NCBI GenBank assembly: GCA_902606745.1
Contig: CACLHR010000002.1
Location: forward strand, 1-64,000
Direction of reading: 5' to 3'
From: an uncultured Gammaproteobacteria bacterium
Lineage (GTDB): Bacteria; Pseudomonadota; Gammaproteobacteria; PS1; Pseudothioglobaceae
DNA: 64,000 bases
The notes under the pieces: model-generated
What the model saw: only the letters and a program-made list of their open reading frames with translations
Databases searched by the model: none
What the model was told of the DNA's origin: nothing
Position numbers and translations under genes: made by a program
In this document: positions 1-64,000 of the stretch, one piece after another
Layout: every line of letters starts with the position of its first letter
How positions within the stretch are numbered: position 1 is the stretch's first letter

Positions 1-1
1 A

Positions 2-271
2 AAACATCAAATAATTGGTGAAGTTCGTGGAAAGGGTTTATTTTGTGGCGTAGAGCTTGTCAAAGATAGGCAAAATAGAGAGCCTGTAGATGAAACAGTT
101 GCAATGTCAATCGTTGGTCATTGCTTGAAAAATAAAGTAATGATTGGAAGAACCAATAGGTGTTTTGAGCATAACAATAATGTATTACTTTTTAGCCCCG
201 CATTCATATGCACTAGGAATGAAGTCGATCTTATAGTTGAAGCTGTTGACAGCGCCCTTGAGGTTAATTAA
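2..271 (+). CDS. tpa: taurine:pyruvate aminotransferase, C-terminal end (partial)
   Basis: Only the last 89 residues are in the window; the gene enters from the left edge and ends in TAA. The visible part begins KHQIIGEVRGKGLFCGVELV, the end of a class III PLP-dependent aminotransferase, and continues with IGRTNR and LLFSPAF segments that I associate with taurine:pyruvate aminotransferase. That enzyme moves the amino group of taurine to pyruvate, giving sulfoacetaldehyde and L-alanine. The neighbours fit exactly: alanine dehydrogenase regenerates pyruvate and Xsc consumes sulfoacetaldehyde. The PLP lysine lies outside the window, so another omega-aminotransferase cannot be excluded; the taurine assignment leans on context. 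Confidence 0.75.
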   Translation, partial: KHQIIGEVRGKGLFCGVELVKDRQNREPVDETVAMSIVGHCLKNKVMIGRTNRCFEHNNNVLLFSPAFICTRNEVDLIVEAVDSALEVN

Positions 272-279
272 TAGTTAAA

Positions 280-301
280 TTGAACGCTAGTTCAGTATAA
301 T
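280..301 (+). promoter_or_regulatory. probable ald-xsc promoter with inverted repeat
   Basis: A perfect -10 box TATAAT lies at 296-301, about 30 bp before ald. Immediately upstream is an inverted repeat, TGAAC-GCTA-GTTCA, at 281-294. It would sit between -35 and -10, where a repressor could act. The -35 is not clear. This suggests ald-xsc can be transcribed separately from the aminotransferase gene. The inverted repeat is short, so its operator role is only a suggestion. Confidence 0.4.
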
Positions 302-331
302 CTCACGTTTTTTATAAACAAGATATTTGAT

Positions 332-1450
332 ATGATTATTGGAGTACCAAAAGAAATTAAAAACCACGAATACAGAGTTGGCTTAACACCAAGAAGTGTT
401 AAGGAACTTGTCAGAAACGGTCACAAAGTGATAGTCCAAACTAATGCTGGTAACGGAATTGGCGCAAGTGATAATGATTACAGTGAAAATGGTGCAGAAA
501 TTTTAGCGACTGCTGAAGAGATTTTTGCAACTTCAGAAATGATTGTCAAGGTTAAAGAACCTCAAGCAAATGAACGAGCTATGCTCAGAGAAGGTCAAAT
601 ACTTTATACCTATCTTCATCTTGCTCCAGACCCTGAACAGACAAAAGATTTAATTAAAAGTGGTGCTACATGCATTGCTTACGAGACGGTAACGTCTCCT
701 CGAGGTGGTTTACCGCTATTAGCACCAATGTCAAAAGTTGCTGGAAGAATGGCTGTTCAGGCAGGTGCACACTTTTTGGAACACCCTAATGGTGGCATGG
801 GAGCTTTACTTGGAGGTGTGCCTGGTGTTAACCCATTAAAAGTTGTAATTTTGGGTGGAGGTGTTGTAGGTGCACATGCCGCTCATATGGCAGTAGGAAT
901 GGGAGCTGATGTTTGGGTGCTTGACAATAATCCTGACACATTAGAAAAACATTGGCAACAATTTGGTCGTAGTACGAATACCGTTTTTTCAACTCAAAGT
1001 ACAGTTGAAAAATACGTACTAAATGCTGATTTAGTCATTGGGGGAGTTTTAATACCTGGTGCTGAAGCGCCAAAACTGGTTACAAAAGAGATGATTAAGG
1101 CAATGAAGCCTGGTTCAGTTGTTGTTGATGTGGCGATTGACCAAGGCGGTTGCTTTGAAACCTCAAAAGCAACAACGCATGCAGAGCCGACATATGTTGT
1201 GGATGATGTTGTTCATTATTGTGTAGCAAATATGCCAGGTGGTGTCCCTAAAACATCAACATTTGCGCTTAATAATGTAACTTTACCATTCGCAATTGCT
1301 ATTGCTAACAAAGGGGTTAAACAGGCATTACTTGACGATGAACACCTTAGAGCTGGTTTAAATGTCCATAAAGGCAAGGTAACATGTCTTGAAGTAGCCG
1401 AAGATTTAGGTTATGAATATGTTTCAGCGCTTGACGCGCTAAAAAATTAA
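332..1450 (+). CDS. ald: alanine dehydrogenase
   Basis: NAD-dependent oxidative deamination of L-alanine to pyruvate and ammonium. The 372-residue length is the family norm. The N-terminus [20 protein letters not shown] is the classic alanine dehydrogenase start. Expected active-site residues are in place: Arg15, Lys75 (in VKVKEP) and His96 (in YLHLAPDP). A Rossmann motif [14 protein letters not shown] lies near residue 171. The gene is 20 bp before xsc and follows the aminotransferase gene. This fits the taurine role of Ald, which recycles the alanine made by Tpa back to pyruvate and releases the nitrogen as ammonium. The next ATG-proximal sequence has only a weak ribosome binding site. Confidence 0.96.
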
Positions 1451-1470
1451 TTTTAACAGGAGAAGTAAGA

Positions 1471-3243
1471 ATGTCGAAAATGACTGCAAGTGAAGCCTTT
1501 GTTGAAACAATGGTTTCAAATGGTGTTAAGGATATCTTTGGTATTATGGGTTCAGCATTCATGGATGCTATGGATATTTTTGAACCTGCAGGCATAAGAT
1601 TTATTCCAGTGGTTCATGAACAGGGTGCTGCCCATATGGCTGATGGCTATTCCAGAGTGAGTGGAAGGCATGGCGTTTGTATTGGTCAAAATGGTCCAGG
1701 TATATCGAACTGTGTGACTGCAATTGCTGCAGCTTATTGGGCCCATAGTCCGGTGGTAATTGTTACTCCTGAGGCTGGAACTGGCGGTATTGGTTTAGGA
1801 GGATTCCAAGAAACCAATCAGTTGCCAATGTTTCAAGAATTTACTAAATACCAAGGTCATGTCGTAAATCCAATGAGGATGGCTGAATTTACTGGTCGTT
1901 GTTTTGACAGAGCAATGAGTGAAATGGCGCCTACTCAACTCAACATACCAAGGGATTATTTTTATGCCGAAGGTGAATTTACAATCCCTCAACCTCGCAG
2001 AATTGATCGAGGTACGGGTGGCGAAGAGACTTTAAATGAAGCTGTAGCTTTAATCGCTAAAGCCAAATTTCCTGTAATTGTTTCTGGTGGTGGTGTAGTG
2101 ATGGCCGATGGTGTCCAAGAATGTATAGCATTAGCCGAGAGATTAGGCGCTCCAGTTGTGAATAGTTATCTCCATAATGACTCTTTTCCTGCAAGTCATG
2201 ACCTCTGGTGTGGACCATTAGGATATCAAGGTTCGAAAGCAGGCATGAAATTGATATCACAGGCAGATGTTGTCATTGCCCTAGGAACTCGCTTAGGACC
2301 GTTTGGAACATTACCTCAGTATGAAATGGATTATTGGCCAAAAGACGCCAAAATCATCCAAATAGATGCAGACCATAAAATGCTTGGACTAGTTAAATCA
2401 ATTACTGTAGGTATTTGTGGTGATGCTAAAGCTGTAGCTGAATCGCTTTGCGAAAAATTAGTTTCTGCAAAACTTTCTTGTGATTCTACAAAAGAAGAAA
2501 GAGCTGGAAAGATTGCCGATGAAAAAGCAGTTTGGGAGCTCGAGTTGGATGAGTGGATTCATGAAACTGACTCATATAGTATGGACATGATTGCTAATAA
2601 GGAAGAAGGTTGGCTTCACCCTAGGCAAGTTTTGCGTGAACTAGAAAAAGCAATGCCTGATGACGTTATGGTGTCAACAGATATTGGTAATATTAATTCT
2701 GTTGCAAATAGCTATCTTCGTTTTGAAAAACCTCGCAGCTTCTTTGCAGCGATGAGCTGGGGTAATTGTGGTTATGCCTTTCCAACAATAATCGGAGCAA
2801 AAGCTGCCGCACAAAATAGACCTGCTGTCTCTTATGCGGGTGACGGCGCTTGGGCAATGAGTATGGTTGAGACGATGACATGTGTTCGCCATGACATCCC
2901 TGTAACAGCAGTTGTGTTCCATAACCGTCATTGGGGTGCAGAAAAGAAGAACCAAGTAGACTTCTATGACAGACGCTTCGTTGCTGCGGAACTTACAGAT
3001 CAAGATTTTGTTAGTATTGCAAAGTCAATGGGTGCTGAAGGTATTCGTGTTAATAAACTTGAGGATGTAGGTCCAACACTAAAAAAAGCCATAGACATGC
3101 AAATGAATGAAAGAAAGACAACAATTATTGAAATTATGTGTACTCGTGAACTCGGTGACCCATTCAGAAAGGATGCATTGAGTAAGCCAGTCCGCCATTT
3201 GCCTAAATATAAAGACTACGGTAGCGATACGAAACATCGTTAA
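1471..3243 (+). CDS. xsc: sulfoacetaldehyde acetyltransferase
   Basis: Thiamine-diphosphate enzyme that converts sulfoacetaldehyde and phosphate to acetyl phosphate and sulfite, the desulfonation step shared by taurine, isethionate and sulfoacetate catabolism. The 590-residue protein shows Xsc-specific stretches such as FGIMGSAFMDAMDIFEPAGI and EAGTGGIGLGGFQETNQLP, the N-terminal pyrimidine-binding Glu in VVHEQGAAHMADGYSR, and the GDG...NR ThDP-binding motif near residues 457-487. A good Shine-Dalgarno (AGGAG) precedes the ATG. It is co-directional with ald, 20 bp away. Its products link to pta at 18 kb, and the sulfite needs an oxidation or export system not seen here. Paralogous ThDP enzymes such as acetolactate synthase lack these Xsc-specific segments. 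Confidence 0.97.
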   Translation: MSKMTASEAFVETMVSNGVKDIFGIMGSAFMDAMDIFEPAGIRFIPVVHEQGAAHMADGYSRVSGRHGVCIGQNGPGISNCVTAIAAAYWAHSPVVIVTPEAGTGGIGLGGFQETNQLPMFQEFTKYQGHVVNPMRMAEFTGRCFDRAMSEMAPTQLNIPRDYFYAEGEFTIPQPRRIDRGTGGEETLNEAVALIAKAKFPVIVSGGGVVMADGVQECIALAERLGAPVVNSYLHNDSFPASHDLWCGPLGYQGSKAGMKLISQADVVIALGTRLGPFGTLPQYEMDYWPKDAKIIQIDADHKMLGLVKSITVGICGDAKAVAESLCEKLVSAKLSCDSTKEERAGKIADEKAVWELELDEWIHETDSYSMDMIANKEEGWLHPRQVLRELEKAMPDDVMVSTDIGNINSVANSYLRFEKPRSFFAAMSWGNCGYAFPTIIGAKAAAQNRPAVSYAGDGAWAMSMVETMTCVRHDIPVTAVVFHNRHWGAEKKNQVDFYDRRFVAAELTDQDFVSIAKSMGAEGIRVNKLEDVGPTLKKAIDMQMNERKTTIIEIMCTRELGDPFRKDALSKPVRHLPKYKDYGSDTKHR

Positions 3244-3303
3244 ACTTTAATTATTTATTTGTTTAGACAGGTTTTCCTTTCTAAACAAATGTCATCGATA
3301 ACT

Positions 3304-3840
3304 ATGAATCATTCTGATGTCATTAAATATTGGTTTTCTAAAAAAAGTAGAGAACATTGGTTTTTTTCAACCCCTGAAATAGATAATGAAATAAAGCAGC
3401 GTTACGAACAGCTCTGGACAAGAGCTGCGTCTGGTGAACTTAAGGGTTGGCAAGATTCACCACAAGGTTGTTTGGCATTGATTATTGTCTTAGATCAGTT
3501 TCCTTTGAATATGTTTAGAGGTAAAGCTAAAAGCTTTCAAACTGAAGAGATGGCTGTTAAAGTGGCTTTAAAAGCTATTAAAAAGGGTTACAATGAAATT
3601 TTGAATAATGATGAATTGCTTTTTCTCTTTATGCCTTTAATGCATAGTGAAAATCTTGAACATCAAAACATGCAGGTCAAACTTTTTGAGAAATATGATT
3701 TCAACGATGAATATTCGAAGCATCATAGGGATATCGTGAAGAGGTTTGGTCGTTTCCCACATAGAAATGAAATTTTAGGGCGCATGAGCACTATGGAAGA
3801 ATTAGATTATCTTCTTTCTGATAACGCATTTAAAGGATAG
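3304..3840 (+). CDS. DUF924 family protein
   Basis: A 178-residue protein of the DUF924 family, recognised from the N-terminal VIKYWF, the central GCLALIIVLDQFPLNMFRG (family pattern LDQFPRN.FRG) and the C-terminal HRDIVKRFGRFPHRNEILGR. The biochemical function of the family is not known to me. The open frame can be extended to a TTG at 3259 or an ATG at 3289, but the family normally begins shortly before the (D/K)YWF segment, so I chose ATG 3304; no start has a convincing ribosome binding site. It follows xsc by about 60 bp in the same direction and may be co-transcribed, which would be an unusual partner for a desulfonation gene. Confidence 0.85.
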   Translation: MNHSDVIKYWFSKKSREHWFFSTPEIDNEIKQRYEQLWTRAASGELKGWQDSPQGCLALIIVLDQFPLNMFRGKAKSFQTEEMAVKVALKAIKKGYNEILNNDELLFLFMPLMHSENLEHQNMQVKLFEKYDFNDEYSKHHRDIVKRFGRFPHRNEILGRMSTMEELDYLLSDNAFKG

Positions 3841-3852
3841 GACTAGTTTTTT

Positions 3853-4275
3853 TTATTTAACAGAAAGTAATGCGTCAATCCCTGCTTGAGCAACTACTAT
3901 ATCTTGGTCAGAACTGCCAGAACTACAACCAATCCCACCAACAATCTGACCGTCAACAAAAAGCGGTAAGCCACCACCAACTACACAAAAACGACCTTGA
4001 TGTGAAGTTTGGATGCCAAATGATGGGCCGTGATTAATAACAGATTTACCATAATCTAAGGTCGCTTTTCTAGCTGCCGCCGCAGTAAATGCCTTATCGA
4101 TAGAGACATTAATACTTGTAATTTTTGCATTATCCATTCTTGTAAATAACATGAGGTGACCACCATCATCCACAATAGCGATATCCATATCTATACCTAT
4201 ATCAATTGCTTTATTAATGGCAGCATCCATCATTTTCTTTGTGTCTTCAAGTGTAAGTTTTAGTACTTTCTTCAT
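3853..4275 (-). CDS. GlcG/HbpS family protein (DUF336)
   Basis: A 140-residue GlcG/HbpS-type domain protein. Family hallmarks are the N-terminal LTLEDTKKMMDAAINKA helix, AIVDDGGHLMLFTRMDNA, and the C-terminal GGGLPLFVDGQIVGGIGCSSG.. QD segment. Members bind haem or small cofactors, or accompany glycolate utilisation genes; no catalytic role is established. It lies 70 bp downstream of glcB on the same strand, which recalls the glcG position in glc operons and suggests a link to C2 metabolism. A strong Shine-Dalgarno (AGGAG) precedes the ATG, so it is translated efficiently. It ends 12 bp from the convergent DUF924 gene. Confidence 0.88.
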   Translation of the reverse strand: MKKVLKLTLEDTKKMMDAAINKAIDIGIDMDIAIVDDGGHLMLFTRMDNAKITSINVSIDKAFTAAAARKATLDYGKSVINHGPSFGIQTSHQGRFCVVGGGLPLFVDGQIVGGIGCSSGSSDQDIVVAQAGIDALLSVK

Positions 4276-4345
4276 AATTTCTCCTTCAATGCATTAATGT
4301 CAACTTCATCGGCATATAAATACTTATCCGAAATAGACTTGACAT

Positions 4346-6493
4346 CTATAATTTATCTAGACCTAAAAATTTCCGTCTGAAATGTGTCAATATCTCTTCA
4401 GTGTAACCATTTGGTTGATTCTTACCTTCAAAGGCAAGAGCCAATGACGCTTGGTAAGCAAAGCTGTCATAGCTGGGTGCAAGGTTTATGTAGTTTGGGT
4501 CATGTTTGTTTTGTTCATCAACAACCAGTGCCATATCCTGAAAAGCCTTGTGAACCTGTTCTTGTGAGCATATATTGTGATTAAGCCAATTCGCCATGTG
4601 CTGAGATGAAATTCGAAGAGTTGCTCGATCTTCCATAAGTCCAACATGATTAATATCCTGAACTTTAGAACAACCAATACCTTGGTTGATCCATTTAACT
4701 ACGTATCCTAAAATGCTCTGCGCATTATTATTAATTTCATTGACGACCTTTTCTTCGGATAAATTCTCTGGAGACTTAAGGAAAGGAATCATTAGAAGTT
4801 GGTCTTGGTTTGTTTCTAGTTTTTCTGAAAGTAGCTTTTTTTGTTGCTTAAAAACATCAAAACGGTGGTAGTGCGTTGCATGTAATGTTGCTGCTGTTGG
4901 AGAGGGCACCCAGGAACAGCTCGCTCCTGCCTCAAGATGTATCATCTTATTATCAAGCATTTCACGCATTTGGTCTGGTTGTGCCCACATACCTTTGCCT
5001 ATTTGAGCTTCATTGAAAAAACCGCACTCAAGGCCAGCATTCACATTATTAGCTTCGTAGGCAAAATACCAGTCTTCTTCTTTAATCAGGTTTTTACATC
5101 TCATTGCTCCAGCCATCATAGAGGTATGAATTTCATCTCCAGTACGATCTAAAAAACCTGTATTAATAAAAATAATTCGATTTCTTGCTTCATAAATGCA
5201 TGCTTTTAAATTAAGTGTTGTCCGTCTTTCTTCATCCATGACACCTATTTTTAAAGTATTCTCATCCAAATTAAGCGCCTTTTCAACTAAAGAAAATAGT
5301 TTCACTGTAAATGCAACTTCTTCTGGTCCATGAAGTTTGGGTTTGACAATGTAAAAGCTCCCCATCTTTGAGTTTGATTTACTTTTTAAGTCATGAAGAG
5401 CAATCAACGAGGTAACCATTGCATCCAAAATACCTTCAGGAGTTTTAGAGCCATCTGAATTTTTCACGAGGTCTGTCATCATGTGAAGACCAACATTACG
5501 AACTAAGGTCATGCTTGTCGCAGACAAGGTAAAGTTTTGACCCTCAGTGTTAGTGTATTGCTTATCTATATTCAATGAACGAGTCATTACCTCCCCACCT
5601 TTAGTGAATGAGGCATTTAGATTTCTCTTTATTAAGTCTAAATAGTTTTTATATGCATGAATCTTTTCAGAAAAAGCCACCGTTGAAACAGAGTCCTCGA
5701 AGTCAACAATGGTGGTAACAGCTGACTCTATAATGACGTCAAAAATACCACTTTTGTGAAAGCTTTTTTTCTGGTCTCCAATAATTTCAATATGAAGGTT
5801 GTTATTTTTAAGCAGTACATTTCCAGTATCAGTAAAACCTATAAATTGCTCAGGGTTGACTAAGGTAGCTACTTCTCCATCATTTAAATTAAAAATTAAT
5901 TCTTTTGTATACCTTACACGTGAATTTATTTGTCTGTAAGAGGCACCTTTAAGGGGTACGACCTCATCCAAGAAATCACAAGCTAATTCAGCTGTTCTGT
6001 TAACCCGTTGAAGGTTGTGAGCAAAAGATTTTGTCATACTACCTTTATTAGGTATGACATTGGTGCCATATAAAGAGTCAAATAGACTGCCCCAACGAGA
6101 GTTAACAGCATTCAGTACAAATCTTTGATTGGTTATTGGAACGACTAATTGAGGTCCTGCAATCTTGGCAATATCATCGTCCACTTTATCAACATTAATC
6201 GAAAATTTGGGAGGTTTAGGCACAATGTAGCCAATTTCCTTTAGAAAGTTTTTATAGGCAGTCGGATCAATATCATTATTTTTTATATGCCATTGATCAA
6301 TTTGAGCTTGAAGAGAGTCACGTTTTTTTAGAAGTTGAATATTTTCATCCTGCAAATCATTCAAAATATCAGAAAGAGATTGAAAGAAATTTTCAGCAGA
6401 AATATCTAAACCTTTACATACCTCATTTTCGATGAAATCAAATAGGTTTCGTTCAACAATCAGATTGCCAACGGTAAACTTTGTTTCACTCAT
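4346..6493 (-). CDS. glcB: malate synthase G
   Basis: Condenses glyoxylate with acetyl-CoA to give malate, the second step of the glyoxylate shunt. The 715 residues match the monomeric G isoform (about 720) rather than the shorter A isoform. Diagnostic segments are the catalytic Arg in MDEERRTTLNLKA, the DRTGDEIHTSMMAGAM substrate-site loop, the EAGASCSWVPSPTAATLHA stretch, and the catalytic Asp in VGLMEDRATLRISSQH. Its ATG overlaps the rraA stop by 4 bp, so it belongs to the aceA-aceK-rraA-glcB transcript and is translationally coupled. In this window its acetyl-CoA would come from Xsc plus Pta. Confidence 0.97.
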   Translation of the reverse strand: MSETKFTVGNLIVERNLFDFIENEVCKGLDISAENFFQSLSDILNDLQDENIQLLKKRDSLQAQIDQWHIKNNDIDPTAYKNFLKEIGYIVPKPPKFSINVDKVDDDIAKIAGPQLVVPITNQRFVLNAVNSRWGSLFDSLYGTNVIPNKGSMTKSFAHNLQRVNRTAELACDFLDEVVPLKGASYRQINSRVRYTKELIFNLNDGEVATLVNPEQFIGFTDTGNVLLKNNNLHIEIIGDQKKSFHKSGIFDVIIESAVTTIVDFEDSVSTVAFSEKIHAYKNYLDLIKRNLNASFTKGGEVMTRSLNIDKQYTNTEGQNFTLSATSMTLVRNVGLHMMTDLVKNSDGSKTPEGILDAMVTSLIALHDLKSKSNSKMGSFYIVKPKLHGPEEVAFTVKLFSLVEKALNLDENTLKIGVMDEERRTTLNLKACIYEARNRIIFINTGFLDRTGDEIHTSMMAGAMRCKNLIKEEDWYFAYEANNVNAGLECGFFNEAQIGKGMWAQPDQMREMLDNKMIHLEAGASCSWVPSPTAATLHATHYHRFDVFKQQKKLLSEKLETNQDQLLMIPFLKSPENLSEEKVVNEINNNAQSILGYVVKWINQGIGCSKVQDINHVGLMEDRATLRISSQHMANWLNHNICSQEQVHKAFQDMALVVDEQNKHDPNYINLAPSYDSFAYQASLALAFEGKNQPNGYTEEILTHFRRKFLGLDKL

Positions 6494-6972
6494 AAACTTG
6501 CCTTTTCTTTGATAACAATTACACCATCTTCGTCAGCATATAAATACTCACCTGGAGTGAAAGTAATTCCTGAAAAATTGACAATTAAGTTGCTGTCACC
6601 AACTCCATTTTTAATACTTTTAAGAGGACAAACTCCAAGTGCAAGAATACCAATCTTCATCCCTTTGATTGTTGCAGAGTCTCTAATCAATCCATGAACT
6701 AAAATACCTTCCCATTCATTTTTGATTGCATCAGTTGCTCTTTTATCCCCCAACATTGCACAATTCATTGAGCCACCTGCATCAACTACCAATATCGAGT
6801 TTTTACCATTAGATTTTAAAGCTTCCTCTACAAGTGAGTTATCTTCATGACATTTGACAGTAACAATACGGCCTGAAAATGAAGTTTTACCACCATAACT
6901 TTTATATACTGGCTCCAAATACTGCACATCAGGATGTAGCTGATCTGAGATATCACAGGTTGTTTCATTCAT
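6490..6972 (-). CDS. RraA family protein (RNase E regulator or aldolase/decarboxylase type)
   Basis: A 160-residue homologue of RraA, with TCDISDQL, GGKTSFSGRIVTVKCHEDNS, VVDAGGS and NEWEGILVHG all aligning to the E. coli protein, which inhibits RNase E. ATG 6972 is chosen because a GGAG lies 7 bp upstream; it overlaps the aceK end by 8 bp, and its own stop overlaps glcB by 4 bp. Unlike E. coli RraA as I recall it (GAVRQV), this copy has GLIRDS, restoring the Arg-Asp pair used by the related 4-hydroxy-4-methyl-2-oxoglutarate aldolases and oxaloacetate decarboxylases. Placement inside a glyoxylate operon makes a metabolic role such as oxaloacetate decarboxylation worth considering. Family is sure; exact function is not. 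Confidence 0.85.
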   Translation of the reverse strand: MNETTCDISDQLHPDVQYLEPVYKSYGGKTSFSGRIVTVKCHEDNSLVEEALKSNGKNSILVVDAGGSMNCAMLGDKRATDAIKNEWEGILVHGLIRDSATIKGMKIGILALGVCPLKSIKNGVGDSNLIVNFSGITFTPGEYLYADEDGVIVIKEKASL

Positions 6973-8770
6973 TGTTTGCTCCATAAATTTCACACATCCT
7001 TTTATCGGAACCATATGGATAATAATCCATCACACCCTTCTTTTTAATATTTTCTTGAATTGATCCCCAATATTCTGCATCTAGTAATTTTTGATAGCGA
7101 GCATTAAATGTATCTTTCATATACTTAGTTGGAAACATAAAATATTTAAATTCCTCAGGAAAAACATCATTTGGTCCAACGTAATACCATGGCTCTGATG
7201 ACATCTCTTCTTCATAAGTTCTTGATTTTGGTATCTTTTTAAAGACCGGCGTGCTCATTAAAGTGATTTCATCATAGTCATAGAAAACGACACGATCATG
7301 ACGGGTAACTCCGAAATTTTTTGTCAACATATCACCAGGAAAGATGTTTGAGTTAATCAACTGATCAATCGCTTTACCGTAGTCATTAATGATATGGGTT
7401 TGTTCCTTTTTATTGGCTGTTTCAAGATAGATGTTAAGTGGCGTCATCTTGTTTTCTATATACATATGCTTGACGATCAACAAATCATCCTCAAACTCTA
7501 AATTTGAAGCAGCTTTTTTCTTTAACTCATCAAGCAAAGAGTCATCAATATACTTCATTGGAAAGGCCACATTAGAAAACTCCCATGTATCTGCAAGTCT
7601 TCCAACTCGAATGTGATTTTTAACAAAATAATATTTCTCTTTAACCATTTCTTTTGTACCCATCTTTGGTGGCGCAAAATGGTCATTAATTACTTTAAAA
7701 ACATAAGGGTACATCGGGAAGGTGAAGACTGTCATCACCATACCTTTGATTCCGGGAGCTATTATTAGCTTCTCACTGGTAATTCTTGAATATTTTAAAA
7801 AGTGTCTATAGAGTAGAGTTTTGCCCTGTTTGTGAAGACCAATAGCGCTATAAAGAACCGCTCTTGTTTTTGCCGGCATGAGTACTTTTAAATAATCAAC
7901 TACGGCTGCGGGGTAATCAGTAGTAATGAAGAAGTATGACCTAGAGAAGCTAAATACAACTGAAATGCTTCCAGTATCAGTGAGCAAACTGTCAACATAA
8001 AGTCCACTCTTTTTATCGTTTAGTAGGGCGATTAAAAGTGGTTGGTCGGAGTATAGTTGGGAAATGATTTTGCCAACAATATATGCACCTTTACCTCTAA
8101 TAAAAGGGGTTTTTATTACTTGAATTTCGAAGGTTTGAGATTTTAATGGAGGTATTTGTTTGTAGAGCTGTTCTTGTAAGCGCTGGATATCTTGTTCGAG
8201 GTTGCCAAACTTGCAATTAAATGAAAAGCTTTTAAGGATTTGTGTAAGGGCATCTTTAATTTGCCCTTTTTCAATGAAGAAGCTTTCAACTACAGGTTCA
8301 TCCATGTCAATGTAACTAAGAGACACGCAGGGCTTGGTAAAAATATATTGATTGTTGTAAAAACTTCTAGCAAACATTCGACAAAACACTGAGTTGTAAA
8401 AGGTTTCAGCTAATTCTGGCTGTTTATGTTGTGTTATCAGTTCTATGTAGGCAAGTTTAGTGCTTTTCCAAAAATCAGAATTAAATTTATCTAAATGCGT
8501 TTGCTGATGCATTTCAGCTCTAGCGCCGTAAACGGTTTGTTTTTTTAGATTTAGATCTTTAGATAGTTTCTTGCAGAAGTTATTAACTTGCTTGTCATAG
8601 AAATTAAGTCTACGCTTTGAATCTTTTTCAATTTTTTCCCATTCCCTTTCTTCAAAGCACCTTTTTGCCTCTACCGAAGCTTTTTTAATGTTGCGATAAT
8701 GTTGCTCAAAGCCACCCAAAATCTGCTTAGCAATCGTAAGTGATAATGTATCTGAAAAATCATTAAACAT
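6965..8770 (-). CDS. aceK: isocitrate dehydrogenase kinase/phosphatase
   Basis: Bifunctional enzyme that phosphorylates and dephosphorylates isocitrate dehydrogenase, switching carbon between the TCA cycle and the glyoxylate shunt. The 601-residue length and segments such as YKQIPPLKSQTFEIQVIKTP, the ATP-site APGIKGMVMTVFTFP, and the catalytic core HDRVVFYDYDEITLM followed by EPWYYVGPNDVFPEEF are characteristic of AceK. It lies 71 bp after aceA and overlaps rraA by 8 bp, in the usual aceA-aceK order. Its presence implies that isocitrate dehydrogenase in this organism is regulated by phosphorylation during growth on C2 compounds. Confidence 0.96.
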   Translation of the reverse strand: MFNDFSDTLSLTIAKQILGGFEQHYRNIKKASVEAKRCFEEREWEKIEKDSKRRLNFYDKQVNNFCKKLSKDLNLKKQTVYGARAEMHQQTHLDKFNSDFWKSTKLAYIELITQHKQPELAETFYNSVFCRMFARSFYNNQYIFTKPCVSLSYIDMDEPVVESFFIEKGQIKDALTQILKSFSFNCKFGNLEQDIQRLQEQLYKQIPPLKSQTFEIQVIKTPFIRGKGAYIVGKIISQLYSDQPLLIALLNDKKSGLYVDSLLTDTGSISVVFSFSRSYFFITTDYPAAVVDYLKVLMPAKTRAVLYSAIGLHKQGKTLLYRHFLKYSRITSEKLIIAPGIKGMVMTVFTFPMYPYVFKVINDHFAPPKMGTKEMVKEKYYFVKNHIRVGRLADTWEFSNVAFPMKYIDDSLLDELKKKAASNLEFEDDLLIVKHMYIENKMTPLNIYLETANKKEQTHIINDYGKAIDQLINSNIFPGDMLTKNFGVTRHDRVVFYDYDEITLMSTPVFKKIPKSRTYEEEMSSEPWYYVGPNDVFPEEFKYFMFPTKYMKDTFNARYQKLLDAEYWGSIQENIKKKGVMDYYPYGSDKRMCEIYGANNE

Positions 8771-8841
8771 AAAGAATCAACCAACAAAATAAATTAAGCT
8801 TCATTTGGTGAAGCAAAGCATAATTGCTAGACAACCATTTC

Positions 8842-10149
8842 TTAGTTAAACTGTTCTTCTTCTGTGGAACCTGTCAATGCGGTCACCGATGACAGGCCGC
8901 CTTGAATTACCGTGGTAACATCATCGAAATAGCCAGCTCCAACTTCTTGCTGATGCGATGCAAAAGTGTAACCTTTTTTGGCCGCTTTAAACTCAGGTTC
9001 TTGCACTTTGTTTACGTAGTGCTTCATACCTTCACCTTTTGCATAGTCATAAGCCAAGTCAAACATGTTATACCACATATTATGAATACCCGCTAAAGTG
9101 ATAAACTGATACTTGTAACCCATTTCTGCGATCTTCTCTTGAAAAGAGGCAATCTCAGTATCGTTTAAATTTTTCTTCCAATTGAATGAAGGTGAGCAGT
9201 TGTAGGCCAATAATTGATTAGGATTTTCAGCTAGAACTGCTTCAGCGAACTCACGAGCAAAACCAAGGTCAGGTTTACCAGTTTCGCACCAAACCAAATC
9301 TGCATATGGTGCATAGGCTTCGCCACGAGAAATAGACTGTTCTAAACCATTTTTTACAACATAAAAACCTTCCGCAGTACGCTTGCCTGTTATAAATGAA
9401 GCGTCGTACGGATCTACATCCGATGTAAGTAGGTTTGCAGCTTCTGCATCAGTCCGAGCTAATAAGACGGTGGGCACTCCCATAACATCTGCTGCCAGTC
9501 GAGCAGAAATAAGCTTTTGAATTGCTTCTTGAGTAGGCACTAAAACTTTACCGCCCATGTGGCCACATTTTTTAACGGCGGCTAATTGATCTTCAAAATG
9601 GGCGCCTGCGGCTCCGTTAGAGATCATATTTTTCATCAATTCAAAAGAATTTAATACTCCACCAAAGCCTGCTTCAGCGTCAGCAACAATCGGCAAAAAG
9701 TAATCAACATGATCCTCGTCACCAGACTCAATGCCTTTTGCCCATTGAATTTCATCTGCTCTCTTAAAAGTATTATTGATTCGCCTTACCATGGTTGGAA
9801 CTGAGTCATATGCATACAATGATTGGTCTGGATACATTGTCTCGGAGGTATTTCCATCAGCTGCAACTTGCCAACCTGATAGGTAGATTGCCTCAATACC
9901 TGCTTTTGCTTGTTGCATCGCCTGGCCAGCTGTAATAGCTCCCATACAATTCACATATCCCTTTTTAGCGTTGCCATTTACTAAGTTCCAAAGCTTTTCT
10001 GCACCACGATGAGCATATGTACATTCGGGTTGAACTGAACCACGCAAGCGTACAACGTCTTCAGCATCATAAGTACGCTTAACATTAGCCCATCTAGGGT
10101 TATCTTGCCAATTTTTTTGTAGTGCCTCTATTTGTTCTTGTCTATTCAT
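8842..10149 (-). CDS. aceA: isocitrate lyase
   Basis: Splits isocitrate into glyoxylate and succinate, the first committed step of the glyoxylate shunt. The 435-residue protein carries the signature [18 protein letters not shown] with the catalytic Cys near residue 191, the substrate segment [12 protein letters not shown] near the N-terminus, and [12 protein letters not shown] near residue 318. A strong Shine-Dalgarno (GGAGAAG) precedes the ATG. It is the first gene of the minus-strand aceA-aceK-rraA-glcB set and is divergent from an IclR-type regulator, the same regulatory logic as E. coli aceBAK/IclR although gene content and order differ. Confidence 0.97.
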
Positions 10150-10260
10150 TTCTTCTCCCTATGTATTTGTTATTTGTATTTAAGCCTGACAGTTTTTAGA
10201 CAGGTTATTAGTCTATCATCAATGTTGTCCATTTGCATTGATTAGATTTTGTTAGTTGTT

Positions 10261-10280
10261 TTTATGATACCAATCATAAA
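10261..10280. promoter_or_regulatory. inverted repeat in the aceA/iclR divergent region
   Basis: Perfect inverted repeat TTTATGAT-ACCA-ATCATAAA, 8-bp arms with a 4-bp spacer, about 110 bp upstream of aceA and 58 bp upstream of the IclR-type gene. Position between the regulator and its likely target makes it the best visible operator candidate. The sequence is AT-rich, so a chance palindrome is possible. Confidence 0.35.
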
Positions 10281-10338
10281 TTCTGAATATTCAATAATTT
10301 CACTATATAATATTTATTTTTCATAATATGAAATTTCT

Positions 10339-11028
10339 ATGATTCTAAGATCTCTAGATAAAAAATACAATGCCATTGAAAAATGCCTTCAAATTCTGTC
10401 TATATTTTCACTTGATAAGACACAATTCAGCATTAATGAAATTTGTGAAAAATTAGATTTTAATATATCTACCGCTTATCGCATCTTGTGCACACTTGAG
10501 AAATATGGATACGTCTCAAGATTAAAAAATAAAGATTATGTAGTTGGAACTCAGGCACTTTATTTGAGTGCTATTTACACTCAGAGTAATCACTTAGAAC
10601 AAATTCGTCCTATAGTTGATGAAATAAGAGATATATCCGGAGAAACAGCTTCATTCTTTGTAGAAGAGGATAGTATGCGAATTTGCCTATATAGAGCTCA
10701 TTCACGTGATGAAATCCGTCACAATATTGAACAAGGCAGTCGTTTGGAATTAAATCGTGGTGCTTCTGGAAGAATCATTCTCGCTTATGGTAAAAGAAAA
10801 AATGACAAAACTGGATTCTATAAGGAAATTAGAGAAGCTGGGTATTATCTTTCAATTCGTGAGCATAATAATTCTTTGTTTGCACTTGCAGTTCCAGTAA
10901 TATCTAGCAGTTCTAAATTTGTTGGTGCAATTGTAGTTTCTGGACCAATCAGTCGCTTTAACGAAAAACAAAAGATATTTTTATTAAAGCTTTTTAGATC
11001 TCAGTTGGCCAATATTGTTGTGCCATAA
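10339..11028 (+). CDS. IclR family transcriptional regulator
   Basis: A 229-residue regulator with an N-terminal winged helix (residues about 10-70, including FSINEICEKLDFNISTAYRILCTLEKYGYVSR... with the IclR pattern 'STAYRIL.TLE..GYV') and a C-terminal effector domain (RICLYRAHSRDEIRHNIEQG, then LNRGASGRIILAYG and a C-terminal FALAVPV...VGAIVVSGP). It is transcribed away from aceA, so the glyoxylate operon is its most likely target; in enterobacteria IclR represses aceBAK and senses glyoxylate and pyruvate. A role in sulfonate genes on either side is also possible. It ends 1 bp before the convergent gntR gene. Confidence 0.93.
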   Translation: MILRSLDKKYNAIEKCLQILSIFSLDKTQFSINEICEKLDFNISTAYRILCTLEKYGYVSRLKNKDYVVGTQALYLSAIYTQSNHLEQIRPIVDEIRDISGETASFFVEEDSMRICLYRAHSRDEIRHNIEQGSRLELNRGASGRIILAYGKRKNDKTGFYKEIREAGYYLSIREHNNSLFALAVPVISSSSKFVGAIVVSGPISRFNEKQKIFLLKLFRSQLANIVVP

Positions 11029-11029
11029 A

Positions 11030-11752
11030 TTAATAATCATTATTACCAATTGTAGTTCTATAACTGAACATGTCGGCTCTGCCGGTGGTTATACGAAACT
11101 CAACCAAGCCTTTATCCTTTGCATAAGAGTGTCGATTTAATATAACCACAGGATCTCCTTTATTTATGTGTAGAATTTTCGCCGTTTTGCTGTCAGCAAT
11201 ACCTGCAGTCAGTACTTCTTTTGATGTTGTGATTTGTGTTGCAAACTTTTTATAGATAAGGGCATAGAGTAGATCAGGTATATGTATATTAGGTTTTTGA
11301 AGGCCTTCTACAACCTCTGCAATCCACCAAGATTTTTCAATGATAATCGGATTTTTTTTATCTATATAACCTCTTCTTTCGAGAAAAATAACGTCCGCAC
11401 CACGATCTATTTCCAACTGAGAAGCTACCTCTGTAGTGGCAGTTGTTTTTTTTCGTATTGGAGTGGTTTTGTAGATTCTAATTGATGAACCTGTTTCACT
11501 GCCATAACTAAAGAAGTTAAACATACTATTGTCAAATCCATAATCAGAGACGTAGGTCCCTTTACCGTGGTGACGATACAAAAGATTGCTGTTTTCTAAT
11601 TGGTCTATTGCTTTTCTTACAGTTCCAACACTAACATTTAACAATTTGGATAGCTGTGTTTCAGAAGGAATCAAATCACCAATGGTGAGGTTACCACTAG
11701 TTATTTCTTCGTTTATATAGTCTATGACTTTATGGTAAAGCTTTTTATTCAT
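11030..11752 (-). CDS. GntR/HutC family regulator with UTRA domain
   Basis: A 240-residue protein with an N-terminal GntR winged helix (residues about 5-70; LIPSETQLSKLLNVSVGTVRKAI followed by GKGTYVSD) and a C-terminal UTRA ligand-binding domain (FLERRGYIDKKNPIIIEKSWW ... FRITTGRADMFSYR). Regulators of this subfamily normally repress an adjacent catabolic or uptake operon and release DNA on binding a small substrate-related ligand. It is divergent from tctABC-sauST, with two copies of one palindrome in the shared 290-bp region, so it is likely the local repressor of that operon and of itself. The ligand is not visible from sequence; sulfoacetate or a derived metabolite is the natural guess. 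Confidence 0.92.
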   Translation of the reverse strand: MNKKLYHKVIDYINEEITSGNLTIGDLIPSETQLSKLLNVSVGTVRKAIDQLENSNLLYRHHGKGTYVSDYGFDNSMFNFFSYGSETGSSIRIYKTTPIRKKTTATTEVASQLEIDRGADVIFLERRGYIDKKNPIIIEKSWWIAEVVEGLQKPNIHIPDLLYALIYKKFATQITTSKEVLTAGIADSKTAKILHINKGDPVVILNRHSYAKDKGLVEFRITTGRADMFSYRTTIGNNDY

Positions 11753-11811
11753 TTGCGTTTATTAGAAATGAAGTAAATAATTCGACATAATTTTTAATCT
11801 AAGAATTTCAC

Positions 11812-11831
11812 AGTATACTCATATATATGAC
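11812..11831 (-). promoter_or_regulatory. operator O1 and -10 box for the gntR gene
   Basis: The palindrome TCATATATATGA lies at 11819-11830, inside the 14-mer CTCATATATATGAC (11818-11831). On the minus strand it is followed directly by TATACT (11817-11812), a good -10 for the gntR gene. A protein bound here would cover the -35/-10 spacer, which suggests autoregulation. The same 14-mer occurs in reverse orientation at 11961-11974. Confidence 0.55.
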
Positions 11832-11925
11832 TATTGCTAGTTCTTATGCTAAATTAACGCTATTTTTGTCTGTTTAGTTCTTTTAAACTTATTATAAAAG
11901 CATCTATCTTTTTTCACAATATCAT

Positions 11926-11974
11926 TTGACAACTTCCTAACCTAGGTGTAGTATCAACAGGTCATATATATGAG
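11926..11974 (+). promoter_or_regulatory. tctABC promoter with operator O2
   Basis: Sigma-70 promoter TTGACA (11926-11931), 17-bp spacer, TAGTAT (11949-11954). The 14-mer GTCATATATATGAG (11961-11974) begins 7 bp after the -10, so it covers the expected transcription start. It is the exact reverse complement of the O1 14-mer and shares the 12-bp palindrome. This geometry is that of a repressed promoter. The untranslated leader to tctA would be about 80 nt. Confidence 0.65.
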
Positions 11975-12042
11975 TTAATATTAGTTTTAATACTCATAAT
12001 TTACGTTTCTATTATTTATTTAATATGCTGAATGATTAAAGA

Positions 12043-13545
12043 ATGGAATTTCTAGACTATTTTTCTAATGTTTTTACCTTTTATCATCTCGCGTTACTTA
12101 TAGGTGGAACATTTGCTGGAATCGTTCTAGGCGCTTTGCCTGGTTTGAGCCCCACTATGTCAGTTGCATTGTTAATACCTTTTACATTTCACATGAAGCC
12201 AGAGAGTGGTCTGATCTTACTTGGAGCCATGTATACAGCAACGGTTGCTGGCGGAGCTATAAGTGCAATATTGGTTAATGTGCCAGGGGCTCCGGCGAAT
12301 ATTGCAACAGCGATGGATGGTCATCAAATGGCTAAAAAAGGATTGTCTAGGGAGGCCCTACATTATTGCTTTATGAGTTCCTTTGTTGGAGGTATATTTG
12401 GAGTATTAATATTAATATTTTTTACCCCACCACTGGCGCGTTTGTCGTTGGAGTTTGGCACTACGGAGTTGTTTTGGATTGCCATTTTGGGAATTACCAT
12501 TATTGCGACGATAGATTCCAAGTCAGTTGTCAAAGGATTGTTGTCAGGTTTATTTGGTTTAATGCTAGCTACTATTGGAGACAACCCAGTTTTGGGTGTG
12601 GAGAGATTTGTATTTACTGACCATTTAGAAGGAGGTGTTAACATAGTTGTTGGCTTGATAGGCTTGTTTGCAATGCCTCAAGTGTTGAACTTAATGGAGA
12701 AGTACTATAGCGAAAAACACCCAGTTCTTTCAACAGAGGGTCGTTCCAGTTTGATGCAATCGTTTAGATATGTATTCGGTAAAGTTAAAGCTCTTTCAAT
12801 AGGATCATTTATAGGATCTCTTGTTGGAATCATTCCTGGAGCAGGGGGTCAAATAGCTGGATTAGTGGCTTACGATCAAACCAAAAAAGTAAGCAAAAAC
12901 CAGTCAAATTATGGAAAGGGTGAGCCTGAAGGAATTATTGCCGCAGAGAGTGCAAACAATTCAATGGTGGGGCCTTCTTTGATTCCATTGCTTACTCTAA
13001 GTATTCCAGGTAGTCCGACTGCTGCAGTACTGTTGGGAGGTTTATTGATTCATGGAATTTTTCCTGGCCATGAAATTTTTGTCTCAGAGAACACTGCACC
13101 GGTTGTTTGGACATTTATTGACTCTTTAATTCTTGCACAAATTTTCATGTTGATTATTGGCCTATTTTTGAGTCGACATAGTGGTTGGATTATGAAAGTG
13201 CCAGATAACTATATGGCGGTCGCTATTTTAGTTTTGGCAGTGTTTGGCACATACAGTATTGGCAACTCATACTCTGACGTCCTTATTATGGTGGTCTTGG
13301 GAACTATTATGTTTTTTGCCAGTAAGGCAGGTTTTAGCGCCGTGCCGGTTGTGTTAGGAATTATATTAGGCCCAATAGCTGAAAACAATTTCCTTCTCGG
13401 TAAGTTAATTGGAGGCGCTCGATATGGTGATGATTGGATGATATATTTTACAACGGGAACAATCAATGTAACCCTTATTGTTATTTGCATAGCATCCATT
13501 ACTTATGGCCTCTATTCAAATCGCAAATCAAAGAGAAGTACGTAA
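12043..13545 (+). CDS. tripartite tricarboxylate-type transporter, large membrane subunit TctA
   Basis: A 500-residue polytopic membrane protein with the TctA signature near the N-terminus (GTFAGIVLGALPGLSPTMSVAL), the second conserved glycine-rich loop GIIPGAGGQIAGLVAYDQ near residue 260, and LIPLLTLSIPGSPTAAVLLGGLLIHG near residue 310. With TctB and TctC it forms a binding-protein-dependent secondary transporter for carboxylates. The gene starts the plus-strand operon behind the GntR-controlled promoter. The downstream SauS-SauT fusion suggests sulfoacetate as substrate, replacing the SauU carrier known from Cupriavidus necator; that is inference from context. The start ATG has only a weak ribosome binding site. 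Confidence 0.93.
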   Translation: MEFLDYFSNVFTFYHLALLIGGTFAGIVLGALPGLSPTMSVALLIPFTFHMKPESGLILLGAMYTATVAGGAISAILVNVPGAPANIATAMDGHQMAKKGLSREALHYCFMSSFVGGIFGVLILIFFTPPLARLSLEFGTTELFWIAILGITIIATIDSKSVVKGLLSGLFGLMLATIGDNPVLGVERFVFTDHLEGGVNIVVGLIGLFAMPQVLNLMEKYYSEKHPVLSTEGRSSLMQSFRYVFGKVKALSIGSFIGSLVGIIPGAGGQIAGLVAYDQTKKVSKNQSNYGKGEPEGIIAAESANNSMVGPSLIPLLTLSIPGSPTAAVLLGGLLIHGIFPGHEIFVSENTAPVVWTFIDSLILAQIFMLIIGLFLSRHSGWIMKVPDNYMAVAILVLAVFGTYSIGNSYSDVLIMVVLGTIMFFASKAGFSAVPVVLGIILGPIAENNFLLGKLIGGARYGDDWMIYFTTGTINVTLIVICIASITYGLYSNRKSKRST

Positions 13546-13546
13546 T

Positions 13547-14002
13547 ATGAACCAGTATTTAAAAATTTCGACATTAATTGTAACTGCACTAGCTGCAGGA
13601 TTGCTATTTACCTCGTTTCAAGAGGTCTTCAATCCCAGTCCCTGGGGTGAAAATGAGGACTATCTATTCCCAAGATTTATAGCTGGTGGCATAGCATTCC
13701 TATCATTGCTTTTGTGGTTCGAGCGTGACGATAAAGGAAAATCAACTAATTTTATGGATTTGTTGCCAGGACTAGGCCTTATTCTTGCTTATATTATAAG
13801 TATGAATACTATCGGCTTTTACATGGCTTCAATGATTATGTTCTTCGCGGTAATAATGATCTATAAAAAACCCGAAGAAACCAAGGACTTTTGGCGAGTG
13901 TTACTTACAAAATTGAGTATCTCAGCAGTGTTTATTTTAATACTGTACAGTTTATTCACATTAATGTTAAAAGTACGTTTGCCAGGAGGGTTGTTTTTTT
14001 AA
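13547..14002 (+). CDS. tripartite tricarboxylate-type transporter, small membrane subunit TctB
   Basis: A 151-residue protein with four hydrophobic segments, the size and topology of TctB. It lies between tctA and tctC. ATG 13547 (MNQYLKIST) is chosen because it begins 1 bp after the tctA stop; an open-frame extension to 13505 would overlap tctA without benefit. TctB sequences diverge widely, so the assignment rests mainly on size, membrane topology and position. It would pair with TctA in the inner membrane. Confidence 0.88.
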   Translation: MNQYLKISTLIVTALAAGLLFTSFQEVFNPSPWGENEDYLFPRFIAGGIAFLSLLLWFERDDKGKSTNFMDLLPGLGLILAYIISMNTIGFYMASMIMFFAVIMIYKKPEETKDFWRVLLTKLSISAVFILILYSLFTLMLKVRLPGGLFF

Positions 14003-14030
14003 TAAACTAAACCAAAAGGAGAAAAAATAA

Positions 14031-14990
14031 ATGAAACTTATGAAAATAACTAAAATTGCCTTGCTTGCAGCAACGTCACTGATGTTTATGCATGCTCAAG
14101 CCGATTACCCAGATAAACCAATCGGGGTTATGGTGGCTTACGGACCTGGTGGTGCAACAGATTTTCAGGCAAGAATTGCAACGTTAGCCTCTGGTAAAGA
14201 GGCCTTAATTGGTCAACCAATTTATATTCTTAACAAACCTGGTGCAGGTGGAAGAACTGGCTGGAACTGGTTTGCCAGCGAAGCCTCAAAAGACGGCTAT
14301 ATGCTTGCAGCATACAATGTGCCTCACTTTATAGCACAGTCAATTGTGTTTGATACTGCTTACAATATCAATACCCTTGAGCCGTTAGGTAACTGGGGTG
14401 CTGATCCAGCAGTGTTGATTGTTGGTAAAGACAGTCCTTTTAACACTGTAGCTGACTTGCTTTCGCATGCTGATGCTAATCCAGGCTCTGTAACTATTAG
14501 TGGTGCTGGTAAATTTGTGGGTCACCATATTGCATTCTTGCAGTTTGCCAAAGCTTCAGGTAAAGACTTGACTTATATCCCTGCAAAAGGTGGTGTTGAT
14601 GCATTGAGATTGGTTAAAGCTGGTGAAGTCAGTGCAGGTTTTAATAACTTGTCGGATTCAGCCAGAAGTGCTGCTGATCTTAAAATCTTAGCCGTTGCAG
14701 ACCTTACAAGACATGCTTATCTTCCAGATGTTCCTACACTGATGGAAAGCGGAGTCGATGTCGATGATTCAAGTGTCAATTTCCGTGGCTTGATGGTTCC
14801 AGCTGGAACTCCTCAAGACGTTATTGATTTCTTAGCAAGTAAGACTCCTGATATGTTTAACGATGGAAAGACTCAAGGCAAGATGAAGTCTACTAACTCA
14901 CCTGCAAGAGTGATGACAAGAGATGAAGTCATCGCAATGTGGAATGAAAGACAGGCTTACTTGACTGATCTACTAGCAGGTCTCCAATAA
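14031..14990 (+). CDS. tripartite tricarboxylate transporter substrate-binding protein TctC
   Basis: A 319-residue periplasmic binding protein of the Bug/TctC family. A Sec signal peptide covers about residues 1-24 (hydrophobic core IALLAATSLMFM, then HAQA before DYPDKPI). The mature start DYPDKPIGVMVAYGPGGATD is the family's first conserved loop; the second is NKPGAGGRTGWNW. The strong ribosome binding site (AAGGAG) fits the need for excess binding protein. It captures the substrate, likely a small carboxylate such as sulfoacetate given the adjacent genes, and delivers it to TctAB. The binding pocket cannot be read from sequence alone. Confidence 0.93.
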   Translation: MKLMKITKIALLAATSLMFMHAQADYPDKPIGVMVAYGPGGATDFQARIATLASGKEALIGQPIYILNKPGAGGRTGWNWFASEASKDGYMLAAYNVPHFIAQSIVFDTAYNINTLEPLGNWGADPAVLIVGKDSPFNTVADLLSHADANPGSVTISGAGKFVGHHIAFLQFAKASGKDLTYIPAKGGVDALRLVKAGEVSAGFNNLSDSARSAADLKILAVADLTRHAYLPDVPTLMESGVDVDDSSVNFRGLMVPAGTPQDVIDFLASKTPDMFNDGKTQGKMKSTNSPARVMTRDEVIAMWNERQAYLTDLLAGLQ

Positions 14991-15016
14991 GATAACCTTT
15001 TATTGGGATCTTTTCT

Positions 15017-15047
15017 TACTGAAGCGCTTTATTAAAGGGCTTCAGTA
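15017..15047 (+). other. stem-loop between tctC and sauST
   Basis: Perfect 9-bp stem TACTGAAGC (15017-15025) with GCTTCAGTA (15039-15047); the loop can form a further CTTT/AAAG helix. It is not followed by a T-run, so it is not a standard intrinsic terminator. It could stabilise the upstream tctC message or mark RNA processing, which is common after binding-protein genes. Confidence 0.5.
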
Positions 15048-15079
15048 GGTAACTTTTGTGTAAATACAAACAAATAAGT

Positions 15080-17977
15080 ATGTCCAGTATCAAACAATTA
15101 ATAAAAAAAGCAAGGGACGCCCAGACAATAATAAATGGGTATTCACAGGAACAAGTCGACGAATTGATTCTTGCTGTCGCTTGGGAAGTAATCAAACCCG
15201 AAAACAATCAATCCTTATCCGAGCTTGCTGTTAAAACAACTGGTCTTGGCAATGTGGAGGATAAAAAGAGAAAAAATAAACGTAAAACTATTGGTTTATT
15301 AAGAGATTTAAATAATATAAAAACAGTCGGAATAATTAATCAAGATGTTGAAAAAGGACTTATTGAAATTGCAAGACCAGTCGGCGTTGTTGGTGCAATT
15401 GTTCCATCAACTAATCCGATTGCCACACCACTAAACAAAGTCATTAATGCCTTAAAATGTAGGAACGCGATTATATTGGCCCCTTCACCGAAAGGCGCTT
15501 TGGTTTGTACAAAGGTTGTAGGCTTGATACAGAAGGCTATTGAGCGTGTCGGTGCCCCAATCGACATTGTGCAGTCTCTATCTGAGCCTATAGATAAAAA
15601 CGATACCAATGAATTAACTAAGTTAGTAGATTTGGTTGTTGCTACAGGCTCTCAGAATAACATTAAAAGAGCCATTCAAAGTGGTACCCCGACCCTAGGT
15701 GTTGGTGTAGGAAATGTGCCCGCAATTATTGATTCTAGTGCTAATTTAAAGGATGCTGCTCATAAAATAAAAACCTCAAAAACATTTGACTATGCAACAA
15801 GCTGTTCATCTGAAAATAGTATCATCATTGTTGATAGCGTTTACGAAAAATTAATTAGGGCATTAGAGAAAGAGGGTGGCGCATTATTAAATGCAAAAGA
15901 AAAGAAAATCCTCGGCAAAAAGATGTGGAATGAAGATCTTATTATTAACCGCGATATCATAGCTAAAAGGGCTTCTAAAATTGCGAACCTCGTAGGCCTC
16001 GATACAAAAAAATATTCTAAAACTGAGTTTTTAATGGTGGAAGAGGATGGTATAGGAAAAAATTATCCATTCTCAAGAGAAAAACTCTCTCCTGTGTTGG
16101 CTGTTTACCGAGCTAGAGACTTTGATCATGCTGTTGATTTAGTAAACAAAATTTTACAAAATCAGGGGCAAGGACACTCTTGCAGTATTCATAGTAAAAA
16201 CGAAGACAATATTATAAGACTCGGTAATGAGTTAACGGTTTGTAGAGTCATTGTTAACCAAGCTCATTGTTTTGCTACTGGTGGAAATTTTGACAATGGT
16301 TTACCTTTTTCGCTCTCTATGGGCTGTGGAACTTGGGGTAACAATATCATTGATGAGAATCTCAACTACAAACACTACTTAAATATTACAAAAATTGTCA
16401 AAACAATCAAAACTAATGAACCATCAGAGGATGAAATCTTTTCGAGTTATTGGAAGAAATATCCCGCAACAAGCTCAACAATAAAAGTTCTTGTTGACAA
16501 GTATGCTGAAATTACTCCAGATAAAACATTCCTTATCGATGCTGACCTTAATTTGCACATATCTTATTCTCAGCTTAAAAAGGACATTGTTCTCTTGGGT
16601 CATTTCTTGAATCAAAACGGCATTCAATTTAAAGATAAAGTTGGTTTTTTGCTTGACAATAGCTACGCAACAGTTATGTTATTTTTAGGAGCAATGTATC
16701 ATGGTGTAACTATTGTCCCAATAAATATTCTTGCTGGCAATAATCAAATAGACTACACAATTAATCACTCTGAATGTAAATTACTTTTTACATCGAAAGT
16801 TTATTTAGATCAGTTTAAAAGTATTCTAAAGAGTTCAAAATCTAATGTTTTTGTATATGAAAAAGTTAAAGATTTGAATTGTTCTCGTGAAAATAATTTG
16901 AATTCACTAAATGAGGATTTAAGCTCTGATACTCCGGCTGTTTTGATTTATACATCTGGTACAACTGGCTTACCAAAGGGGGTTATGCTTTCCCATCAAA
17001 ATGTAATTGCAGGAGGCAGAAACACTGTTTTAGCACACGAAATTGCATCCAATGATGTGTCTTTATGTGTGCTACCACTTTATCATATTAATGCAGAAAT
17101 GGTTTCTATCTCTAGTGCCCTAGTGAGTAACACTTGTGTAGTAATTGTTAGTAAATTTAGCGTTTCTAATTTTTGGCAAACGCTTGCAAAATATCAATGC
17201 ACTTGGTTCAGTGTTGTGCCAACAATTATTAGTTATCTTTTGAATGATAATTTTGATGTCACTCAGCTCAACCTGAGTAGTATTCGTTTTGGTCGCTCTG
17301 CTTCGGCACCTCTTTCACCAGAAGTGCATAAAAAATTCGAGCAAGTATTTAAAGTAAATATTGTGGAAACGATGGGTCTCACTGAAACTGCTGCACAAAT
17401 TCTTTCAAATCCCTTAGACAACTATAAGCATGGTTCTGCAGGTATAGCTTATGGAAATGAAGTTAGAGTTGTTAATGATCAGGGTAATTTTGTTGAACCA
17501 GGTGAATCTGGTGAGTTGGTTATTAAAGGTGATAATGTTATGAAGCAATACTATAAAAATGAAGAGGCTACAAAGTCATCTTTTACTAAAGACGGATATT
17601 TTTTGACGGGAGACCTGGGAGTTGAAGATGAAGATGGCTTCTTTTTCATTACTGGAAGAAAAAAAGAGCTTATTATAAAAGGCGGCGAGAATATTTCTCC
17701 AAGAGAGATTGATGACACAATTTATAAACACAACTCTGTTTTAGAGGTGTGTACTTTTGGAATATTTGATGAAGACTATGGAGAAGAGATTTCAGCTTGT
17801 GTTTTTCTCAAAGATAATTTCAAAGCAAACGAGAAAGAATTAAAAGATTTATGTATAGCAGATTTGGGTGAATACAAAACTCCAAGCCAGATTATATTTG
17901 TTGATGAACCATTACCTAAAGGTCCTTCAGGAAAAATACAGAGGCTTAAAATAGCCGAACAGTTCAAACAGGCGTAA
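15080..17977 (+). CDS. fused CoA-acylating aldehyde dehydrogenase / AMP-forming acyl-CoA ligase (SauS-SauT type)
   Basis: A single 965-residue protein with two enzyme domains. Residues about 1-450 are a CoA-acylating aldehyde dehydrogenase: PVGVVGAIVPSTNPIATP, LGVGVGNVPAII, and the catalytic Cys242 in ATSCSSENS, a form typical of sulfoacetaldehyde dehydrogenase SauS and AdhE-like enzymes. Residues about 470-965 are an AMP-forming ligase: P-loop YTSGTTGLPKG (about 624-634), MGLTETA, FLTGDLG, and the C-terminal PKGPSGKIQR lysine loop. In C. necator, separate SauT activates sulfoacetate to sulfoacetyl-CoA and SauS reduces that to sulfoacetaldehyde. The tctABC and pta neighbours, and xsc nearby, support sulfoacetate as substrate. 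ATG 15080 is preferred to an upstream TTG. Another short carboxylate is possible. Confidence 0.88.
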   Translation: MSSIKQLIKKARDAQTIINGYSQEQVDELILAVAWEVIKPENNQSLSELAVKTTGLGNVEDKKRKNKRKTIGLLRDLNNIKTVGIINQDVEKGLIEIARPVGVVGAIVPSTNPIATPLNKVINALKCRNAIILAPSPKGALVCTKVVGLIQKAIERVGAPIDIVQSLSEPIDKNDTNELTKLVDLVVATGSQNNIKRAIQSGTPTLGVGVGNVPAIIDSSANLKDAAHKIKTSKTFDYATSCSSENSIIIVDSVYEKLIRALEKEGGALLNAKEKKILGKKMWNEDLIINRDIIAKRASKIANLVGLDTKKYSKTEFLMVEEDGIGKNYPFSREKLSPVLAVYRARDFDHAVDLVNKILQNQGQGHSCSIHSKNEDNIIRLGNELTVCRVIVNQAHCFATGGNFDNGLPFSLSMGCGTWGNNIIDENLNYKHYLNITKIVKTIKTNEPSEDEIFSSYWKKYPATSSTIKVLVDKYAEITPDKTFLIDADLNLHISYSQLKKDIVLLGHFLNQNGIQFKDKVGFLLDNSYATVMLFLGAMYHGVTIVPINILAGNNQIDYTINHSECKLLFTSKVYLDQFKSILKSSKSNVFVYEKVKDLNCSRENNLNSLNEDLSSDTPAVLIYTSGTTGLPKGVMLSHQNVIAGGRNTVLAHEIASNDVSLCVLPLYHINAEMVSISSALVSNTCVVIVSKFSVSNFWQTLAKYQCTWFSVVPTIISYLLNDNFDVTQLNLSSIRFGRSASAPLSPEVHKKFEQVFKVNIVETMGLTETAAQILSNPLDNYKHGSAGIAYGNEVRVVNDQGNFVEPGESGELVIKGDNVMKQYYKNEEATKSSFTKDGYFLTGDLGVEDEDGFFFITGRKKELIIKGGENISPREIDDTIYKHNSVLEVCTFGIFDEDYGEEISACVFLKDNFKANEKELKDLCIADLGEYKTPSQIIFVDEPLPKGPSGKIQRLKIAEQFKQA

Positions 17978-18065
17978 TTAATAAATTTTCTGTTCACATC
18001 ATTAAGGTAGGGTGATTTAAAGCCTTTTTCGGGTAAACTAATCTCTTGTTAATGGGAACTTTATA

Positions 18066-19058
18066 ATGGCATTACTAGAAAAGTTAACCAATAGAGCGCA
18101 GAAGATTTGTCCGCGAATCTTACTACCAGAATCGACTGATCTGCGCGTTATACAGGCAGCATTATCATTATCTACTGAAAAAATTGCAAAAATTGTTCTT
18201 CTTGGCAATGAGGATGAAATTTGTTCTCAATTAGAACAGTCAGGCGAAAGAAAAGGACATAACATAGAATTCATTGATCCAAAGGACAAAAAATTAAGAA
18301 ACGTTTATGCCAAAACTTTGTTTGAGAGACGCAAACATAAAGGTTTGGGGCTCAATGAGTCACTAGATTTAGTAAATGACCCTACTGTTTTTGCAATGTT
18401 GGCCTTACACAGAGATGAGGTAGATGGAGTTGTAACTGGTGCAATCACTCCTAGTCAAAAGGTCCTTGGTAATGCATTGAGAATTATTGGTGTTTCAAAT
18501 AACAACAAACTTGTATCGAGTTTTTTTTTGATGATGTTCGATCAAAATCATCAAAAATATGGGGAGAACATAATTTTTTCCGACTGTGCAATGAATATTG
18601 AACCCACTGTAGAAGAGTTAGCTGAAATAGCTCAAAGTGCCTTTAAATCTGCAAAAGATTTAGGCATTAAGCCGAAAATTGCAATGCTTTCTTTTTCCAC
18701 TAATAGAAACACTAAGCATTCTCAAGTTGAAAAAGTGAGACTAGCGACTAGTATCTGTAAGACTAAATTGCCAGATGTTGATATTGTTGGCAACATTCAA
18801 TTGGATGCAGCATTAGAAAGCAAGGTGTTACAAATAAAATATCCTGAAGTAACTTTTGTACCACCTGCCAATGTTCTTATCTTTCCAAACTTAGATGCTG
18901 CAAATATTGGTTATAAGCTTGTTCAACGATTTTCAGGTGCTAAAGCCTTTGGGCCAATACTTCAAGGGATGGCCAAGCCTGTAAATGATCTATCAAGAGG
19001 TTGTAGTGTTGAAGAGATATTTAACACTGTAGTTATTACTGCAAACCAGTGCAAGTAA
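18066..19058 (+). CDS. pta: phosphate acetyltransferase
   Basis: A 330-residue protein corresponding to the catalytic PTA_PTB domain alone, without the N-terminal regulatory half found in the long enterobacterial enzyme. Recognisable segments are RILLPESTDLRVIQAA at the N-terminus, VDGVVTGAITPSQKVLGNAL near residue 120, MLSFSTNRN near 216 (family MLSFST), and ANVLIFPNLDAANIGYKL near 275. It converts acetyl phosphate plus CoA to acetyl-CoA and phosphate. No acetate kinase gene lies beside it; its position 88 bp after the SauS-SauT fusion fits a role in collecting the acetyl phosphate released by Xsc. Confidence 0.95.
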   Translation: MALLEKLTNRAQKICPRILLPESTDLRVIQAALSLSTEKIAKIVLLGNEDEICSQLEQSGERKGHNIEFIDPKDKKLRNVYAKTLFERRKHKGLGLNESLDLVNDPTVFAMLALHRDEVDGVVTGAITPSQKVLGNALRIIGVSNNNKLVSSFFLMMFDQNHQKYGENIIFSDCAMNIEPTVEELAEIAQSAFKSAKDLGIKPKIAMLSFSTNRNTKHSQVEKVRLATSICKTKLPDVDIVGNIQLDAALESKVLQIKYPEVTFVPPANVLIFPNLDAANIGYKLVQRFSGAKAFGPILQGMAKPVNDLSRGCSVEEIFNTVVITANQCK

Positions 19059-19059
19059 A

Positions 19060-20679
19060 CTACATGCTTATGTAATTTGGACCTCCACCTCCTTCAGGAG
19101 GCGTCCAGTTAATATTTTGCGCCGGGTCTTTAATATCACAAGTCTTACAATGTAGGCAATTTGGGGCATTTATTTGGAAATAATCTGACCCTTCTTTTTC
19201 AATGATTTCATAAACTCCGGCAGGACAGTATCTCTGTGCCGGTTCATCATATTTTTCAAGATTGTAATCCAATGGAATTTTAGCGTCAGCTAATTTTAAA
19301 TGAACTGGCTGGTCTTCCTCGTGGTTCGTGCCAGAAAGGAACAAGGAAGAAGTAATGTCAAAACTTAAAACATTATCTGGTGAAGGGTAGGATTTTATTT
19401 TTGAATCTTTGGAAGGCTTTAAAGAATCACAATCTTGCTCATTATCCTTGATATCAATTGGTAATTTATTGTAAAAAATATTGGATTCAATAAAGTTATA
19501 AATTGAACCCCCATAAAAACCAAACTTATGAAGCGCACTACTAAAGTTTCTTGCTTTATAAAGTTCATTGTAAAGGGTGCTGCAACTAAACATATCATCA
19601 AAGTCACAGACTTCTTCTGAGAGTACTTTATTGACATATTCTGCCGCAAGTATTCCAGATTGTAATGCGCAATGACTACCTTTGATTTTTCCGGGATTCA
19701 ATGTACCCGCGTCACAACCAATAATCATTCCACCATCAAAGTCCATTTTAACGAGTGAATGAAGACCTCCTTTGGTGATAGCTCTTGCACCATAAGAAAC
19801 TCGTTTACCGAGCTCCAGATATTGTTTGATCTTAGGGTGTTGTTTATATTGTTGAAACTCTTGAAAGGGACTATGGTGAGGATTGTTATAGTTCAAGTCC
19901 ACAATCAATCCAACCGCTATTTGGTTATCACTAAAATGATATAAAAACCCTCCACCTGATGTACCCTTGTTGAGTGGCCAACCAATTGTATGTAGGACAT
20001 CGCCTGGACTATGATTATCTTTATCAACCTCCCAAATTTCTTTAAAGCCAATTGCATAGTGTTGTGGTGTTTTGTTTACATCTAAATTGAATGCCTTGAT
20101 CAGCTGTTTACCTAAGTGGCCCCTTGAGCCTTCTGCGAATATAGTTTGTTTCGCATATATATTCATACCCGGTGTCCAAGTGCCTTTTTGATTTCCTTGT
20201 TTATCAAGGCCCATATCGCCTGTTGTGATACCACAAACTCTACCACTTTTATCAAGTAAATAGTTCTGAGCAGGAAACCCTGGGAAAATATCGACACCAA
20301 GTTCGACGGCTCTTTCTCCAATCCATTGACAGAGTTCACCGAGAGAAATTATATAATTACCGTGATTTTGCAGTCCTTTTGGTGTTAGCCAAGAGGGCAC
20401 TTTAATGCTTTTTTTGTTACCGGTTAGGAAATAAACATCATCTCTTTTAACAGGAGTATTAAGAGTAGGGCAACTACTTGCGTTTTCAGGAAAAAGGTCA
20501 AATAATGTTTCAGGTTCAAAAACGGCTCCTGAAATAATATGAGAACCTATTTCAGAGCCTTTTTCTAATAAACAAACAGAAAGATTTTGATTGAGTTGTT
20601 TTAATTTGCATGCTGACGCCAGACCTGATGGCCCTCCACCAATAACTACAACGTCATATTCAATTGACTCTCTTTCCAT
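19060..20679 (-). CDS. electron transfer flavoprotein:ubiquinone oxidoreductase
   Basis: Membrane-associated flavo-iron-sulfur protein that passes electrons from reduced ETF to ubiquinone. The 539-residue protein has an N-terminal FAD motif (DVVVIGGGPSGLASACKL), the second FAD segment IIGCDAGTLNPGKIKGSH near residue 320, and the C-terminal [4Fe-4S] ligands in NCLHCKTCDIKDPAQNI. The ending PPEGGGGPNYISM is typical of the family. It follows etfA by 20 bp, giving etfB-etfA-ETF-QO in one direction. Which dehydrogenases feed it is not visible here; acyl-CoA or methylated-amine dehydrogenases are usual. It converges with pta with a 1-bp gap. Confidence 0.96.
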   Translation of the reverse strand: MERESIEYDVVVIGGGPSGLASACKLKQLNQNLSVCLLEKGSEIGSHIISGAVFEPETLFDLFPENASSCPTLNTPVKRDDVYFLTGNKKSIKVPSWLTPKGLQNHGNYIISLGELCQWIGERAVELGVDIFPGFPAQNYLLDKSGRVCGITTGDMGLDKQGNQKGTWTPGMNIYAKQTIFAEGSRGHLGKQLIKAFNLDVNKTPQHYAIGFKEIWEVDKDNHSPGDVLHTIGWPLNKGTSGGGFLYHFSDNQIAVGLIVDLNYNNPHHSPFQEFQQYKQHPKIKQYLELGKRVSYGARAITKGGLHSLVKMDFDGGMIIGCDAGTLNPGKIKGSHCALQSGILAAEYVNKVLSEEVCDFDDMFSCSTLYNELYKARNFSSALHKFGFYGGSIYNFIESNIFYNKLPIDIKDNEQDCDSLKPSKDSKIKSYPSPDNVLSFDITSSLFLSGTNHEEDQPVHLKLADAKIPLDYNLEKYDEPAQRYCPAGVYEIIEKEGSDYFQINAPNCLHCKTCDIKDPAQNINWTPPEGGGGPNYISM

Positions 20680-20699
20680 TAAACCAACCCCAATAGAAG

Positions 20700-21626
20700 T
20701 TATAAGGAATGATCATTCAACTCTTTTAATGCACCAAACAGATCAGCCTCCCATACCAAATCAGCCATTCTAGCCATTGGTGCATCTGGGTCATTGTTAA
20801 TGACCACAATCACCTGAGAATCTTTCATGCCTGCAAGATGTTGAATAGCTCCCGATATTCCAACAGCTAAGTATAGTTTAGGCGCAACAACTTTACCAGT
20901 CTGTCCGACTTGATAATCGTTTGAAATAAAGCCTGCATCTACTGCAGCTCTGGAAGCGCCAATAGCTGCATCAAGTTTATCAGCTAATTGCTCAATTAAA
21001 GCAAAATTTTCCTTTGACCCAAGTCCACGACCACCTGAAACAATTCTATCAGCTGTTGTTAGTTCAGGCCTCTCTGATTGAGATTCTTGAAGTGAAATAA
21101 AGTTTGATTTTGGTTCAGGTATGGGTAATGATAATTCCTCGATAGTTGCTGAACCTCCATCACCAGAATGTTCAAATGCAGTGGCTCTAACTGTCATTAA
21201 GATAGTGTCATCGCTTGATTCAACAGTCGCCATAATATTGCCCGCATAAAGTGGTCTCACAAAGGTGTTATGTGACTTGATTTCACATACATCAGATATT
21301 GGTTGAACGTCTAGTAGGGCGCCTACCCTTGGTAAAATATTTTTACTATAAGTGGATGATCCAGAAAGCAGATATTTATAATCAGACATCGCTTCTGCCA
21401 CTAATTTACTGGCAACTCCAACACTTACATGTTCTAACTTTGAGTCAGCAATAACTTTTACGGTGTTAATAATATCTAGAGAAGCAACCGAGGCAGCATT
21501 AGCCGAATCATCTGTCAGCACTAATGCATCAATTTTATCTGAAAGTTGAGTTGCAGCTGTTATTGCAGCGCGACTATTAGAGCTTACTTCAGACCCGTTT
21601 AGTTCGATTAAAATTAGTGCAGACAT
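20700..21626 (-). CDS. etfA: electron transfer flavoprotein alpha subunit
   Basis: A 308-residue FAD-binding subunit of the heterodimeric ETF. The C-terminal FAD domain shows IVSGGRGLGSKENF near residue 193, GASRAAVDAGF near 242, and VAPKLYLAVGISGAIQHLAGM followed by VVINNDPDAPMARMADLVWEADLF, all standard EtfA motifs. The start ATG overlaps the etfB stop by 1 bp (TAATG). It carries electrons between soluble dehydrogenases and the ETF:ubiquinone oxidoreductase encoded next. Confidence 0.97.
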   Translation of the reverse strand: MSALILIELNGSEVSSNSRAAITAATQLSDKIDALVLTDDSANAASVASLDIINTVKVIADSKLEHVSVGVASKLVAEAMSDYKYLLSGSSTYSKNILPRVGALLDVQPISDVCEIKSHNTFVRPLYAGNIMATVESSDDTILMTVRATAFEHSGDGGSATIEELSLPIPEPKSNFISLQESQSERPELTTADRIVSGGRGLGSKENFALIEQLADKLDAAIGASRAAVDAGFISNDYQVGQTGKVVAPKLYLAVGISGAIQHLAGMKDSQVIVVINNDPDAPMARMADLVWEADLFGALKELNDHSL

Positions 21627-22387
21627 TAGAGAACTCCCAACTGGCTTAGTTCGGACAATAGCTCTTCAGCAGATTGGACTTGTTTTGATGCTCTATCCTT
21701 GGTTCCAGATTCATCAACACTGATGACTTTGACTCTAGGGCTGACATCAATATCAAAGCTTGATATTTCAATTGATTCTAAAGGTTTTGATCTAGCTTTC
21801 ATTATATTAGGTAAAGAGGCGTATCTTGGTTCATTAAGCCTCAAATCAACAGTAACAATAGCTGGTAAATTTAGCTTTCTAGTTTCAATTCCCGAGTCAA
21901 TTTCACGACAAACTTCAGCACTTTTCCCGTCATCACTTAGCTGAAATTTAGAAATAAAGGTTCCTAAGGAATAATCCAAAAGGCCAGAGAGAATTTGACC
22001 GGTTTGGTTGTTATCATTGTCGACAGCTTGTTTTCCCATAATGATAAGTTGAGCTTCTTCGCGTTTAACAATATTTGCCAAAATTTTTCCAAGATGAAGG
22101 GGTTGCAAGTCTAAGTCTGACTCTGTATTGACAAAAATAGCTCGGTCTACGCCCATTGCTAAAGCAGTCCTCAAGGTATCTATTGTTTTTTCGGTGCCAA
22201 TACTAACAGCTATGGTTTCGATGGCAGCGCCGCTCTCTTTAATCTTTAAAGCTTCTTCAACAGCGATTTCACAAAAAGGGTTCATTGCCATTTTTGCATT
22301 AGTCAGATCAACTAACTGGGTTTGTTTGTTAACTCGTGCCTGAGTGTAGGGGTCAAGAACACGTTTAATTGGGATAACTATTTTCAT
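21626..22387 (-). CDS. etfB: electron transfer flavoprotein beta subunit
   Basis: A 253-residue AMP-binding subunit of ETF. It starts with MKIVIPIKRVLDP, a typical EtfB N-terminus. The internal segments MNPFCEIAVEEALKIKE, ALAMGVDRAIFV, MGKQAVDNDNNQTGQILSGLL and the C-terminal LPAIVTVDLRLNEPRYASLPNIMKA (the recognition loop that contacts partner dehydrogenases) confirm it. It is the first gene of the etfB-etfA-ETF-QO set. The 128-bp gap upstream, before creC, should hold the promoter, but I could not pick a clear one. Confidence 0.97.
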   Translation of the reverse strand: MKIVIPIKRVLDPYTQARVNKQTQLVDLTNAKMAMNPFCEIAVEEALKIKESGAAIETIAVSIGTEKTIDTLRTALAMGVDRAIFVNTESDLDLQPLHLGKILANIVKREEAQLIIMGKQAVDNDNNQTGQILSGLLDYSLGTFISKFQLSDDGKSAEVCREIDSGIETRKLNLPAIVTVDLRLNEPRYASLPNIMKARSKPLESIEISSFDIDVSPRVKVISVDESGTKDRASKQVQSAEELLSELSQLGVL

Positions 22388-22515
22388 ACTTGGTAAAGTT
22401 TATCGTTAAAAATGTCGCGATAATACCATATTAATTAGTTTTGTCTAGAGACAGAAAAAACAAAATTAGAATACCATATTGAGATTGATTTTGTTTTTTT
22501 TGTAAACTTTTAATA

Positions 22516-24018
22516 TTAACTTAGTGGGAACCGTAACTTAGCCTCAGCACCATTCTGCAATAACCGGTTTTTTAAAGTAACCTCTCCTCCATGAAGTTGC
22601 ATAATCTTTCTAACGAACCTTAGACCAAGACCATTACCTCTGGCACCTGTATCTGGCCTTGAGACTGAATAGAAGCGAGTAAATAGTTTGCTTGAAACGT
22701 GTGGCGGTATACCCGGCCCTTCATCGAGCACAACAATTGTAACAGCCGTATTAGACTCTGAGGCTTTTATTGTAATCGTACCACCTTTGGGACTAAAGTC
22801 TATTGCATTCTTTATGATATTCCCTAAGGCTTGCTCTAGGAGTATTTTTTCAGCAAAAACTGTGCCTTTCTTATCTATATCGTCAAGATTTATAGTGATA
22901 TTTTTACTGACAATTAAACGATTATGGGTGCCATAAACTTTTAAGACTTTTTCTATTATGGGTAAGATTTTGAGTTTTTCTATTTTGGTTAGTTTATCAC
23001 GTCTTTCAATTCTTGAAAGATCTAGTAGCCTAGATACAAGTGAATCCATTTGCTTGTTTGAATCAAGAATGCTTCGAATAAATTCTCGTCTCTTCTTCAT
23101 TTCTTTAGTTAGAACTTTACTTTTTTTATCATCTTTCTCTTCTAGGAGGTAACTCTCAATGCCCATCGGTGTTAACAGATTTTCTGCAGTTAGCCGAATC
23201 CCAGTAATAGGAGTTCTTAATTCATGAGCAAGAGTATCAATGTATTCTTCAACATCATCCTTAAGTTCTACTTCGCTTCGAGCTTGCTCTATGGCCACAG
23301 CAAGTTTATTAAACTGAACGTTTACATTAGGGATCGATACATCTTCACCCTTAAAAAGTTCCCTAGTATATTTCTCCACGCGACGAATGTTTCTTGAAAT
23401 TCTGTAGCTACCTAAGGCACCAAAAAACAAAGCGAGGAGAAATATATAGAATATGAATCTATATAATCGGGATTTATCCATTAGGTCTAACATTGGAGCT
23501 ACAAGGACAAGAGCCCCTTGAACTTCTTGCCTGTTGTCGTAAATAGTGCTTGAAACATGCAAGAATTCAGGTTTAAAAAAATATTCTATGTTTACCCCTC
23601 TTGCCTTCCAAGGGCCGCGAACAGTCTCGGCAGAAATTCTACTTATTCCTTGCTGCCCTGACAATGCTGAACCAACCACTGAATGAGATTTCATGTCTGT
23701 TCCTAGGTTTAAACCACGAGAGTCCAAGACAAGAATACCATCCCTATTAGTAATGTAAATCGCCAGATTCTGTAATCTTGCATCACCATGCGGTGATTGG
23801 AAGTAGTCAAAAATAATACCTCCAAAACTATTGAGATTAATTTCACCGTCTATGATATTTTGAGAGGCAATTTTGCTAAACATGGTTGCTACCTCGACCA
23901 TAACCTCTTTTGCAGACTCTATACTTGTACGATGGGCAAAAGCCCAGACCAAGGTGCTACTGACTAAAAAGTAAAGAATAAACAGTTTGGTGCCTATATT
24001 TAATTTGAAGTATTTCAT
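22516..24018 (-). CDS. creC: sensor histidine kinase, CreC-like
   Basis: A 500-residue membrane sensor kinase. Two hydrophobic segments (about residues 10-27 and 186-207) bracket a periplasmic sensor region of CreC type (LVLDSRGLNLGTDMKSHSVVG). The cytoplasmic part has the phospho-acceptor histidine in TLAHELRTPITGIR, the N-box LGNIIKNAIDFSPKGG and the G-box DEGPGIPPH...GNGLGL. The ending RFYSVSRPDTGARG ... HGGEVTLKNRLLQNGAEAKLRFP parallels CreC. It overlaps creB by 4 bp. TTCAC repeats at the cre-tag spacing in front of creB independently support the identity. CreBC responds to growth-medium carbon status in E. coli; the stimulus here is unknown. Confidence 0.88.
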   Translation of the reverse strand: MKYFKLNIGTKLFILYFLVSSTLVWAFAHRTSIESAKEVMVEVATMFSKIASQNIIDGEINLNSFGGIIFDYFQSPHGDARLQNLAIYITNRDGILVLDSRGLNLGTDMKSHSVVGSALSGQQGISRISAETVRGPWKARGVNIEYFFKPEFLHVSSTIYDNRQEVQGALVLVAPMLDLMDKSRLYRFIFYIFLLALFFGALGSYRISRNIRRVEKYTRELFKGEDVSIPNVNVQFNKLAVAIEQARSEVELKDDVEEYIDTLAHELRTPITGIRLTAENLLTPMGIESYLLEEKDDKKSKVLTKEMKKRREFIRSILDSNKQMDSLVSRLLDLSRIERRDKLTKIEKLKILPIIEKVLKVYGTHNRLIVSKNITINLDDIDKKGTVFAEKILLEQALGNIIKNAIDFSPKGGTITIKASESNTAVTIVVLDEGPGIPPHVSSKLFTRFYSVSRPDTGARGNGLGLRFVRKIMQLHGGEVTLKNRLLQNGAEAKLRFPLS

Positions 24019-24692
24019 TCAATAAGACTGTAGCCGATACCTCTGTTGGTTAATATTAATTTCTGGGGGTCGCACGATTCATCAATTTCTTTTAAACGTT
24101 TACGGATAGACTTAATGTGCGTATTGATTGTTTTTTTATCTGCGCCGTATGGTTTATCACCCCATATATTTTTCATCAAATATTCCCTTGTATGGACTCG
24201 ATTAGGGTGTTGTATAAGGTGAGACAAAATTTTGAATTCAGTCTGAGTTAAGGTTAGTTCTTGGTTATGAAATAATATTTTCTGCATGTCTTGATTAATG
24301 CTGAATTTTGATTCAGGATTTGTATCCGTACGATCACGTCTTAGTTGTGAGCGCACATGAGCAACAACTAATCTGGGACTAAAGGGTTTGGTTATATATC
24401 CATTGGCACCTAGCCCCTCTAAACCAAGAACTTGGTCAGACTCATCATCTCTGGCAGTAATAATAACAACAGGCAGGTCTGAATTAGTGCGAACTTTTCG
24501 CAGTACATCAAAGCCGCTCATGTCGGGTAAGCCTACATCAAGAAGCATAAGGTCTACTGCATTATTTTCTACGTAGTCAAGGGCATCAGTACCGTTATCG
24601 AACCACTGGCAGCTGAAAGAGTCCTGTTCAAGGATGAAAGCTATACTTTCAGCAATCGTTCTATCATCTTCAACTATTAGAATATGTTGCAT
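24015..24692 (-). CDS. creB: response regulator, CreB-like (OmpR family)
   Basis: A 225-residue response regulator. The receiver domain holds the phosphorylated Asp in DLMLLDVGLPDMSGF, plus acidic residues EDD at 8-10, Thr in VIITARDDE and Lys in GYITKPFSP. The C-terminal winged-helix domain (about 125-225) has the OmpR-type LTQTEFKILSHLIQHPNRVHTREYL and TINTHIKSIRKRL recognition helix. It is followed by creC with a 4-bp overlap. Three TTCAC boxes lie 63-89 bp upstream of its start, matching the E. coli CreB consensus spacing, so autoregulation or control of the divergent small ORF is likely. Confidence 0.9.
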   Translation of the reverse strand: MQHILIVEDDRTIAESIAFILEQDSFSCQWFDNGTDALDYVENNAVDLMLLDVGLPDMSGFDVLRKVRTNSDLPVVIITARDDESDQVLGLEGLGANGYITKPFSPRLVVAHVRSQLRRDRTDTNPESKFSINQDMQKILFHNQELTLTQTEFKILSHLIQHPNRVHTREYLMKNIWGDKPYGADKKTINTHIKSIRKRLKEIDESCDPQKLILTNRGIGYSLIE

Positions 24693-24754
24693 GCAGATAA
24701 ACCCCTATAAGAAAAGATATTATTGTAGTTCAAAATTCAATAAAAAAAACAATC

Positions 24755-24781
24755 TTCACACAATCTTCACCAAAACTTCAC
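24755..24781 (+). promoter_or_regulatory. triple cre-tag (CreB binding repeats)
   Basis: Three TTCAC boxes at 24755-24759, 24766-24770 and 24777-24781, each separated by exactly 6 bp, an 11-bp period. The E. coli CreB site is TTCAC-N6-TTCAC, so this is two overlapping cre tags. TTGACA lies 11 bp further on (24793-24798), with TATTAT at 24814-24819 after a short 15-bp spacer or TATATT at 24799-24804. The boxes are oriented toward the small plus-strand ORF at 24852 and sit upstream of creB on the other strand. Confidence 0.75.
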
Positions 24782-24851
24782 TTATAAAACATTTGACATA
24801 TATTTACATCGCCTATTATGAGGTCATTGTTTTTAGTTTATTAGAGAAAAA

Positions 24852-25007
24852 ATGCGACATCAACCCCTTAAAGTTGCAAATGCCATTGCTGGAATAGTAA
24901 AGCTCAATGTTGTTATGAGTGATGATATTACAGCTCGTGTGCCTAAAAATTCTCTAATGACTAAAAACAATACTATTGAAACTCAGCATGTTGACATTAA
25001 TAATTAA
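24852..25007 (+). CDS. small hypothetical protein (51 aa) behind the cre-tag promoter
   Basis: A 51-codon frame, ATG to TAA, beginning MRHQPLKVANAIAGIVKL. It matches nothing I recognise; it has no clear signal peptide, membrane segment or known motif. The support is positional: it starts about 70 bp downstream of three CreB boxes and about 30 bp from a possible -10, and AGAG lies just before the start. Codon use is like the surroundings. It could be a real CreB target, or a chance frame in a noncoding leader. Confidence 0.35.
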   Translation: MRHQPLKVANAIAGIVKLNVVMSDDITARVPKNSLMTKNNTIETQHVDINN

Positions 25008-25038
25008 ATTCAGGACATGATTTTGCTTATATTTAAGA

Positions 25039-25122
25039 ACCTCGAACACCCTTGCCATTCACTCTCCGTTTGGTAACTGAGGTAGCGGCTATAGCTGGTG
25101 GGTTGCTCCTACCCTCCAGCTA
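25039..25122 (+). ncRNA. structured stretch with two stem-loops (possible RNA element)
   Basis: First hairpin: ACCTC (25039-25043) pairs with GAGGT (25079-25083), and inside it TTGCCA (25052-25057) pairs with TGGTAA (25071-25076) using one G-U pair. Second hairpin: TAGCTGGTGGGT (25092-25103) pairs with ACCCTCCAGCTA (25111-25122), 12 bp with one T-T mismatch and a 7-nt loop. It is GC-rich against an AT-rich background. There is no T-run directly after, so not a normal terminator. It precedes the short ORF at 25145 and could be its leader or an independent small RNA. I do not recognise the family. Confidence 0.4.
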
Positions 25123-25144
25123 AAGCTTTTTACTGGAATAATAA

Positions 25145-25306
25145 ATGAATCAAATACAAAATCAATTAATTTCCAAGGATCTAAGCGATATTAAAACTAG
25201 TGCTTATTGCAAAAGAAATAACATTAATGAATATCAATTCAAGAAGGCCTTAGCCTGGTATCACAGTGCTATACAAAGTTCGAAACAAGGCAAAAGAAAG
25301 CACTAA
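25145..25306 (+). CDS. small protein with IS66 OrfA-like helix-turn-helix pattern (53 aa)
   Basis: A 53-codon frame starting MNQIQNQLISKDLSDIKTSA. The segment KTSAYCKRNNINEYQFKKAL resembles the short HTH of IS66-type accessory proteins (pattern SG.S..AYC+.N.I....F..W). No transposase, terminal repeats or target duplication is seen nearby, so it is either a relic or an unrelated small DNA-binding protein. The ribosome binding site is weak (GGA, 9 bp upstream). The adjacent 12-bp stem-loop may belong to the same element. Confidence 0.4.
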   Translation: MNQIQNQLISKDLSDIKTSAYCKRNNINEYQFKKALAWYHSAIQSSKQGKRKH

Positions 25307-25392
25307 AAGTTTTTTTTAAATAAAGTCTTATATCACTCAATTTGTTTCTTAATTAATACATATCTTTGATAAGGTATTATGTTGTCTAAATT

Positions 25393-25938
25393 ATGCAACT
25401 CAAATCGATCACAACAGCGTTAGTAATAATATTTCTTCTGGCGCTTTCTTCATCTTCAATTGCTGGACTCAAGGTAGGTGATAAGGCGCCAAACTTTGCT
25501 TTGCAAGATCAGAACAAAATAACCCATAATTTAAGCAATTATGAAGGTCAATGGGTTGTGTTGTATTTTTATCCTAAAGACGATACACCTGGCTGTACGA
25601 CTCAAGCTTGTGATTTTAGAGATGCCGTGAAACGAATCATTGCAAGTAAAGCTGTGGTTTTTGGACTGAGTGTTGATAGTGTTAGATCACACAAACTTTT
25701 CGCTGAAAAGTACAATTTACCGTTCTCATTGCTTGCAGATGAAACAAGAGAAGTGTCCAAGCTATATGATTCATTAAGCAGCTTTTTTAAGGTGTCAAAC
25801 AGAAATACCTTTATCATTGACCCTGAAGGTAACATTGCCAAAATATATCTATCTGTTAATCCAAAAACTCACTCAGAGATGGTCTTAAGTGACCTTAGTA
25901 GCCTCCAAAAAGCGAGTGACAAGACAGAGTCTAACTAA
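25393..25938 (+). CDS. secreted peroxiredoxin, BCP/PrxQ type
   Basis: A 181-residue thiol peroxidase. Residues 1-24 form a Sec signal peptide (ALVIIFLLALSSSSIAG), so it acts in the periplasm. The mature part begins LKVGDKAPNFALQDQ and carries YFYPKDDTPGCTTQACDFRD, with the peroxidatic Cys in PGCT and a second Cys five residues later, as in PrxQ/BCP. It reduces hydroperoxides with thiols as electron donors. Most BCP proteins are cytoplasmic, so an exported form is slightly unusual, though such forms exist. It stands alone and converges with the GIY-YIG gene with a 4-bp overlap. Confidence 0.93.
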   Translation: MQLKSITTALVIIFLLALSSSSIAGLKVGDKAPNFALQDQNKITHNLSNYEGQWVVLYFYPKDDTPGCTTQACDFRDAVKRIIASKAVVFGLSVDSVRSHKLFAEKYNLPFSLLADETREVSKLYDSLSSFFKVSNRNTFIIDPEGNIAKIYLSVNPKTHSEMVLSDLSSLQKASDKTESN

Positions 25939-26213
25939 TTTTCGTTGGCTGAATTAATAAGAGCCTGTTTTTCATCTTTTGACATTTTTTTTATAATTAT
26001 CTCTCTTAGTGAAGCTTCACTTCTACTGGCTGATTTTTCTTTGTAAACTAATTTACAAGGCCAATGTGAGCGAGTGTATTTAGCGCCACCTTTGATTTCT
26101 CCTTTGTGCTGTTTGAGACGTTTTTCTAGGTTATTTGTGATGCCGCAATAAAGACTACCGTCTCCACATTTAAGTATATAAATCAACCAATTATTTTGGG
26201 TTGTTGTACCCAT
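25935..26213 (-). CDS. GIY-YIG domain protein (YhbQ/UPF0213 type)
   Basis: A 92-residue single-domain GIY-YIG protein. The opening WLIYILKCGDGSLYCGITNNLEKRLKQH is the hallmark, with the two Tyr and the CGITNNLEKR loop, followed by GAKYTRSHWPCKLVYKE. It belongs to the compact YhbQ-like group, some of which have nuclease activity on damaged DNA. No mobile-element context is evident. The start has no strong ribosome binding site, but the domain begins within 10 residues, leaving little choice. Confidence 0.92.
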   Translation of the reverse strand: MGTTTQNNWLIYILKCGDGSLYCGITNNLEKRLKQHKGEIKGGAKYTRSHWPCKLVYKEKSASRSEASLREIIIKKMSKDEKQALINSANEN

Positions 26214-26344
26214 AAAAAACTTTTTACCATGTTTATTTATTTTGGTTGCAAAATATATTAAAATGCGCGTTTTTAAATATATATGTCTTAATAAACTGAG
26301 ACATTTTTTAAGATTTTTATCTACAGTTAATTCAATAAATTGAT

Positions 26345-27601
26345 ATGTTAAGTAATATTATTCGAACAACTTGGCCACTATTTCTAGGAATACTTTTTAT
26401 AGGATTAGGAAACGGTCTCCAAGGAACTCTAAGTAGCTGGCGTGCTGACTTTGAGGGTTTTTCGATTTTGACCACAGGTCTGGTAATGTCAGGGTATTTT
26501 ATCGGTCAATTAGCCAGTTCTATTTTTTCACCTAAACAAATTGAAAAGACGGGTCAAATTCGAACATATGCTGCATATGCATCTATAGCTTCCACCGCAA
26601 TTTTGATTCAAATTTTGTTTATTGAGCCTCCAGTATGGTTTGTAGCTCGATTCTTGTCTGGCTTTTGTATTGCGGGCATTATGATTATAGTTGAAGGATG
26701 GTTAAATTCGATTTCTTCAAACGAAAATCGAGGTCAAATTTTTTCAATTCACATGATTGTTGTTTGGGCAGGTTTGGCACTTGGTCAAGGCTTATTTGCC
26801 GCCGATGACCCTGCAGGTGTAAGCCTTTTCTTGTTGGCCTCTATTTTACTGTCGATTTCATTAATACCGATCCTCCTAGCAGAAATTAAAGCGCCAGAAT
26901 TCGATTCTCAAGAGTCACTAGGCCTGAAAGCTTTGTGGAAAGGCTCACCATCGGGTGTGGTAACGATTGGTTTATCTGGACTTGCCTCGGCCGGTTTTTT
27001 TGGGGTTGGAACGATCTATGCTATCAAGGCAGGCTTTTCAGTGTCTGAAACGGCACTTTTTATGACACTTTTTATCGGTTTTGGGGCTGCATCTCAATTG
27101 CCTCTAGGCTGGTTGTCAGACAAGATTGATCGAAGAAAAGTCATTTTGTTTTGTTGTGCCATTGTTATCAGCATTTGCATTACTTTGTCATCATTCGAAT
27201 TTAGAAGCACAATTCTTCTAATATTAAGTGCTCTAGTAGGTGCTTTTACTTTACCGCTATATTCACTTGGTGTGGCACAAGCCAATGATCGTCTGGAACC
27301 AAAACAAATGATCAGTGCGAGCGGAACTATCGTTCTTGTGTTTAGTGTTTTTGCAGCATTAGGTCCATTTACCATGAGTTATTTTCTTGAACTCTTTGAA
27401 ATGTTTGGGTTTATGCTCTATATGGGTATCGTTCATTTGGTTATTGCTGTTACAGTATTAATGATGATGATGATTACTGAGAATGTTGACGAGTCTGAAC
27501 AAACAGAATTTCAGATCATGGGACAGAGACCAAGTGTTATTGCTATGGAAGTTATTGCAGAAGAGGCATTGGAATCTCAATCTGAACAAAGTGCTAATTG
27601 A
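26345..27601 (+). CDS. MFS transporter (YcaD-like)
   Basis: A 418-residue major facilitator protein with about 12 hydrophobic segments. It opens with WPLFLGILFIGLGNGLQGTLSSWRADFEGFS, the YcaD-like start, and has the inter-helix loop GWLSDKIDRRKV between helices 8 and 9, matching the MFS loop pattern G.L.D+.GR+. Arg-rich VARFLSGFCIAGIMIIVEGWLN is also typical of this group. The substrate is unknown. The stop overlaps the convergent cupin gene by 8 bp. The C-terminal 35 residues are acidic and cytoplasmic. Confidence 0.88.
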   Translation: MLSNIIRTTWPLFLGILFIGLGNGLQGTLSSWRADFEGFSILTTGLVMSGYFIGQLASSIFSPKQIEKTGQIRTYAAYASIASTAILIQILFIEPPVWFVARFLSGFCIAGIMIIVEGWLNSISSNENRGQIFSIHMIVVWAGLALGQGLFAADDPAGVSLFLLASILLSISLIPILLAEIKAPEFDSQESLGLKALWKGSPSGVVTIGLSGLASAGFFGVGTIYAIKAGFSVSETALFMTLFIGFGAASQLPLGWLSDKIDRRKVILFCCAIVISICITLSSFEFRSTILLILSALVGAFTLPLYSLGVAQANDRLEPKQMISASGTIVLVFSVFAALGPFTMSYFLELFEMFGFMLYMGIVHLVIAVTVLMMMMITENVDESEQTEFQIMGQRPSVIAMEVIAEEALESQSEQSAN

Positions 27602-27941
27602 TTGGTTTATTTATACCTCTTTGGAAAACAATTAATAGAGCGCCTTTTTCTGAATAGGAAGAATGTTTGCTGCCAGGCTCAAAGGTAACAAAGTCACCTT
27701 TTTTAAAAACCGTATTATCTGCATCAATCAGTTCGCCCTCTATCACTAAAAACTCTTCAAAACCAATATGAGTGTGTGGAGTACTTCTTGCACCGGGATC
27801 CATCTTTAGTATAAAGCTACCAAAATTAGTTTTTTCATCAAAGCTAATCTTGTGCCAACTCATCTTTGGAACGACTGGACCATATCGGTTAAAAGGTAAA
27901 AAATCTACCTCATGAATATCAGTTATTTTTCTTTTTTTCAT
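27594..27941 (-). CDS. cupin domain protein
   Basis: A 115-residue small cupin. Metal-binding motifs are visible: PGARSTPHTHIGFEEFLVIEGE (two His and Glu of motif 1) and GDFVTFEPGSKHSSYSEKG (His of motif 2). It resembles the ChrR-type anti-sigma cupin fold or a small dioxygenase-like cupin, but nothing fixes the function. ATG 27941 (MKKRKITDIHEV) is preferred over an upstream start at 27992 that would overlap the phyH gene by 35 bp. It lies 16 bp after the PhyH-type gene on the same strand and is probably co-transcribed with it. Confidence 0.85.
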   Translation of the reverse strand: MKKRKITDIHEVDFLPFNRYGPVVPKMSWHKISFDEKTNFGSFILKMDPGARSTPHTHIGFEEFLVIEGELIDADNTVFKKGDFVTFEPGSKHSSYSEKGALLIVFQRGINKPIN

Positions 27942-27957
27942 AATGTATGAGATTCTT

Positions 27958-28773
27958 TTAAAGGCCTGACTGAAGCCAGTTGTCTTCAGCATAATGGCAC
28001 TCTTGGTCTACTAAATGTAGACTAAAAGCTTGTCTAGACTTGGTTGATTTATTAGCGGCACTATAATGTGGTAACTGGCCGTGCAATATAATTAAAGTGC
28101 CAGCTTCAACTTCTAGCATATCAAGAGTTTTGTCAGGCCAAGGAGTATCATCTAGTAGGTCAAACTCTGTACCTCCATTTTCTGATAAACGAAATCGTTT
28201 TTTAAGTGGAATTTTGTGTCCACCAGTCATTGCTTGTAGACATCCATTTTCTTTATTTGCATCCTCTAGTGCAAACCAAAAACCAATACAACTCATCGGC
28301 TCTGTATACAAAAAGCAGGAGTCTTGATGAAGACTAACTTCACCTCCAATGCTAGGTTGTTTAAAGATATGCATTGACTGCAAAGCCCTTGGCATTTTGA
28401 TACCCAACTGCTTACCTAATTTTGGAAAGTTTAACTCATTAATCACTTCTTTGTATACGGGATCTAGAATGTGCTGAGCATGGCCTATTTTATTGATAGA
28501 TTTTTGCTTAGGTACGGTGAAGTTACCGTTTTGGTCAATAGCCTTTTCTTCAAAGAAAAAACATATTTTATCACCTGAGTTCAAGAAATAATCGTCACTC
28601 GTTCTTTCTTGTTCATCAGTAGAAAACACTGAATGCTTTGAAGGTGGTTGAAATTCATCTATTAATACTTCTGCTCGCTGAATTAGAAGATTTCTTTGTC
28701 TTTGGTCAATAAAGTTTTCTATAACTAAATAGCCATTTTTTTCAAAGGTTTCTATTTGAATTGATGTAAGCAT
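27958..28773 (-). CDS. phytanoyl-CoA dioxygenase (PhyH) family protein
   Basis: A 271-residue non-haem Fe(II)/2-oxoglutarate oxygenase of the PhyH family. The iron triad is visible: HQD in GGEVSLHQDSCFLYTEP and the distal His in TLIILHGQLPHYSAANKS, followed by the 2-oxoglutarate-binding Arg in KSRQAFSLHLVD. The N-terminus IETFEKNGYLVIENFI is characteristic. Substrate cannot be predicted; PhyH relatives hydroxylate fatty acyl chains, ectoine or phosphonates. It is upstream of the cupin gene on the same strand and about 60 bp from alr. Confidence 0.9.
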   Translation of the reverse strand: MLTSIQIETFEKNGYLVIENFIDQRQRNLLIQRAEVLIDEFQPPSKHSVFSTDEQERTSDDYFLNSGDKICFFFEEKAIDQNGNFTVPKQKSINKIGHAQHILDPVYKEVINELNFPKLGKQLGIKMPRALQSMHIFKQPSIGGEVSLHQDSCFLYTEPMSCIGFWFALEDANKENGCLQAMTGGHKIPLKKRFRLSENGGTEFDLLDDTPWPDKTLDMLEVEAGTLIILHGQLPHYSAANKSTKSRQAFSLHLVDQECHYAEDNWLQSGL

Positions 28774-28833
28774 GAGTTTAGAGAAAAATAAATCAAGAAT
28801 TAATTGAATATATTATATTAACATTACTAATAA

Positions 28834-29910
28834 TTAGACGTAGGATTTGTAAACTCTTTTTGTGATTTTAGTAAAGATTTCATAAGAGATTGTGCTGCAA
28901 TGTTTAGCAACTTCATCTACAGAGATGTGTTCACCAAAAAGCTCAACGCGATCGCCTATTTTTGGATTCGGGATATCAGTTAAATCTATCGTTACCATGT
29001 CCATTGAAACCCTTCCAGCAATTTTACTTTTAACGCCATTTATAAAAACAGGTGTGCCATCAACCGCGCTGCGTGGATAACCATCAGCATAACCAATAGC
29101 CACAACGCCAATTTGCATGTTTTGTTTACAGATGTAGCGGCTACCATAGCCAATCGATTGACCTGCTTTAAAGCTTTTTATTGATATAAGGATTGAGGAC
29201 AGTGTCATGACTGGTGTTAGTTTATTTAGAGGGATTTTATCTGAAAATGGAGAAGACCCATAAAGCATGATACCTGGACGAACATATTCTCTATGAGATT
29301 CACTCCACTTCAAAATTGCAGCTGAATTTGCAAGTGAACATGGGTATTTTTCTGTCTTTATAATCTTATCAAAGTTGTTGATTTGTTTGGTAGTTAGAGT
29401 GCTGCCAAGGTCATCAGCACTTGAGAAATGTGTCATTAGAGTTATTTCACCAATATTGTTGCTTTTTTCAAGTAAATTTATTGCTTGGATGAATGAATCG
29501 TCTTGAAAGCCCAATCGTCCCATGCCAGAATCATATTTCACAAATACGTCAAAAGGTTCATTTAGACTAGCATCTAGAAGCCATTGAAGTTGTATTGAAT
29601 TACATACTGCAACAATTAGACTATGTTTTTCAGCAAGAATGAGTTCAGATTTTTCAAAAACTCCTTCCAATAATAGTATTGGGGTATTATCTATTCCAGA
29701 GTTTATTAATTCAATAGCCTCTTCGATGCAAGCCACGCCATAAGCATCAGCTACTTCGTTTAATTCTTTGGCTACTTCAATTGCACCATGACCATAAGCA
29801 TCAGCCTTAATAATAGCGATGGCTTTTGAGTTCGGTGCTAAAGATTTTGCGTATAAATAGTTTGCCTTAATTGCGCTAAGATTAATAGAAGCGGTACACT
29901 TTCTAGCCAT
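28834..29910 (-). CDS. alr: alanine racemase
   Basis: PLP enzyme interconverting L- and D-alanine. The 358-residue protein carries the PLP lysine in AIIKADAYGHGAIEVAKEL (residue about 34) and the catalytic Tyr in the C-terminal domain segment SIGYGSRYICKQ, plus GRVSMDMVTIDLTD. Its start overlaps the end of dadA by 8 bp, so it is the catabolic-type racemase of a dadA-alr (dadAX) operon, feeding D-alanine to DadA. It may also serve peptidoglycan synthesis if no second alr exists. Confidence 0.96.
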   Translation of the reverse strand: MARKCTASINLSAIKANYLYAKSLAPNSKAIAIIKADAYGHGAIEVAKELNEVADAYGVACIEEAIELINSGIDNTPILLLEGVFEKSELILAEKHSLIVAVCNSIQLQWLLDASLNEPFDVFVKYDSGMGRLGFQDDSFIQAINLLEKSNNIGEITLMTHFSSADDLGSTLTTKQINNFDKIIKTEKYPCSLANSAAILKWSESHREYVRPGIMLYGSSPFSDKIPLNKLTPVMTLSSILISIKSFKAGQSIGYGSRYICKQNMQIGVVAIGYADGYPRSAVDGTPVFINGVKSKIAGRVSMDMVTIDLTDIPNPKIGDRVELFGEHISVDEVAKHCSTISYEIFTKITKRVYKSYV

Positions 29911-31189
29911 AATTTAAGAGAGTTTTATTAGCATAATTAAAGCGACTCATATCTATACCCACCGAAGAGATTTCAGGCTCAATGCCTGAAATGATGTCTG
30001 CCAACAGTTTGCCAGAGCCGAGAGACATTGTCCATCCTAAAGTGCCATGTCCTGTATTCAGATATAAATTTGAATAGGGTGTTGACCCAATGATAGGAGG
30101 ACCATCAGGAGTATTTGGGCGTAGTCCTGCCCAAAACTTCATGTCATCAGTTTCTTCGGTTGCATATGGAAAAAGCCTGTTTAATCCGTGTTTCAGTAAA
30201 GATAGTGACTTTTCTCTTAACTCTAAGTTATAGCCTGTTAAATGGGCTGTACCAGCAACTCTAATGTTGTTGCCTAGTCTGGTAATGCCAATTTTGAAAG
30301 TGTCATCAATAATTGTTGATTGTGGCGCATCTTCATTATTCAGAACTGGTAATGTAATTGAATAGCCTTTAACTGGGTATACAGGAATATTAATACCTAC
30401 TTTTGAGAGGATTTTTGATGAGTAGCTTCCTAAAGCTACTACATAACTATCAGAATCAAATTCACCTCGATTTGTCTTTATTGAAGAGATTCTTTCTTTT
30501 TCAACTAGAATGTCTTCAATGTGAGTATTAAACTCAAATTTAACGCCCATTTCAAGACATTTTTTGTAAAGCTGATTTGTAAAAAGATAACAATTACCTG
30601 TGCAATCATTGGCAAATCTAAGACCAGCAGCAAATTCGCTCTTAACATGATGAAGGCCAGGTTCAGCCTGAATACATCCATTTAAATCTAGGAGTTCGTG
30701 TTGAATATTAAGTTTTTCTAAAAGAGAAAGATCTTTTTTAATGTTTTCAATCTGTTTAGTGCTCTTAAAAAGAAGCAGAGAACCCTGTTTACGCTGTTCA
30801 TAAAAGATATCTACATCTTTTTCTAAGTCTAATAGGCATTTTTTAGAAAAGTTAGACACTCTGACCATGCGACTCTTGTTAATCTCATAACTTTTTGAAT
30901 TACAGTTCTTGAGCATTTGATAAAGAAATTTGACGGTTTCAGAATTTAGATTTGGATTAACGATTAAAGGTGGGTACTTGCTAAACATCCATTTAATTAA
31001 ACTCAATGGAAGTCCTGGTCCGGCCCATGGCGAGGAAAATGAATAAGAAAGTTGACCAGCATTGCCATGACTTGTCTCAAGAGCAACACTGTTTTGACGA
31101 TCAATCACAGTAACGTCATGCCCTCGTTTTGCTAAATAGTAAGCAGAAGTGGTGCCAATAATGCCGCTTCCTAAAATTAATACACTCAT
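29903..31189 (-). CDS. dadA: D-amino acid dehydrogenase
   Basis: A 428-residue FAD enzyme that oxidises D-alanine and other D-amino acids to 2-oxo acids, delivering electrons to the respiratory chain. The N-terminal dinucleotide motif VLILGSGIIGTTSAYYLAKRGHDVTVIDRQ and the DadA-specific SHGNAGQLSYSFSSPWAGPG are clear; the C-terminus has NLYLNTGHGTLGWTMSLGSGKLLADI. It is the promoter-proximal gene of the pair with alr. With Ald at 0.3-1.5 kb, the cell has two routes from alanine to pyruvate. Confidence 0.96.
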   Translation of the reverse strand: MSVLILGSGIIGTTSAYYLAKRGHDVTVIDRQNSVALETSHGNAGQLSYSFSSPWAGPGLPLSLIKWMFSKYPPLIVNPNLNSETVKFLYQMLKNCNSKSYEINKSRMVRVSNFSKKCLLDLEKDVDIFYEQRKQGSLLLFKSTKQIENIKKDLSLLEKLNIQHELLDLNGCIQAEPGLHHVKSEFAAGLRFANDCTGNCYLFTNQLYKKCLEMGVKFEFNTHIEDILVEKERISSIKTNRGEFDSDSYVVALGSYSSKILSKVGINIPVYPVKGYSITLPVLNNEDAPQSTIIDDTFKIGITRLGNNIRVAGTAHLTGYNLELREKSLSLLKHGLNRLFPYATEETDDMKFWAGLRPNTPDGPPIIGSTPYSNLYLNTGHGTLGWTMSLGSGKLLADIISGIEPEISSVGIDMSRFNYANKTLLNYG

Positions 31190-31431
31190 TTACACGATTA
31201 TAAATTCTTAAGAAAATAGAATTTTACCATTCAGATAAATGATAAAACTTTACAACGATAGAGCTAATTAGAAAAAAATCTTCCAGTAATGTAAAAAAAC
31301 TATAGATTATCTCTAATGAAAATCATTTTATGGATTATTTTGGTATTATTTGTAGTTGTTATCACTAAGAATTTAAATCAATAAATCTTTGTGAGTTAAA
31401 ATTACCCCTTTTTTATATTTAGGAAGAAATT

Positions 31432-32685
31432 ATGTTTGAAAAATCTCTAACTTTGGCTGAAGTTGATTCTGATATTGCTAATGCAATTACTGCTGAAGAA
31501 GCTCGCCAGGAAGCTCATATTGAATTAATAGCTTCTGAAAACTATACATCAACTGCAGTAATGATTGCTCAAGGTTCTCAACTCACTAATAAATACGCAG
31601 AGGGCTACCCTTACAAGCGTTATTATGGAGGCTGTGAACATGTTGATGTTGTAGAGCAGCTTGCAATAGACCGTGCAAAAGCTTTATTTGATGCTGATTA
31701 TGCAAATGTACAACCGCACTCTGGTTCACAAGCAAATGCTGCAGTTTTTCAGGCCTTGTTAGTTCCAGGTGATACTATACTGGGTATGAGTTTAGCGCAT
31801 GGGGGGCATTTAACTCATGGTGCTGCACCATCATTTTCAGGCAAAAATTTTAATGCAATTCAGTATGGCCTTAATGCAGATACTGGAGAGATTGACTATG
31901 ATGAGGTAGATCGGTTAGCTCAGGAGCACAAGCCAAAAATGATTATTGCCGGATTTTCTGCATATTCACGTATTGTTGATTGGGATCGTTTTAGATCTAT
32001 TGCAGACGACGTTGGTGCGTACTTGTTTGTTGATATGGCACATGTTGCAGGTCTGATTGCAACTGGTGATTATCCTTCCCCTATTAAAATTGCAGATGTT
32101 GTGACAACAACTACTCATAAAACTTTAAGGGGTCCTCGTGGCGGTTTGATTTTAGCGAGAGCTAATGAAGAGATTGAAAAGAAACTTAATTCTGCTATTT
32201 TCCCAGGTATTCAGGGCGGACCACTGATGCACATTATTGCAGCTAAAGCGGTGGCTTTTAAAGAGGCGATGAGTGATGATTTCAAAGCTTACCAAAAACA
32301 GGTTGTCGTGAATGCAAGAGCTATGGCCAATGTTTTCATGAATCGAGGCTATGAAGTTATTTCCGATGGTACTGATGATCATTTGTTTTTAGTTAGTTTT
32401 ATTTCACAAGGCTTGACAGGAAAAGATGTTGATGCCGCTTTGGGCTCTGCTCATATTACAGTCAACAAAAATGCCGTACCTAATGATCCGCAATCTCCAT
32501 TTGTTACTAGCGGTATACGTGTGGGTACTCCAGCAGCAACTACTAGAGGTTTTGGTGAATCAGAATGTATCGAGCTCACTAATTGGATTTGTGACATTTG
32601 TGATGATATTGAAAATGAATCTGTTGCACATGATGTCAAGGCAAAAGTTGAAAAACTTTGCGCAAAATTTCCTGTTTATAGATAA
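31432..32685 (+). CDS. glyA: serine hydroxymethyltransferase
   Basis: PLP enzyme converting serine and tetrahydrofolate to glycine and methylene-tetrahydrofolate. The 417-residue protein shows [31 protein letters not shown], the PLP lysine in [18 protein letters not shown] (about residue 229), and [25 protein letters not shown] good ribosome binding site (AGGAAG) precedes the ATG. It is 5 bp from nrdR, a common pairing. No glycine or purine riboswitch is visible in the 240-bp divergent leader. Confidence 0.98.
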
Positions 32686-32690
32686 ATTAT

Positions 32691-33143
32691 ATGCGTTGTC
32701 CGTTCTGTCAATCAGATGACACTAAGGTACTGGACACGAGGCTTCTTGATGACGGCTCTCAAGTTCGCCGCCGTCGTGAATGTGTCGCATGTGGAGAGAG
32801 ACATTCAACTCGAGAAGCTGTAGACCTAAACCTTCCAAGACTTATAAAAAGTGATGAATCTAGACAAACTTTTAGTGAAGATAAGCTACGTTCAGGTTTA
32901 CTAAAGGCTCTTGAAAAAAGACCCGTTTCAATTTCAAAAATTGAAACTGCCATTCAAAAAATTCAGCGAAAGTTAATGGCACAAAATGAGCGAGAAGTTT
33001 CGTCTTCCGTTCTTGGTGAGTGGGTGATGGAAGAGTTACATGAATTGGATGAAGTTGCATACATTCGATTTGCTTCCGTTTACCGACAATTTCAAGACAT
33101 TGAGGCGTTTAAAAGCGAAATTGACAAACTAATGAAAAAATAA
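32691..33143 (+). CDS. nrdR: transcriptional repressor NrdR
   Basis: A 150-residue repressor of ribonucleotide reductase genes. The N-terminal zinc ribbon [18 protein letters not shown]...[15 protein letters not shown] and the ATP-cone domain ([20 protein letters not shown] onward) are complete. It binds NrdR boxes upstream of nrd genes and senses ATP/dATP; none of those targets are in the window. It follows glyA by 5 bp. Confidence 0.97.
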
Positions 33144-33146
33144 AAG

Positions 33147-33737
33147 TTATAAGTCTAAGCCTTTTTGTGCTTTTATATTGGCTCTAAATGCATGTTTAAT
33201 ATCTATTATTTCGCTAACAGTGTCTGCAACTTCAATTAAACTTTCACTTGCCGCTCTGCCAGTAATAACGACGTGCTGGTTTTCAGGTCGATTAGTAAGG
33301 GCTTTGAGGATTGATTTTTCTTCAAGATATTTATAATTAATCATGTAAGTAATTTCATCAAGCACTACAAGTTTAAAGTCGGGATTAGAAAGGAGTTTTT
33401 CAGCCTCGACCCAAGCTTCAACTGCCTTTCTTTTGTCCAGTTCTTGATCTTGAGTGTCCCAAGTAAAGCCGGTTTCCATAATCACCGTATAAACATTTTC
33501 ATGGTTATCTAAGAAGATGTCTTCACCAGTAACCTGTTCGCCTTTTAAAAAACGTACTATACCAACCTTCATGTCATAACCCAGAGATCTGCAAATCATA
33601 CCCATAGCGGAGGAAGATTTGCCTTTTCCATTTCCTGTTAACAAGACAACGATTCCTTTGTCAATATTTGCAGCTTCGATACGAGAATCGATATATGCTT
33701 TTTTACGCTGCATACGTTTTTTGTAAGAACTTTCCAT
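33147..33737 (-). CDS. cobO: cob(I)yrinic acid a,c-diamide adenosyltransferase
   Basis: A 196-residue CobO/BtuR-type enzyme that adds the adenosyl group to corrinoids, making adenosylcobalamin. The P-loop-like VLLTGNGKGKSSSAMGMICR, the segment GETGFTWDTQD-like MetGly-Phe-Thr-Trp (METGFTWDTQDQELD), and VVLDEITYMINYKYL are characteristic. No other cobalamin biosynthesis genes are nearby, so it may serve salvage of imported corrinoids. It is divergent from serC and convergent with nrdR. Confidence 0.95.
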   Translation of the reverse strand: MESSYKKRMQRKKAYIDSRIEAANIDKGIVVLLTGNGKGKSSSAMGMICRSLGYDMKVGIVRFLKGEQVTGEDIFLDNHENVYTVIMETGFTWDTQDQELDKRKAVEAWVEAEKLLSNPDFKLVVLDEITYMINYKYLEEKSILKALTNRPENQHVVITGRAASESLIEVADTVSEIIDIKHAFRANIKAQKGLDL

Positions 33738-33907
33738 AACTAGTATTTGCTTTTGTTAATATAAATATCATTATAAAGCTATTCAAATTGTAAACTAATT
33801 TGAAATTTTATTAAATCAGCCTTTAAAAAGCTATTCAATGCAATATTCGGTCGTAATTGGGAGTCTTAGGTAAAATGTTGTCAATTTTTACAATTTAGAT
33901 TAATTCG

Positions 33908-34987
33908 ATGAACAATGTTTATAACTTTAGTGCGGGGCCTGCAGCGTTGCCGAGTTCTGTATTAGAGCGTTTAAAAAGTGAATTGCCAGAATTTAGAGAT
34001 GCTAAGGCTTCTGTTATGGAAATCTCTCATAGAGGGATAGACTTCATGAAGCTAGCAAAAAAAGCTGAGCAAGATTTGAAAGAATTAATGAGCATTCCAG
34101 ATAATTACAAAGTTTTGTTTTTACAGGGTGGCGCTTCACAGCAGTTTTCTATGGTTCCAGTAAACCTTTTGAGAGGTAAAAAAATTGCTAATTACGCCAA
34201 TACAGGTCATTGGTCTGAGAAAGCAATTCGTGAAGGATCAAGATACTGTGGCGTTAACGTGTGCACAGATAGTACAAAAAATGGCTTTACTGATATTGAA
34301 GACTATTCAAGCTGGAAGATTGACCCTAATGGCGCCTATTTACATTACACTCCCAACGAAACTATTGCAGGGCTAGAATTTGATTATATTCCTGAGATTG
34401 ATATGCCATTAGTGGCAGACATGTCATCATCTATTCTTTCTAGATCGATAGATGTTTCAAAGTTTGGAGTGATCTATGCCGGTGCTCAAAAAAATATTGG
34501 TGTTTCTGGCTTAACGGTCGTGATTGTCAGAGACGATTTAATAGGAAATGTTGTTAAACATCAGCCAGTTTTATTTAATTACTCTACTCAAGCAAATAAT
34601 GACTCTATGTATAACACTCCTTGCACTTTTGCATGGTATACTGCAGCGCTTGTTTTTGAATGGTTAAAAGAGTTTGGTGGGATTGAGTCAATTACTCAAC
34701 ATAACAAAAAAAAATCAGAGTTACTCTACAAAGCAATTGATCATAGTGATTTTTATTCCAACAATGTAGCAACTAGGTTTCGTTCTAGAATGAATGTGCC
34801 TTTTTTTACGCCTAGCCCTGAACTGGACAAGTTGTTTATCGAAGAGGCTTTAAATGAAAATCTTTTAGCTCTTAAGGGGCATAGAGCTATTGGTGGTATT
34901 CGAGCTAGTATATATAATGCAATGAGTATGGAAGGAGTTGAAGCTTTAGTGTCGTTTATGGGTGATTTTGAAAAAAATTCTCGTTAG
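33908..34987 (+). CDS. serC: phosphoserine aminotransferase
   Basis: PLP enzyme for the second step of serine synthesis and, in gammaproteobacteria, 3-hydroxy-4-phosphohydroxythreonine amination for pyridoxal phosphate. The 359-residue protein begins VYNFSAGPAALPSSVLE, and has the PLP lysine in VIYAGAQKNIGVSGLTVVIV and the C-terminal GHRAIGGIRASIYNAM. It is first of the serC-pheA-hisC-tyrA-aroA cluster, the usual gammaproteobacterial arrangement. The PdxJ enzyme of the same vitamin B6 route is encoded at 48.5 kb. Confidence 0.97.
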   Translation: MNNVYNFSAGPAALPSSVLERLKSELPEFRDAKASVMEISHRGIDFMKLAKKAEQDLKELMSIPDNYKVLFLQGGASQQFSMVPVNLLRGKKIANYANTGHWSEKAIREGSRYCGVNVCTDSTKNGFTDIEDYSSWKIDPNGAYLHYTPNETIAGLEFDYIPEIDMPLVADMSSSILSRSIDVSKFGVIYAGAQKNIGVSGLTVVIVRDDLIGNVVKHQPVLFNYSTQANNDSMYNTPCTFAWYTAALVFEWLKEFGGIESITQHNKKKSELLYKAIDHSDFYSNNVATRFRSRMNVPFFTPSPELDKLFIEEALNENLLALKGHRAIGGIRASIYNAMSMEGVEALVSFMGDFEKNSR

Positions 34988-35050
34988 AACTATTACTAAT
35001 CCTAATGATTGACCTCTAAGCTACCAAATCTAATAAAATTTACAATTAGA

Positions 35051-36130
35051 ATGAAAGAGAAAAAACTTAAAAATCTAAGATCAGAAATTGATGCTTTGGA
35101 CCAAAAGATCCAATTGCTTATAGCTTCTCGTGCTGATCTTGCAGCCCAGGTAGCTAAGGTAAAGAAAGAAGCAAACTCGCAAAGCGCCTTTTACCGGCCT
35201 GAAAGAGAAGCGCAGGTTCTGAGTCGAGTTATTGAAAGAAACCAAAGTTTATTGAAAGATAAAGATGTTGCTCTTATTTTTAGAGAAATAATGTCTGCTT
35301 GCCTAGCAATTGAGCAACCTCTCAAGGTTGCCTTTCTTGGGCCTGAAGGTACCTTCACACAAGAGGCAGCCTTAAAACATTTTGGACATGGAGTGTCGAC
35401 ACTAGACTGTGGCACTATTGATGAAATTTTTCATCAAGTAGAGACTGACAATGTCCATTATGGCGTCGTACCTATAGAAAACTCATCAAATGGAGTAATA
35501 GGAACCTCACTTGATATGCTATACAGTCATGACCTTAATATTTGTGGAGAGGTTGAGATTGCTGTTGCTCATCACTTAATGATGCAAGATCAATCTCAAG
35601 AAATTAATATAATTTATGCTCACCAACAAGCATTTGACCAATGCCATCGTTGGCTGTCAAACCATTATCCTCATACAGAGCTTCGTCCCGTAGCATCAAA
35701 TGCACTTGCTGCCCGAATGGTGAAAGATGAACCCAATGCTGCGGCTATAGCTTCTAAAGCTGCGCTGAATCTTTATGGCCTGCAGCGTGTAGCAAAAAAT
35801 ATTGAAGACAGGGCTGGCAACGTTACTCGTTTTATTGCAATTGGTAAAGATGAAGTCCCTCCTGGAGTTGAAGACAAGACCTCCTTATTGGTTGTTACAA
35901 AACATGAACCTGGAGCCTTGTTTGATTTGTTGGAGCCTTTTAAGAGTCATAAAATAAATATGTTGCAGTTGGCCAGACACCCAATTCCTGGGGTGAAATG
36001 GGAGTACTTGTTTTTTATCGATATTGAAGGCCATCAACATGATAAAAACCTTAGAAAAGCTATCTCTGAAGTTGAGAAGCAAGCTTTAAAACTAAATATT
36101 CTTGGATCTTATCCAGTCGCAATTTTATGA
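35051..36130 (+). CDS. pheA: chorismate mutase / prephenate dehydratase
   Basis: A 359-residue bifunctional P-protein. The N-terminal chorismate mutase helix (LRSEIDALDQKIQLLIASRADLAAQVAKVK, residues about 7-37) is followed by prephenate dehydratase (VAFLGPEGTFTQEAALKHFG; YGVVPIENSSNGVIGTSLDML; NVTRFIAIG) and a C-terminal ACT domain for phenylalanine feedback (KTSLLVVTKHEPGALFDLLEPF...NMLQLARHP). ATG 35051 is chosen because the upstream extension begins with TTG and adds no family-conserved residues. Its stop overlaps the hisC start by 4 bp. Confidence 0.96.
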   Translation: MKEKKLKNLRSEIDALDQKIQLLIASRADLAAQVAKVKKEANSQSAFYRPEREAQVLSRVIERNQSLLKDKDVALIFREIMSACLAIEQPLKVAFLGPEGTFTQEAALKHFGHGVSTLDCGTIDEIFHQVETDNVHYGVVPIENSSNGVIGTSLDMLYSHDLNICGEVEIAVAHHLMMQDQSQEINIIYAHQQAFDQCHRWLSNHYPHTELRPVASNALAARMVKDEPNAAAIASKAALNLYGLQRVAKNIEDRAGNVTRFIAIGKDEVPPGVEDKTSLLVVTKHEPGALFDLLEPFKSHKINMLQLARHPIPGVKWEYLFFIDIEGHQHDKNLRKAISEVEKQALKLNILGSYPVAIL

Positions 36131-37191
36131 ACGCATGTGAATCTATTCTTGGCTTAAGTCCATACCAAGGAGGAAAGCCGATTGAAGAGCTTGAGCGTGA
36201 GTTAGGAATAAAAAACGTAATAAAGCTCGCTTCAAACGAAAATCCTTTAGGTGCTAGCCTGAAAGTAGTTAAGGCCATGAAGCTTTCTCTCAAAGAGATT
36301 CATAGATATCCAGATGGGAATGGCTATGAATTAAAAAAAAGTATAAGTGGTCACTTAGATGTAGCTATAGAAATGATTTCATTGGGAAATGGCTCTAATG
36401 AGTTATTGGAATTAGTCGCTAGAGTGTTTGTTTGCAAAAAGACAGACGAAGTGATTTTTTCACAGTATGCGTTTGTTGTTTATCCATTGGTTACTCAAGC
36501 CTTGGGTGCTACTGCAAAAGTAGCTCCAGCAAAAGAATACGGGCACGATTTAAATGCTATGCTTGAGTTAATTAACGATAACACGAAACTCATCTTTGTT
36601 GCCAATCCTAATAACCCTACAGGAACTCTGGTAAGCGACGATGAAATATATAACTTTTTAATTAAGGTCCCTAGCCGTATACCAGTGGTTTTGGATCAAG
36701 CGTATTTTGAATATTTGAATATTAATGATCAGGCTATTGACTGGTTAAATGAGTTTGATAATTTAATCATAACTCGTACCTTTTCAAAAGCTTATGGCTT
36801 GGCTGGTTTAAGAGTTGGATACTCAGTTTGCAGTCCAACAATTGCGGATTTCATTAACCGAGTTAGGGAGCCATTTAATGTTAATCATACAGCTCAAATA
36901 GCTGCAATTTGTGCCTTATCAGATTTGGACTATTTAAAGGAATCGAGAAAGGTAAATGACACTGGTTTAAGGCAGCTAGAGGAGGGTTTTACACGTCTTA
37001 AACTAAGCTATATTCCTTCTCACGCTAATTTTATTGCTGTTAAATTTTCTAATGCAATGGAAATATATAACAGTCTACTTAAAGAGGGTGTTATTGTACG
37101 CCCTGTAGAGATGGATAATTTTCTTAGAATTTCTATAGGCACTGCTGAAGAAAATACTTATTTGCTTCAAGCACTGGAAAAAATATTATGA
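36127..37191 (+). CDS. hisC: histidinol-phosphate / aromatic aminotransferase
   Basis: A 354-residue class I/II PLP aminotransferase of the HisC family: LASNENPLGAS near residue 36, VANPNNPTGTL near 158, and the PLP lysine in TRTFSKAYGLAGLRVGYSV. Its place between pheA and tyrA with 4-bp overlaps on both sides suggests a role in phenylalanine and tyrosine transamination as well as, or instead of, histidine synthesis. No other his genes lie here. Confidence 0.94.
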   Translation: MNACESILGLSPYQGGKPIEELERELGIKNVIKLASNENPLGASLKVVKAMKLSLKEIHRYPDGNGYELKKSISGHLDVAIEMISLGNGSNELLELVARVFVCKKTDEVIFSQYAFVVYPLVTQALGATAKVAPAKEYGHDLNAMLELINDNTKLIFVANPNNPTGTLVSDDEIYNFLIKVPSRIPVVLDQAYFEYLNINDQAIDWLNEFDNLIITRTFSKAYGLAGLRVGYSVCSPTIADFINRVREPFNVNHTAQIAAICALSDLDYLKESRKVNDTGLRQLEEGFTRLKLSYIPSHANFIAVKFSNAMEIYNSLLKEGVIVRPVEMDNFLRISIGTAEENTYLLQALEKIL

Positions 37192-38039
37192 TGAAAAAGA
37201 TTTGCATAATTGGAATAGGGTTGATTGGTGGGTCACTAGCGAAGGCGATTAATAAAACTCATCAGTCTGAAATTGTCTTTGGTTTTGGAAGAGATAAGTC
37301 TCGTCTTGAAAAAGCACAAAGAAGCAACGTTATTGCCCAATATTCAACTGATATAGGTGAGGCGTTAGATGGTGCGAATATGGTAATTATTGCTACACCA
37401 GTTGGAAGTTATGAATCAATACTTAAGAAAATTAAACCTCATATAGTCGAAGATATGATTATTAGTGATGTTGGCAGCACTAAAGTGAGTGTTATTGAAG
37501 CCGTCAAAGCAGTGTTTGGAAATACTCTTGATAACTTTATTCCTGCACACCCGATTGCTGGCAAAGAGAAGGTTGGTTTTGAAGTAAGTGATGCTGATTT
37601 ATTTGTAAATAGAAAAGTTATTATTACTCCTCTAAAAAATAACAATCCTGATTCAATAAAAATACTTGCAAAGATGTGGGAAGGGTTAGGTGCTGAAGTC
37701 GATTTTATGACTCCGCAATCGCACGACGACTTGTTAGGTATGACTTCACATTTACCCCATATGTTGGCTTTTTCTTTGGTTAATTACCTCATCAGTCAAC
37801 ATCCTGAAGCATCAATATATGCGGCCGGAGGTTTTAAAGATTTTTCTAGGATAGCTTCCGGCGATGCGATTATGTGGCGAGATATTTGTCTTCACAATCG
37901 AGATGCAATTGTTGCACACATTAATGGATATCAAGAATTATTGAATACTCTAGTTGATGCTATTGATAGTCAAAATAAAGAACAACTTGAATCACTGTTT
38001 ATTGAAGCGAAAAATACCCGTGATTCATGGATAGATTGA
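37188..38039 (+). CDS. tyrA: prephenate (arogenate) dehydrogenase
   Basis: NAD(P)-dependent oxidative decarboxylation of prephenate toward tyrosine. The 283-residue protein starts with a Rossmann motif KKICIIGIGLIGGSLAKAI and has VIIATPVGSY, FIPAHPIAGKEKVGFE with the catalytic His, and MTSHLPHMLAFSLV. It is a monofunctional TyrA lacking a chorismate mutase domain, complementary to the mutase domain in PheA. It overlaps hisC by 4 bp and precedes aroA by 9 bp. Confidence 0.96.
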   Translation: MMKKICIIGIGLIGGSLAKAINKTHQSEIVFGFGRDKSRLEKAQRSNVIAQYSTDIGEALDGANMVIIATPVGSYESILKKIKPHIVEDMIISDVGSTKVSVIEAVKAVFGNTLDNFIPAHPIAGKEKVGFEVSDADLFVNRKVIITPLKNNNPDSIKILAKMWEGLGAEVDFMTPQSHDDLLGMTSHLPHMLAFSLVNYLISQHPEASIYAAGGFKDFSRIASGDAIMWRDICLHNRDAIVAHINGYQELLNTLVDAIDSQNKEQLESLFIEAKNTRDSWID

Positions 38040-38048
38040 GGTGTCTTA

Positions 38049-39350
38049 ATGACTAATTTTAAGGCTTATTCTAGCCATTCATTAAATGGCTCCATTAAAG
38101 TGCCTGGTGATAAATCAATTTCTCATCGATCAATTATGTTGGGATCTATTGCGAATGGCGTTACTAATGTGTCTGGTTTTTTAGAGGGTAAAGATAGCTT
38201 AGCCACTTTGAGAGCGTTTCAACAGATGGGCGTCCAAATTGAGAAGGAGGGTTCTAATATTGCTATTAATGGTGTAGGTAAGCATGGCTTAAAATCTCCT
38301 ACGAAACCCCTTGATTTAGGGAATTCTGGGACCTCTATTCGACTCATGACAGGCCTTCTCAGTGCTCAAAGCTTTAATTCTCAACTTTGCGGAGATGAAT
38401 CTCTATCAAAAAGACCAATGGCAAGGGTGATTGAGCCGTTGTATATGATGGGGGCGAAAATTGATAGTTATGAATCAAAACCACCTTTATCTATAACTGG
38501 CAATCAGCAATTATCAGCGATTAATTACATCCTTCCTGTTGCCTCTGCCCAAATTAAATCGTGTTTATTGTTGGCAGGGTTATATGCTGAGGGAGAAACT
38601 TGCATTGTTGAAAACAGCACTACAAGAGATCACACCGAGAGAATGCTGAGAGGTTTTGGCTACCCTGTCAATATTTCTAATGGCCAAATTTCGTTAATGG
38701 GTGGCGGCGAATTAAATGCTTGCGATATAGAGGTGCCTAGTGATATTTCTTCAGCCGCTTTCTTTATCGTTGCTGCTAGTATTGCTAAAGAGTCGGATAT
38801 AACACTGAATGCAGTGAACATTAACCCTACACGAACTGGAATCCTTGATATTCTTGATTTGATGGGCGCAAATATTACACTGACTGATAAGAGAATTGTT
38901 GCTGGTGAGCTGGTCGCTGATATTCGTGTCTGTTCAGCTGAACTCCATGGAATTAATATACCGCATGAACTAGTACCTTTGGCGATTGATGAATTTCCAG
39001 TTATTTTTATTGCTGCAAGCTGTGCAACAGGTGAAACTGTATTAACGGGTGCAAAAGAGTTGAGGGTTAAAGAGTCAGACCGTATTCAAGTTATGGCTGA
39101 TGGTTTAAAAGTTTTAGGTATTGAAATTGAAGTTCTTAAAGATGGAATTCGAATTCAAGGTGGAGAGTTTAGTAAGCAAAATTCGGTAATCAAATCCCAC
39201 CAAGACCATCGTATCTCAATGTCATTTGCAATTGCCTCATGTAGATCTGAATATGACATTAGGATAGAAGGTGTCGATAATGTTCAGACATCCTTTCCAA
39301 ATTTTTTAGAATTGGCTAACAAAATTGGCATGAATATTGAAGAAATTTGA
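38049..39350 (+). CDS. aroA: 3-phosphoshikimate 1-carboxyvinyltransferase (EPSP synthase)
   Basis: A 433-residue EPSP synthase with the two classical signatures LGNSGTSIRLMTGLL (phosphoenolpyruvate site) and RVKESDRIQVMADGL, plus PGDKSISHRSIML at the N-terminus. The loop reads LGNSGTSIRLMTG with Ala-poor sequence, typical of class II-like or gammaproteobacterial enzymes in tyrA-aroA clusters. It closes the aromatic amino acid cluster; the cmk-rpsA genes that often follow are absent here, and lepB comes next instead. Confidence 0.97.
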   Translation: MTNFKAYSSHSLNGSIKVPGDKSISHRSIMLGSIANGVTNVSGFLEGKDSLATLRAFQQMGVQIEKEGSNIAINGVGKHGLKSPTKPLDLGNSGTSIRLMTGLLSAQSFNSQLCGDESLSKRPMARVIEPLYMMGAKIDSYESKPPLSITGNQQLSAINYILPVASAQIKSCLLLAGLYAEGETCIVENSTTRDHTERMLRGFGYPVNISNGQISLMGGGELNACDIEVPSDISSAAFFIVAASIAKESDITLNAVNINPTRTGILDILDLMGANITLTDKRIVAGELVADIRVCSAELHGINIPHELVPLAIDEFPVIFIAASCATGETVLTGAKELRVKESDRIQVMADGLKVLGIEIEVLKDGIRIQGGEFSKQNSVIKSHQDHRISMSFAIASCRSEYDIRIEGVDNVQTSFPNFLELANKIGMNIEEI

Positions 39351-39430
39351 CATTTGTAATGTTATATAAATCTTCAGAACCTTGCTCAGGGTGATTGCTA
39401 TAATACGTTTTTTTTATAAAGAGAAAAAAT

Positions 39431-40333
39431 ATGACAATTGAAAATGCCGAATCATTTTTTGCCTTGGATGTATTGAGTTGGCTTTTTTTAGCAATTTTGC
39501 TGGCAATCGCTATTGTCTTGATTGATCTACTATTTTTCTCAAAAACTAGTCCTGAAAGTGAAATTAAAGTAACTGAAAAGAGGTCAGCTTTTAGAAAAAT
39601 TTGTTACTTTCTAATCTTCTTAAAGTTTTCAAAATCCGAAAAATATAAGCATCGACCTAAAGTTGTTCAATGGTCAATTGAGCTCTTCCCAGTGTTGTTG
39701 TTGGTTTTAGTCTTTCGAGGGTTTATCTTTGAGCCGTTTCGAGTGCCTTCGAATTCAATGATGCCAACACTATTAACTGGTGATTTTATCTTAGTTAATA
39801 AGTTTGATTATGGTTTAAGACTACCGATACTCAACTCTAAAATTATTGATTTTTCAAAGCCAGAAAGGGGTGATGTTATTGTATTCAGATATCCCAATTA
39901 TGAGCATAGCGCTGGTTACTCTGGCGTAGATTTCATTAAGCGAGTGGTTGCTCTTCCAGGTGATACTATTAGCTATGAAAAGGACCAACTAACAGTCAAT
40001 GGCGAGTCTGTTGAGTACAGAAAAATTGGTTCTTACCAAGGCGTTGATTCGGGTAAAGCGATGAGCGGTTATCGTCATATTAGAGAGATAATTAGTGAGG
40101 CTGATCATGACATCTTGCTTCACCCTTTAGGAAACTCTAGAAAACTTTCTAAAACAACTGTTCCCGAAGGCCATTACTTTGTAATGGGTGACAATAGACC
40201 TCATAGCAGTGATTCTCGGTTCTGGGGTTATGTGCCAGAAGACTACATTCTTGGTAGAGCAGTCGGAATATGGATGCACTGGGATTGGAATCATAACTCC
40301 ATGCAGTTCAGCCGAATAGGCAGCTTTAATTAG
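39431..40333 (+). CDS. lepB: signal peptidase I
   Basis: A 300-residue inner-membrane serine protease that removes signal peptides from exported proteins. Two N-terminal membrane segments (about residues 14-36 and 87-101) precede the catalytic Ser in RVPSNSMMPTLLTGDFILV and the catalytic Lys in DFIKRVVALPGDTI; the C-terminal MGDNRPHSSDSRFWGYVP is also conserved. In many gammaproteobacteria lepB sits directly before rnc-era; here it is about 6 kb away. It converges with ctpA with an 19-bp gap. Confidence 0.96.
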   Translation: MTIENAESFFALDVLSWLFLAILLAIAIVLIDLLFFSKTSPESEIKVTEKRSAFRKICYFLIFLKFSKSEKYKHRPKVVQWSIELFPVLLLVLVFRGFIFEPFRVPSNSMMPTLLTGDFILVNKFDYGLRLPILNSKIIDFSKPERGDVIVFRYPNYEHSAGYSGVDFIKRVVALPGDTISYEKDQLTVNGESVEYRKIGSYQGVDSGKAMSGYRHIREIISEADHDILLHPLGNSRKLSKTTVPEGHYFVMGDNRPHSSDSRFWGYVPEDYILGRAVGIWMHWDWNHNSMQFSRIGSFN

Positions 40334-40352
40334 CCAGCTGAAAAATTGACTT

Positions 40353-41693
40353 TTATTTTTTGGTTATAACTTTCAAAGCTTTAAGTACATTGATAGCTTC
40401 GTGAACAAAGTAGTCTTCTCTGAGTAGTTCTATAAAATCCTTGTCTCTATTCTCTGTAATTTTGTTCTGAATTTCAAGAATATCCTCTTCAGATAAATCA
40501 GTAGGGTTCTCTGAAGATAAATGATTTTTTAAGTCTTTTTCTTGAGATTTTAAGTCAATTGCATCTTCAAAACTGCTTAGAGTGATATCTTCTAAATAGA
40601 TATCAGGAACAATACCTTTTGCTTGAATAGATCTTCCTGAAGGGGTGTAGTATCGTGCTGTGGTTAGTTTAAGGCCAAAGCCATCCTCTAAACCTAACAT
40701 TGACTGTACAGTACCCTTACCAAATGACTCTGCACCCATAATGATTGCACGGTTGTGATCTTGGAGAGCACCGGCAACAATCTCAGAGGAAGAAGCAGAT
40801 CCTTTGTTCATCAATACAATAATTGGAGCTCCATTAAGAATATCTCCTGGTTTAGTTGGGAAGGAAATATTAGCACTAGAAGTTCTACCTTCTGTGTAGA
40901 CAACAATGCCATCATTATCAATAAATAAATTGGCAACATCAATGGAGGAGTTTAATAATCCACCTGGATTGTTTCTTAAGTCAAGAATCAAGGAATCAAG
41001 TTTTTTATTATTGTCAGTAGCAAGTTCTGAGACAATATCTTTCACTAATTCAGCAGTGGGGTTTTGAAACTGTGAGATTCGAATATAACCAATACCTTCA
41101 TCCAAAAGGAGACCTTTAGCAGAAACAATAGTAATAATTTCACGAGTTATTTCAACAACAAATGGAGCAATGTCGGGTCTACCAATAGTCAACTTAATTT
41201 TCGTTCCCGGAGCGCCTCTCATTAATTTCACTCCTTCTTCAAGATTGATTTGACTAACTTTTTGATCATCAATTTGTAGAATAATGTCGCCAGCTTGAAG
41301 ACCTGCGCGGTATGCCGGCGTGTCATCTATGGGGGAAATAATCTCAATAAAATCACCCTGTGTACCAATAACAATTCCCAAACCACCAAATTTACCCATC
41401 GTGCTTTCACTTAGGTCGGATTGGTCTTCTGGATCAAGAAAGCTTGAATGAGGATCAAGTCCTTCAATCAACCCTTTAATGGCATTCTTAAACATTGTTT
41501 CATCATCAATCTCATCGACGTATAATTGCTTGATTTGTGAGTAGACAGCGGTAAAAGTGTTTAACCCTTCAAAAAAATCCGGTGAATCTAAAGGAGAATA
41601 GTTTTCATCTGCCAAACAAACATTGGAGATATTTGAAAACAAAAATAACGTAAATAAACAAATAGTTTTTATTAAATTTTTTAGAGAGAACAT
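40353..41693 (-). CDS. S41 family C-terminal processing peptidase
   Basis: A 446-residue periplasmic carboxyl-terminal protease. A signal peptide (residues about 1-28, LIKTICLFTLFLFSNISNVCLA) leads into a PDZ domain (FGGLGIVIGTQGDFIEIISP...DDTPAYRAGLQAGDIIL) and the S41 catalytic domain, with the Ser in NKGSASSSEIVAGALQDH and the Lys in GAESFGKGTVQS. It trims C-termini of envelope proteins. Length and architecture match the CtpA group rather than the longer Prc. Confidence 0.94.
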   Translation of the reverse strand: MFSLKNLIKTICLFTLFLFSNISNVCLADENYSPLDSPDFFEGLNTFTAVYSQIKQLYVDEIDDETMFKNAIKGLIEGLDPHSSFLDPEDQSDLSESTMGKFGGLGIVIGTQGDFIEIISPIDDTPAYRAGLQAGDIILQIDDQKVSQINLEEGVKLMRGAPGTKIKLTIGRPDIAPFVVEITREIITIVSAKGLLLDEGIGYIRISQFQNPTAELVKDIVSELATDNNKKLDSLILDLRNNPGGLLNSSIDVANLFIDNDGIVVYTEGRTSSANISFPTKPGDILNGAPIIVLMNKGSASSSEIVAGALQDHNRAIIMGAESFGKGTVQSMLGLEDGFGLKLTTARYYTPSGRSIQAKGIVPDIYLEDITLSSFEDAIDLKSQEKDLKNHLSSENPTDLSEEDILEIQNKITENRDKDFIELLREDYFVHEAINVLKALKVITKK

Positions 41694-41868
41694 GATTTAA
41701 TTATTCAATGCTGTAATATTAAAATTAGTAGGGTTGTATTAATGGGCAAATTGTACTTTGTTTTATTTTATTAATTATGGAGAAATAATAAAGTTTTTAT
41801 GAAGAAAAAACAATGTTTTTTCATTCAATCTCTTGCAATTGTTAAAATCATACATTGATAAATCTATT

Positions 41869-41945
41869 GCGTCCGTAGCTCAGCTGGATAGAGTGTCGGC
41901 CTCCGAAGCCGAATGTCGGGTGTTCAAATCACCTCGGACGCACCA
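41869..41945 (+). tRNA. tRNA-Arg (anticodon CCG)
   Basis: A 77-nt cloverleaf with encoded CCA. The acceptor stem GCGTCCG pairs with CGGACGC, the anticodon stem TCGGC pairs with GCCGA around the loop CTCCGAA, giving anticodon CCG for codon CGG. The T-loop is TTCAAAT. It lies alone, 175 bp upstream of ctpA on the opposite strand, and its 3' half recurs in degraded form at 44160-44202. Confidence 0.97.
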
Positions 41946-42050
41946 TACTCTAGGCGAGATTCTATAAGGAGTTTGAAAGTTTTTTACCAAGCCTTAAATT
42001 GAATCATTAGTATATTATTAAATCAGAGCTAAATTTTGTCAAAGTGTTAA

Positions 42051-42086
42051 AATGAATATTGACTTCTATCTGAGTTAATATTCATT
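42051..42086. repeat. inverted repeat AATGAATATT / AATATTCATT
   Basis: Perfect 10-bp inverted repeat (42051-42060 and 42077-42086) with a 16-bp spacer, about 75 bp before the methyltransferase gene. It is AT-only apart from one G/C pair per arm, with no T-run, so it could be an operator or a weak hairpin. The rest of the interval from the tRNA to 42161 shows nothing else. Confidence 0.4.
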
Positions 42087-42161
42087 TATTGCAATGGAAG
42101 TTTTTGCAATTTATTTTAGAAGGGGTTCATTATCAAGAGTTAGCTGAATAATTCAAAGGTT

Positions 42162-42899
42162 ATGCAAAGTATGAAAAATAAAAACAGTGCAGGTGACAAT
42201 ATAATATCAAATGATAGTAATTGGCGGTTTTCTGGTGATACAGTAAGTGCTTTTGACGAGCATATTAAAAAGTCAGTACCACTTTATTTAGAGGGGCATC
42301 AAATAACCTGTGATTTAAGTAAGTTCTTTGTTAATAATAATTCTATTGTTTATGAAATAGGTAGCTCAACAGGCGTATTAACCACCAAGTTATCAGAGAC
42401 TAATAAAACCAAGCTGGGTGTACGTTTTATTGGACTAGATGTTGAGAAAGATATGGTAGATTATGCTAATCAGAATTTAGCCAAGCCTAGTAATAATAAT
42501 GTGAGTTTTGAACATGCAGACATTGTATCGGTAGAATTAGAAAAGTCTGATTTAATAGCTTGCTACTATACTGTTCAATTCATACCACCTGCTGTGAGAC
42601 AAAAAGTGATAGACAAATTGTACCAATCACTAAATTGGGGTGGGGCATTCATAATGTTTGAAAAAATTAGGGCACCAGATGCTAGGTTTCAAGACATTAT
42701 TAACACACTTTATTTAAATTACAAATTAGAGAATGGCTATAGTGAAAAAAATATTGTTACGAAAATGATGAGCCTAAAAGGAATATTAGAGCCTTTTTCA
42801 ACGCAAGGAAATATTGATATGTTGAAAAGAGCGGGGTTCGTTGATATTGTATCAGTGCAGAAGTATTTGTGTTTTGAGGGTTTTTTGGCTATTAAATAA
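42162..42899 (+). CDS. CmoA-like SAM-dependent enzyme (paralogue of carboxy-SAM synthase)
   Basis: A 245-residue class I methyltransferase-fold protein. It parallels CmoA along its length: WRFSGDTVSAFDEHIKKSVPLY, VYEIGSSTGVLTTKL (SAM loop), CYYTVQFIPPAVRQKVIDKLYQSLNWGGAF, and a C-terminal YSEKNIVTKMMSLKGILEPF. CmoA makes carboxy-SAM from prephenate for wobble-uridine modification. In E. coli CmoA, as I recall it, an Arg (about 199) in SQKRTMLENV binds the extra carboxylate; here the aligned residue is Met (VTKMMSLKGI). So this copy probably binds ordinary SAM and modifies something else. It sits between tRNA-Arg and a decayed tRNA copy, beside another methyltransferase-like gene. Confidence 0.8.
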   Translation: MQSMKNKNSAGDNIISNDSNWRFSGDTVSAFDEHIKKSVPLYLEGHQITCDLSKFFVNNNSIVYEIGSSTGVLTTKLSETNKTKLGVRFIGLDVEKDMVDYANQNLAKPSNNNVSFEHADIVSVELEKSDLIACYYTVQFIPPAVRQKVIDKLYQSLNWGGAFIMFEKIRAPDARFQDIINTLYLNYKLENGYSEKNIVTKMMSLKGILEPFSTQGNIDMLKRAGFVDIVSVQKYLCFEGFLAIK

Positions 42900-42972
42900 A
42901 TATCTAGAGAATAGATAGATATTTTTATCAAAATTTATTTAACAATTTTTTTAGTATTGGAACCTTTAATAT

Positions 42973-44034
42973 ATGAGCATAAAAATATTAACTCAAAATT
43001 TTATTAGTCATGCCCCTGAATTTTATTCAGACCTAGAGCTGAATGATTTGGATAGTAAGCATGCGGTTATTGTTAAAGATGCTTACGATTTTTTAGATGA
43101 TGAAGGTACTTATAAAGCAAATAACTTTCGAAACTGGACTACTCAGACTGATCAGGGCGCTCCAATGCAGATGTCAGCCTTTAATATTTACACACATGGA
43201 TTTCCATATACATTTTTAAAATTTTTATTCGTGAAGGTTTTTCGTAGGGATACTGAAAGACATCTTCTAAATAGTTTTATGGATGATATATCTATAATAA
43301 AATCCATTGGCGGTGAAAGTATCTTAAAGGAGAACCCAGTTCATACTTCACCAGGTGCAACAGAAGCTTATTTTATAGAAGGCACCAGTGTAAATTTACG
43401 CTGGTTGCGATATATATATATAACTCAACAGATTATTAATCATAATCTGTTATCAGATACTGGTGTTTGGGTGGATGTAGGGTCTTATTATGGTGGTTAT
43501 CAAAGTATAGTTCGTAAGTACTTTCCTAAAACAACTATTGTTATGGTAGATTTTCATCATCAACTTTGTCGTAGCTATATTTTTCTATCAAAAATATACC
43601 AAGATGCTGAACACATTCTACCAGACCAACTTTCAAATTATAAAAGTTTAGAGAGCATGCCAAAAGGGTCGTTTGTTTATGTTCCGGTTTCTGATTATTA
43701 TAAAATTGCCAACCAAAAAGTAGACTTAGTTACTAACTTTTTTAGTCTTGGTGAGATGCGCAGAGAATTTCATTCGGTTTATATGCATAGTACTTTATTT
43801 AAGGAATCAAAAAAAGTTTATTTGATTAATCGTTTCATAGGTTCCCCTTTTTTTGAAAAAACATTTGATACTGATATTACAATAATTGACTACATGTCAA
43901 ATAAACAAAAAATAGATTATTTCGACATATTTCCAATGTCACACTATATTTTGGTTAAGCGAGAGTTGTTTGGAAGGATTGCATCTAGAAATCTTAGCTC
44001 TTCATATTTTGAGATAATGACATCTAGTCAGTAA
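42973..44034 (+). CDS. putative sugar O-methyltransferase-like protein
   Basis: A 353-residue protein resembling the putative sugar O-methyltransferase group often found in surface-polysaccharide loci. Visible cues are an N-terminal region without known motif, then VWVDVGSYYGGYQSIVRKYFP as a likely SAM-binding loop (near residue 165) and TTIVMVDFHHQL as the following acidic strand, with LVTNFFSLGEMRREF near 258. It follows the CmoA-like gene by 73 bp on the same strand. Substrate unknown, and no glycosyltransferases accompany it. It may be cargo of a small island at the tRNA. Confidence 0.55.
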   Translation: MSIKILTQNFISHAPEFYSDLELNDLDSKHAVIVKDAYDFLDDEGTYKANNFRNWTTQTDQGAPMQMSAFNIYTHGFPYTFLKFLFVKVFRRDTERHLLNSFMDDISIIKSIGGESILKENPVHTSPGATEAYFIEGTSVNLRWLRYIYITQQIINHNLLSDTGVWVDVGSYYGGYQSIVRKYFPKTTIVMVDFHHQLCRSYIFLSKIYQDAEHILPDQLSNYKSLESMPKGSFVYVPVSDYYKIANQKVDLVTNFFSLGEMRREFHSVYMHSTLFKESKKVYLINRFIGSPFFEKTFDTDITIIDYMSNKQKIDYFDIFPMSHYILVKRELFGRIASRNLSSSYFEIMTSSQ

Positions 44035-44128
44035 ATATGCAAGACAAACAACAAGGCAGTGTGATTTAAATTGAAAATATCTTAAGAAACCCTTAGTAGG
44101 AGTGTCCTTTTGACTGAGAATAAAAGAT

Positions 44129-44202
44129 ACGTCAAGAATTCAGCTAGATTCTTGCAGAACTCCGAAGCTGAATGTCTGGTGTTCGAATCACATCGGACGC
44201 AC
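44129..44202 (+). pseudogene. degenerate second copy of tRNA-Arg(CCG)
   Basis: Positions 44160-44202 match the 3' part of the tRNA at 41901-41943 in 39 of 43 bases, from the anticodon loop (CTCCGAA kept) to GGACGCAC. Weaker similarity continues upstream to about 44129 (ACGTC...TTCAGCTAGAT). The acceptor and T stems no longer pair properly and no CCA is encoded, so it is not functional. It is either an attachment-site remnant from integration at the tRNA or a decayed tandem copy. Confidence 0.75.
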
Positions 44203-44234
44203 TTGCTTACTAAATATTTTAAATGTTGAGATAA

Positions 44235-44714
44235 ATGTCAATTATTTATAAAAAAGCAATATTTTCGAGTTGTTATGCATATAGATATTCGCTTTCCCGT
44301 ATTTGGGATAAGAAAAAAAAGTTTGTTTTGTTTATAGGACTTAATCCATCAACGGCTGACGATAAAGTCGATGATCCAACGATACGAAGGTGTGTTAATT
44401 TTGCAAAAAACTGGGGGTATGGTGGCTTTTTGATTGTGAATCTTTTTGCTTATAGAACAACATTGCCTTCCAACCTTAAAAAAGTAAAATGTCCTGTTGG
44501 AAAGGATAATGATAAATATATTGTGAAACTATCAAAAAAAGCTGATTTAATTGTCGCCGCATGGGGAAATAATGGAAATCTCTATAGTAGAGACAAACAA
44601 GTATTGAACCTTATTCCAAACCTTATGTGTTTGAAAATTAACAAATCAGGCCAACCAGCTCATCCTTTGTATTTAAAAAAAGATTTAAAACTAATTAAAT
44701 TTGCTAGATTATGA
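44235..44714 (+). CDS. DUF1643 family protein
   Basis: A 159-residue DUF1643 protein, recognised from LFIGLNPSTADDKVDDPTIRRCVNFAKNWGYGGFLIVNLFAYRTT and AAWGNNGN. The family is scattered, often near mobile elements, and has no firm function. The stop overlaps the lgt start by 4 bp, so it is translated with lgt. It begins 32 bp after the tRNA remnant, so it could belong to the island or simply be the first gene of the host operon. Confidence 0.9.
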   Translation: MSIIYKKAIFSSCYAYRYSLSRIWDKKKKFVLFIGLNPSTADDKVDDPTIRRCVNFAKNWGYGGFLIVNLFAYRTTLPSNLKKVKCPVGKDNDKYIVKLSKKADLIVAAWGNNGNLYSRDKQVLNLIPNLMCLKINKSGQPAHPLYLKKDLKLIKFARL

Positions 44715-45499
44715 AATATATCGTTATTGACCCTGTAATTCTGGATTTGGGTATTGTAAAAATACATTGGTATGGAGTAATGTATTTATTGGCTTTTTTG
44801 GTGGCCTATTTACTTGCTAAGTACAGAGCAAATTTGAATGAAGAATGGAGTACTCAGGAAATTGATGATTTAATTTTTTATGGAGCTTTGGGTGCAGTTT
44901 TAGGTGGACGTTTAGGCTATATGATGTTTTACAGTTTGCCAACTTTTTTAGTTAATCCTTTAATTTTTTTAGACTTTCAAAATGGTGGAATGTCTTTTCA
45001 TGGTGGTTTTCTTGGAGTTTTACTTGCAATGTTGTTATTTAATCGCAAGTCGAAAAAAAGTTTTTTTCAAACAACCGACTTTATTGCTCCATTAGTGCCT
45101 CTTGGTTTGGCCTTTGGAAGAATTGGTAATTATATAAATGCTGAGCTTTGGGGAAAGGTGACTGCTAGTGCTTGGGGTATATATTCCCCCGACCAGAGTG
45201 GAGTGTGGGCTCAGCGCTACCCGACGCAACTCTTTGAAGCTCTTCTCGAGGGTGTTGTACTATTTTTTATTTTGTGGATTTTTAGCAAAAAAAATCGACC
45301 ATTGATAGCTACATCTTCCCTATTTTTGATTTTCTATGGATTCTTTAGATTTATAATTGAGTTCATCAGAGTGCCAGATGCTCAATTGGGATATTTAGCT
45401 TTTGAGTGGTTAACGATGGGGCAGTTATTAAGCTTTCCGATGATTGTTATTGGTATTTATTTATATTATAAGTCTTACTATTTAGAGAAACAATTATGA
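44711..45499 (+). CDS. lgt: prolipoprotein diacylglyceryl transferase
   Basis: A 262-residue inner-membrane enzyme with about seven membrane segments, attaching diacylglycerol to the lipobox cysteine of prelipoproteins. Conserved stretches are [43 protein letters not shown] and the signature [18 protein letters not shown], with [13 protein letters not shown] after it. Its clients in this window include BamD and Pal. It overlaps thyA by 4 bp. Confidence 0.97.
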
Positions 45500-46290
45500 A
45501 ACAGTATTTAGATTTTTTAAAGCTCGTAAGGTATCAAGGAGCTATTAAAACCGACAGAACAGGTACAGGCACGGTAAGTATTTTTGGTCATCAGATGCGT
45601 TTTAATCTTAAAGAAGGATTCCCCTTGGTTACTACTAAAAAAATTCATCTCCCATCGGTCATCCATGAATTATTGTGGTTTTTAAGTGGTGAGACTAACA
45701 TTAAATATTTAAAGGAAAATAATGTTAATATTTGGAATGAATGGGCAGATGAAAACGGTGAATTAGGACCAGTATACGGTGCACAGTGGCGTCATTGGAA
45801 GAATGCTGATGGTAAAGTAATTGACCAAATCTCAGAGGCAATGGAGTTAATAAAAAACTCACCTGATTCTAGGCGAATTCTTGTTTCTAGTTGGAATGTT
45901 GGAGAACTTGAAAGTATGGCCTTGCAACCTTGTCACGCGATTTTTCAATTTTATGTAGCTAACGGACAGTTATCATGCCAACTCTATCAAAGAAGTGCCG
46001 ATATTTTCCTTGGAGTTCCATTCAATATTGCTTCTTATGCACTTTTAACTCACATGGTTGCCCAACAGTGCAATCTTCAAGTTGCTGACTTTGTATGGAG
46101 TGGTGGCGACTGTCACATTTATTCGAACCATTTTGAGCAAGTTAATATTCAACTAGGAAGAACTCCAAAAGCTTTACCAAATCTTATTATCAAAAGAAAG
46201 CCTAAAAGCATTTTTGATTATCAATTTGATGATTTCGAATTCTATAATTATATTCATGACGACGCAATTAAGGCGCCAGTTGCAATTTGA
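45496..46290 (+). CDS. thyA: thymidylate synthase
   Basis: A 264-residue folate-dependent thymidylate synthase. Active-site Cys lies in [17 protein letters not shown] (about residue 146); [47 protein letters not shown] and GDCHIYSNH are conserved. It converts dUMP to dTMP using methylene-tetrahydrofolate. The lgt-thyA order with a 4-bp overlap is standard. Confidence 0.98.
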
Positions 46291-46312
46291 TTATTATTAT
46301 TTAAATGTTTTT

Positions 46313-46978
46313 ATGGATAAATTGCAAAAAAATATTTCTTATCAATTTAACAATATTGAGTTACTTAAACAGGCTCTGACTCACCGAAGTGTCAGTAAAA
46401 ATAACAATGAAAGATTAGAATTTTTGGGAGATAGTATTCTTGGCTGTGTTATTTCCCATGAACTCTATAAGCGCTTCCCATTAATTGACGAAGGACAGTT
46501 ATCAAGGCTCCGCTCTAACTTAGTAAGAGGTCAAACTTTGGTAAAACTAGCAAAATCAATTAATCTATCAGAAACCCTTATATTGGGTCAAGGCGAGTTA
46601 AAAAGTGGCGGTTTTCGACGTGAATCAATTCAGGCAGACGCTTTTGAAGCGATTCTGGGAGCTGTATTTCTTGATTCTGACTATTTGACCGTTAGTAGCG
46701 TAGTTTTAAAGCTCTATAAAGATTTGCTAAATGATGCTAGCCCTGAAGATTTATTAAAAGATTTTAAAACTCAGCTTCAGGAATTATTGCAAAAAAAAGG
46801 GCTTTCTCTTCCTCAATACGAACTAATTAAAACAAAGGGTCAGGATCATAATGCTATTTTCTATGTGCGCTGTATTGTCAGTGAGTATGAGCTTAAAGTG
46901 GAAAAAAAGGCTAAAAGTATCAAAAGGGCAGAACAAGCCTGTGCTGAATTTCTTTTAGAGAGATTGACCTCCTCATGA
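46313..46978 (+). CDS. rnc: ribonuclease III
   Basis: A 221-residue double-strand-specific RNase. The nuclease signature ERLEFLGDSILGCVISHEL (near residue 35-55), then ESIQADAFEAILGAVFLDS with the second catalytic Glu, and the C-terminal dsRNA-binding domain (DFKTQLQELLQKKGLSLPQYE...RAEQACAEFLLERL) are complete. ATG 46313 (MDKLQKNIS) is chosen; upstream in-frame codons overlap thyA. It matures rRNA and some mRNAs. It overlaps era by 4 bp. Confidence 0.97.
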   Translation: MDKLQKNISYQFNNIELLKQALTHRSVSKNNNERLEFLGDSILGCVISHELYKRFPLIDEGQLSRLRSNLVRGQTLVKLAKSINLSETLILGQGELKSGGFRRESIQADAFEAILGAVFLDSDYLTVSSVVLKLYKDLLNDASPEDLLKDFKTQLQELLQKKGLSLPQYELIKTKGQDHNAIFYVRCIVSEYELKVEKKAKSIKRAEQACAEFLLERLTSS

Positions 46979-47859
46979 ACTTTCAGTCAGGTTTTGTTGC
47001 AGTCGTAGGTCGGCCGAATGTTGGTAAATCAACACTTATTAATGAATTGATTGGTCAAAAACTTTCGATCACTTCTCACAGACCTCAAACTACAAGGCAT
47101 CGTATCCATGCAATAGACACTCAGTGTAACTACCAAATGATCTTTGTTGACACTCCAGGCATTCATATTGGCAACAGGAAGGCAATTAACTCCTATATGA
47201 ATAAAACTGCTAGCTCAAGCCTTTCAGAAGTAGATATGATACTTTGGCTAGTTGAAGCTCTTAAATGGACCAAGGAAGATGAGCGTGTAATGGAACATAT
47301 ATCTAAAACCAAAGTGCCAATTATTCTCTGTGTGAATAAGATTGACAATTTAAACTCTAAAGATGAAGTACTTCCTTATCTAGAGAATTTAGGAGAAAAA
47401 TTTCAAGCCAACGAATTATTCCCATTATCGGCATTTAATAAAAATCACACTAATGACTTAAGGAAATTAATTCTGAAATATCTACCTCAACAAAAAGCAA
47501 TATTTGAATCTGATTATGTTACTGACCGGCCACATCGATTTGTAGTTGCAGAGTTTATTCGTGAAAAATTGATACGTAATCTTTCGAACGAACTGCCTTA
47601 TGAACTTACGGTTGAGATTGAAAAATTTGACTTGGATGGAAAAATGTATCGAATTGCAGCTAGAATTTTTGTTGAAAAACCTTCCCAAAAAAGTATTGTA
47701 ATTGGCGACAAAGGTAAAATGCTTAAACAAATAGGTGAGGAGTCTCGCGTTAGTATTGAGGGCTATTTAGAAAGTAAAGTTTTTTTAGAACTTTGGGTTA
47801 AAGTGCGTCAAGGTTGGTCTAATGACAAAAGGGCTTTAGCCTCTTTGGGCTATGACTAA
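46975..47859 (+). CDS. era: GTPase Era
   Basis: A 294-residue essential GTPase for 16S rRNA maturation and 30S assembly. G motifs: GRPNVGKSTLINEL, the switch segment HRPQTTRHRIHAI, DTPGI, NKID. The C-terminal KH domain carries IGDKGKMLKQIGEESRVSIE and ends LGYD, as usual. It overlaps both neighbours (rnc by 4 bp, recO by 8 bp). Confidence 0.98.
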   Translation: MNFQSGFVAVVGRPNVGKSTLINELIGQKLSITSHRPQTTRHRIHAIDTQCNYQMIFVDTPGIHIGNRKAINSYMNKTASSSLSEVDMILWLVEALKWTKEDERVMEHISKTKVPIILCVNKIDNLNSKDEVLPYLENLGEKFQANELFPLSAFNKNHTNDLRKLILKYLPQQKAIFESDYVTDRPHRFVVAEFIREKLIRNLSNELPYELTVEIEKFDLDGKMYRIAARIFVEKPSQKSIVIGDKGKMLKQIGEESRVSIEGYLESKVFLELWVKVRQGWSNDKRALASLGYD

Positions 47860-48538
47860 AATAGAATTGACACCAGCATTTTTAATTCATCGGAGAATGT
47901 ATCAGGATAGCTCTCTTTTGTTAGATTTTTTTACCCGTAACTATGGAAAGATTCGTCTCGTTGCTCGTAGCGCTCGTAGCAATAAAACCTCCCTGCAAAT
48001 GTTTCAATGCCTTAACATTTCTTTCAAAGGTAGAAGTGACCTCAAAAATCTAACGGATTGGGAATCTAGTGATCATCCACGCAGACTTTTAGGAAACGAT
48101 TTAGTTCTTGCTATATATACAAATGAACTTCTCTCAAGATTATTACCAGAAGCTGAAAAACATCAGAAGTTGTTTGATGGTTACTGGAACTACTTAAGAA
48201 TGATTAATGAACAATCAGATATTGAAAAGGAATATTCCCTCAGATTGTTTGAAAACCTTTTATTAAAAGAGCTTGGTTATGGTTTAGAATTTAATAAGGA
48301 CTCTTTAGGAAATCCCATTGATTCTGAACTTGAATATCAGTTTCAGGAGTACAAGGGCTTCTCTGCAACAGTGGATGGTAACATACCTGGTAAAGCTCTG
48401 TTGACGATTGATAGTGGTGAAAATAATCTTTTATGTATCGATCATTTGACTGTATTTAAAAAAATAAATCGAAAACGCCTAAGATCTATCCTTGGTGAAA
48501 AGCCACTAAAAAGCAGAGAGTTATTTTTTGTAAATTAA
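47852..48538 (+). CDS. recO: DNA repair protein RecO
   Basis: A 228-residue RecO, with the N-terminal OB fold (PAFLIHRRMYQDSSLLLDFFTRNYGKIRLVARSAR) and helical C-terminus (YTNELLSRLLPEAEKHQKLFDGY, LRLFENLLLKELGYGL). It helps load RecA onto SSB-coated single-stranded DNA; ssb is about 1.2 kb away. The start ATG overlaps the era stop by 8 bp. Confidence 0.94.
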   Translation: MTKIELTPAFLIHRRMYQDSSLLLDFFTRNYGKIRLVARSARSNKTSLQMFQCLNISFKGRSDLKNLTDWESSDHPRRLLGNDLVLAIYTNELLSRLLPEAEKHQKLFDGYWNYLRMINEQSDIEKEYSLRLFENLLLKELGYGLEFNKDSLGNPIDSELEYQFQEYKGFSATVDGNIPGKALLTIDSGENNLLCIDHLTVFKKINRKRLRSILGEKPLKSRELFFVN

Positions 48539-48549
48539 TTTAAAAAATT

Positions 48550-49281
48550 ATGAGTATTTATTTGGGTGTTAATATTGACCACATCGCGACATTAAGAGAG
48601 GCAAGAGGAACAACATATCCTAGTCCGCTAGAAGCTTCATTAATTTGTGAAAAATCTGGTGCTGATAGCATTACAATTCATCTCCGTGAAGATAGACGTC
48701 ATATTCAAGATAAAGACGTTGAAGAAATAAAAGAAATAATAAAAACAAAAATGAATTTAGAAATGGCAGCAACTGATGAAATGATAAAAATTGCCTCTCA
48801 AATTAGTCCTAAAGACTGTTGTTTAGTTCCTGAAAAGCGAGAAGAGCTGACGACTGAGGGTGGTTTAAATGTATTTTCTCAGTTACCACGAATGAAAGAA
48901 GTGTGCGCTCAACTAGATGAGAACAATATAAGAGTTTCGCTTTTTATAGATGCCGATAAGAAACAAATAGATGCAGCAATGTCTTGTGGCGTGCCTGTAA
49001 TCGAAATCCATACAGGACACTATGCTGAAGCAGTAAGTCCTGCTGAACGTGAATTGAAATATAATGAAATTAAAGAGGCATGTAAATATGCTCACAATCT
49101 AGGTCTTCAAGTCAATGCGGGACATGGTTTGACACTCGATAATACTATTGCTATTGCGAAAATTGATTCAATTGTTGAGCTCAATATTGGTCATTCAATT
49201 ATCTCTAGAGCTGTTTTTGTAGGTCTAGCAAATGCAACAAATGAGATGAAAACCCTAATGTTGGAGGCAAGAGGTATATGA
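48550..49281 (+). CDS. pdxJ: pyridoxine 5'-phosphate synthase
   Basis: A 243-residue TIM-barrel enzyme that condenses 1-deoxyxylulose 5-phosphate with 3-amino-2-oxopropyl phosphate to make pyridoxine 5'-phosphate. It opens LGVNIDHIATLREARGTTYPSP and has ITIHLREDRRHIQDKD, LVPEKREELTTEGGL, and NAGHGLTLDNT with EIHTGHYAEA. It lies between recO and acpS, the usual gammaproteobacterial order, overlapping acpS by 4 bp. Confidence 0.98.
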   Translation: MSIYLGVNIDHIATLREARGTTYPSPLEASLICEKSGADSITIHLREDRRHIQDKDVEEIKEIIKTKMNLEMAATDEMIKIASQISPKDCCLVPEKREELTTEGGLNVFSQLPRMKEVCAQLDENNIRVSLFIDADKKQIDAAMSCGVPVIEIHTGHYAEAVSPAERELKYNEIKEACKYAHNLGLQVNAGHGLTLDNTIAIAKIDSIVELNIGHSIISRAVFVGLANATNEMKTLMLEARGI

Positions 49282-49676
49282 TTTATGGAATAGGAACAGA
49301 TCTTGTAGACATTGATCGAGTGAAAAAGATCCTTTCAAAAAATCGAGATGGCTTTATTAAAAAAGTTTTAAGTGAGCATGAAAGGGCCTTGTTTGCCAAC
49401 AAATCTGAAAGTGCAGCTTACTGTGCAAAGCGTTTTGCGGCCAAAGAAGCTTTTGCAAAGGCTCTAGGAACCGGTATTGGTCGAGTGGTTAGTTTCCAAG
49501 ATTTAACTGTTAGAAATAATGAGAATGGCAGACCGCACTTTGTACCCAGCGAGACATTAAGGCAGTATTTGGTAGAAAAAAAAATTAAACAAGCTCATTT
49601 AAGTATCTCTGATGAAAGCCAAAATGCAATAGCATTTGTTGTTTTGGAAACATTTGATGTTCCCGCCCAAGATTAA
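49278..49676 (+). CDS. acpS: holo-[acyl-carrier-protein] synthase
   Basis: A 132-residue phosphopantetheinyl transferase that activates acyl carrier protein. It starts IYGIGTDLVDIDRVKKIL with the Mg-binding Asp and carries CAKRFAAKEAFAKALGTGIG, the second catalytic Glu in KEAF. The C-terminus HLSISDESQNAIAFVVLE is also conserved. It closes the lgt-to-acpS run of overlapping genes. Confidence 0.97.
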   Translation: MIYGIGTDLVDIDRVKKILSKNRDGFIKKVLSEHERALFANKSESAAYCAKRFAAKEAFAKALGTGIGRVVSFQDLTVRNNENGRPHFVPSETLRQYLVEKKIKQAHLSISDESQNAIAFVVLETFDVPAQD

Positions 49677-49719
49677 TTTAAGGCTTGATCATGAAAAAAA
49701 ATAAATTAGTGTTTAACAT

Positions 49720-50175
49720 CTAAAAAGGTATGTCGTCCTCAAATTCATCTTTTGAAACTGGTGTAATGCTTGGTTCTGCTTGATTTTTTGCAGTTGAATT
49801 CTCGCTTGGAGCTTTAGAACTTGAATCGTCACGACGATCAAGCATCTGTAAAGTACCATTAAAACCACTAACCACAACTTCTGTAGTATAACGATCTTGA
49901 CCATTCTGGTCTTGCCATTTTCGAGTTTGTAATTTTCCCTCGACATAGACTTTAGAGCCCTTGTCTAAATACTGACCTGCAATCTCTGCTAATTTACCAA
50001 ATAAACTAACACGATGCCATTCGGTTCTTTCTTGTTTTTGACCAGTACTTTTGTCTGTCCAAGATTCACTTGTAGCAAGCGATAAACTGGTAATTGCATT
50101 ACCATTAGAGGCGTATTTTACTTCTGGTTTAGCACCAAGATTTCCAACTAGTATCACTTTATTTATGCCAGCCAT
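49720..50175 (-). CDS. ssb: single-stranded DNA-binding protein
   Basis: A 151-residue SSB. The OB fold ([37 protein letters not shown]...[31 protein letters not shown]) is followed by a short flexible tail and the DDIPF partner-binding tip. ATG 50175 is the standard start; the 18-codon upstream extension has no family similarity. It is transcribed alone, with about 270 bp of noncoding DNA upstream in which I see no strong motif. Confidence 0.98.
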
Positions 50176-50442
50176 ACTTACTCCTCTAATGTTTTTACAG
50201 TATGTGGTAAAGTTATCATCAAAAACCACCAGATAATTGCAACAAATATGGTCAATAAGAATACACTATTTGAGTCTTAAATGTTATAAATAAGACCTCC
50301 AATAAAGCAACTAAAAAATTTCTATATGTATTTTGAAGTTAAAAAAAACCATTTTAAGTTCGAGCTTTGAGTTGCTCACAATTCTAGATAAAAGCGAAGG
50401 TAAAAAGTCTTTCGGTTAAATTTATATTTTCCTAAAGAAAAA

Positions 50443-51216
50443 CTATTTATCTATTTTGTAGTTAGGGGAGTAGTTAGGATAACTTGCATAGAGAATAGTT
50501 CTTGCATCTTTAGCTAATTTTTCAACTTTGATTGCATCATAATTATAAGCCATTAAGTGAAGTCCATCAGCTACAGAAGGACTATTAGGGTAGTGCTCAA
50601 TAATATACTTTGAACGATTAATTGCAGCTATATGTGATCCATTACTTGTGTAATATAGTGCTACGTAGAATTCATGTCTTGCAAGGATGTTCATAAGTTC
50701 TACTAGCTTCTCTGAAGCTTCTTCAGAATATTTTGAATTAGGAAATGTATCAATTAACAAGGAAAAATAACTATAAGCATCACGCACACTTTGAACATCT
50801 CTCTGAGCGTTATCTGTGATAATTTTATCGAGAATTGAAGCAGATTTTTCTTCTACAATGACTCCTCTCAAATAATAAGCATATGGGGTAGACTGAATGG
50901 AAGGGTATCGCTCAATAAATTCATTTAATTCAAGAATAGCTCTATTATATTTCTTACGCTTAAATAAATTATATGCAATGTCTAGTCGTGCCTGTATCGC
51001 ATACTTTGAACCAGGATAGGCTGCAAGTATAACTTCCAACTGTTCGATGCCTTGTTCAACTGAACCAGAGTTAAACTCGGCTTCAGCAAGCTCATATAAA
51101 GCCTTTGGAGTGAGTCCGCCAGAAACTGGTCCTCTTGACTCTTTGTCACTTCCAAATAGTGAACACCCACAAAGGAAAATTGAAAATAAAATAAATAAAA
51201 TTAATGATCTGATCAT
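50443..51216 (-). CDS. bamD: outer membrane assembly lipoprotein BamD
   Basis: A 257-residue lipoprotein of the BAM complex, which inserts beta-barrel proteins into the outer membrane. The signal peptide ends LFSIFLCGCSLFG, with the lipidated Cys at about 18. The mature protein is made of tetratricopeptide-like repeats (ALYELAEAEFNSGSVEQGIEQLE, KYAIQARLDIAYNLFKRKKYNRAILELNEFIERYPS). The segment TPYAYYLRGVIVEEK is family-typical. It is divergent from spoT. Confidence 0.95.
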   Translation of the reverse strand: MIRSLILFILFSIFLCGCSLFGSDKESRGPVSGGLTPKALYELAEAEFNSGSVEQGIEQLEVILAAYPGSKYAIQARLDIAYNLFKRKKYNRAILELNEFIERYPSIQSTPYAYYLRGVIVEEKSASILDKIITDNAQRDVQSVRDAYSYFSLLIDTFPNSKYSEEASEKLVELMNILARHEFYVALYYTSNGSHIAAINRSKYIIEHYPNSPSVADGLHLMAYNYDAIKVEKLAKDARTILYASYPNYSPNYKIDK

Positions 51217-51351
51217 ATAAGGTTGCTTGGTTATTTTTAATAAAAAGGCATTATACTTGTGTGCAGTCTTAATAGAAACCTTTGTATAAACTACCTTGCT
51301 TAGTTTACAACTTGCTTATAATTATCTGACTATATTTATATTTTTTATTCA

Positions 51352-53457
51352 ATGGCAATCTCTTTCTTTCATAAAAAACCTCAAATTGAAGATCTGACTT
51401 CAGTTCTCAAAGATTATCTTACTGATAATGAAATTGTTCTTGTTGAAAATGCCTATAAACTTGCTGAAAGAGCCCATGCAGGACAATTCAGAAAATCTGG
51501 CGAGTCATATATACATCATCCATTATCAGTGGCCTTAATACTTGCAGAGTTAAAACTAGACTATTACTGTATTGTTGCTGCAATTTTGCATGATTGTATC
51601 GAAGATACTTCTGTTACAAAAAAGGAGGTTGAGCAAGAGTTTGGGACACAGGTAGCACATATCGTAGAAGGAGTATCAAAGTTGACAAATTTAGAGTTTA
51701 CTTCTAGCTCACAAAAACAAGCTAAAAATTTTCAGAAACTAGTTTTTGCGATGTCAAAAGACATGAGAGTGATGATTATTAAGCTCGCAGATAGACTGCA
51801 TAATATGCGCACACTTGAATCAATGAGTGATGAAAAAAAGATTCAAAAAGCAAAAGAAACTTCAGAGATTCATGCACCAATCGCAAGGAGACTTGGGTTG
51901 CATAGTATTAGGGTAGAGTTGGATGACTTGTGTTTTCAAACTCTTCATCCTAGAAGATACTTGATACTAAAAAGAAAAATCAAAAAACAATACGGTAACC
52001 AAAAAAAGGCGATTGCTCTTATTCAAAACGAAATTGAAAATAGATTAAAACTTGAAGGTATTAATAGTGTAGTTGAAGGTCGTCAAAAACAACCTTTTAG
52101 TGTTTACAAAAAAATGAAAAATAAATCTTTAAAGTTTTCCGAAGTGTTGGATATGCATGCTTTTAGAGTTGTTGTTGACAATACAAGTGCATGTTATGAA
52201 GCGCTAGGCCATCTTCACAGTTTATACAAGCCTCTGCCATTAAAGTTTAAAGACTACATTGCGGCTCCAAAACCTAACGGTTATCAATCAATTCATACTG
52301 TTTTATTGGGTCCAAGAAAAATGTTTATTGAGGTTCAAATTCGTTCTCAAGAGATGCATTTCATTTCAGAGTATGGGATTGCAGCACATTGGCACTATAA
52401 AAGTACTGACAAGCCGAGTGAAAAGCTTGCTCAAAATTGGCTTGGTTCCTTGCTCGACATTCAACAAAATTCAGACTCTTCGATTGATTTTCTTGAAAGC
52501 ACGAAGGCCGATTTATTTCCTGATGAAGTTTTTGTATTTACTCCAGCTGGAAAAATCATACAATTGCCGCAAAGGGCAACTGTACTTGATTTTTCTTATG
52601 CAGTTCATACAAATGTTGGCAAAAAAACTCAGAAAGCAACTATTAATGGAAATGAAGCTGACCTTACAACTGAACTAAAATCTGGTCAAACTGTAGAAAT
52701 AATTACCAGTCGTTTGGTCAAACCAAAGCCAAATTGGCTTGATATGGTAATTACCTCTAAAGCTAAAACAGCTATAAAAGCGCAACTTAGGGAAAACTCT
52801 AAAACTGAGTTGTCTAAACTGGGTAAGCATTTAATTTCTGACGCTCTTAATTATCAAAAAATTAACATTAATGATATTTCAAAAGAAAAATGGAAGGAAT
52901 GCCTAAAAGAGTTACATTGTTCAAATTTTCAAGATTTATACATTAAAGTTGGTTTGTCAGAAATATTTGTTGCAGTTGTTGTCAACAAGCTTCTTAAAGA
53001 TATTAGCAAAGAAACAATAAATACGATAACAATTAATAAAACCCAAGGTATGGCAATTAACTTTGCACGCTGCTGCTACCCGATACCTGGAGACGAAGTA
53101 ACAGGCGTATTAACCATCGCTAAAGGAATGGTGATGCATCGTTCAAATTGTGCAAACCTGACTCACATTAAGGAAAAAAATGAACAATGGATGGAGATCG
53201 ACTGGAAGTCAGATGACAATGAAGTGTTCGAAGTTAGTATAAGCTGTTTGGTTGAAAATCGTAGCGGCACTTTGGCAACTATTGCTAATATATTAGCAAA
53301 CTTAGGAGTGAACATTGAAAACATAGAGCAACGCAATAAACCCAATTCAAAAGCATTAATTGATATGGTTATTGTTGTTGCCAATATTATTCAACTTAAT
53401 AGTATATTGGATAAATTAAAAGGCGTTCCTCATATTGTTTCAGCATCGAGATACTAA
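51352..53457 (+). CDS. spoT: bifunctional (p)ppGpp synthetase/hydrolase SpoT
   Basis: A 701-residue RSH protein with all four domains: HD hydrolase (HHPLSVALILAELKLDYYCIVAAILHDCIEDT, intact HDxxED), synthetase (EVLDMHAFRVVV; NGYQSIHT), TGS (VFVFTPAGKIIQLPQRATVLDFSYAVHTNVG), and C-terminal ACT (VSISCLVENRSGTLATIANILANLGVNIENI). At the position that distinguishes bifunctional (RFKD) from synthetase-only (EFDD) enzymes it has KFKD (PLKFKDYIAAPKPNGYQS), so it looks bifunctional with a conservative change. It governs the stringent response. No rpoZ or gmk is adjacent, unlike E. coli. Confidence 0.96.
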   Translation: MAISFFHKKPQIEDLTSVLKDYLTDNEIVLVENAYKLAERAHAGQFRKSGESYIHHPLSVALILAELKLDYYCIVAAILHDCIEDTSVTKKEVEQEFGTQVAHIVEGVSKLTNLEFTSSSQKQAKNFQKLVFAMSKDMRVMIIKLADRLHNMRTLESMSDEKKIQKAKETSEIHAPIARRLGLHSIRVELDDLCFQTLHPRRYLILKRKIKKQYGNQKKAIALIQNEIENRLKLEGINSVVEGRQKQPFSVYKKMKNKSLKFSEVLDMHAFRVVVDNTSACYEALGHLHSLYKPLPLKFKDYIAAPKPNGYQSIHTVLLGPRKMFIEVQIRSQEMHFISEYGIAAHWHYKSTDKPSEKLAQNWLGSLLDIQQNSDSSIDFLESTKADLFPDEVFVFTPAGKIIQLPQRATVLDFSYAVHTNVGKKTQKATINGNEADLTTELKSGQTVEIITSRLVKPKPNWLDMVITSKAKTAIKAQLRENSKTELSKLGKHLISDALNYQKININDISKEKWKECLKELHCSNFQDLYIKVGLSEIFVAVVVNKLLKDISKETINTITINKTQGMAINFARCCYPIPGDEVTGVLTIAKGMVMHRSNCANLTHIKEKNEQWMEIDWKSDDNEVFEVSISCLVENRSGTLATIANILANLGVNIENIEQRNKPNSKALIDMVIVVANIIQLNSILDKLKGVPHIVSASRY

Positions 53458-53532
53458 TATTAAAAAAATGTACCTAGCCACTTACTCTATTGATTAAAAT
53501 TGCGTTTATCGTTTACTTCGTACATTTTAAAA

Positions 53533-53727
53533 ATGATCAGCTGGACCGACTCACTCGAAATTGCTATTTCACTTGAAGAGGCTCACCCTGATATTAATCC
53601 TATAACTATCAATTTTGTTGAGTTGCGTGAACTTGTAATGGCTCTTGAAGATTTTGATGAAGGAGACACTCAATGTGGAGAAAAGATATTAGAAGCCATT
53701 CAAATGTGTTGGATTGACGAAAAATAA
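53533..53727 (+). CDS. iscX: Fe-S cluster assembly protein IscX
   Basis: A 64-residue acidic protein of the IscX/YfhJ family: MISWTDSLEIAISLEEAHPDINP, then FVELRELVMALEDFDEGDTQCGEKILEAIQMCWIDE. It modulates IscS in iron-sulfur cluster assembly. Normally it ends the isc operon; here it stands between spoT and tolB. ATG 53533 gives the family length. Its stop overlaps the tolB start by 1 bp (TAATG). Confidence 0.95.
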   Translation: MISWTDSLEIAISLEEAHPDINPITINFVELRELVMALEDFDEGDTQCGEKILEAIQMCWIDEK

Positions 53728-55007
53728 TGAAATATTTTAAAGCGCTAATTCTATCTTCAGTTTTATTGTCTTTTTCTGCTAATGCTCTTTTAGAAGTCAA
53801 TATTATAAAATCGAAAGAAGAACTTTTTCCCGTTGTAATTGCTCCTTTTAACGTTATCGGTGACGTTCAACAGGGTGCTGAAATTGCAAACATTATTAGA
53901 GACAATCTGAACCGATCTGGACATTTTAATGCACTCAGTACAAATGAATTAGTTACAAATAAAATTGACTTTAATTTTTGGCAAAAACACAAAAAAGATG
54001 CTGTCGTTTTTGGAAAGATTGAACAAGTCAGTAGTAAGGTTTTTAATATCTATATTTATATTTATGATGTATTTTCCGAAAAGAGTCTTTATGCAAAAAA
54101 GATTGCAGTTCACAATAGTGGTATTAGGCGAATCGCACATTACTTGAGTGATAAAATTTATTATGTTTTACTTGGACAAAAAGGTTCGTTTGATACTAGA
54201 TTGTCTTACGTGACTGTTTCTGAGAACAACAAAGGTAAACGAACCTACAGACTTCAAATTTCTGACTCGGATGGTTACAACCCACAGACAGTTGTAAAAG
54301 ATGAACATCCTATCCTGTCTCCTTCATGGTCATCCGATCAGAACAAGTTGGCCTATGTATCATTTAAAAACAAACGTTCAGAGGTCTTTGTTATTTATCC
54401 TTTTCTAAAAATTAAATCTACTAAGTTACCTAAATTTGATGGTATTGCATCTTCTCCAAGTTGGCATCCAGACGGAGAAAGTATTGCACTAACTATTTCA
54501 AAAAAAGGCAACAAAGACATCTATTTATATAATCTGAAAACTAAAAAACTTAAGAGGTTGACAACCAATATTGCTATCGACACTGAAGCTAATTTTTCAC
54601 CTGATGGCAAAAGTATTGCATTTACTTCGAATCGAACAGGGCAGGTTCAAATTTATATTAAAAATTTAGAAACAGGTAAAATAAGTCGAGCCACTTTTAA
54701 CGGAACATATAACGCTAAGCCAGTTTTCTCTCCTAATGGTAAAGAGTTAGCTCTAATTCATCGCGTTGGTAAAGATTACAGGTTGGCTTTGCTTAATATT
54801 GCAACTCGAGATTTGACAGTTATGACGCAAAATAAATCTGACGAGTCACCATATTTTTCCCCAAATGGTGGTATGATTATTTTTGCAACCAATCGAGACA
54901 ACAAAGGAATATTGTCTATAATTTCACTACATAACAATCAAATAGTTGAACTTACACAAAAAGATGGTGTGATTAGAGAGCCAAGTTGGTCAAATTATTC
55001 AAATTAA
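53727..55007 (+). CDS. tolB: Tol-Pal system protein TolB
   Basis: A 426-residue periplasmic beta-propeller. A signal peptide (FKALILSSVLLSFSANALL) leads to the N-terminal alpha/beta domain (PVVIAPFNVIGDVQQGAEIANIIRDNLNRSG) and a C-terminal six-bladed propeller of repeats such as PSWHPDGESIALTISKKGNKDIYLYNL and ANFSPDGKSIAFTSNRTGQVQIYIKNL. It binds Pal and outer membrane proteins and helps envelope constriction. tolQRA are not in the window, so the tol operon is split in this genome. It precedes pal by 10 bp. Confidence 0.97.
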   Translation: MKYFKALILSSVLLSFSANALLEVNIIKSKEELFPVVIAPFNVIGDVQQGAEIANIIRDNLNRSGHFNALSTNELVTNKIDFNFWQKHKKDAVVFGKIEQVSSKVFNIYIYIYDVFSEKSLYAKKIAVHNSGIRRIAHYLSDKIYYVLLGQKGSFDTRLSYVTVSENNKGKRTYRLQISDSDGYNPQTVVKDEHPILSPSWSSDQNKLAYVSFKNKRSEVFVIYPFLKIKSTKLPKFDGIASSPSWHPDGESIALTISKKGNKDIYLYNLKTKKLKRLTTNIAIDTEANFSPDGKSIAFTSNRTGQVQIYIKNLETGKISRATFNGTYNAKPVFSPNGKELALIHRVGKDYRLALLNIATRDLTVMTQNKSDESPYFSPNGGMIIFATNRDNKGILSIISLHNNQIVELTQKDGVIREPSWSNYSN

Positions 55008-55017
55008 GGAAATAAAA

Positions 55018-56022
55018 ATGTCAAAAAAACTATTGCTAATAACGAGTGTAATTTTTATAAGCTCTTGCGCAGCTACTAATATTCAGGAATTAGGAGATAA
55101 ATTTTTAGACTTGATTAATCCGTCTGAAGACCCCGCTGAAGTAGCTGATCTGAGTGAACAAGTATTGGTTTTGAGTGCTGAAAGAGGTAGTTTTACCGAA
55201 GAAGAACTTGAAACCTTATCAAACGACGAGTTAATTGAGTTAGCCATAGAAAAAGGCTTGGAAGACATATTGGTTCTAGACTCTGATGGCAACCTTCTGA
55301 ATAGGGATGAAGTAATCAAAGCCCTAGTTGAGAGTGATGAGAGTGGAGGTTTTACTAAAGCAGAACTTGAGATTTTATCTAATGATGAATTAATTGCGAT
55401 TGCTCAAGAGAAAGGTTTAGAAGATATTTTGCTTCTAGATGATGATGGCAACCTTCTGAATAGGGATCAAGTAATAAATGCACTGGTTGATACTGAAGAT
55501 TTAATAGAAAGTGCAACGCAAGAACTTCAATCATTATCAGACGATGCACTAATTGAAATAGCAGAAGCTAAAGGCATGGATGATAAAATAATTCTAGATG
55601 AAGATGGCAACCTTCAGAATAGAGATGATCTCATAGAAGCTCTGGTCGAAGGAGCTGCTGAAACAAAAGCAGCCGTTGCTGAACTAGAAAAAATTGGTGG
55701 ATCATTCATTATTCATTTTGCTTATGATGACACTGAAATTGATGAAGTAGCCACTAGAGTGATTATAGAACATGCCAACTTTATGCAAAACAACCCTTCA
55801 GTCAGGCTTCGTCTTGAAGGCCATGCTGACGAAAGAGGTACTCGAGAATATAATTTGGCGTTAGGTGAAAATCGTGCTCTTAGCGTTAAAGAAGTTCTCG
55901 GACTCTATAACCTTGAGGATAGAGTTGTTGTTGTCAGTTATGGTGAAGAAAGACCTATTGCAATCGAACATAACGAAGAGGCTTGGGAAAAGAACCGTCG
56001 GGTAGAGTTCGTATACTATTAA
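55018..56022 (+). CDS. pal: peptidoglycan-associated lipoprotein Pal with triplicated N-terminal insert
   Basis: A 334-residue lipoprotein, about twice the usual Pal length. The lipobox is ISSC with the lipidated Cys17. The C-terminal OmpA/Pal domain (about 228-334) is standard: IIHFAYDDTEIDE, RLEGHADERGTREYNLALGENRALSVKEVL, and EKNRRVEFVYY. Between them lie three tandem 53-residue units (64-116, 117-169, 170-222), each with LS(N/D)DELIEIA..KG(L/M)(E/D)D..(V/I)LD.DGNL.NRD..I.ALV. Each ends in an EF-hand-like DxDGN loop and a helix. The first part resembles SAP/Rho-N helix-loop-helix motifs. Function of the insert is unknown; it may lengthen the linker or bind metal. tolB and cpoB flank it. 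Confidence 0.93.
   Translation: MSKKLLLITSVIFISSCAATNIQELGDKFLDLINPSEDPAEVADLSEQVLVLSAERGSFTEEELETLSNDELIELAIEKGLEDILVLDSDGNLLNRDEVIKALVESDESGGFTKAELEILSNDELIAIAQEKGLEDILLLDDDGNLLNRDQVINALVDTEDLIESATQELQSLSDDALIEIAEAKGMDDKIILDEDGNLQNRDDLIEALVEGAAETKAAVAELEKIGGSFIIHFAYDDTEIDEVATRVIIEHANFMQNNPSVRLRLEGHADERGTREYNLALGENRALSVKEVLGLYNLEDRVVVVSYGEERPIAIEHNEEAWEKNRRVEFVYY
55207..55683 (+). repeat. three tandem 159-bp repeats within pal
   Basis: Three in-frame units of exactly 159 bp (55207-55365, 55366-55524, 55525-55683). The core GATGGCAACCTTCTGAATAG occurs at 55285 and 55444 identically and at 55603 with one change, so DNA as well as protein is conserved. This points to recent tandem duplication or gene-conversion homogenisation. 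Confidence 0.9.
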
Positions 56023-56066
56023 ATTAATGCCTCTGACAAGCATCAACATATGCCTTTTGACGTCTG

Positions 56067-57050
56067 ATGAAAAAGACTCTATTTAATATCATCGTTTATA
56101 CTTTTTGTGTTTTTTCTATCGTTGAACTGTTTGCGGAAGAGGGTATGGAAGATCTTGAAAAGAAAAATTTTTTCAAGATTGAGCGTCTTGAGTCTGAGAT
56201 TATAGCGCTGAAAGATCAATACAAATTGTTCACAGAGCAACAAAGATTAAATGTTGAAAAAAAATCTGAATCAGAAGTGACGCCAGGTCTTGAGAAGATG
56301 GCTTTAGATCTCGCTGCAGGTATCTATTCCACATTAAATACAAAAATTAACTCTTTAAATAAAGACATTCTACTCCTAGAAGATCAATACAAATTACTAG
56401 CAGAAGAACAAGCAATAAATAGCCAAAAACAATCTGAATCAGAAGGAGGATTAGATCTTGAGATGGCATTTTTTAAGCTCAATGCGGAAGTTAACTCTCT
56501 AAATGATGATATTCTTGCACTGAAAGATCAATACGAATTAATCACAGAAGGGCAAAGATTAAATTCTCAAAAAATCACTGAATTATTTGATATGCTTAAG
56601 TTAAGGCGCACCAAAGAAGCTGTCAAAGAAGTGGTGCCTGACGATAAAGAAAATGAAAAAATGGCTTTCCAAGTTTATTCTGATGGAAGAAATCAGTTTA
56701 TTGCAGGAGATTATGATGAAGCTATTGCACTATTTAAAAACTACTTAGACAGCTTTCCTAATTATAAAAATGTCGCTGACGCAAAATTATGGCTTGGGCG
56801 TGCATATTTTGCCAATGAGCTATACTCCCAATCTAAAACTCTTTATTTAGAATTTCAATCTGAAAACCCACAACATGTTAAATACCCTGATTCTATGTAC
56901 GAATTGTCACGTACTTTTTTTGAGCTTGGTGAAATAGAATCAGCAAAAAAAATACTAATAAAAATGATAGAAAAGTTTCCAACACACGACCTATACAAAA
57001 AAGCCAAACAAATGCTTTCAGAGCTAGAAGAGTTAACTATCGAAGCATAA
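56067..57050 (+). CDS. cpoB: Tol-Pal system-associated coiled-coil/TPR protein CpoB
   Basis: A 327-residue periplasmic protein (YbgF/CpoB). After a signal peptide (LFNIIVYTFCVFSIVELFA) come three related coiled-coil segments, at about residues 41-70, 97-126 and 145-172, each with I.AL(K/E)DQY(K/E)L..E.Q..N. The C-terminal third (about 195-327) has TPR repeats: AFQVYSDGRNQFIAGDYDEAI, DAKLWLGRAYFANELYSQSK, YPDSMYELSRTFFELGEIES. The usual protein is about 260 residues with one N-terminal trimerisation coil; here it is expanded. It coordinates peptidoglycan synthesis with Tol constriction in E. coli. Confidence 0.92.
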   Translation: MKKTLFNIIVYTFCVFSIVELFAEEGMEDLEKKNFFKIERLESEIIALKDQYKLFTEQQRLNVEKKSESEVTPGLEKMALDLAAGIYSTLNTKINSLNKDILLLEDQYKLLAEEQAINSQKQSESEGGLDLEMAFFKLNAEVNSLNDDILALKDQYELITEGQRLNSQKITELFDMLKLRRTKEAVKEVVPDDKENEKMAFQVYSDGRNQFIAGDYDEAIALFKNYLDSFPNYKNVADAKLWLGRAYFANELYSQSKTLYLEFQSENPQHVKYPDSMYELSRTFFELGEIESAKKILIKMIEKFPTHDLYKKAKQMLSELEELTIEA

Positions 57051-57054
57051 AACG

Positions 57055-58347
57055 GTGAAAATTCTGGAAATAGGGAAAGTTGATTTAGCTTCACTTTGTT
57101 ATCTCAACAAGGAACGCTATCCTTTTTTACTAGAAAGTGTGGATCATAATGATAATAATAGATACTCGATTCTGTTTGCTTTTCCAGGAAAAAGCATTGT
57201 TCTTGATAACTTTTCTGACTTTAGCTTCCTTAGTGAACTTGAAGACCAGTTTAAATCTAATAACCTAAAATCAAATCTACCTTTTTCAGGTGGCTGGTTT
57301 GTTTATCTCTCTTATGAGCTTATTGGACAAATAGAGCCAATTTTATCTGAAGAACTGTATACTTCTGAATTGCCAATTGCCTATGCTGTAAAAATTCCCT
57401 CTGCAATTATTTTTGATCACAAAATAAACACTACTTATCTTATAGATCAAGATAGCGACCAAAATCGTATTGATATTATTTTGTCAGATATAGATGTAAT
57501 TAAACCGATTCCAGAAGTAAATGTTTTAGGGCAATTAGAACAAGAAAATGAAGATAAATTTATAAGTGGTGTCAAAGCTTGTTTGGGTTATATTGTGTCT
57601 GGTGATGTGTTCCAGGTTAACCTGTCAAGAGAATGGCAATATAAGTTAAACAAGGAAATAGACCCAGCAATTATCTATCGTGCTTTAAAAAGTGCTAATC
57701 CAGCGCCATTTTCAGCACTTGTTCAATACGAAAACTTTAGTATAGTGTCATCTTCACCGGAGCGACTTTTTAGTGTTCAAGAAGGTGTTTTGCAAACTAG
57801 ACCTATTGCAGGAACGCATCCAAGAGGTCAAGGTTCTGAAGACGAAACTCAAAAAAAGAATTTAATTAGTCATCCAAAGGAAATAGCTGAGCATGTCATG
57901 CTTCTTGATTTAGAGCGTAACGACATGGGAAGGGTGTGCGAATACGGTAGTGTTTTTGTCAATGAAGTTATGACTTTAGAAACCTATCCCTATGTTCATC
58001 ATATCGTTTCCAATATCAAAGGAAAACTTAAAGAGAGTGTTGGCATAAAAGACATTGTCCAAGCTCTTTTTCCTGGCGGAACTATTACTGGTTGCCCAAA
58101 AGTGCGATGCATGCAAATCATTAGTGAGCTAGAGCAAATGCCAAGAGGTGCTTACACAGGTTCTCTTGGCTATCTTAGTCAAGATGGAAAAATGGACTTT
58201 AACATTCTTATCCGTAGCTTTGTACATACTAATAAAAAGCTGACTTTTCGCGCAGGGGCTGGGATTGTCTATGACTCAATCCCTGAAAAAGAATTGGCAG
58301 AAACTAAGCATAAAGCAGCTGGATTGGTTAAGATTTTTCAAGATTAG
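57055..58347 (+). CDS. pabB: aminodeoxychorismate synthase component I
   Basis: A 430-residue chorismate-utilising enzyme making 4-amino-4-deoxychorismate for folate. The start is GTG. The conserved C-terminal part has SGDVFQVNLSREW, SSPERLFSVQEGVLQTRPIAGTHPRG, MLLDLERNDMGRVCEYGSV, FPGGTITGCPKVRCM and RAGAGIVYDSIPEKE. The motif PIAGTHPRG and the residue pattern TITGCPK (Lys-type, PIAGT rather than PIAGTR of TrpE) favour PabB over anthranilate synthase. It follows cpoB by 4 bp. Confidence 0.93.
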   Translation: MKILEIGKVDLASLCYLNKERYPFLLESVDHNDNNRYSILFAFPGKSIVLDNFSDFSFLSELEDQFKSNNLKSNLPFSGGWFVYLSYELIGQIEPILSEELYTSELPIAYAVKIPSAIIFDHKINTTYLIDQDSDQNRIDIILSDIDVIKPIPEVNVLGQLEQENEDKFISGVKACLGYIVSGDVFQVNLSREWQYKLNKEIDPAIIYRALKSANPAPFSALVQYENFSIVSSSPERLFSVQEGVLQTRPIAGTHPRGQGSEDETQKKNLISHPKEIAEHVMLLDLERNDMGRVCEYGSVFVNEVMTLETYPYVHHIVSNIKGKLKESVGIKDIVQALFPGGTITGCPKVRCMQIISELEQMPRGAYTGSLGYLSQDGKMDFNILIRSFVHTNKKLTFRAGAGIVYDSIPEKELAETKHKAAGLVKIFQD

Positions 58348-58380
58348 GTTGTTTGATAGCAACTAAATCAGTAAATACGA

Positions 58381-60258
58381 TTAGGGTTGAAATTTTGATG
58401 TTATGGGATAGCGTCTCTCTCTACCGAATGCATTGCTACTTATTTTTGGACCTGGGGCTGATTGTCGACGCTTGAACTCATTATTAAGAATCATTGAAGT
58501 AATTTTTTTAACCAATTCTAAATCATGTCCTTGTTCTGATATTTGATTAGCAGATTGTTTCATTTCAACAAATCTCATTAATATATCATCCAAGATGTCA
58601 TATGGTGGCAAGGAATCTTGGTCGAGTTGATTGTGTGCAAGTTCAGCAGAAGGGGATCTTGTTATAACGCGGTCAGGAATAACCCTAGATAATTTATTAC
58701 GATAATTCGCAAGTTGATAAACCATAGTTTTCGAGATATCTTTAAGAGGAGCAAAGCCACCACACATGTCACCATAAAGAGTTGCATAACCAACGGCCAT
58801 TTCAGATTTGTTGCCTGTTGCTAAAACGATTTTATGATGCTTGTTTGATAAAGCCATCAATAAAACTCCACGGACTCTTGCTTGAATATTCTCCTTAGTA
58901 CTATCTCTAAAAGAATCTTCAAAAAAATCTTTTAAAGATTCATTAAATGAATCAATCATAGAATGAATATCAATACTTGAAAAATTAACACCATGGCTGA
59001 GAGCTTGTAGTTCAGAATCTTCTAGGCTCATAGTGGAAGTGAACTGATATGGCATCATTATGGCATGAACATTTTCAGCACCTATCGCATCAACAGCAAT
59101 AGCAAGCGTTAATGCAGAATCAATACCTCCAGAAAGACCAATGAGAGCGCCTTCAAAAGAATTTTTTTGAATATAGTCACGAGTAGCTAAAACTAAGGCG
59201 GAGTAAATGGATTTCTCTAATGTGATAGGTTCAGTACTTTGTAAAGAGTCTTCTGAATGAAGGCAGCTCAATTCCCTAAATTCAGGTAGTTGTTTAACAA
59301 GACTCCCTTTTGAATCAAGTACAAATGAGTTGCCATCAAAAACCACTTCATCCTGTCCACCAACCATATTTACATAAATATATGAAATTTCAAACTCAGA
59401 AGCATAATTCTTACAGATATTTAACCTATCCTGATGTTTACCAGTTTGAAAGGGTGATGCATTAAGGCTAATAACTATATCAACATCCAAATGACAAAGT
59501 TTAGCAATAGGGCCTTGCAACCATTGATCTTCACAAATCAGAACACCAATTTTAGTCTGTTGGCACTCAAATACAAAAGATTCATCTCCTGGTGAAAAAT
59601 AGCGCTTTTCATCAAATACACCATAATTAGGTAACTCTTGCTTATGATAAACATGTGAAATTCGATTCTTTTGAATACAAATTGCACTGTTGAACAACGA
59701 ATCATCATTTCGAGAAGGAGCTCCAAATAAAACACTTATTGACACAGGGATTGAATCACACAAAGAATCTATCTCTTCTTCAACTTGCAACATAAATCCA
59801 TCACGAAATAAAAGATCCTCTGGAGGATAACCAGTAAGACACATTTCTGGGAAAACAATCAAATGAGCACCAGAATCAGCAGCTTCTGTGATCAAAGTTA
59901 ACATTTTTTGAGTATTTTTACTAATATCGCCTACAATCGCATTAAATTGCGCGATTTGAATTTTAATAGGTTCTGATGAGGAAAAAATCTTATTAAGCTG
60001 TTCCTGCCAAAATATAGCCTTCACTTTATTGCCAGTATTAATAGCATGCTCATATTTAGTATGAGCAACGACTTCTGAAGGGTCAATTTCGAGAATATTA
60101 GCAAATAACCAGGCATGTGTTTCGCTTAATGCAGCCTTACCAGAGCTATATTTGCTTAAATTTGACTGATTAATGCCATAATTTTTAGCAATTTTATAAT
60201 CAGAAAAACCTGTTTTTTCTCGCACCATTGCAAGGTATTCAGTAGTTTTTTTATTCAT
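58381..60258 (-). CDS. nadE: NAD+ synthetase (glutamine-hydrolysing) with N-terminal HTH domain
   Basis: A 625-residue protein, about 80-90 longer than typical. Residues about 1-90 are a phage-repressor-like helix-turn-helix of DUF3693/XRE type: TGFSDYKIAKNYGINQSNLSKYSSGKAA, then LFANILEIDPSEVVAHTKYEHA and a terminal AIFWQEQ, matching a whole small Cro-like regulator. Then a nitrilase-type glutaminase with Glu138 (VFPEMCLTGYP), Lys206 (HKQELPNYGVFDEKRYF) and Cys242 (LICEDQWLQG), and the synthetase with P-loop LIGLSGGIDSALTLAI (about 376). ATG 60258 is chosen; a GTG at 60024 could give a domain-less form but has no ribosome binding site. Confidence 0.94.
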   Translation of the reverse strand: MNKKTTEYLAMVREKTGFSDYKIAKNYGINQSNLSKYSSGKAALSETHAWLFANILEIDPSEVVAHTKYEHAINTGNKVKAIFWQEQLNKIFSSSEPIKIQIAQFNAIVGDISKNTQKMLTLITEAADSGAHLIVFPEMCLTGYPPEDLLFRDGFMLQVEEEIDSLCDSIPVSISVLFGAPSRNDDSLFNSAICIQKNRISHVYHKQELPNYGVFDEKRYFSPGDESFVFECQQTKIGVLICEDQWLQGPIAKLCHLDVDIVISLNASPFQTGKHQDRLNICKNYASEFEISYIYVNMVGGQDEVVFDGNSFVLDSKGSLVKQLPEFRELSCLHSEDSLQSTEPITLEKSIYSALVLATRDYIQKNSFEGALIGLSGGIDSALTLAIAVDAIGAENVHAIMMPYQFTSTMSLEDSELQALSHGVNFSSIDIHSMIDSFNESLKDFFEDSFRDSTKENIQARVRGVLLMALSNKHHKIVLATGNKSEMAVGYATLYGDMCGGFAPLKDISKTMVYQLANYRNKLSRVIPDRVITRSPSAELAHNQLDQDSLPPYDILDDILMRFVEMKQSANQISEQGHDLELVKKITSMILNNEFKRRQSAPGPKISSNAFGRERRYPITSKFQP

Positions 60259-60284
60259 CCACAATTATTAATTTAAGTATATAT

Positions 60285-60320
60285 TAGTTATTTTATACCA
60301 CTACAGGTAATAAATAACTA
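60285..60320 (-). promoter_or_regulatory. nadE promoter overlapped by TAACTA-type operators
   Basis: Minus-strand promoter TAGTTA (60320-60315), 17-bp spacer, TATAAA (60297-60292), giving a leader of about 27 nt. ATAAAATAACTA (60296-60285, minus) covers -10 to +1. The perfect inverted repeat TAACTA-TATT-TAGTTA (60315-60330) covers -35. This is a repressor-like layout. Confidence 0.5.
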
Positions 60321-60403
60321 TATTTAGTTAAAAAATGACATAAAAACAGTTGTAATAAATAACTATTAAGTTCATAACATATTGATTTAACAATAAATAA
60401 CTA
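60285..60403. repeat. cluster of AATAAATAACTA repeats upstream of nadE
   Basis: AATAAATAACTA occurs exactly at 60309-60320, 60354-60365 and 60392-60403 on the plus strand, and with one mismatch (ATAAAATAACTA) at 60296-60285 on the minus strand. All lie within 27-145 bp upstream of nadE. The rest of the 448-bp gap to aapJ is AT-rich with no gene or strong hairpin visible. The repeats could be sites for the HTH domain of NadE itself. Confidence 0.6.
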
Positions 60404-60706
60404 GAATTCTTAAAATAATATATATTACTTAAATTTTAATAGTAATAATGATTGAATTGTGAATTTAACTTATTTTATAAATGACCAAAAATTGAATTTA
60501 ACTAAATTTACTATTCGTTAATTTTAAGTAAACAAATCCCCTATATTTGACTATAGAACAAAGTTTTCTAAGCTTAATTTGATTTGGATTGATTTCTGTT
60601 TTTTAAAAATTATTTCAACATAGTTATAAACTAGTGATAAAATTTCTGTAATCCTCATTCAATTGTGATGGATTGATATACTTTAAAATCTCATTAGGAG
60701 AAATAT

Positions 60707-61714
60707 ATGAAACAATTATTAAAATTGTCTGTCGCATCATTCTTGATTGCTGGCGCACTTGCTGTGCAAGCTTCTACATTGAGTGATGTTCAAAGTAAAG
60801 GCCACGTTAGTTGTGGTGTTTCCAAAGGTCTAGCAGGCTTCTCTGCTGCAGACTCTGCCGGTACTTGGACGGGCGTTGACGTTGATGTTTGCCGTGCAGT
60901 TGCTGCTGCAACGCTTGGTGACGCGACAAAAGTTAAATTTGTACCATTAACTGCTAAAGAAAGATTTACAGCACTTCAATCAGGTGAAATCGATATGTTG
61001 TCTAGAAACACTACGTGGACAATTACTCGTGATGCATCTCTTGGATTAAATTTTGCCGGTGTTAACTATTACGACGGTCAAGGATTTATGGTTAAGTCTT
61101 CTCTAGGTGTTTCTAGTGCTATGGAACTTGGTGGTGCGGCTGTTTGTATCCAGGCGGGTACAACAACTGAGCTTAACCTAGCTGACTGGGGTAAACAAAA
61201 TGGTATTGATTACCAATCAGTTGTCTCAGACACAAATGCACAAACTTTGACTAACTATGATTCTGGACGTTGTGATGTATTGACAACTGACGCTTCTGGT
61301 TTGTATTCAATGCGTGCTGCTGCTAATGATCCATCTGAGCATGTTGTTTTACCTGAAATCATCTCCAAGGAACCTCTGGGTCCTGTAGTACGTCAAGGTG
61401 ATGATCAATGGTTTAACATCGTTAGATGGTCTTTAAACGCAATGATCACAGCTGAAGAGCTAGGTGTTACTAGCGCTACTGTTGATGAAGTTACTAATAA
61501 CCCTGAGCGTGAGCGCTTGATGGGTCGTTCTGGAAATACACATGAATATGTTGGTTTAACTCCAGACTGGACTTACAACATCATTAGCCAGGTAGGTAAC
61601 TACTCAGAAAGCTTCGAGCGTAATATTGGTATTAATACACCGATTGGTATTGCTCGTGGTGTTAATGCATTATGGACACAAGGCGGTATTCTTTATTCGC
61701 CTCCATTTAGATAA
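60707..61714 (+). CDS. aapJ: general L-amino acid ABC transporter substrate-binding protein AapJ
   Basis: A 335-residue periplasmic binding protein. The signal peptide (LLKLSVASFLIAGALAVQAS) precedes TLSDVQSKGHVSCGVSKGLAGFSAADSAGTWTGVDVDVCRAVAAA, then ALQSGEIDMLSRNTTWTITRDASLGLNFAGVNYYDGQGFMVK, typical of AapJ/BztA. Substrate contact residues cannot be assigned with certainty. A strong ribosome binding site (AGGAG) precedes ATG. It is the first gene of an aapJQMP-type operon and is followed by a strong terminator, so it should be expressed above the permeases. Confidence 0.94.
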   Translation: MKQLLKLSVASFLIAGALAVQASTLSDVQSKGHVSCGVSKGLAGFSAADSAGTWTGVDVDVCRAVAAATLGDATKVKFVPLTAKERFTALQSGEIDMLSRNTTWTITRDASLGLNFAGVNYYDGQGFMVKSSLGVSSAMELGGAAVCIQAGTTTELNLADWGKQNGIDYQSVVSDTNAQTLTNYDSGRCDVLTTDASGLYSMRAAANDPSEHVVLPEIISKEPLGPVVRQGDDQWFNIVRWSLNAMITAEELGVTSATVDEVTNNPERERLMGRSGNTHEYVGLTPDWTYNIISQVGNYSESFERNIGINTPIGIARGVNALWTQGGILYSPPFR

Positions 61715-61739
61715 GCAATTATCTAGTTAACCTTTAATA

Positions 61740-61775
61740 AACCAGCCTGCTATACTTAGCAGGCTGGTTTTTTTT
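61740..61775 (+). terminator. intrinsic terminator after aapJ
   Basis: Perfect 11-bp stem AACCAGCCTGC (61740-61750) with GCAGGCTGGTT (61759-61769), an 8-nt loop, and a run of eight T (61768-61775). It lies between aapJ and the permease genes, so it should cut most transcripts and give more binding protein than permease. Confidence 0.95.
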
Positions 61776-61865
61776 AACCCAAAGAATAATTTTTTTTATT
61801 CTATTGAATTTAATTTAATAAAATATAGAATTCATTTCTATTTTTCTTGTATTGCTTCTAGATTC

Positions 61866-63074
61866 ATGAAACAACAAAACATTTTATCTCAAGTCAAAAA
61901 CTTAACATTTAGCGAATTGTTGTATAACAACGAGGTAAGAGCATTTTTCTTTCAGGTCGCTACTTTTCTACTAATTGCTGGCCTGTTTTATACAATAATT
62001 GGTAATTTATTTGACAATATCGAAGCGAGAGGAATCCATACAGGTTTCTCTTTTTTAAAGAATAGGGCAGGCTTTGATATTCTTCCATTTCTGGGTAATT
62101 ATTTGCAAGACTATACGCCGGAGTCAAGCAATCTAACTGTTTTTTATGTTGGCCTCATAAATACTTTAGTTGTTGCATTTGTTGGCATAATTCTCGCAAC
62201 CGTACTTGGTCTTTTTATTGGTATTGCCAGACTTTCAAATAACTACTTGGTAGCTAAGCTTGCAGGGGGCTATATAGAGCTTTTCAGAAACATTCCTGTA
62301 CTTCTACAAATTTTCTTTTGGTATAACATCTTCATAAACATTTTCCCACACCCAAAAAAGAGCTTCTCTTTTTTTGAAATGGCCTTTCTTAATCAGCGCG
62401 GCCTTTACTTACCTAAACCCGTTTTAGAAAGTGGCTTTACATTAGTAATAATAGCCTTTTTAGTAGGCATTATTTTGACTGTTGTTATGAAACGCTACTT
62501 TAAGAAAAAGCACGATGAAACGGGTGTGTACACCAGAACATTAGGCTATTCTACGTTGCTTATTTTCGGACTCCCAGCAATTTTCTTCTTACTACTTGGA
62601 TCGCCGCTACATTTTGATTTTGCAGTATTGGGTAAATTTAACCTAAAAGGGGGTATGCAAATTGTGCCTGAATTCATAGCACTCACATTTGCTCTCAGTG
62701 TTTATACAGCAACCTATATAGCAGAGGCAATCAGATCAGGCATTGAAGCTGTCGACAAGGGTCAAAAAGAGGCTGCAGCGGCTATTGGGCTAACTCAAAC
62801 ACAATCACTTAAATTAATCATACTACCGCAGGCATTAAGAGTTGCAATACCGCCTACAATCAATCAGTACCTTAACTTAACTAAGAATTCCTCACTGGCG
62901 ACAGCTATTGGCTACCCTGAACTAATGGGAGCCTTTGGTGGTACTGTTTTAAACCAGGTAGGACAAGCAGTTGAAATTCTTGGAATGGCAATGCTAGTGT
63001 ATCTATTCATCTCGCTTTGTATTTCATTATTATTGAATATCGTTAACAAAAGAATGGCTATCCCAGAACGCTAA
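61866..63074 (+). CDS. aapQ: general L-amino acid ABC transporter permease AapQ
   Basis: A 402-residue inner-membrane permease. The long N-terminal region with FSFLKNRAGFDILPFLGNY is typical of AapQ/BztB. The C-terminal binding-protein-dependent domain carries the EAA loop EAIRSGIEAVDKGQKEAAAAIGLTQTQ and PQALRVAIPPTINQYLNLTKNSSLATAIG, which contacts the ATPase. It begins 151 bp after aapJ, beyond the terminator, and is 2 bp from the next permease gene. Confidence 0.94.
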   Translation: MKQQNILSQVKNLTFSELLYNNEVRAFFFQVATFLLIAGLFYTIIGNLFDNIEARGIHTGFSFLKNRAGFDILPFLGNYLQDYTPESSNLTVFYVGLINTLVVAFVGIILATVLGLFIGIARLSNNYLVAKLAGGYIELFRNIPVLLQIFFWYNIFINIFPHPKKSFSFFEMAFLNQRGLYLPKPVLESGFTLVIIAFLVGIILTVVMKRYFKKKHDETGVYTRTLGYSTLLIFGLPAIFFLLLGSPLHFDFAVLGKFNLKGGMQIVPEFIALTFALSVYTATYIAEAIRSGIEAVDKGQKEAAAAIGLTQTQSLKLIILPQALRVAIPPTINQYLNLTKNSSLATAIGYPELMGAFGGTVLNQVGQAVEILGMAMLVYLFISLCISLLLNIVNKRMAIPER

Positions 63075-63076
63075 TT

Positions 63077-64000
63077 ATGGCAGTAAACGAACTACAATCA
63101 ACTAGAAAACCACCAATATCACAAATTGGTGCAATTGTATGGCTTCGAACTAATCTCTTTTCCTCGTGGATAAATGGGCTTCTAACGGTTGCGTCACTTT
63201 ATTTGCTTTACATTTCAATTCCACCATTATTGGATTGGATGTTCTTGAGCGCTAACTTTAATTTTGGTACTGTCAATATCCTTGGATTTGATATTAAGTT
63301 TAGTGAAGTCATGGCTGACAATGATAGTTGTGGTAAAGAGGCCGCCTGTTGGCCATTTATTTACGAAAAAATATACATGTTTATATATGGCTTTTATCCG
63401 CGTGAAGAGGTCTGGCGTCCAGATGTATTTTATGGTTTAACAGCACTGTTCATTCTGATTGTACGTTTAGTTCGAAACTACAAATACAAAAACAGAATCA
63501 TTCTGTCAATGGTAATAACTTATCCTATTGTTTCATATATTTTAATTGCTGGTGGTTTTGGTCTATTGCCGGTTGTTGAGACGCATCAATGGGGCGGTTT
63601 GCTGCTGACTCTTATAATCGCTTCCGTTGGAATTCTTATTTCTTTCCCGATAGGAGTGGTATTAGCGCTTGGAAGGCAGTCTGACTTAAGAGTAATTAAG
63701 CTCTTTTCAACACTTTTTATTGAATTTATTCGCGCAGTTCCACTTATTACAATTCTATTTATGGCTTCATTTGTGCTTCCGTTATTTCTTGAGTCAGGCA
63801 CCAATTTCGATAAACTTTTGCGAGCCTTAATCGGAATAGCGCTTTTCCAGGCTGCTTATTTTGCAGAAGTTGTACGAGGAGGCCTCCAGGCAATTCCAAA
63901 AGGTCAGTATGAAGCCGCTGATGCCGTTGGACTGAGTTATTTCCAAAAAAATGCGCTCATTATTTTGCCTCAAGCACTGAAAATTTCGATACCAAACATT
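63077..64000 (+). CDS. aapM: general L-amino acid ABC transporter permease AapM (partial)
   Basis: An open frame from ATG 63077 to the right edge, 308 codons, 3' end missing. It begins MAVNELQSTRKPPISQIGAI and reads through several membrane segments (GLLTVASLYLLYISIPPLLDW; GGLLLTLIIASVGILISFP). The EAA loop region FAEVVRGGLQAIPKGQYEAADAVGLSYFQ followed by PQALKISIPNI is the ABC permease signature. It is the AapM/BztC partner of AapQ; the ATPase aapP should follow outside the window. Confidence 0.93.
   Translation, partial: MAVNELQSTRKPPISQIGAIVWLRTNLFSSWINGLLTVASLYLLYISIPPLLDWMFLSANFNFGTVNILGFDIKFSEVMADNDSCGKEAACWPFIYEKIYMFIYGFYPREEVWRPDVFYGLTALFILIVRLVRNYKYKNRIILSMVITYPIVSYILIAGGFGLLPVVETHQWGGLLLTLIIASVGILISFPIGVVLALGRQSDLRVIKLFSTLFIEFIRAVPLITILFMASFVLPLFLESGTNFDKLLRALIGIALFQAAYFAEVVRGGLQAIPKGQYEAADAVGLSYFQKNALIILPQALKISIPNI

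Follow-up and report, generated by a model that had tools for sequence, protein, structure and literature searches.

We describe a gene in which the two enzymes that would convert sulfoacetate to sulfoacetaldehyde are joined in a single chain. It lies in a 64,000-nucleotide stretch of DNA (here, the window) from a Thioglobus-like gammaproteobacterium, and its product combines an N-terminal CoA-acylating sulfoacetaldehyde dehydrogenase (SauS) with a C-terminal AMP-forming acyl-CoA ligase, the putative sulfoacetate-CoA ligase SauT (Table 1). Very probably the protein is a bifunctional enzyme of sulfoacetate catabolism. Sulfoacetate, a common sulfur compound, arises when taurine and sulfoquinovose are broken down. 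Both enzymes and the reactions they catalyse are already known; the new part is apparently the single-chain form, a domain fusion.

Table 1. The fused gene and neighbouring features in the window
Feature	Coordinates	Strand	Evidence
Fused sauS-sauT gene, 965 aa	15080..17977	+	intact open frame, ATG through stop
SauS half, residues 1-461, CoA-acylating sulfoacetaldehyde dehydrogenase, Cys242	15080..16462	+	NF047625, tree
SauT half, residues 462-965, AMP-forming acyl-CoA ligase, putative sulfoacetate-CoA ligase	16463..17974	+	Pfam, identity to neighbouring ligases, tree
TctA, large membrane subunit of tripartite tricarboxylate-type transporter, putative sulfoacetate importer	12043..13545	+	PF01970, 430 bits
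TctB, small membrane subunit	13505..14002	+	PF07331, 58.7 bits
TctC, periplasmic binding protein	14031..14990	+	PF03401
Phosphate acetyltransferase (Pta)	18066..19058	+	TIGR00651, 337 bits (cut-off 311)
Sulfoacetaldehyde acetyltransferase (Xsc)	1471..3243	+	TIGR03457, 1013 bits (cut-off 676.4)
Alanine dehydrogenase adjoining xsc	332..1450	+	TIGR00518, 517 bits (cut-off 391.85)
IclR-family regulator, candidate local regulator	10339..11028	+	Pfam IclR_C, HTH_IclR
GntR/UTRA regulator, divergent from tctA	11030..11752	-	domain match; synteny in relatives

An intact and recurrent fused frame

The initial annotation of this DNA had described one uninterrupted frame with a nucleophile at Cys242 and an AMP-forming ligase carrying the motif YTSGTTGLPKG, and all three elements stand. 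The frame is open throughout, and the same frame is free of internal stops in relatives. An open reading frame listing begins it further upstream, at TTG 15056; homologues favour the ATG at 15080. The motif TSCSSENS starts at residue 240, in agreement with the numbering of the predicted nucleophile Cys242, and the catalytic cysteine is kept in at least 93% of 58 aligned SauS sequences. Pfam domains cover residues 4-399 (Aldedh), 474-825 (AMP-binding, PF00501) and 876-952 (AMP-binding_C, PF13193); the ligase as a whole spans residues 465-964. Within the ligase half, the P-loop YTSGTTGLPKG begins at residue 624, GRKKELI lies at 859 and the C-terminal lysine motif PKGPSGK at 946, with a further motif at 766. 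Between close relatives, dN/dS is about 0.12-0.15 in each half, and purifying selection acts on both. An AlphaFold2 model of the fused protein, for which the alignment consisted of three close fused sequences, had a mean pLDDT of 28.8, too low to draw on for fold or domain geometry.

A search for the same fusion in other genomes, which the initial annotation had proposed as a check, found it in 12 genomes of two genera, window included. Eleven of these, from as many species, are among the 29 genomes covered for the Thioglobus-like genus, again counting the window; the other belongs to a sister genus of the same family (G1141), with 70% identity in one half and 67% in the other. Named close relatives are Candidatus Thioglobus sp. 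AH-558-A21 and Gamma proteobacterium SCGC AAA007-O20. The frame is cut in a twelfth genome of the genus (G016), where the matching record (L011) ends at the last base of its contig, consistent with a contig end; a thirteenth (G007) has the last 93 residues alone, at a contig start. A sequencing or assembly error would be enough to merge two closely spaced genes, but the chance that this explains the frame is negligible. The relatives carry it at 67-94% identity to the window, one of them (G006) in a single-contig assembly, and the junction residues are conserved. Because the full-length frame recurs across species and in two genera, we set aside chance and assembly error.

Outside the family, SauS was found above the model cut-off in 15 of the genomes sampled from the same class, in 5 of a phylum-wide sample and in 23 of 385 genomes of a second class. 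These samples overlap slightly and amount to about 1,100 proteobacterial genomes, among which no SauS was fused: every one was a separate frame of 465-640 residues. Eleven plasmid records matched both halves, and all the annotated ones show two genes. Plasmids of Rhodococcus and Azospirillum (L112, L113) pair SauS with a two-gene ADP-forming ligase of the SauCD type in place of SauT, with xsc or a tripartite tricarboxylate transporter (TTT) close by. At another locus (L095), the sauT that follows sauS is split across two frames, through either sequencing error or gene decay.

Origin of the fusion

Unfused relatives have sauT directly after sauS, an order seen in Caballeronia, Ruegeria, Paracoccus and Sulfitobacter, and the start of sauT commonly falls within the stop codon of sauS (a four-base ATGA overlap, frame +2). 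In three genomes the two genes share a frame and are separated by a stop and a few bases. This arrangement suggests how they came to be joined: one short indel or stop loss would suffice. The junction fits such a route. The end of SauS (...WKKY) meets the start of SauT after a few residues, almost without a linker in the genus, and the sister-genus fusion has about eight extra residues at this point. Most likely the fusion arose once, in the Thioglobus-like family, by the joining of adjacent or overlapping sauS and sauT genes, because in the tree of each half the fused proteins, all from the genus and none from its sister, fall into a single clade.

Identity of the two halves

The N-terminal half had been annotated as SauS, an assignment now upheld by a curated model and by phylogeny. 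NF047625, the NCBI curated equivalog for acylating sulfoacetaldehyde dehydrogenase SauS, scores 707.1 bits against a cut-off of 600 over residues 3-461, and models for AdhE and for acetylating acetaldehyde dehydrogenase fall far under their own cut-offs. In a tree of 83 sequences, the fused proteins form one clade (support 100/100) within the SauS clade and apart from AdhE-like and other acylating dehydrogenases; they sit in a subset of 38 sequences (100/97), the majority of them encoded beside an AMP-forming ligase. A separate family resembling acylating dehydrogenases (L065-L068 and L079, the last from G010, congeneric with the window) is 36-38% identical to the SauS half and under the SauS cut-off. 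Its genes directly adjoin a gene distantly like Xsc (27-29%).

The sequence data likewise favour the reading of the C-terminal half as SauT, in that it clusters with ligases linked to SauS and stands apart from other AMP-forming enzymes of this kind. It shares 36-51% identity with ligases whose genes immediately follow sauS in other bacteria; the best of the other ligases in sampled relatives reaches about 35% and 233 bits, far lower than those linked to sauS. In a tree of 47 sequences, the half nests within the sauS-linked ligases (fused clade 100/100), and the SauT set splits from ten other AMP-forming ligases at 99/99. NCBIfam matches to this half include no SauT model, and neither it nor the separate Caballeronia and Ruegeria ligases reach the cut-off of any NCBIfam ligase model. 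A Burkholderiaceae cluster (Caballeronia, L108), whose SauT is 38% identical to the ligase half, stood in as reference for the SauS and SauT of Cupriavidus necator. We infer the SauT identity of the half from its linkage to SauS.

One residue may bear on the choice of substrate. Arg739 is present in 37 of 37 SauT sequences and variable in other ligases, and it falls within an RSxSAxL-like stretch common to oxalate-CoA ligases, for which reason it might interact with the substrate's second negative charge. Oxalate-CoA ligase, whose substrate is a small dianionic C2 acid, is also the closest solved structure to the ligase half. This likeness could be taken to mean that the fused protein applies the same mechanism to another small acid, such as 3-sulfopropionate, oxalate or malonate. 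Analogous enzyme sets do use 3-sulfopropionate, and the related acylating dehydrogenase HpfX acts on another sulfonate, 3-sulfopropionaldehyde (PMC11489063). We nevertheless think a different acid unlikely, given that the SauS score exceeds its curated cut-off, that Xsc and Pta are encoded within the same 20 kb, that the operon layout matches sauST clusters elsewhere (PMC12625764), and that the malonyl-CoA synthase model scores 290.6, far below its cut-off of 558.

Gene neighbourhood and proposed pathway

The fusion sits in an apparent operon with tctABC and pta. TctC homologues (54-64% identity) adjoin many unfused sauST pairs, and pta lies immediately downstream of the fusion in 10 of 10 full-length relatives in the genus. 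With these genes together and a clear xsc about 12 kb away, the window encodes what is predicted to be a complete sulfoacetate route, comprising import, activation, reduction, desulfonation and entry as acetyl-CoA. Sulfoacetate would be taken up by the adjacent TctABC, a specificity read from gene context. The SauT half would then use ATP and CoA to form sulfoacetyl-AMP and sulfoacetyl-CoA, which the SauS half would reduce with NAD(P)H to sulfoacetaldehyde through a thioester at Cys242. Xsc would convert sulfoacetaldehyde and phosphate to acetyl phosphate and sulfite, and Pta would pass acetyl phosphate on to acetyl-CoA.

Xsc occurs in 11 of 12 genus genomes with a fused-type SauS match and also in 10 of 17 without a SauS match, and is therefore not specific to the sulfoacetate route. 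The alanine dehydrogenase beside xsc could play a role in a taurine route. Its position would suit an enzyme working in the opposite direction, in which sulfoacetaldehyde from a source such as taurine is oxidised to sulfoacetate for excretion, much as the CoA-acylating SqwD and an ADP-forming ligase do in fermenters (PMC11489063). Reversal is very improbable here: the ligase is AMP-forming, a reaction driven towards the thioester by its coupling to pyrophosphate cleavage, and the operon includes Pta and an importer that depends on a binding protein. The predicted direction is thus from sulfoacetate to sulfoacetaldehyde.

Between xsc and the operon, positions 4346-10149 hold genes for malate synthase G, an RraA-family protein, AceK and isocitrate lyase, a compact glyoxylate-shunt cluster; the isocitrate lyase and malate synthase G would allow growth on acetyl-CoA. 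The best candidate regulator is the GntR/UTRA protein, whose gene is kept beside the operon in relatives. Promoter-like sites showed no excess (31, against 32.4 expected from shuffles). Part of xsc matches a Rhodococcus plasmid at 87%, which at first suggested recent transfer. We rejected this after a wider search gave identities of about 80% in Burkholderia, Cupriavidus, Photobacterium and Rhodococcus, and thus a highly conserved Xsc group.

Comparison with known systems

Among the closest counterparts is the sulfoacetate pathway of C. necator H16 (Weinitschke et al. 2010, cited by PMC12625764), which has the same two activities that we propose here and the same order of sauS then sauT. There, however, SauS and SauT are separate proteins and the transporter is the single-gene MFS protein SauU rather than TctABC. 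Hybrid clusters in sponge symbiont MAGs, from other lineages, bring SauS and SauT together with a TctABC-type (TTT) transporter, as here, but as sauS and sauT genes; the available text of PMC12625764 mentions no fusion. Bilophila wadsworthia shares the SauS-type reduction of sulfoacetyl-CoA, whereas it relies on SauCD, an ADP-forming ligase of two subunits, instead of the AMP-forming type (Liu et al. 2023, cited by PMC12890257). AdhE also has an N-terminal CoA-acylating aldehyde dehydrogenase fused to an enzyme that catalyses an adjacent reaction, in that case an alcohol dehydrogenase and not a CoA ligase.

SauST as described consists of separate sauS and sauT genes, and the 12 genomes reported here have a single frame instead. 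The initial annotation knew of no described SauS-SauT fusion. In keeping with this, no single-chain form was found in the literature searched, a scope that left out the primary C. necator and Bilophila papers. That search also found no paper treating sulfoacetate and Thioglobus together and, with narrow terms, no other fusion of a CoA ligase to an acylating dehydrogenase.

Implications

A more tentative idea, which we hold to be possible and somewhat doubtful, is that the fusion, with almost no linker, holds the two active sites such that sulfoacetyl-CoA moves from ligase to dehydrogenase without release. If so, the protein would be a single-chain carboxylate reductase made of an AMP-forming ligase and an acylating aldehyde dehydrogenase, of which we found no described example. 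In any event, it offers a single expressible protein in which to test CoA-thioester channelling between two such enzymes. The ligase half could easily be mislabelled by automatic annotation, as it matches generic acyl-CoA ligase models alone and below their cut-offs; the frame of about 970 residues can serve as a metagenome marker for the Thioglobus-type sulfoacetate pathway. The fusion links a marine, sulfur-cycling lineage with small genomes to sulfoacetate.
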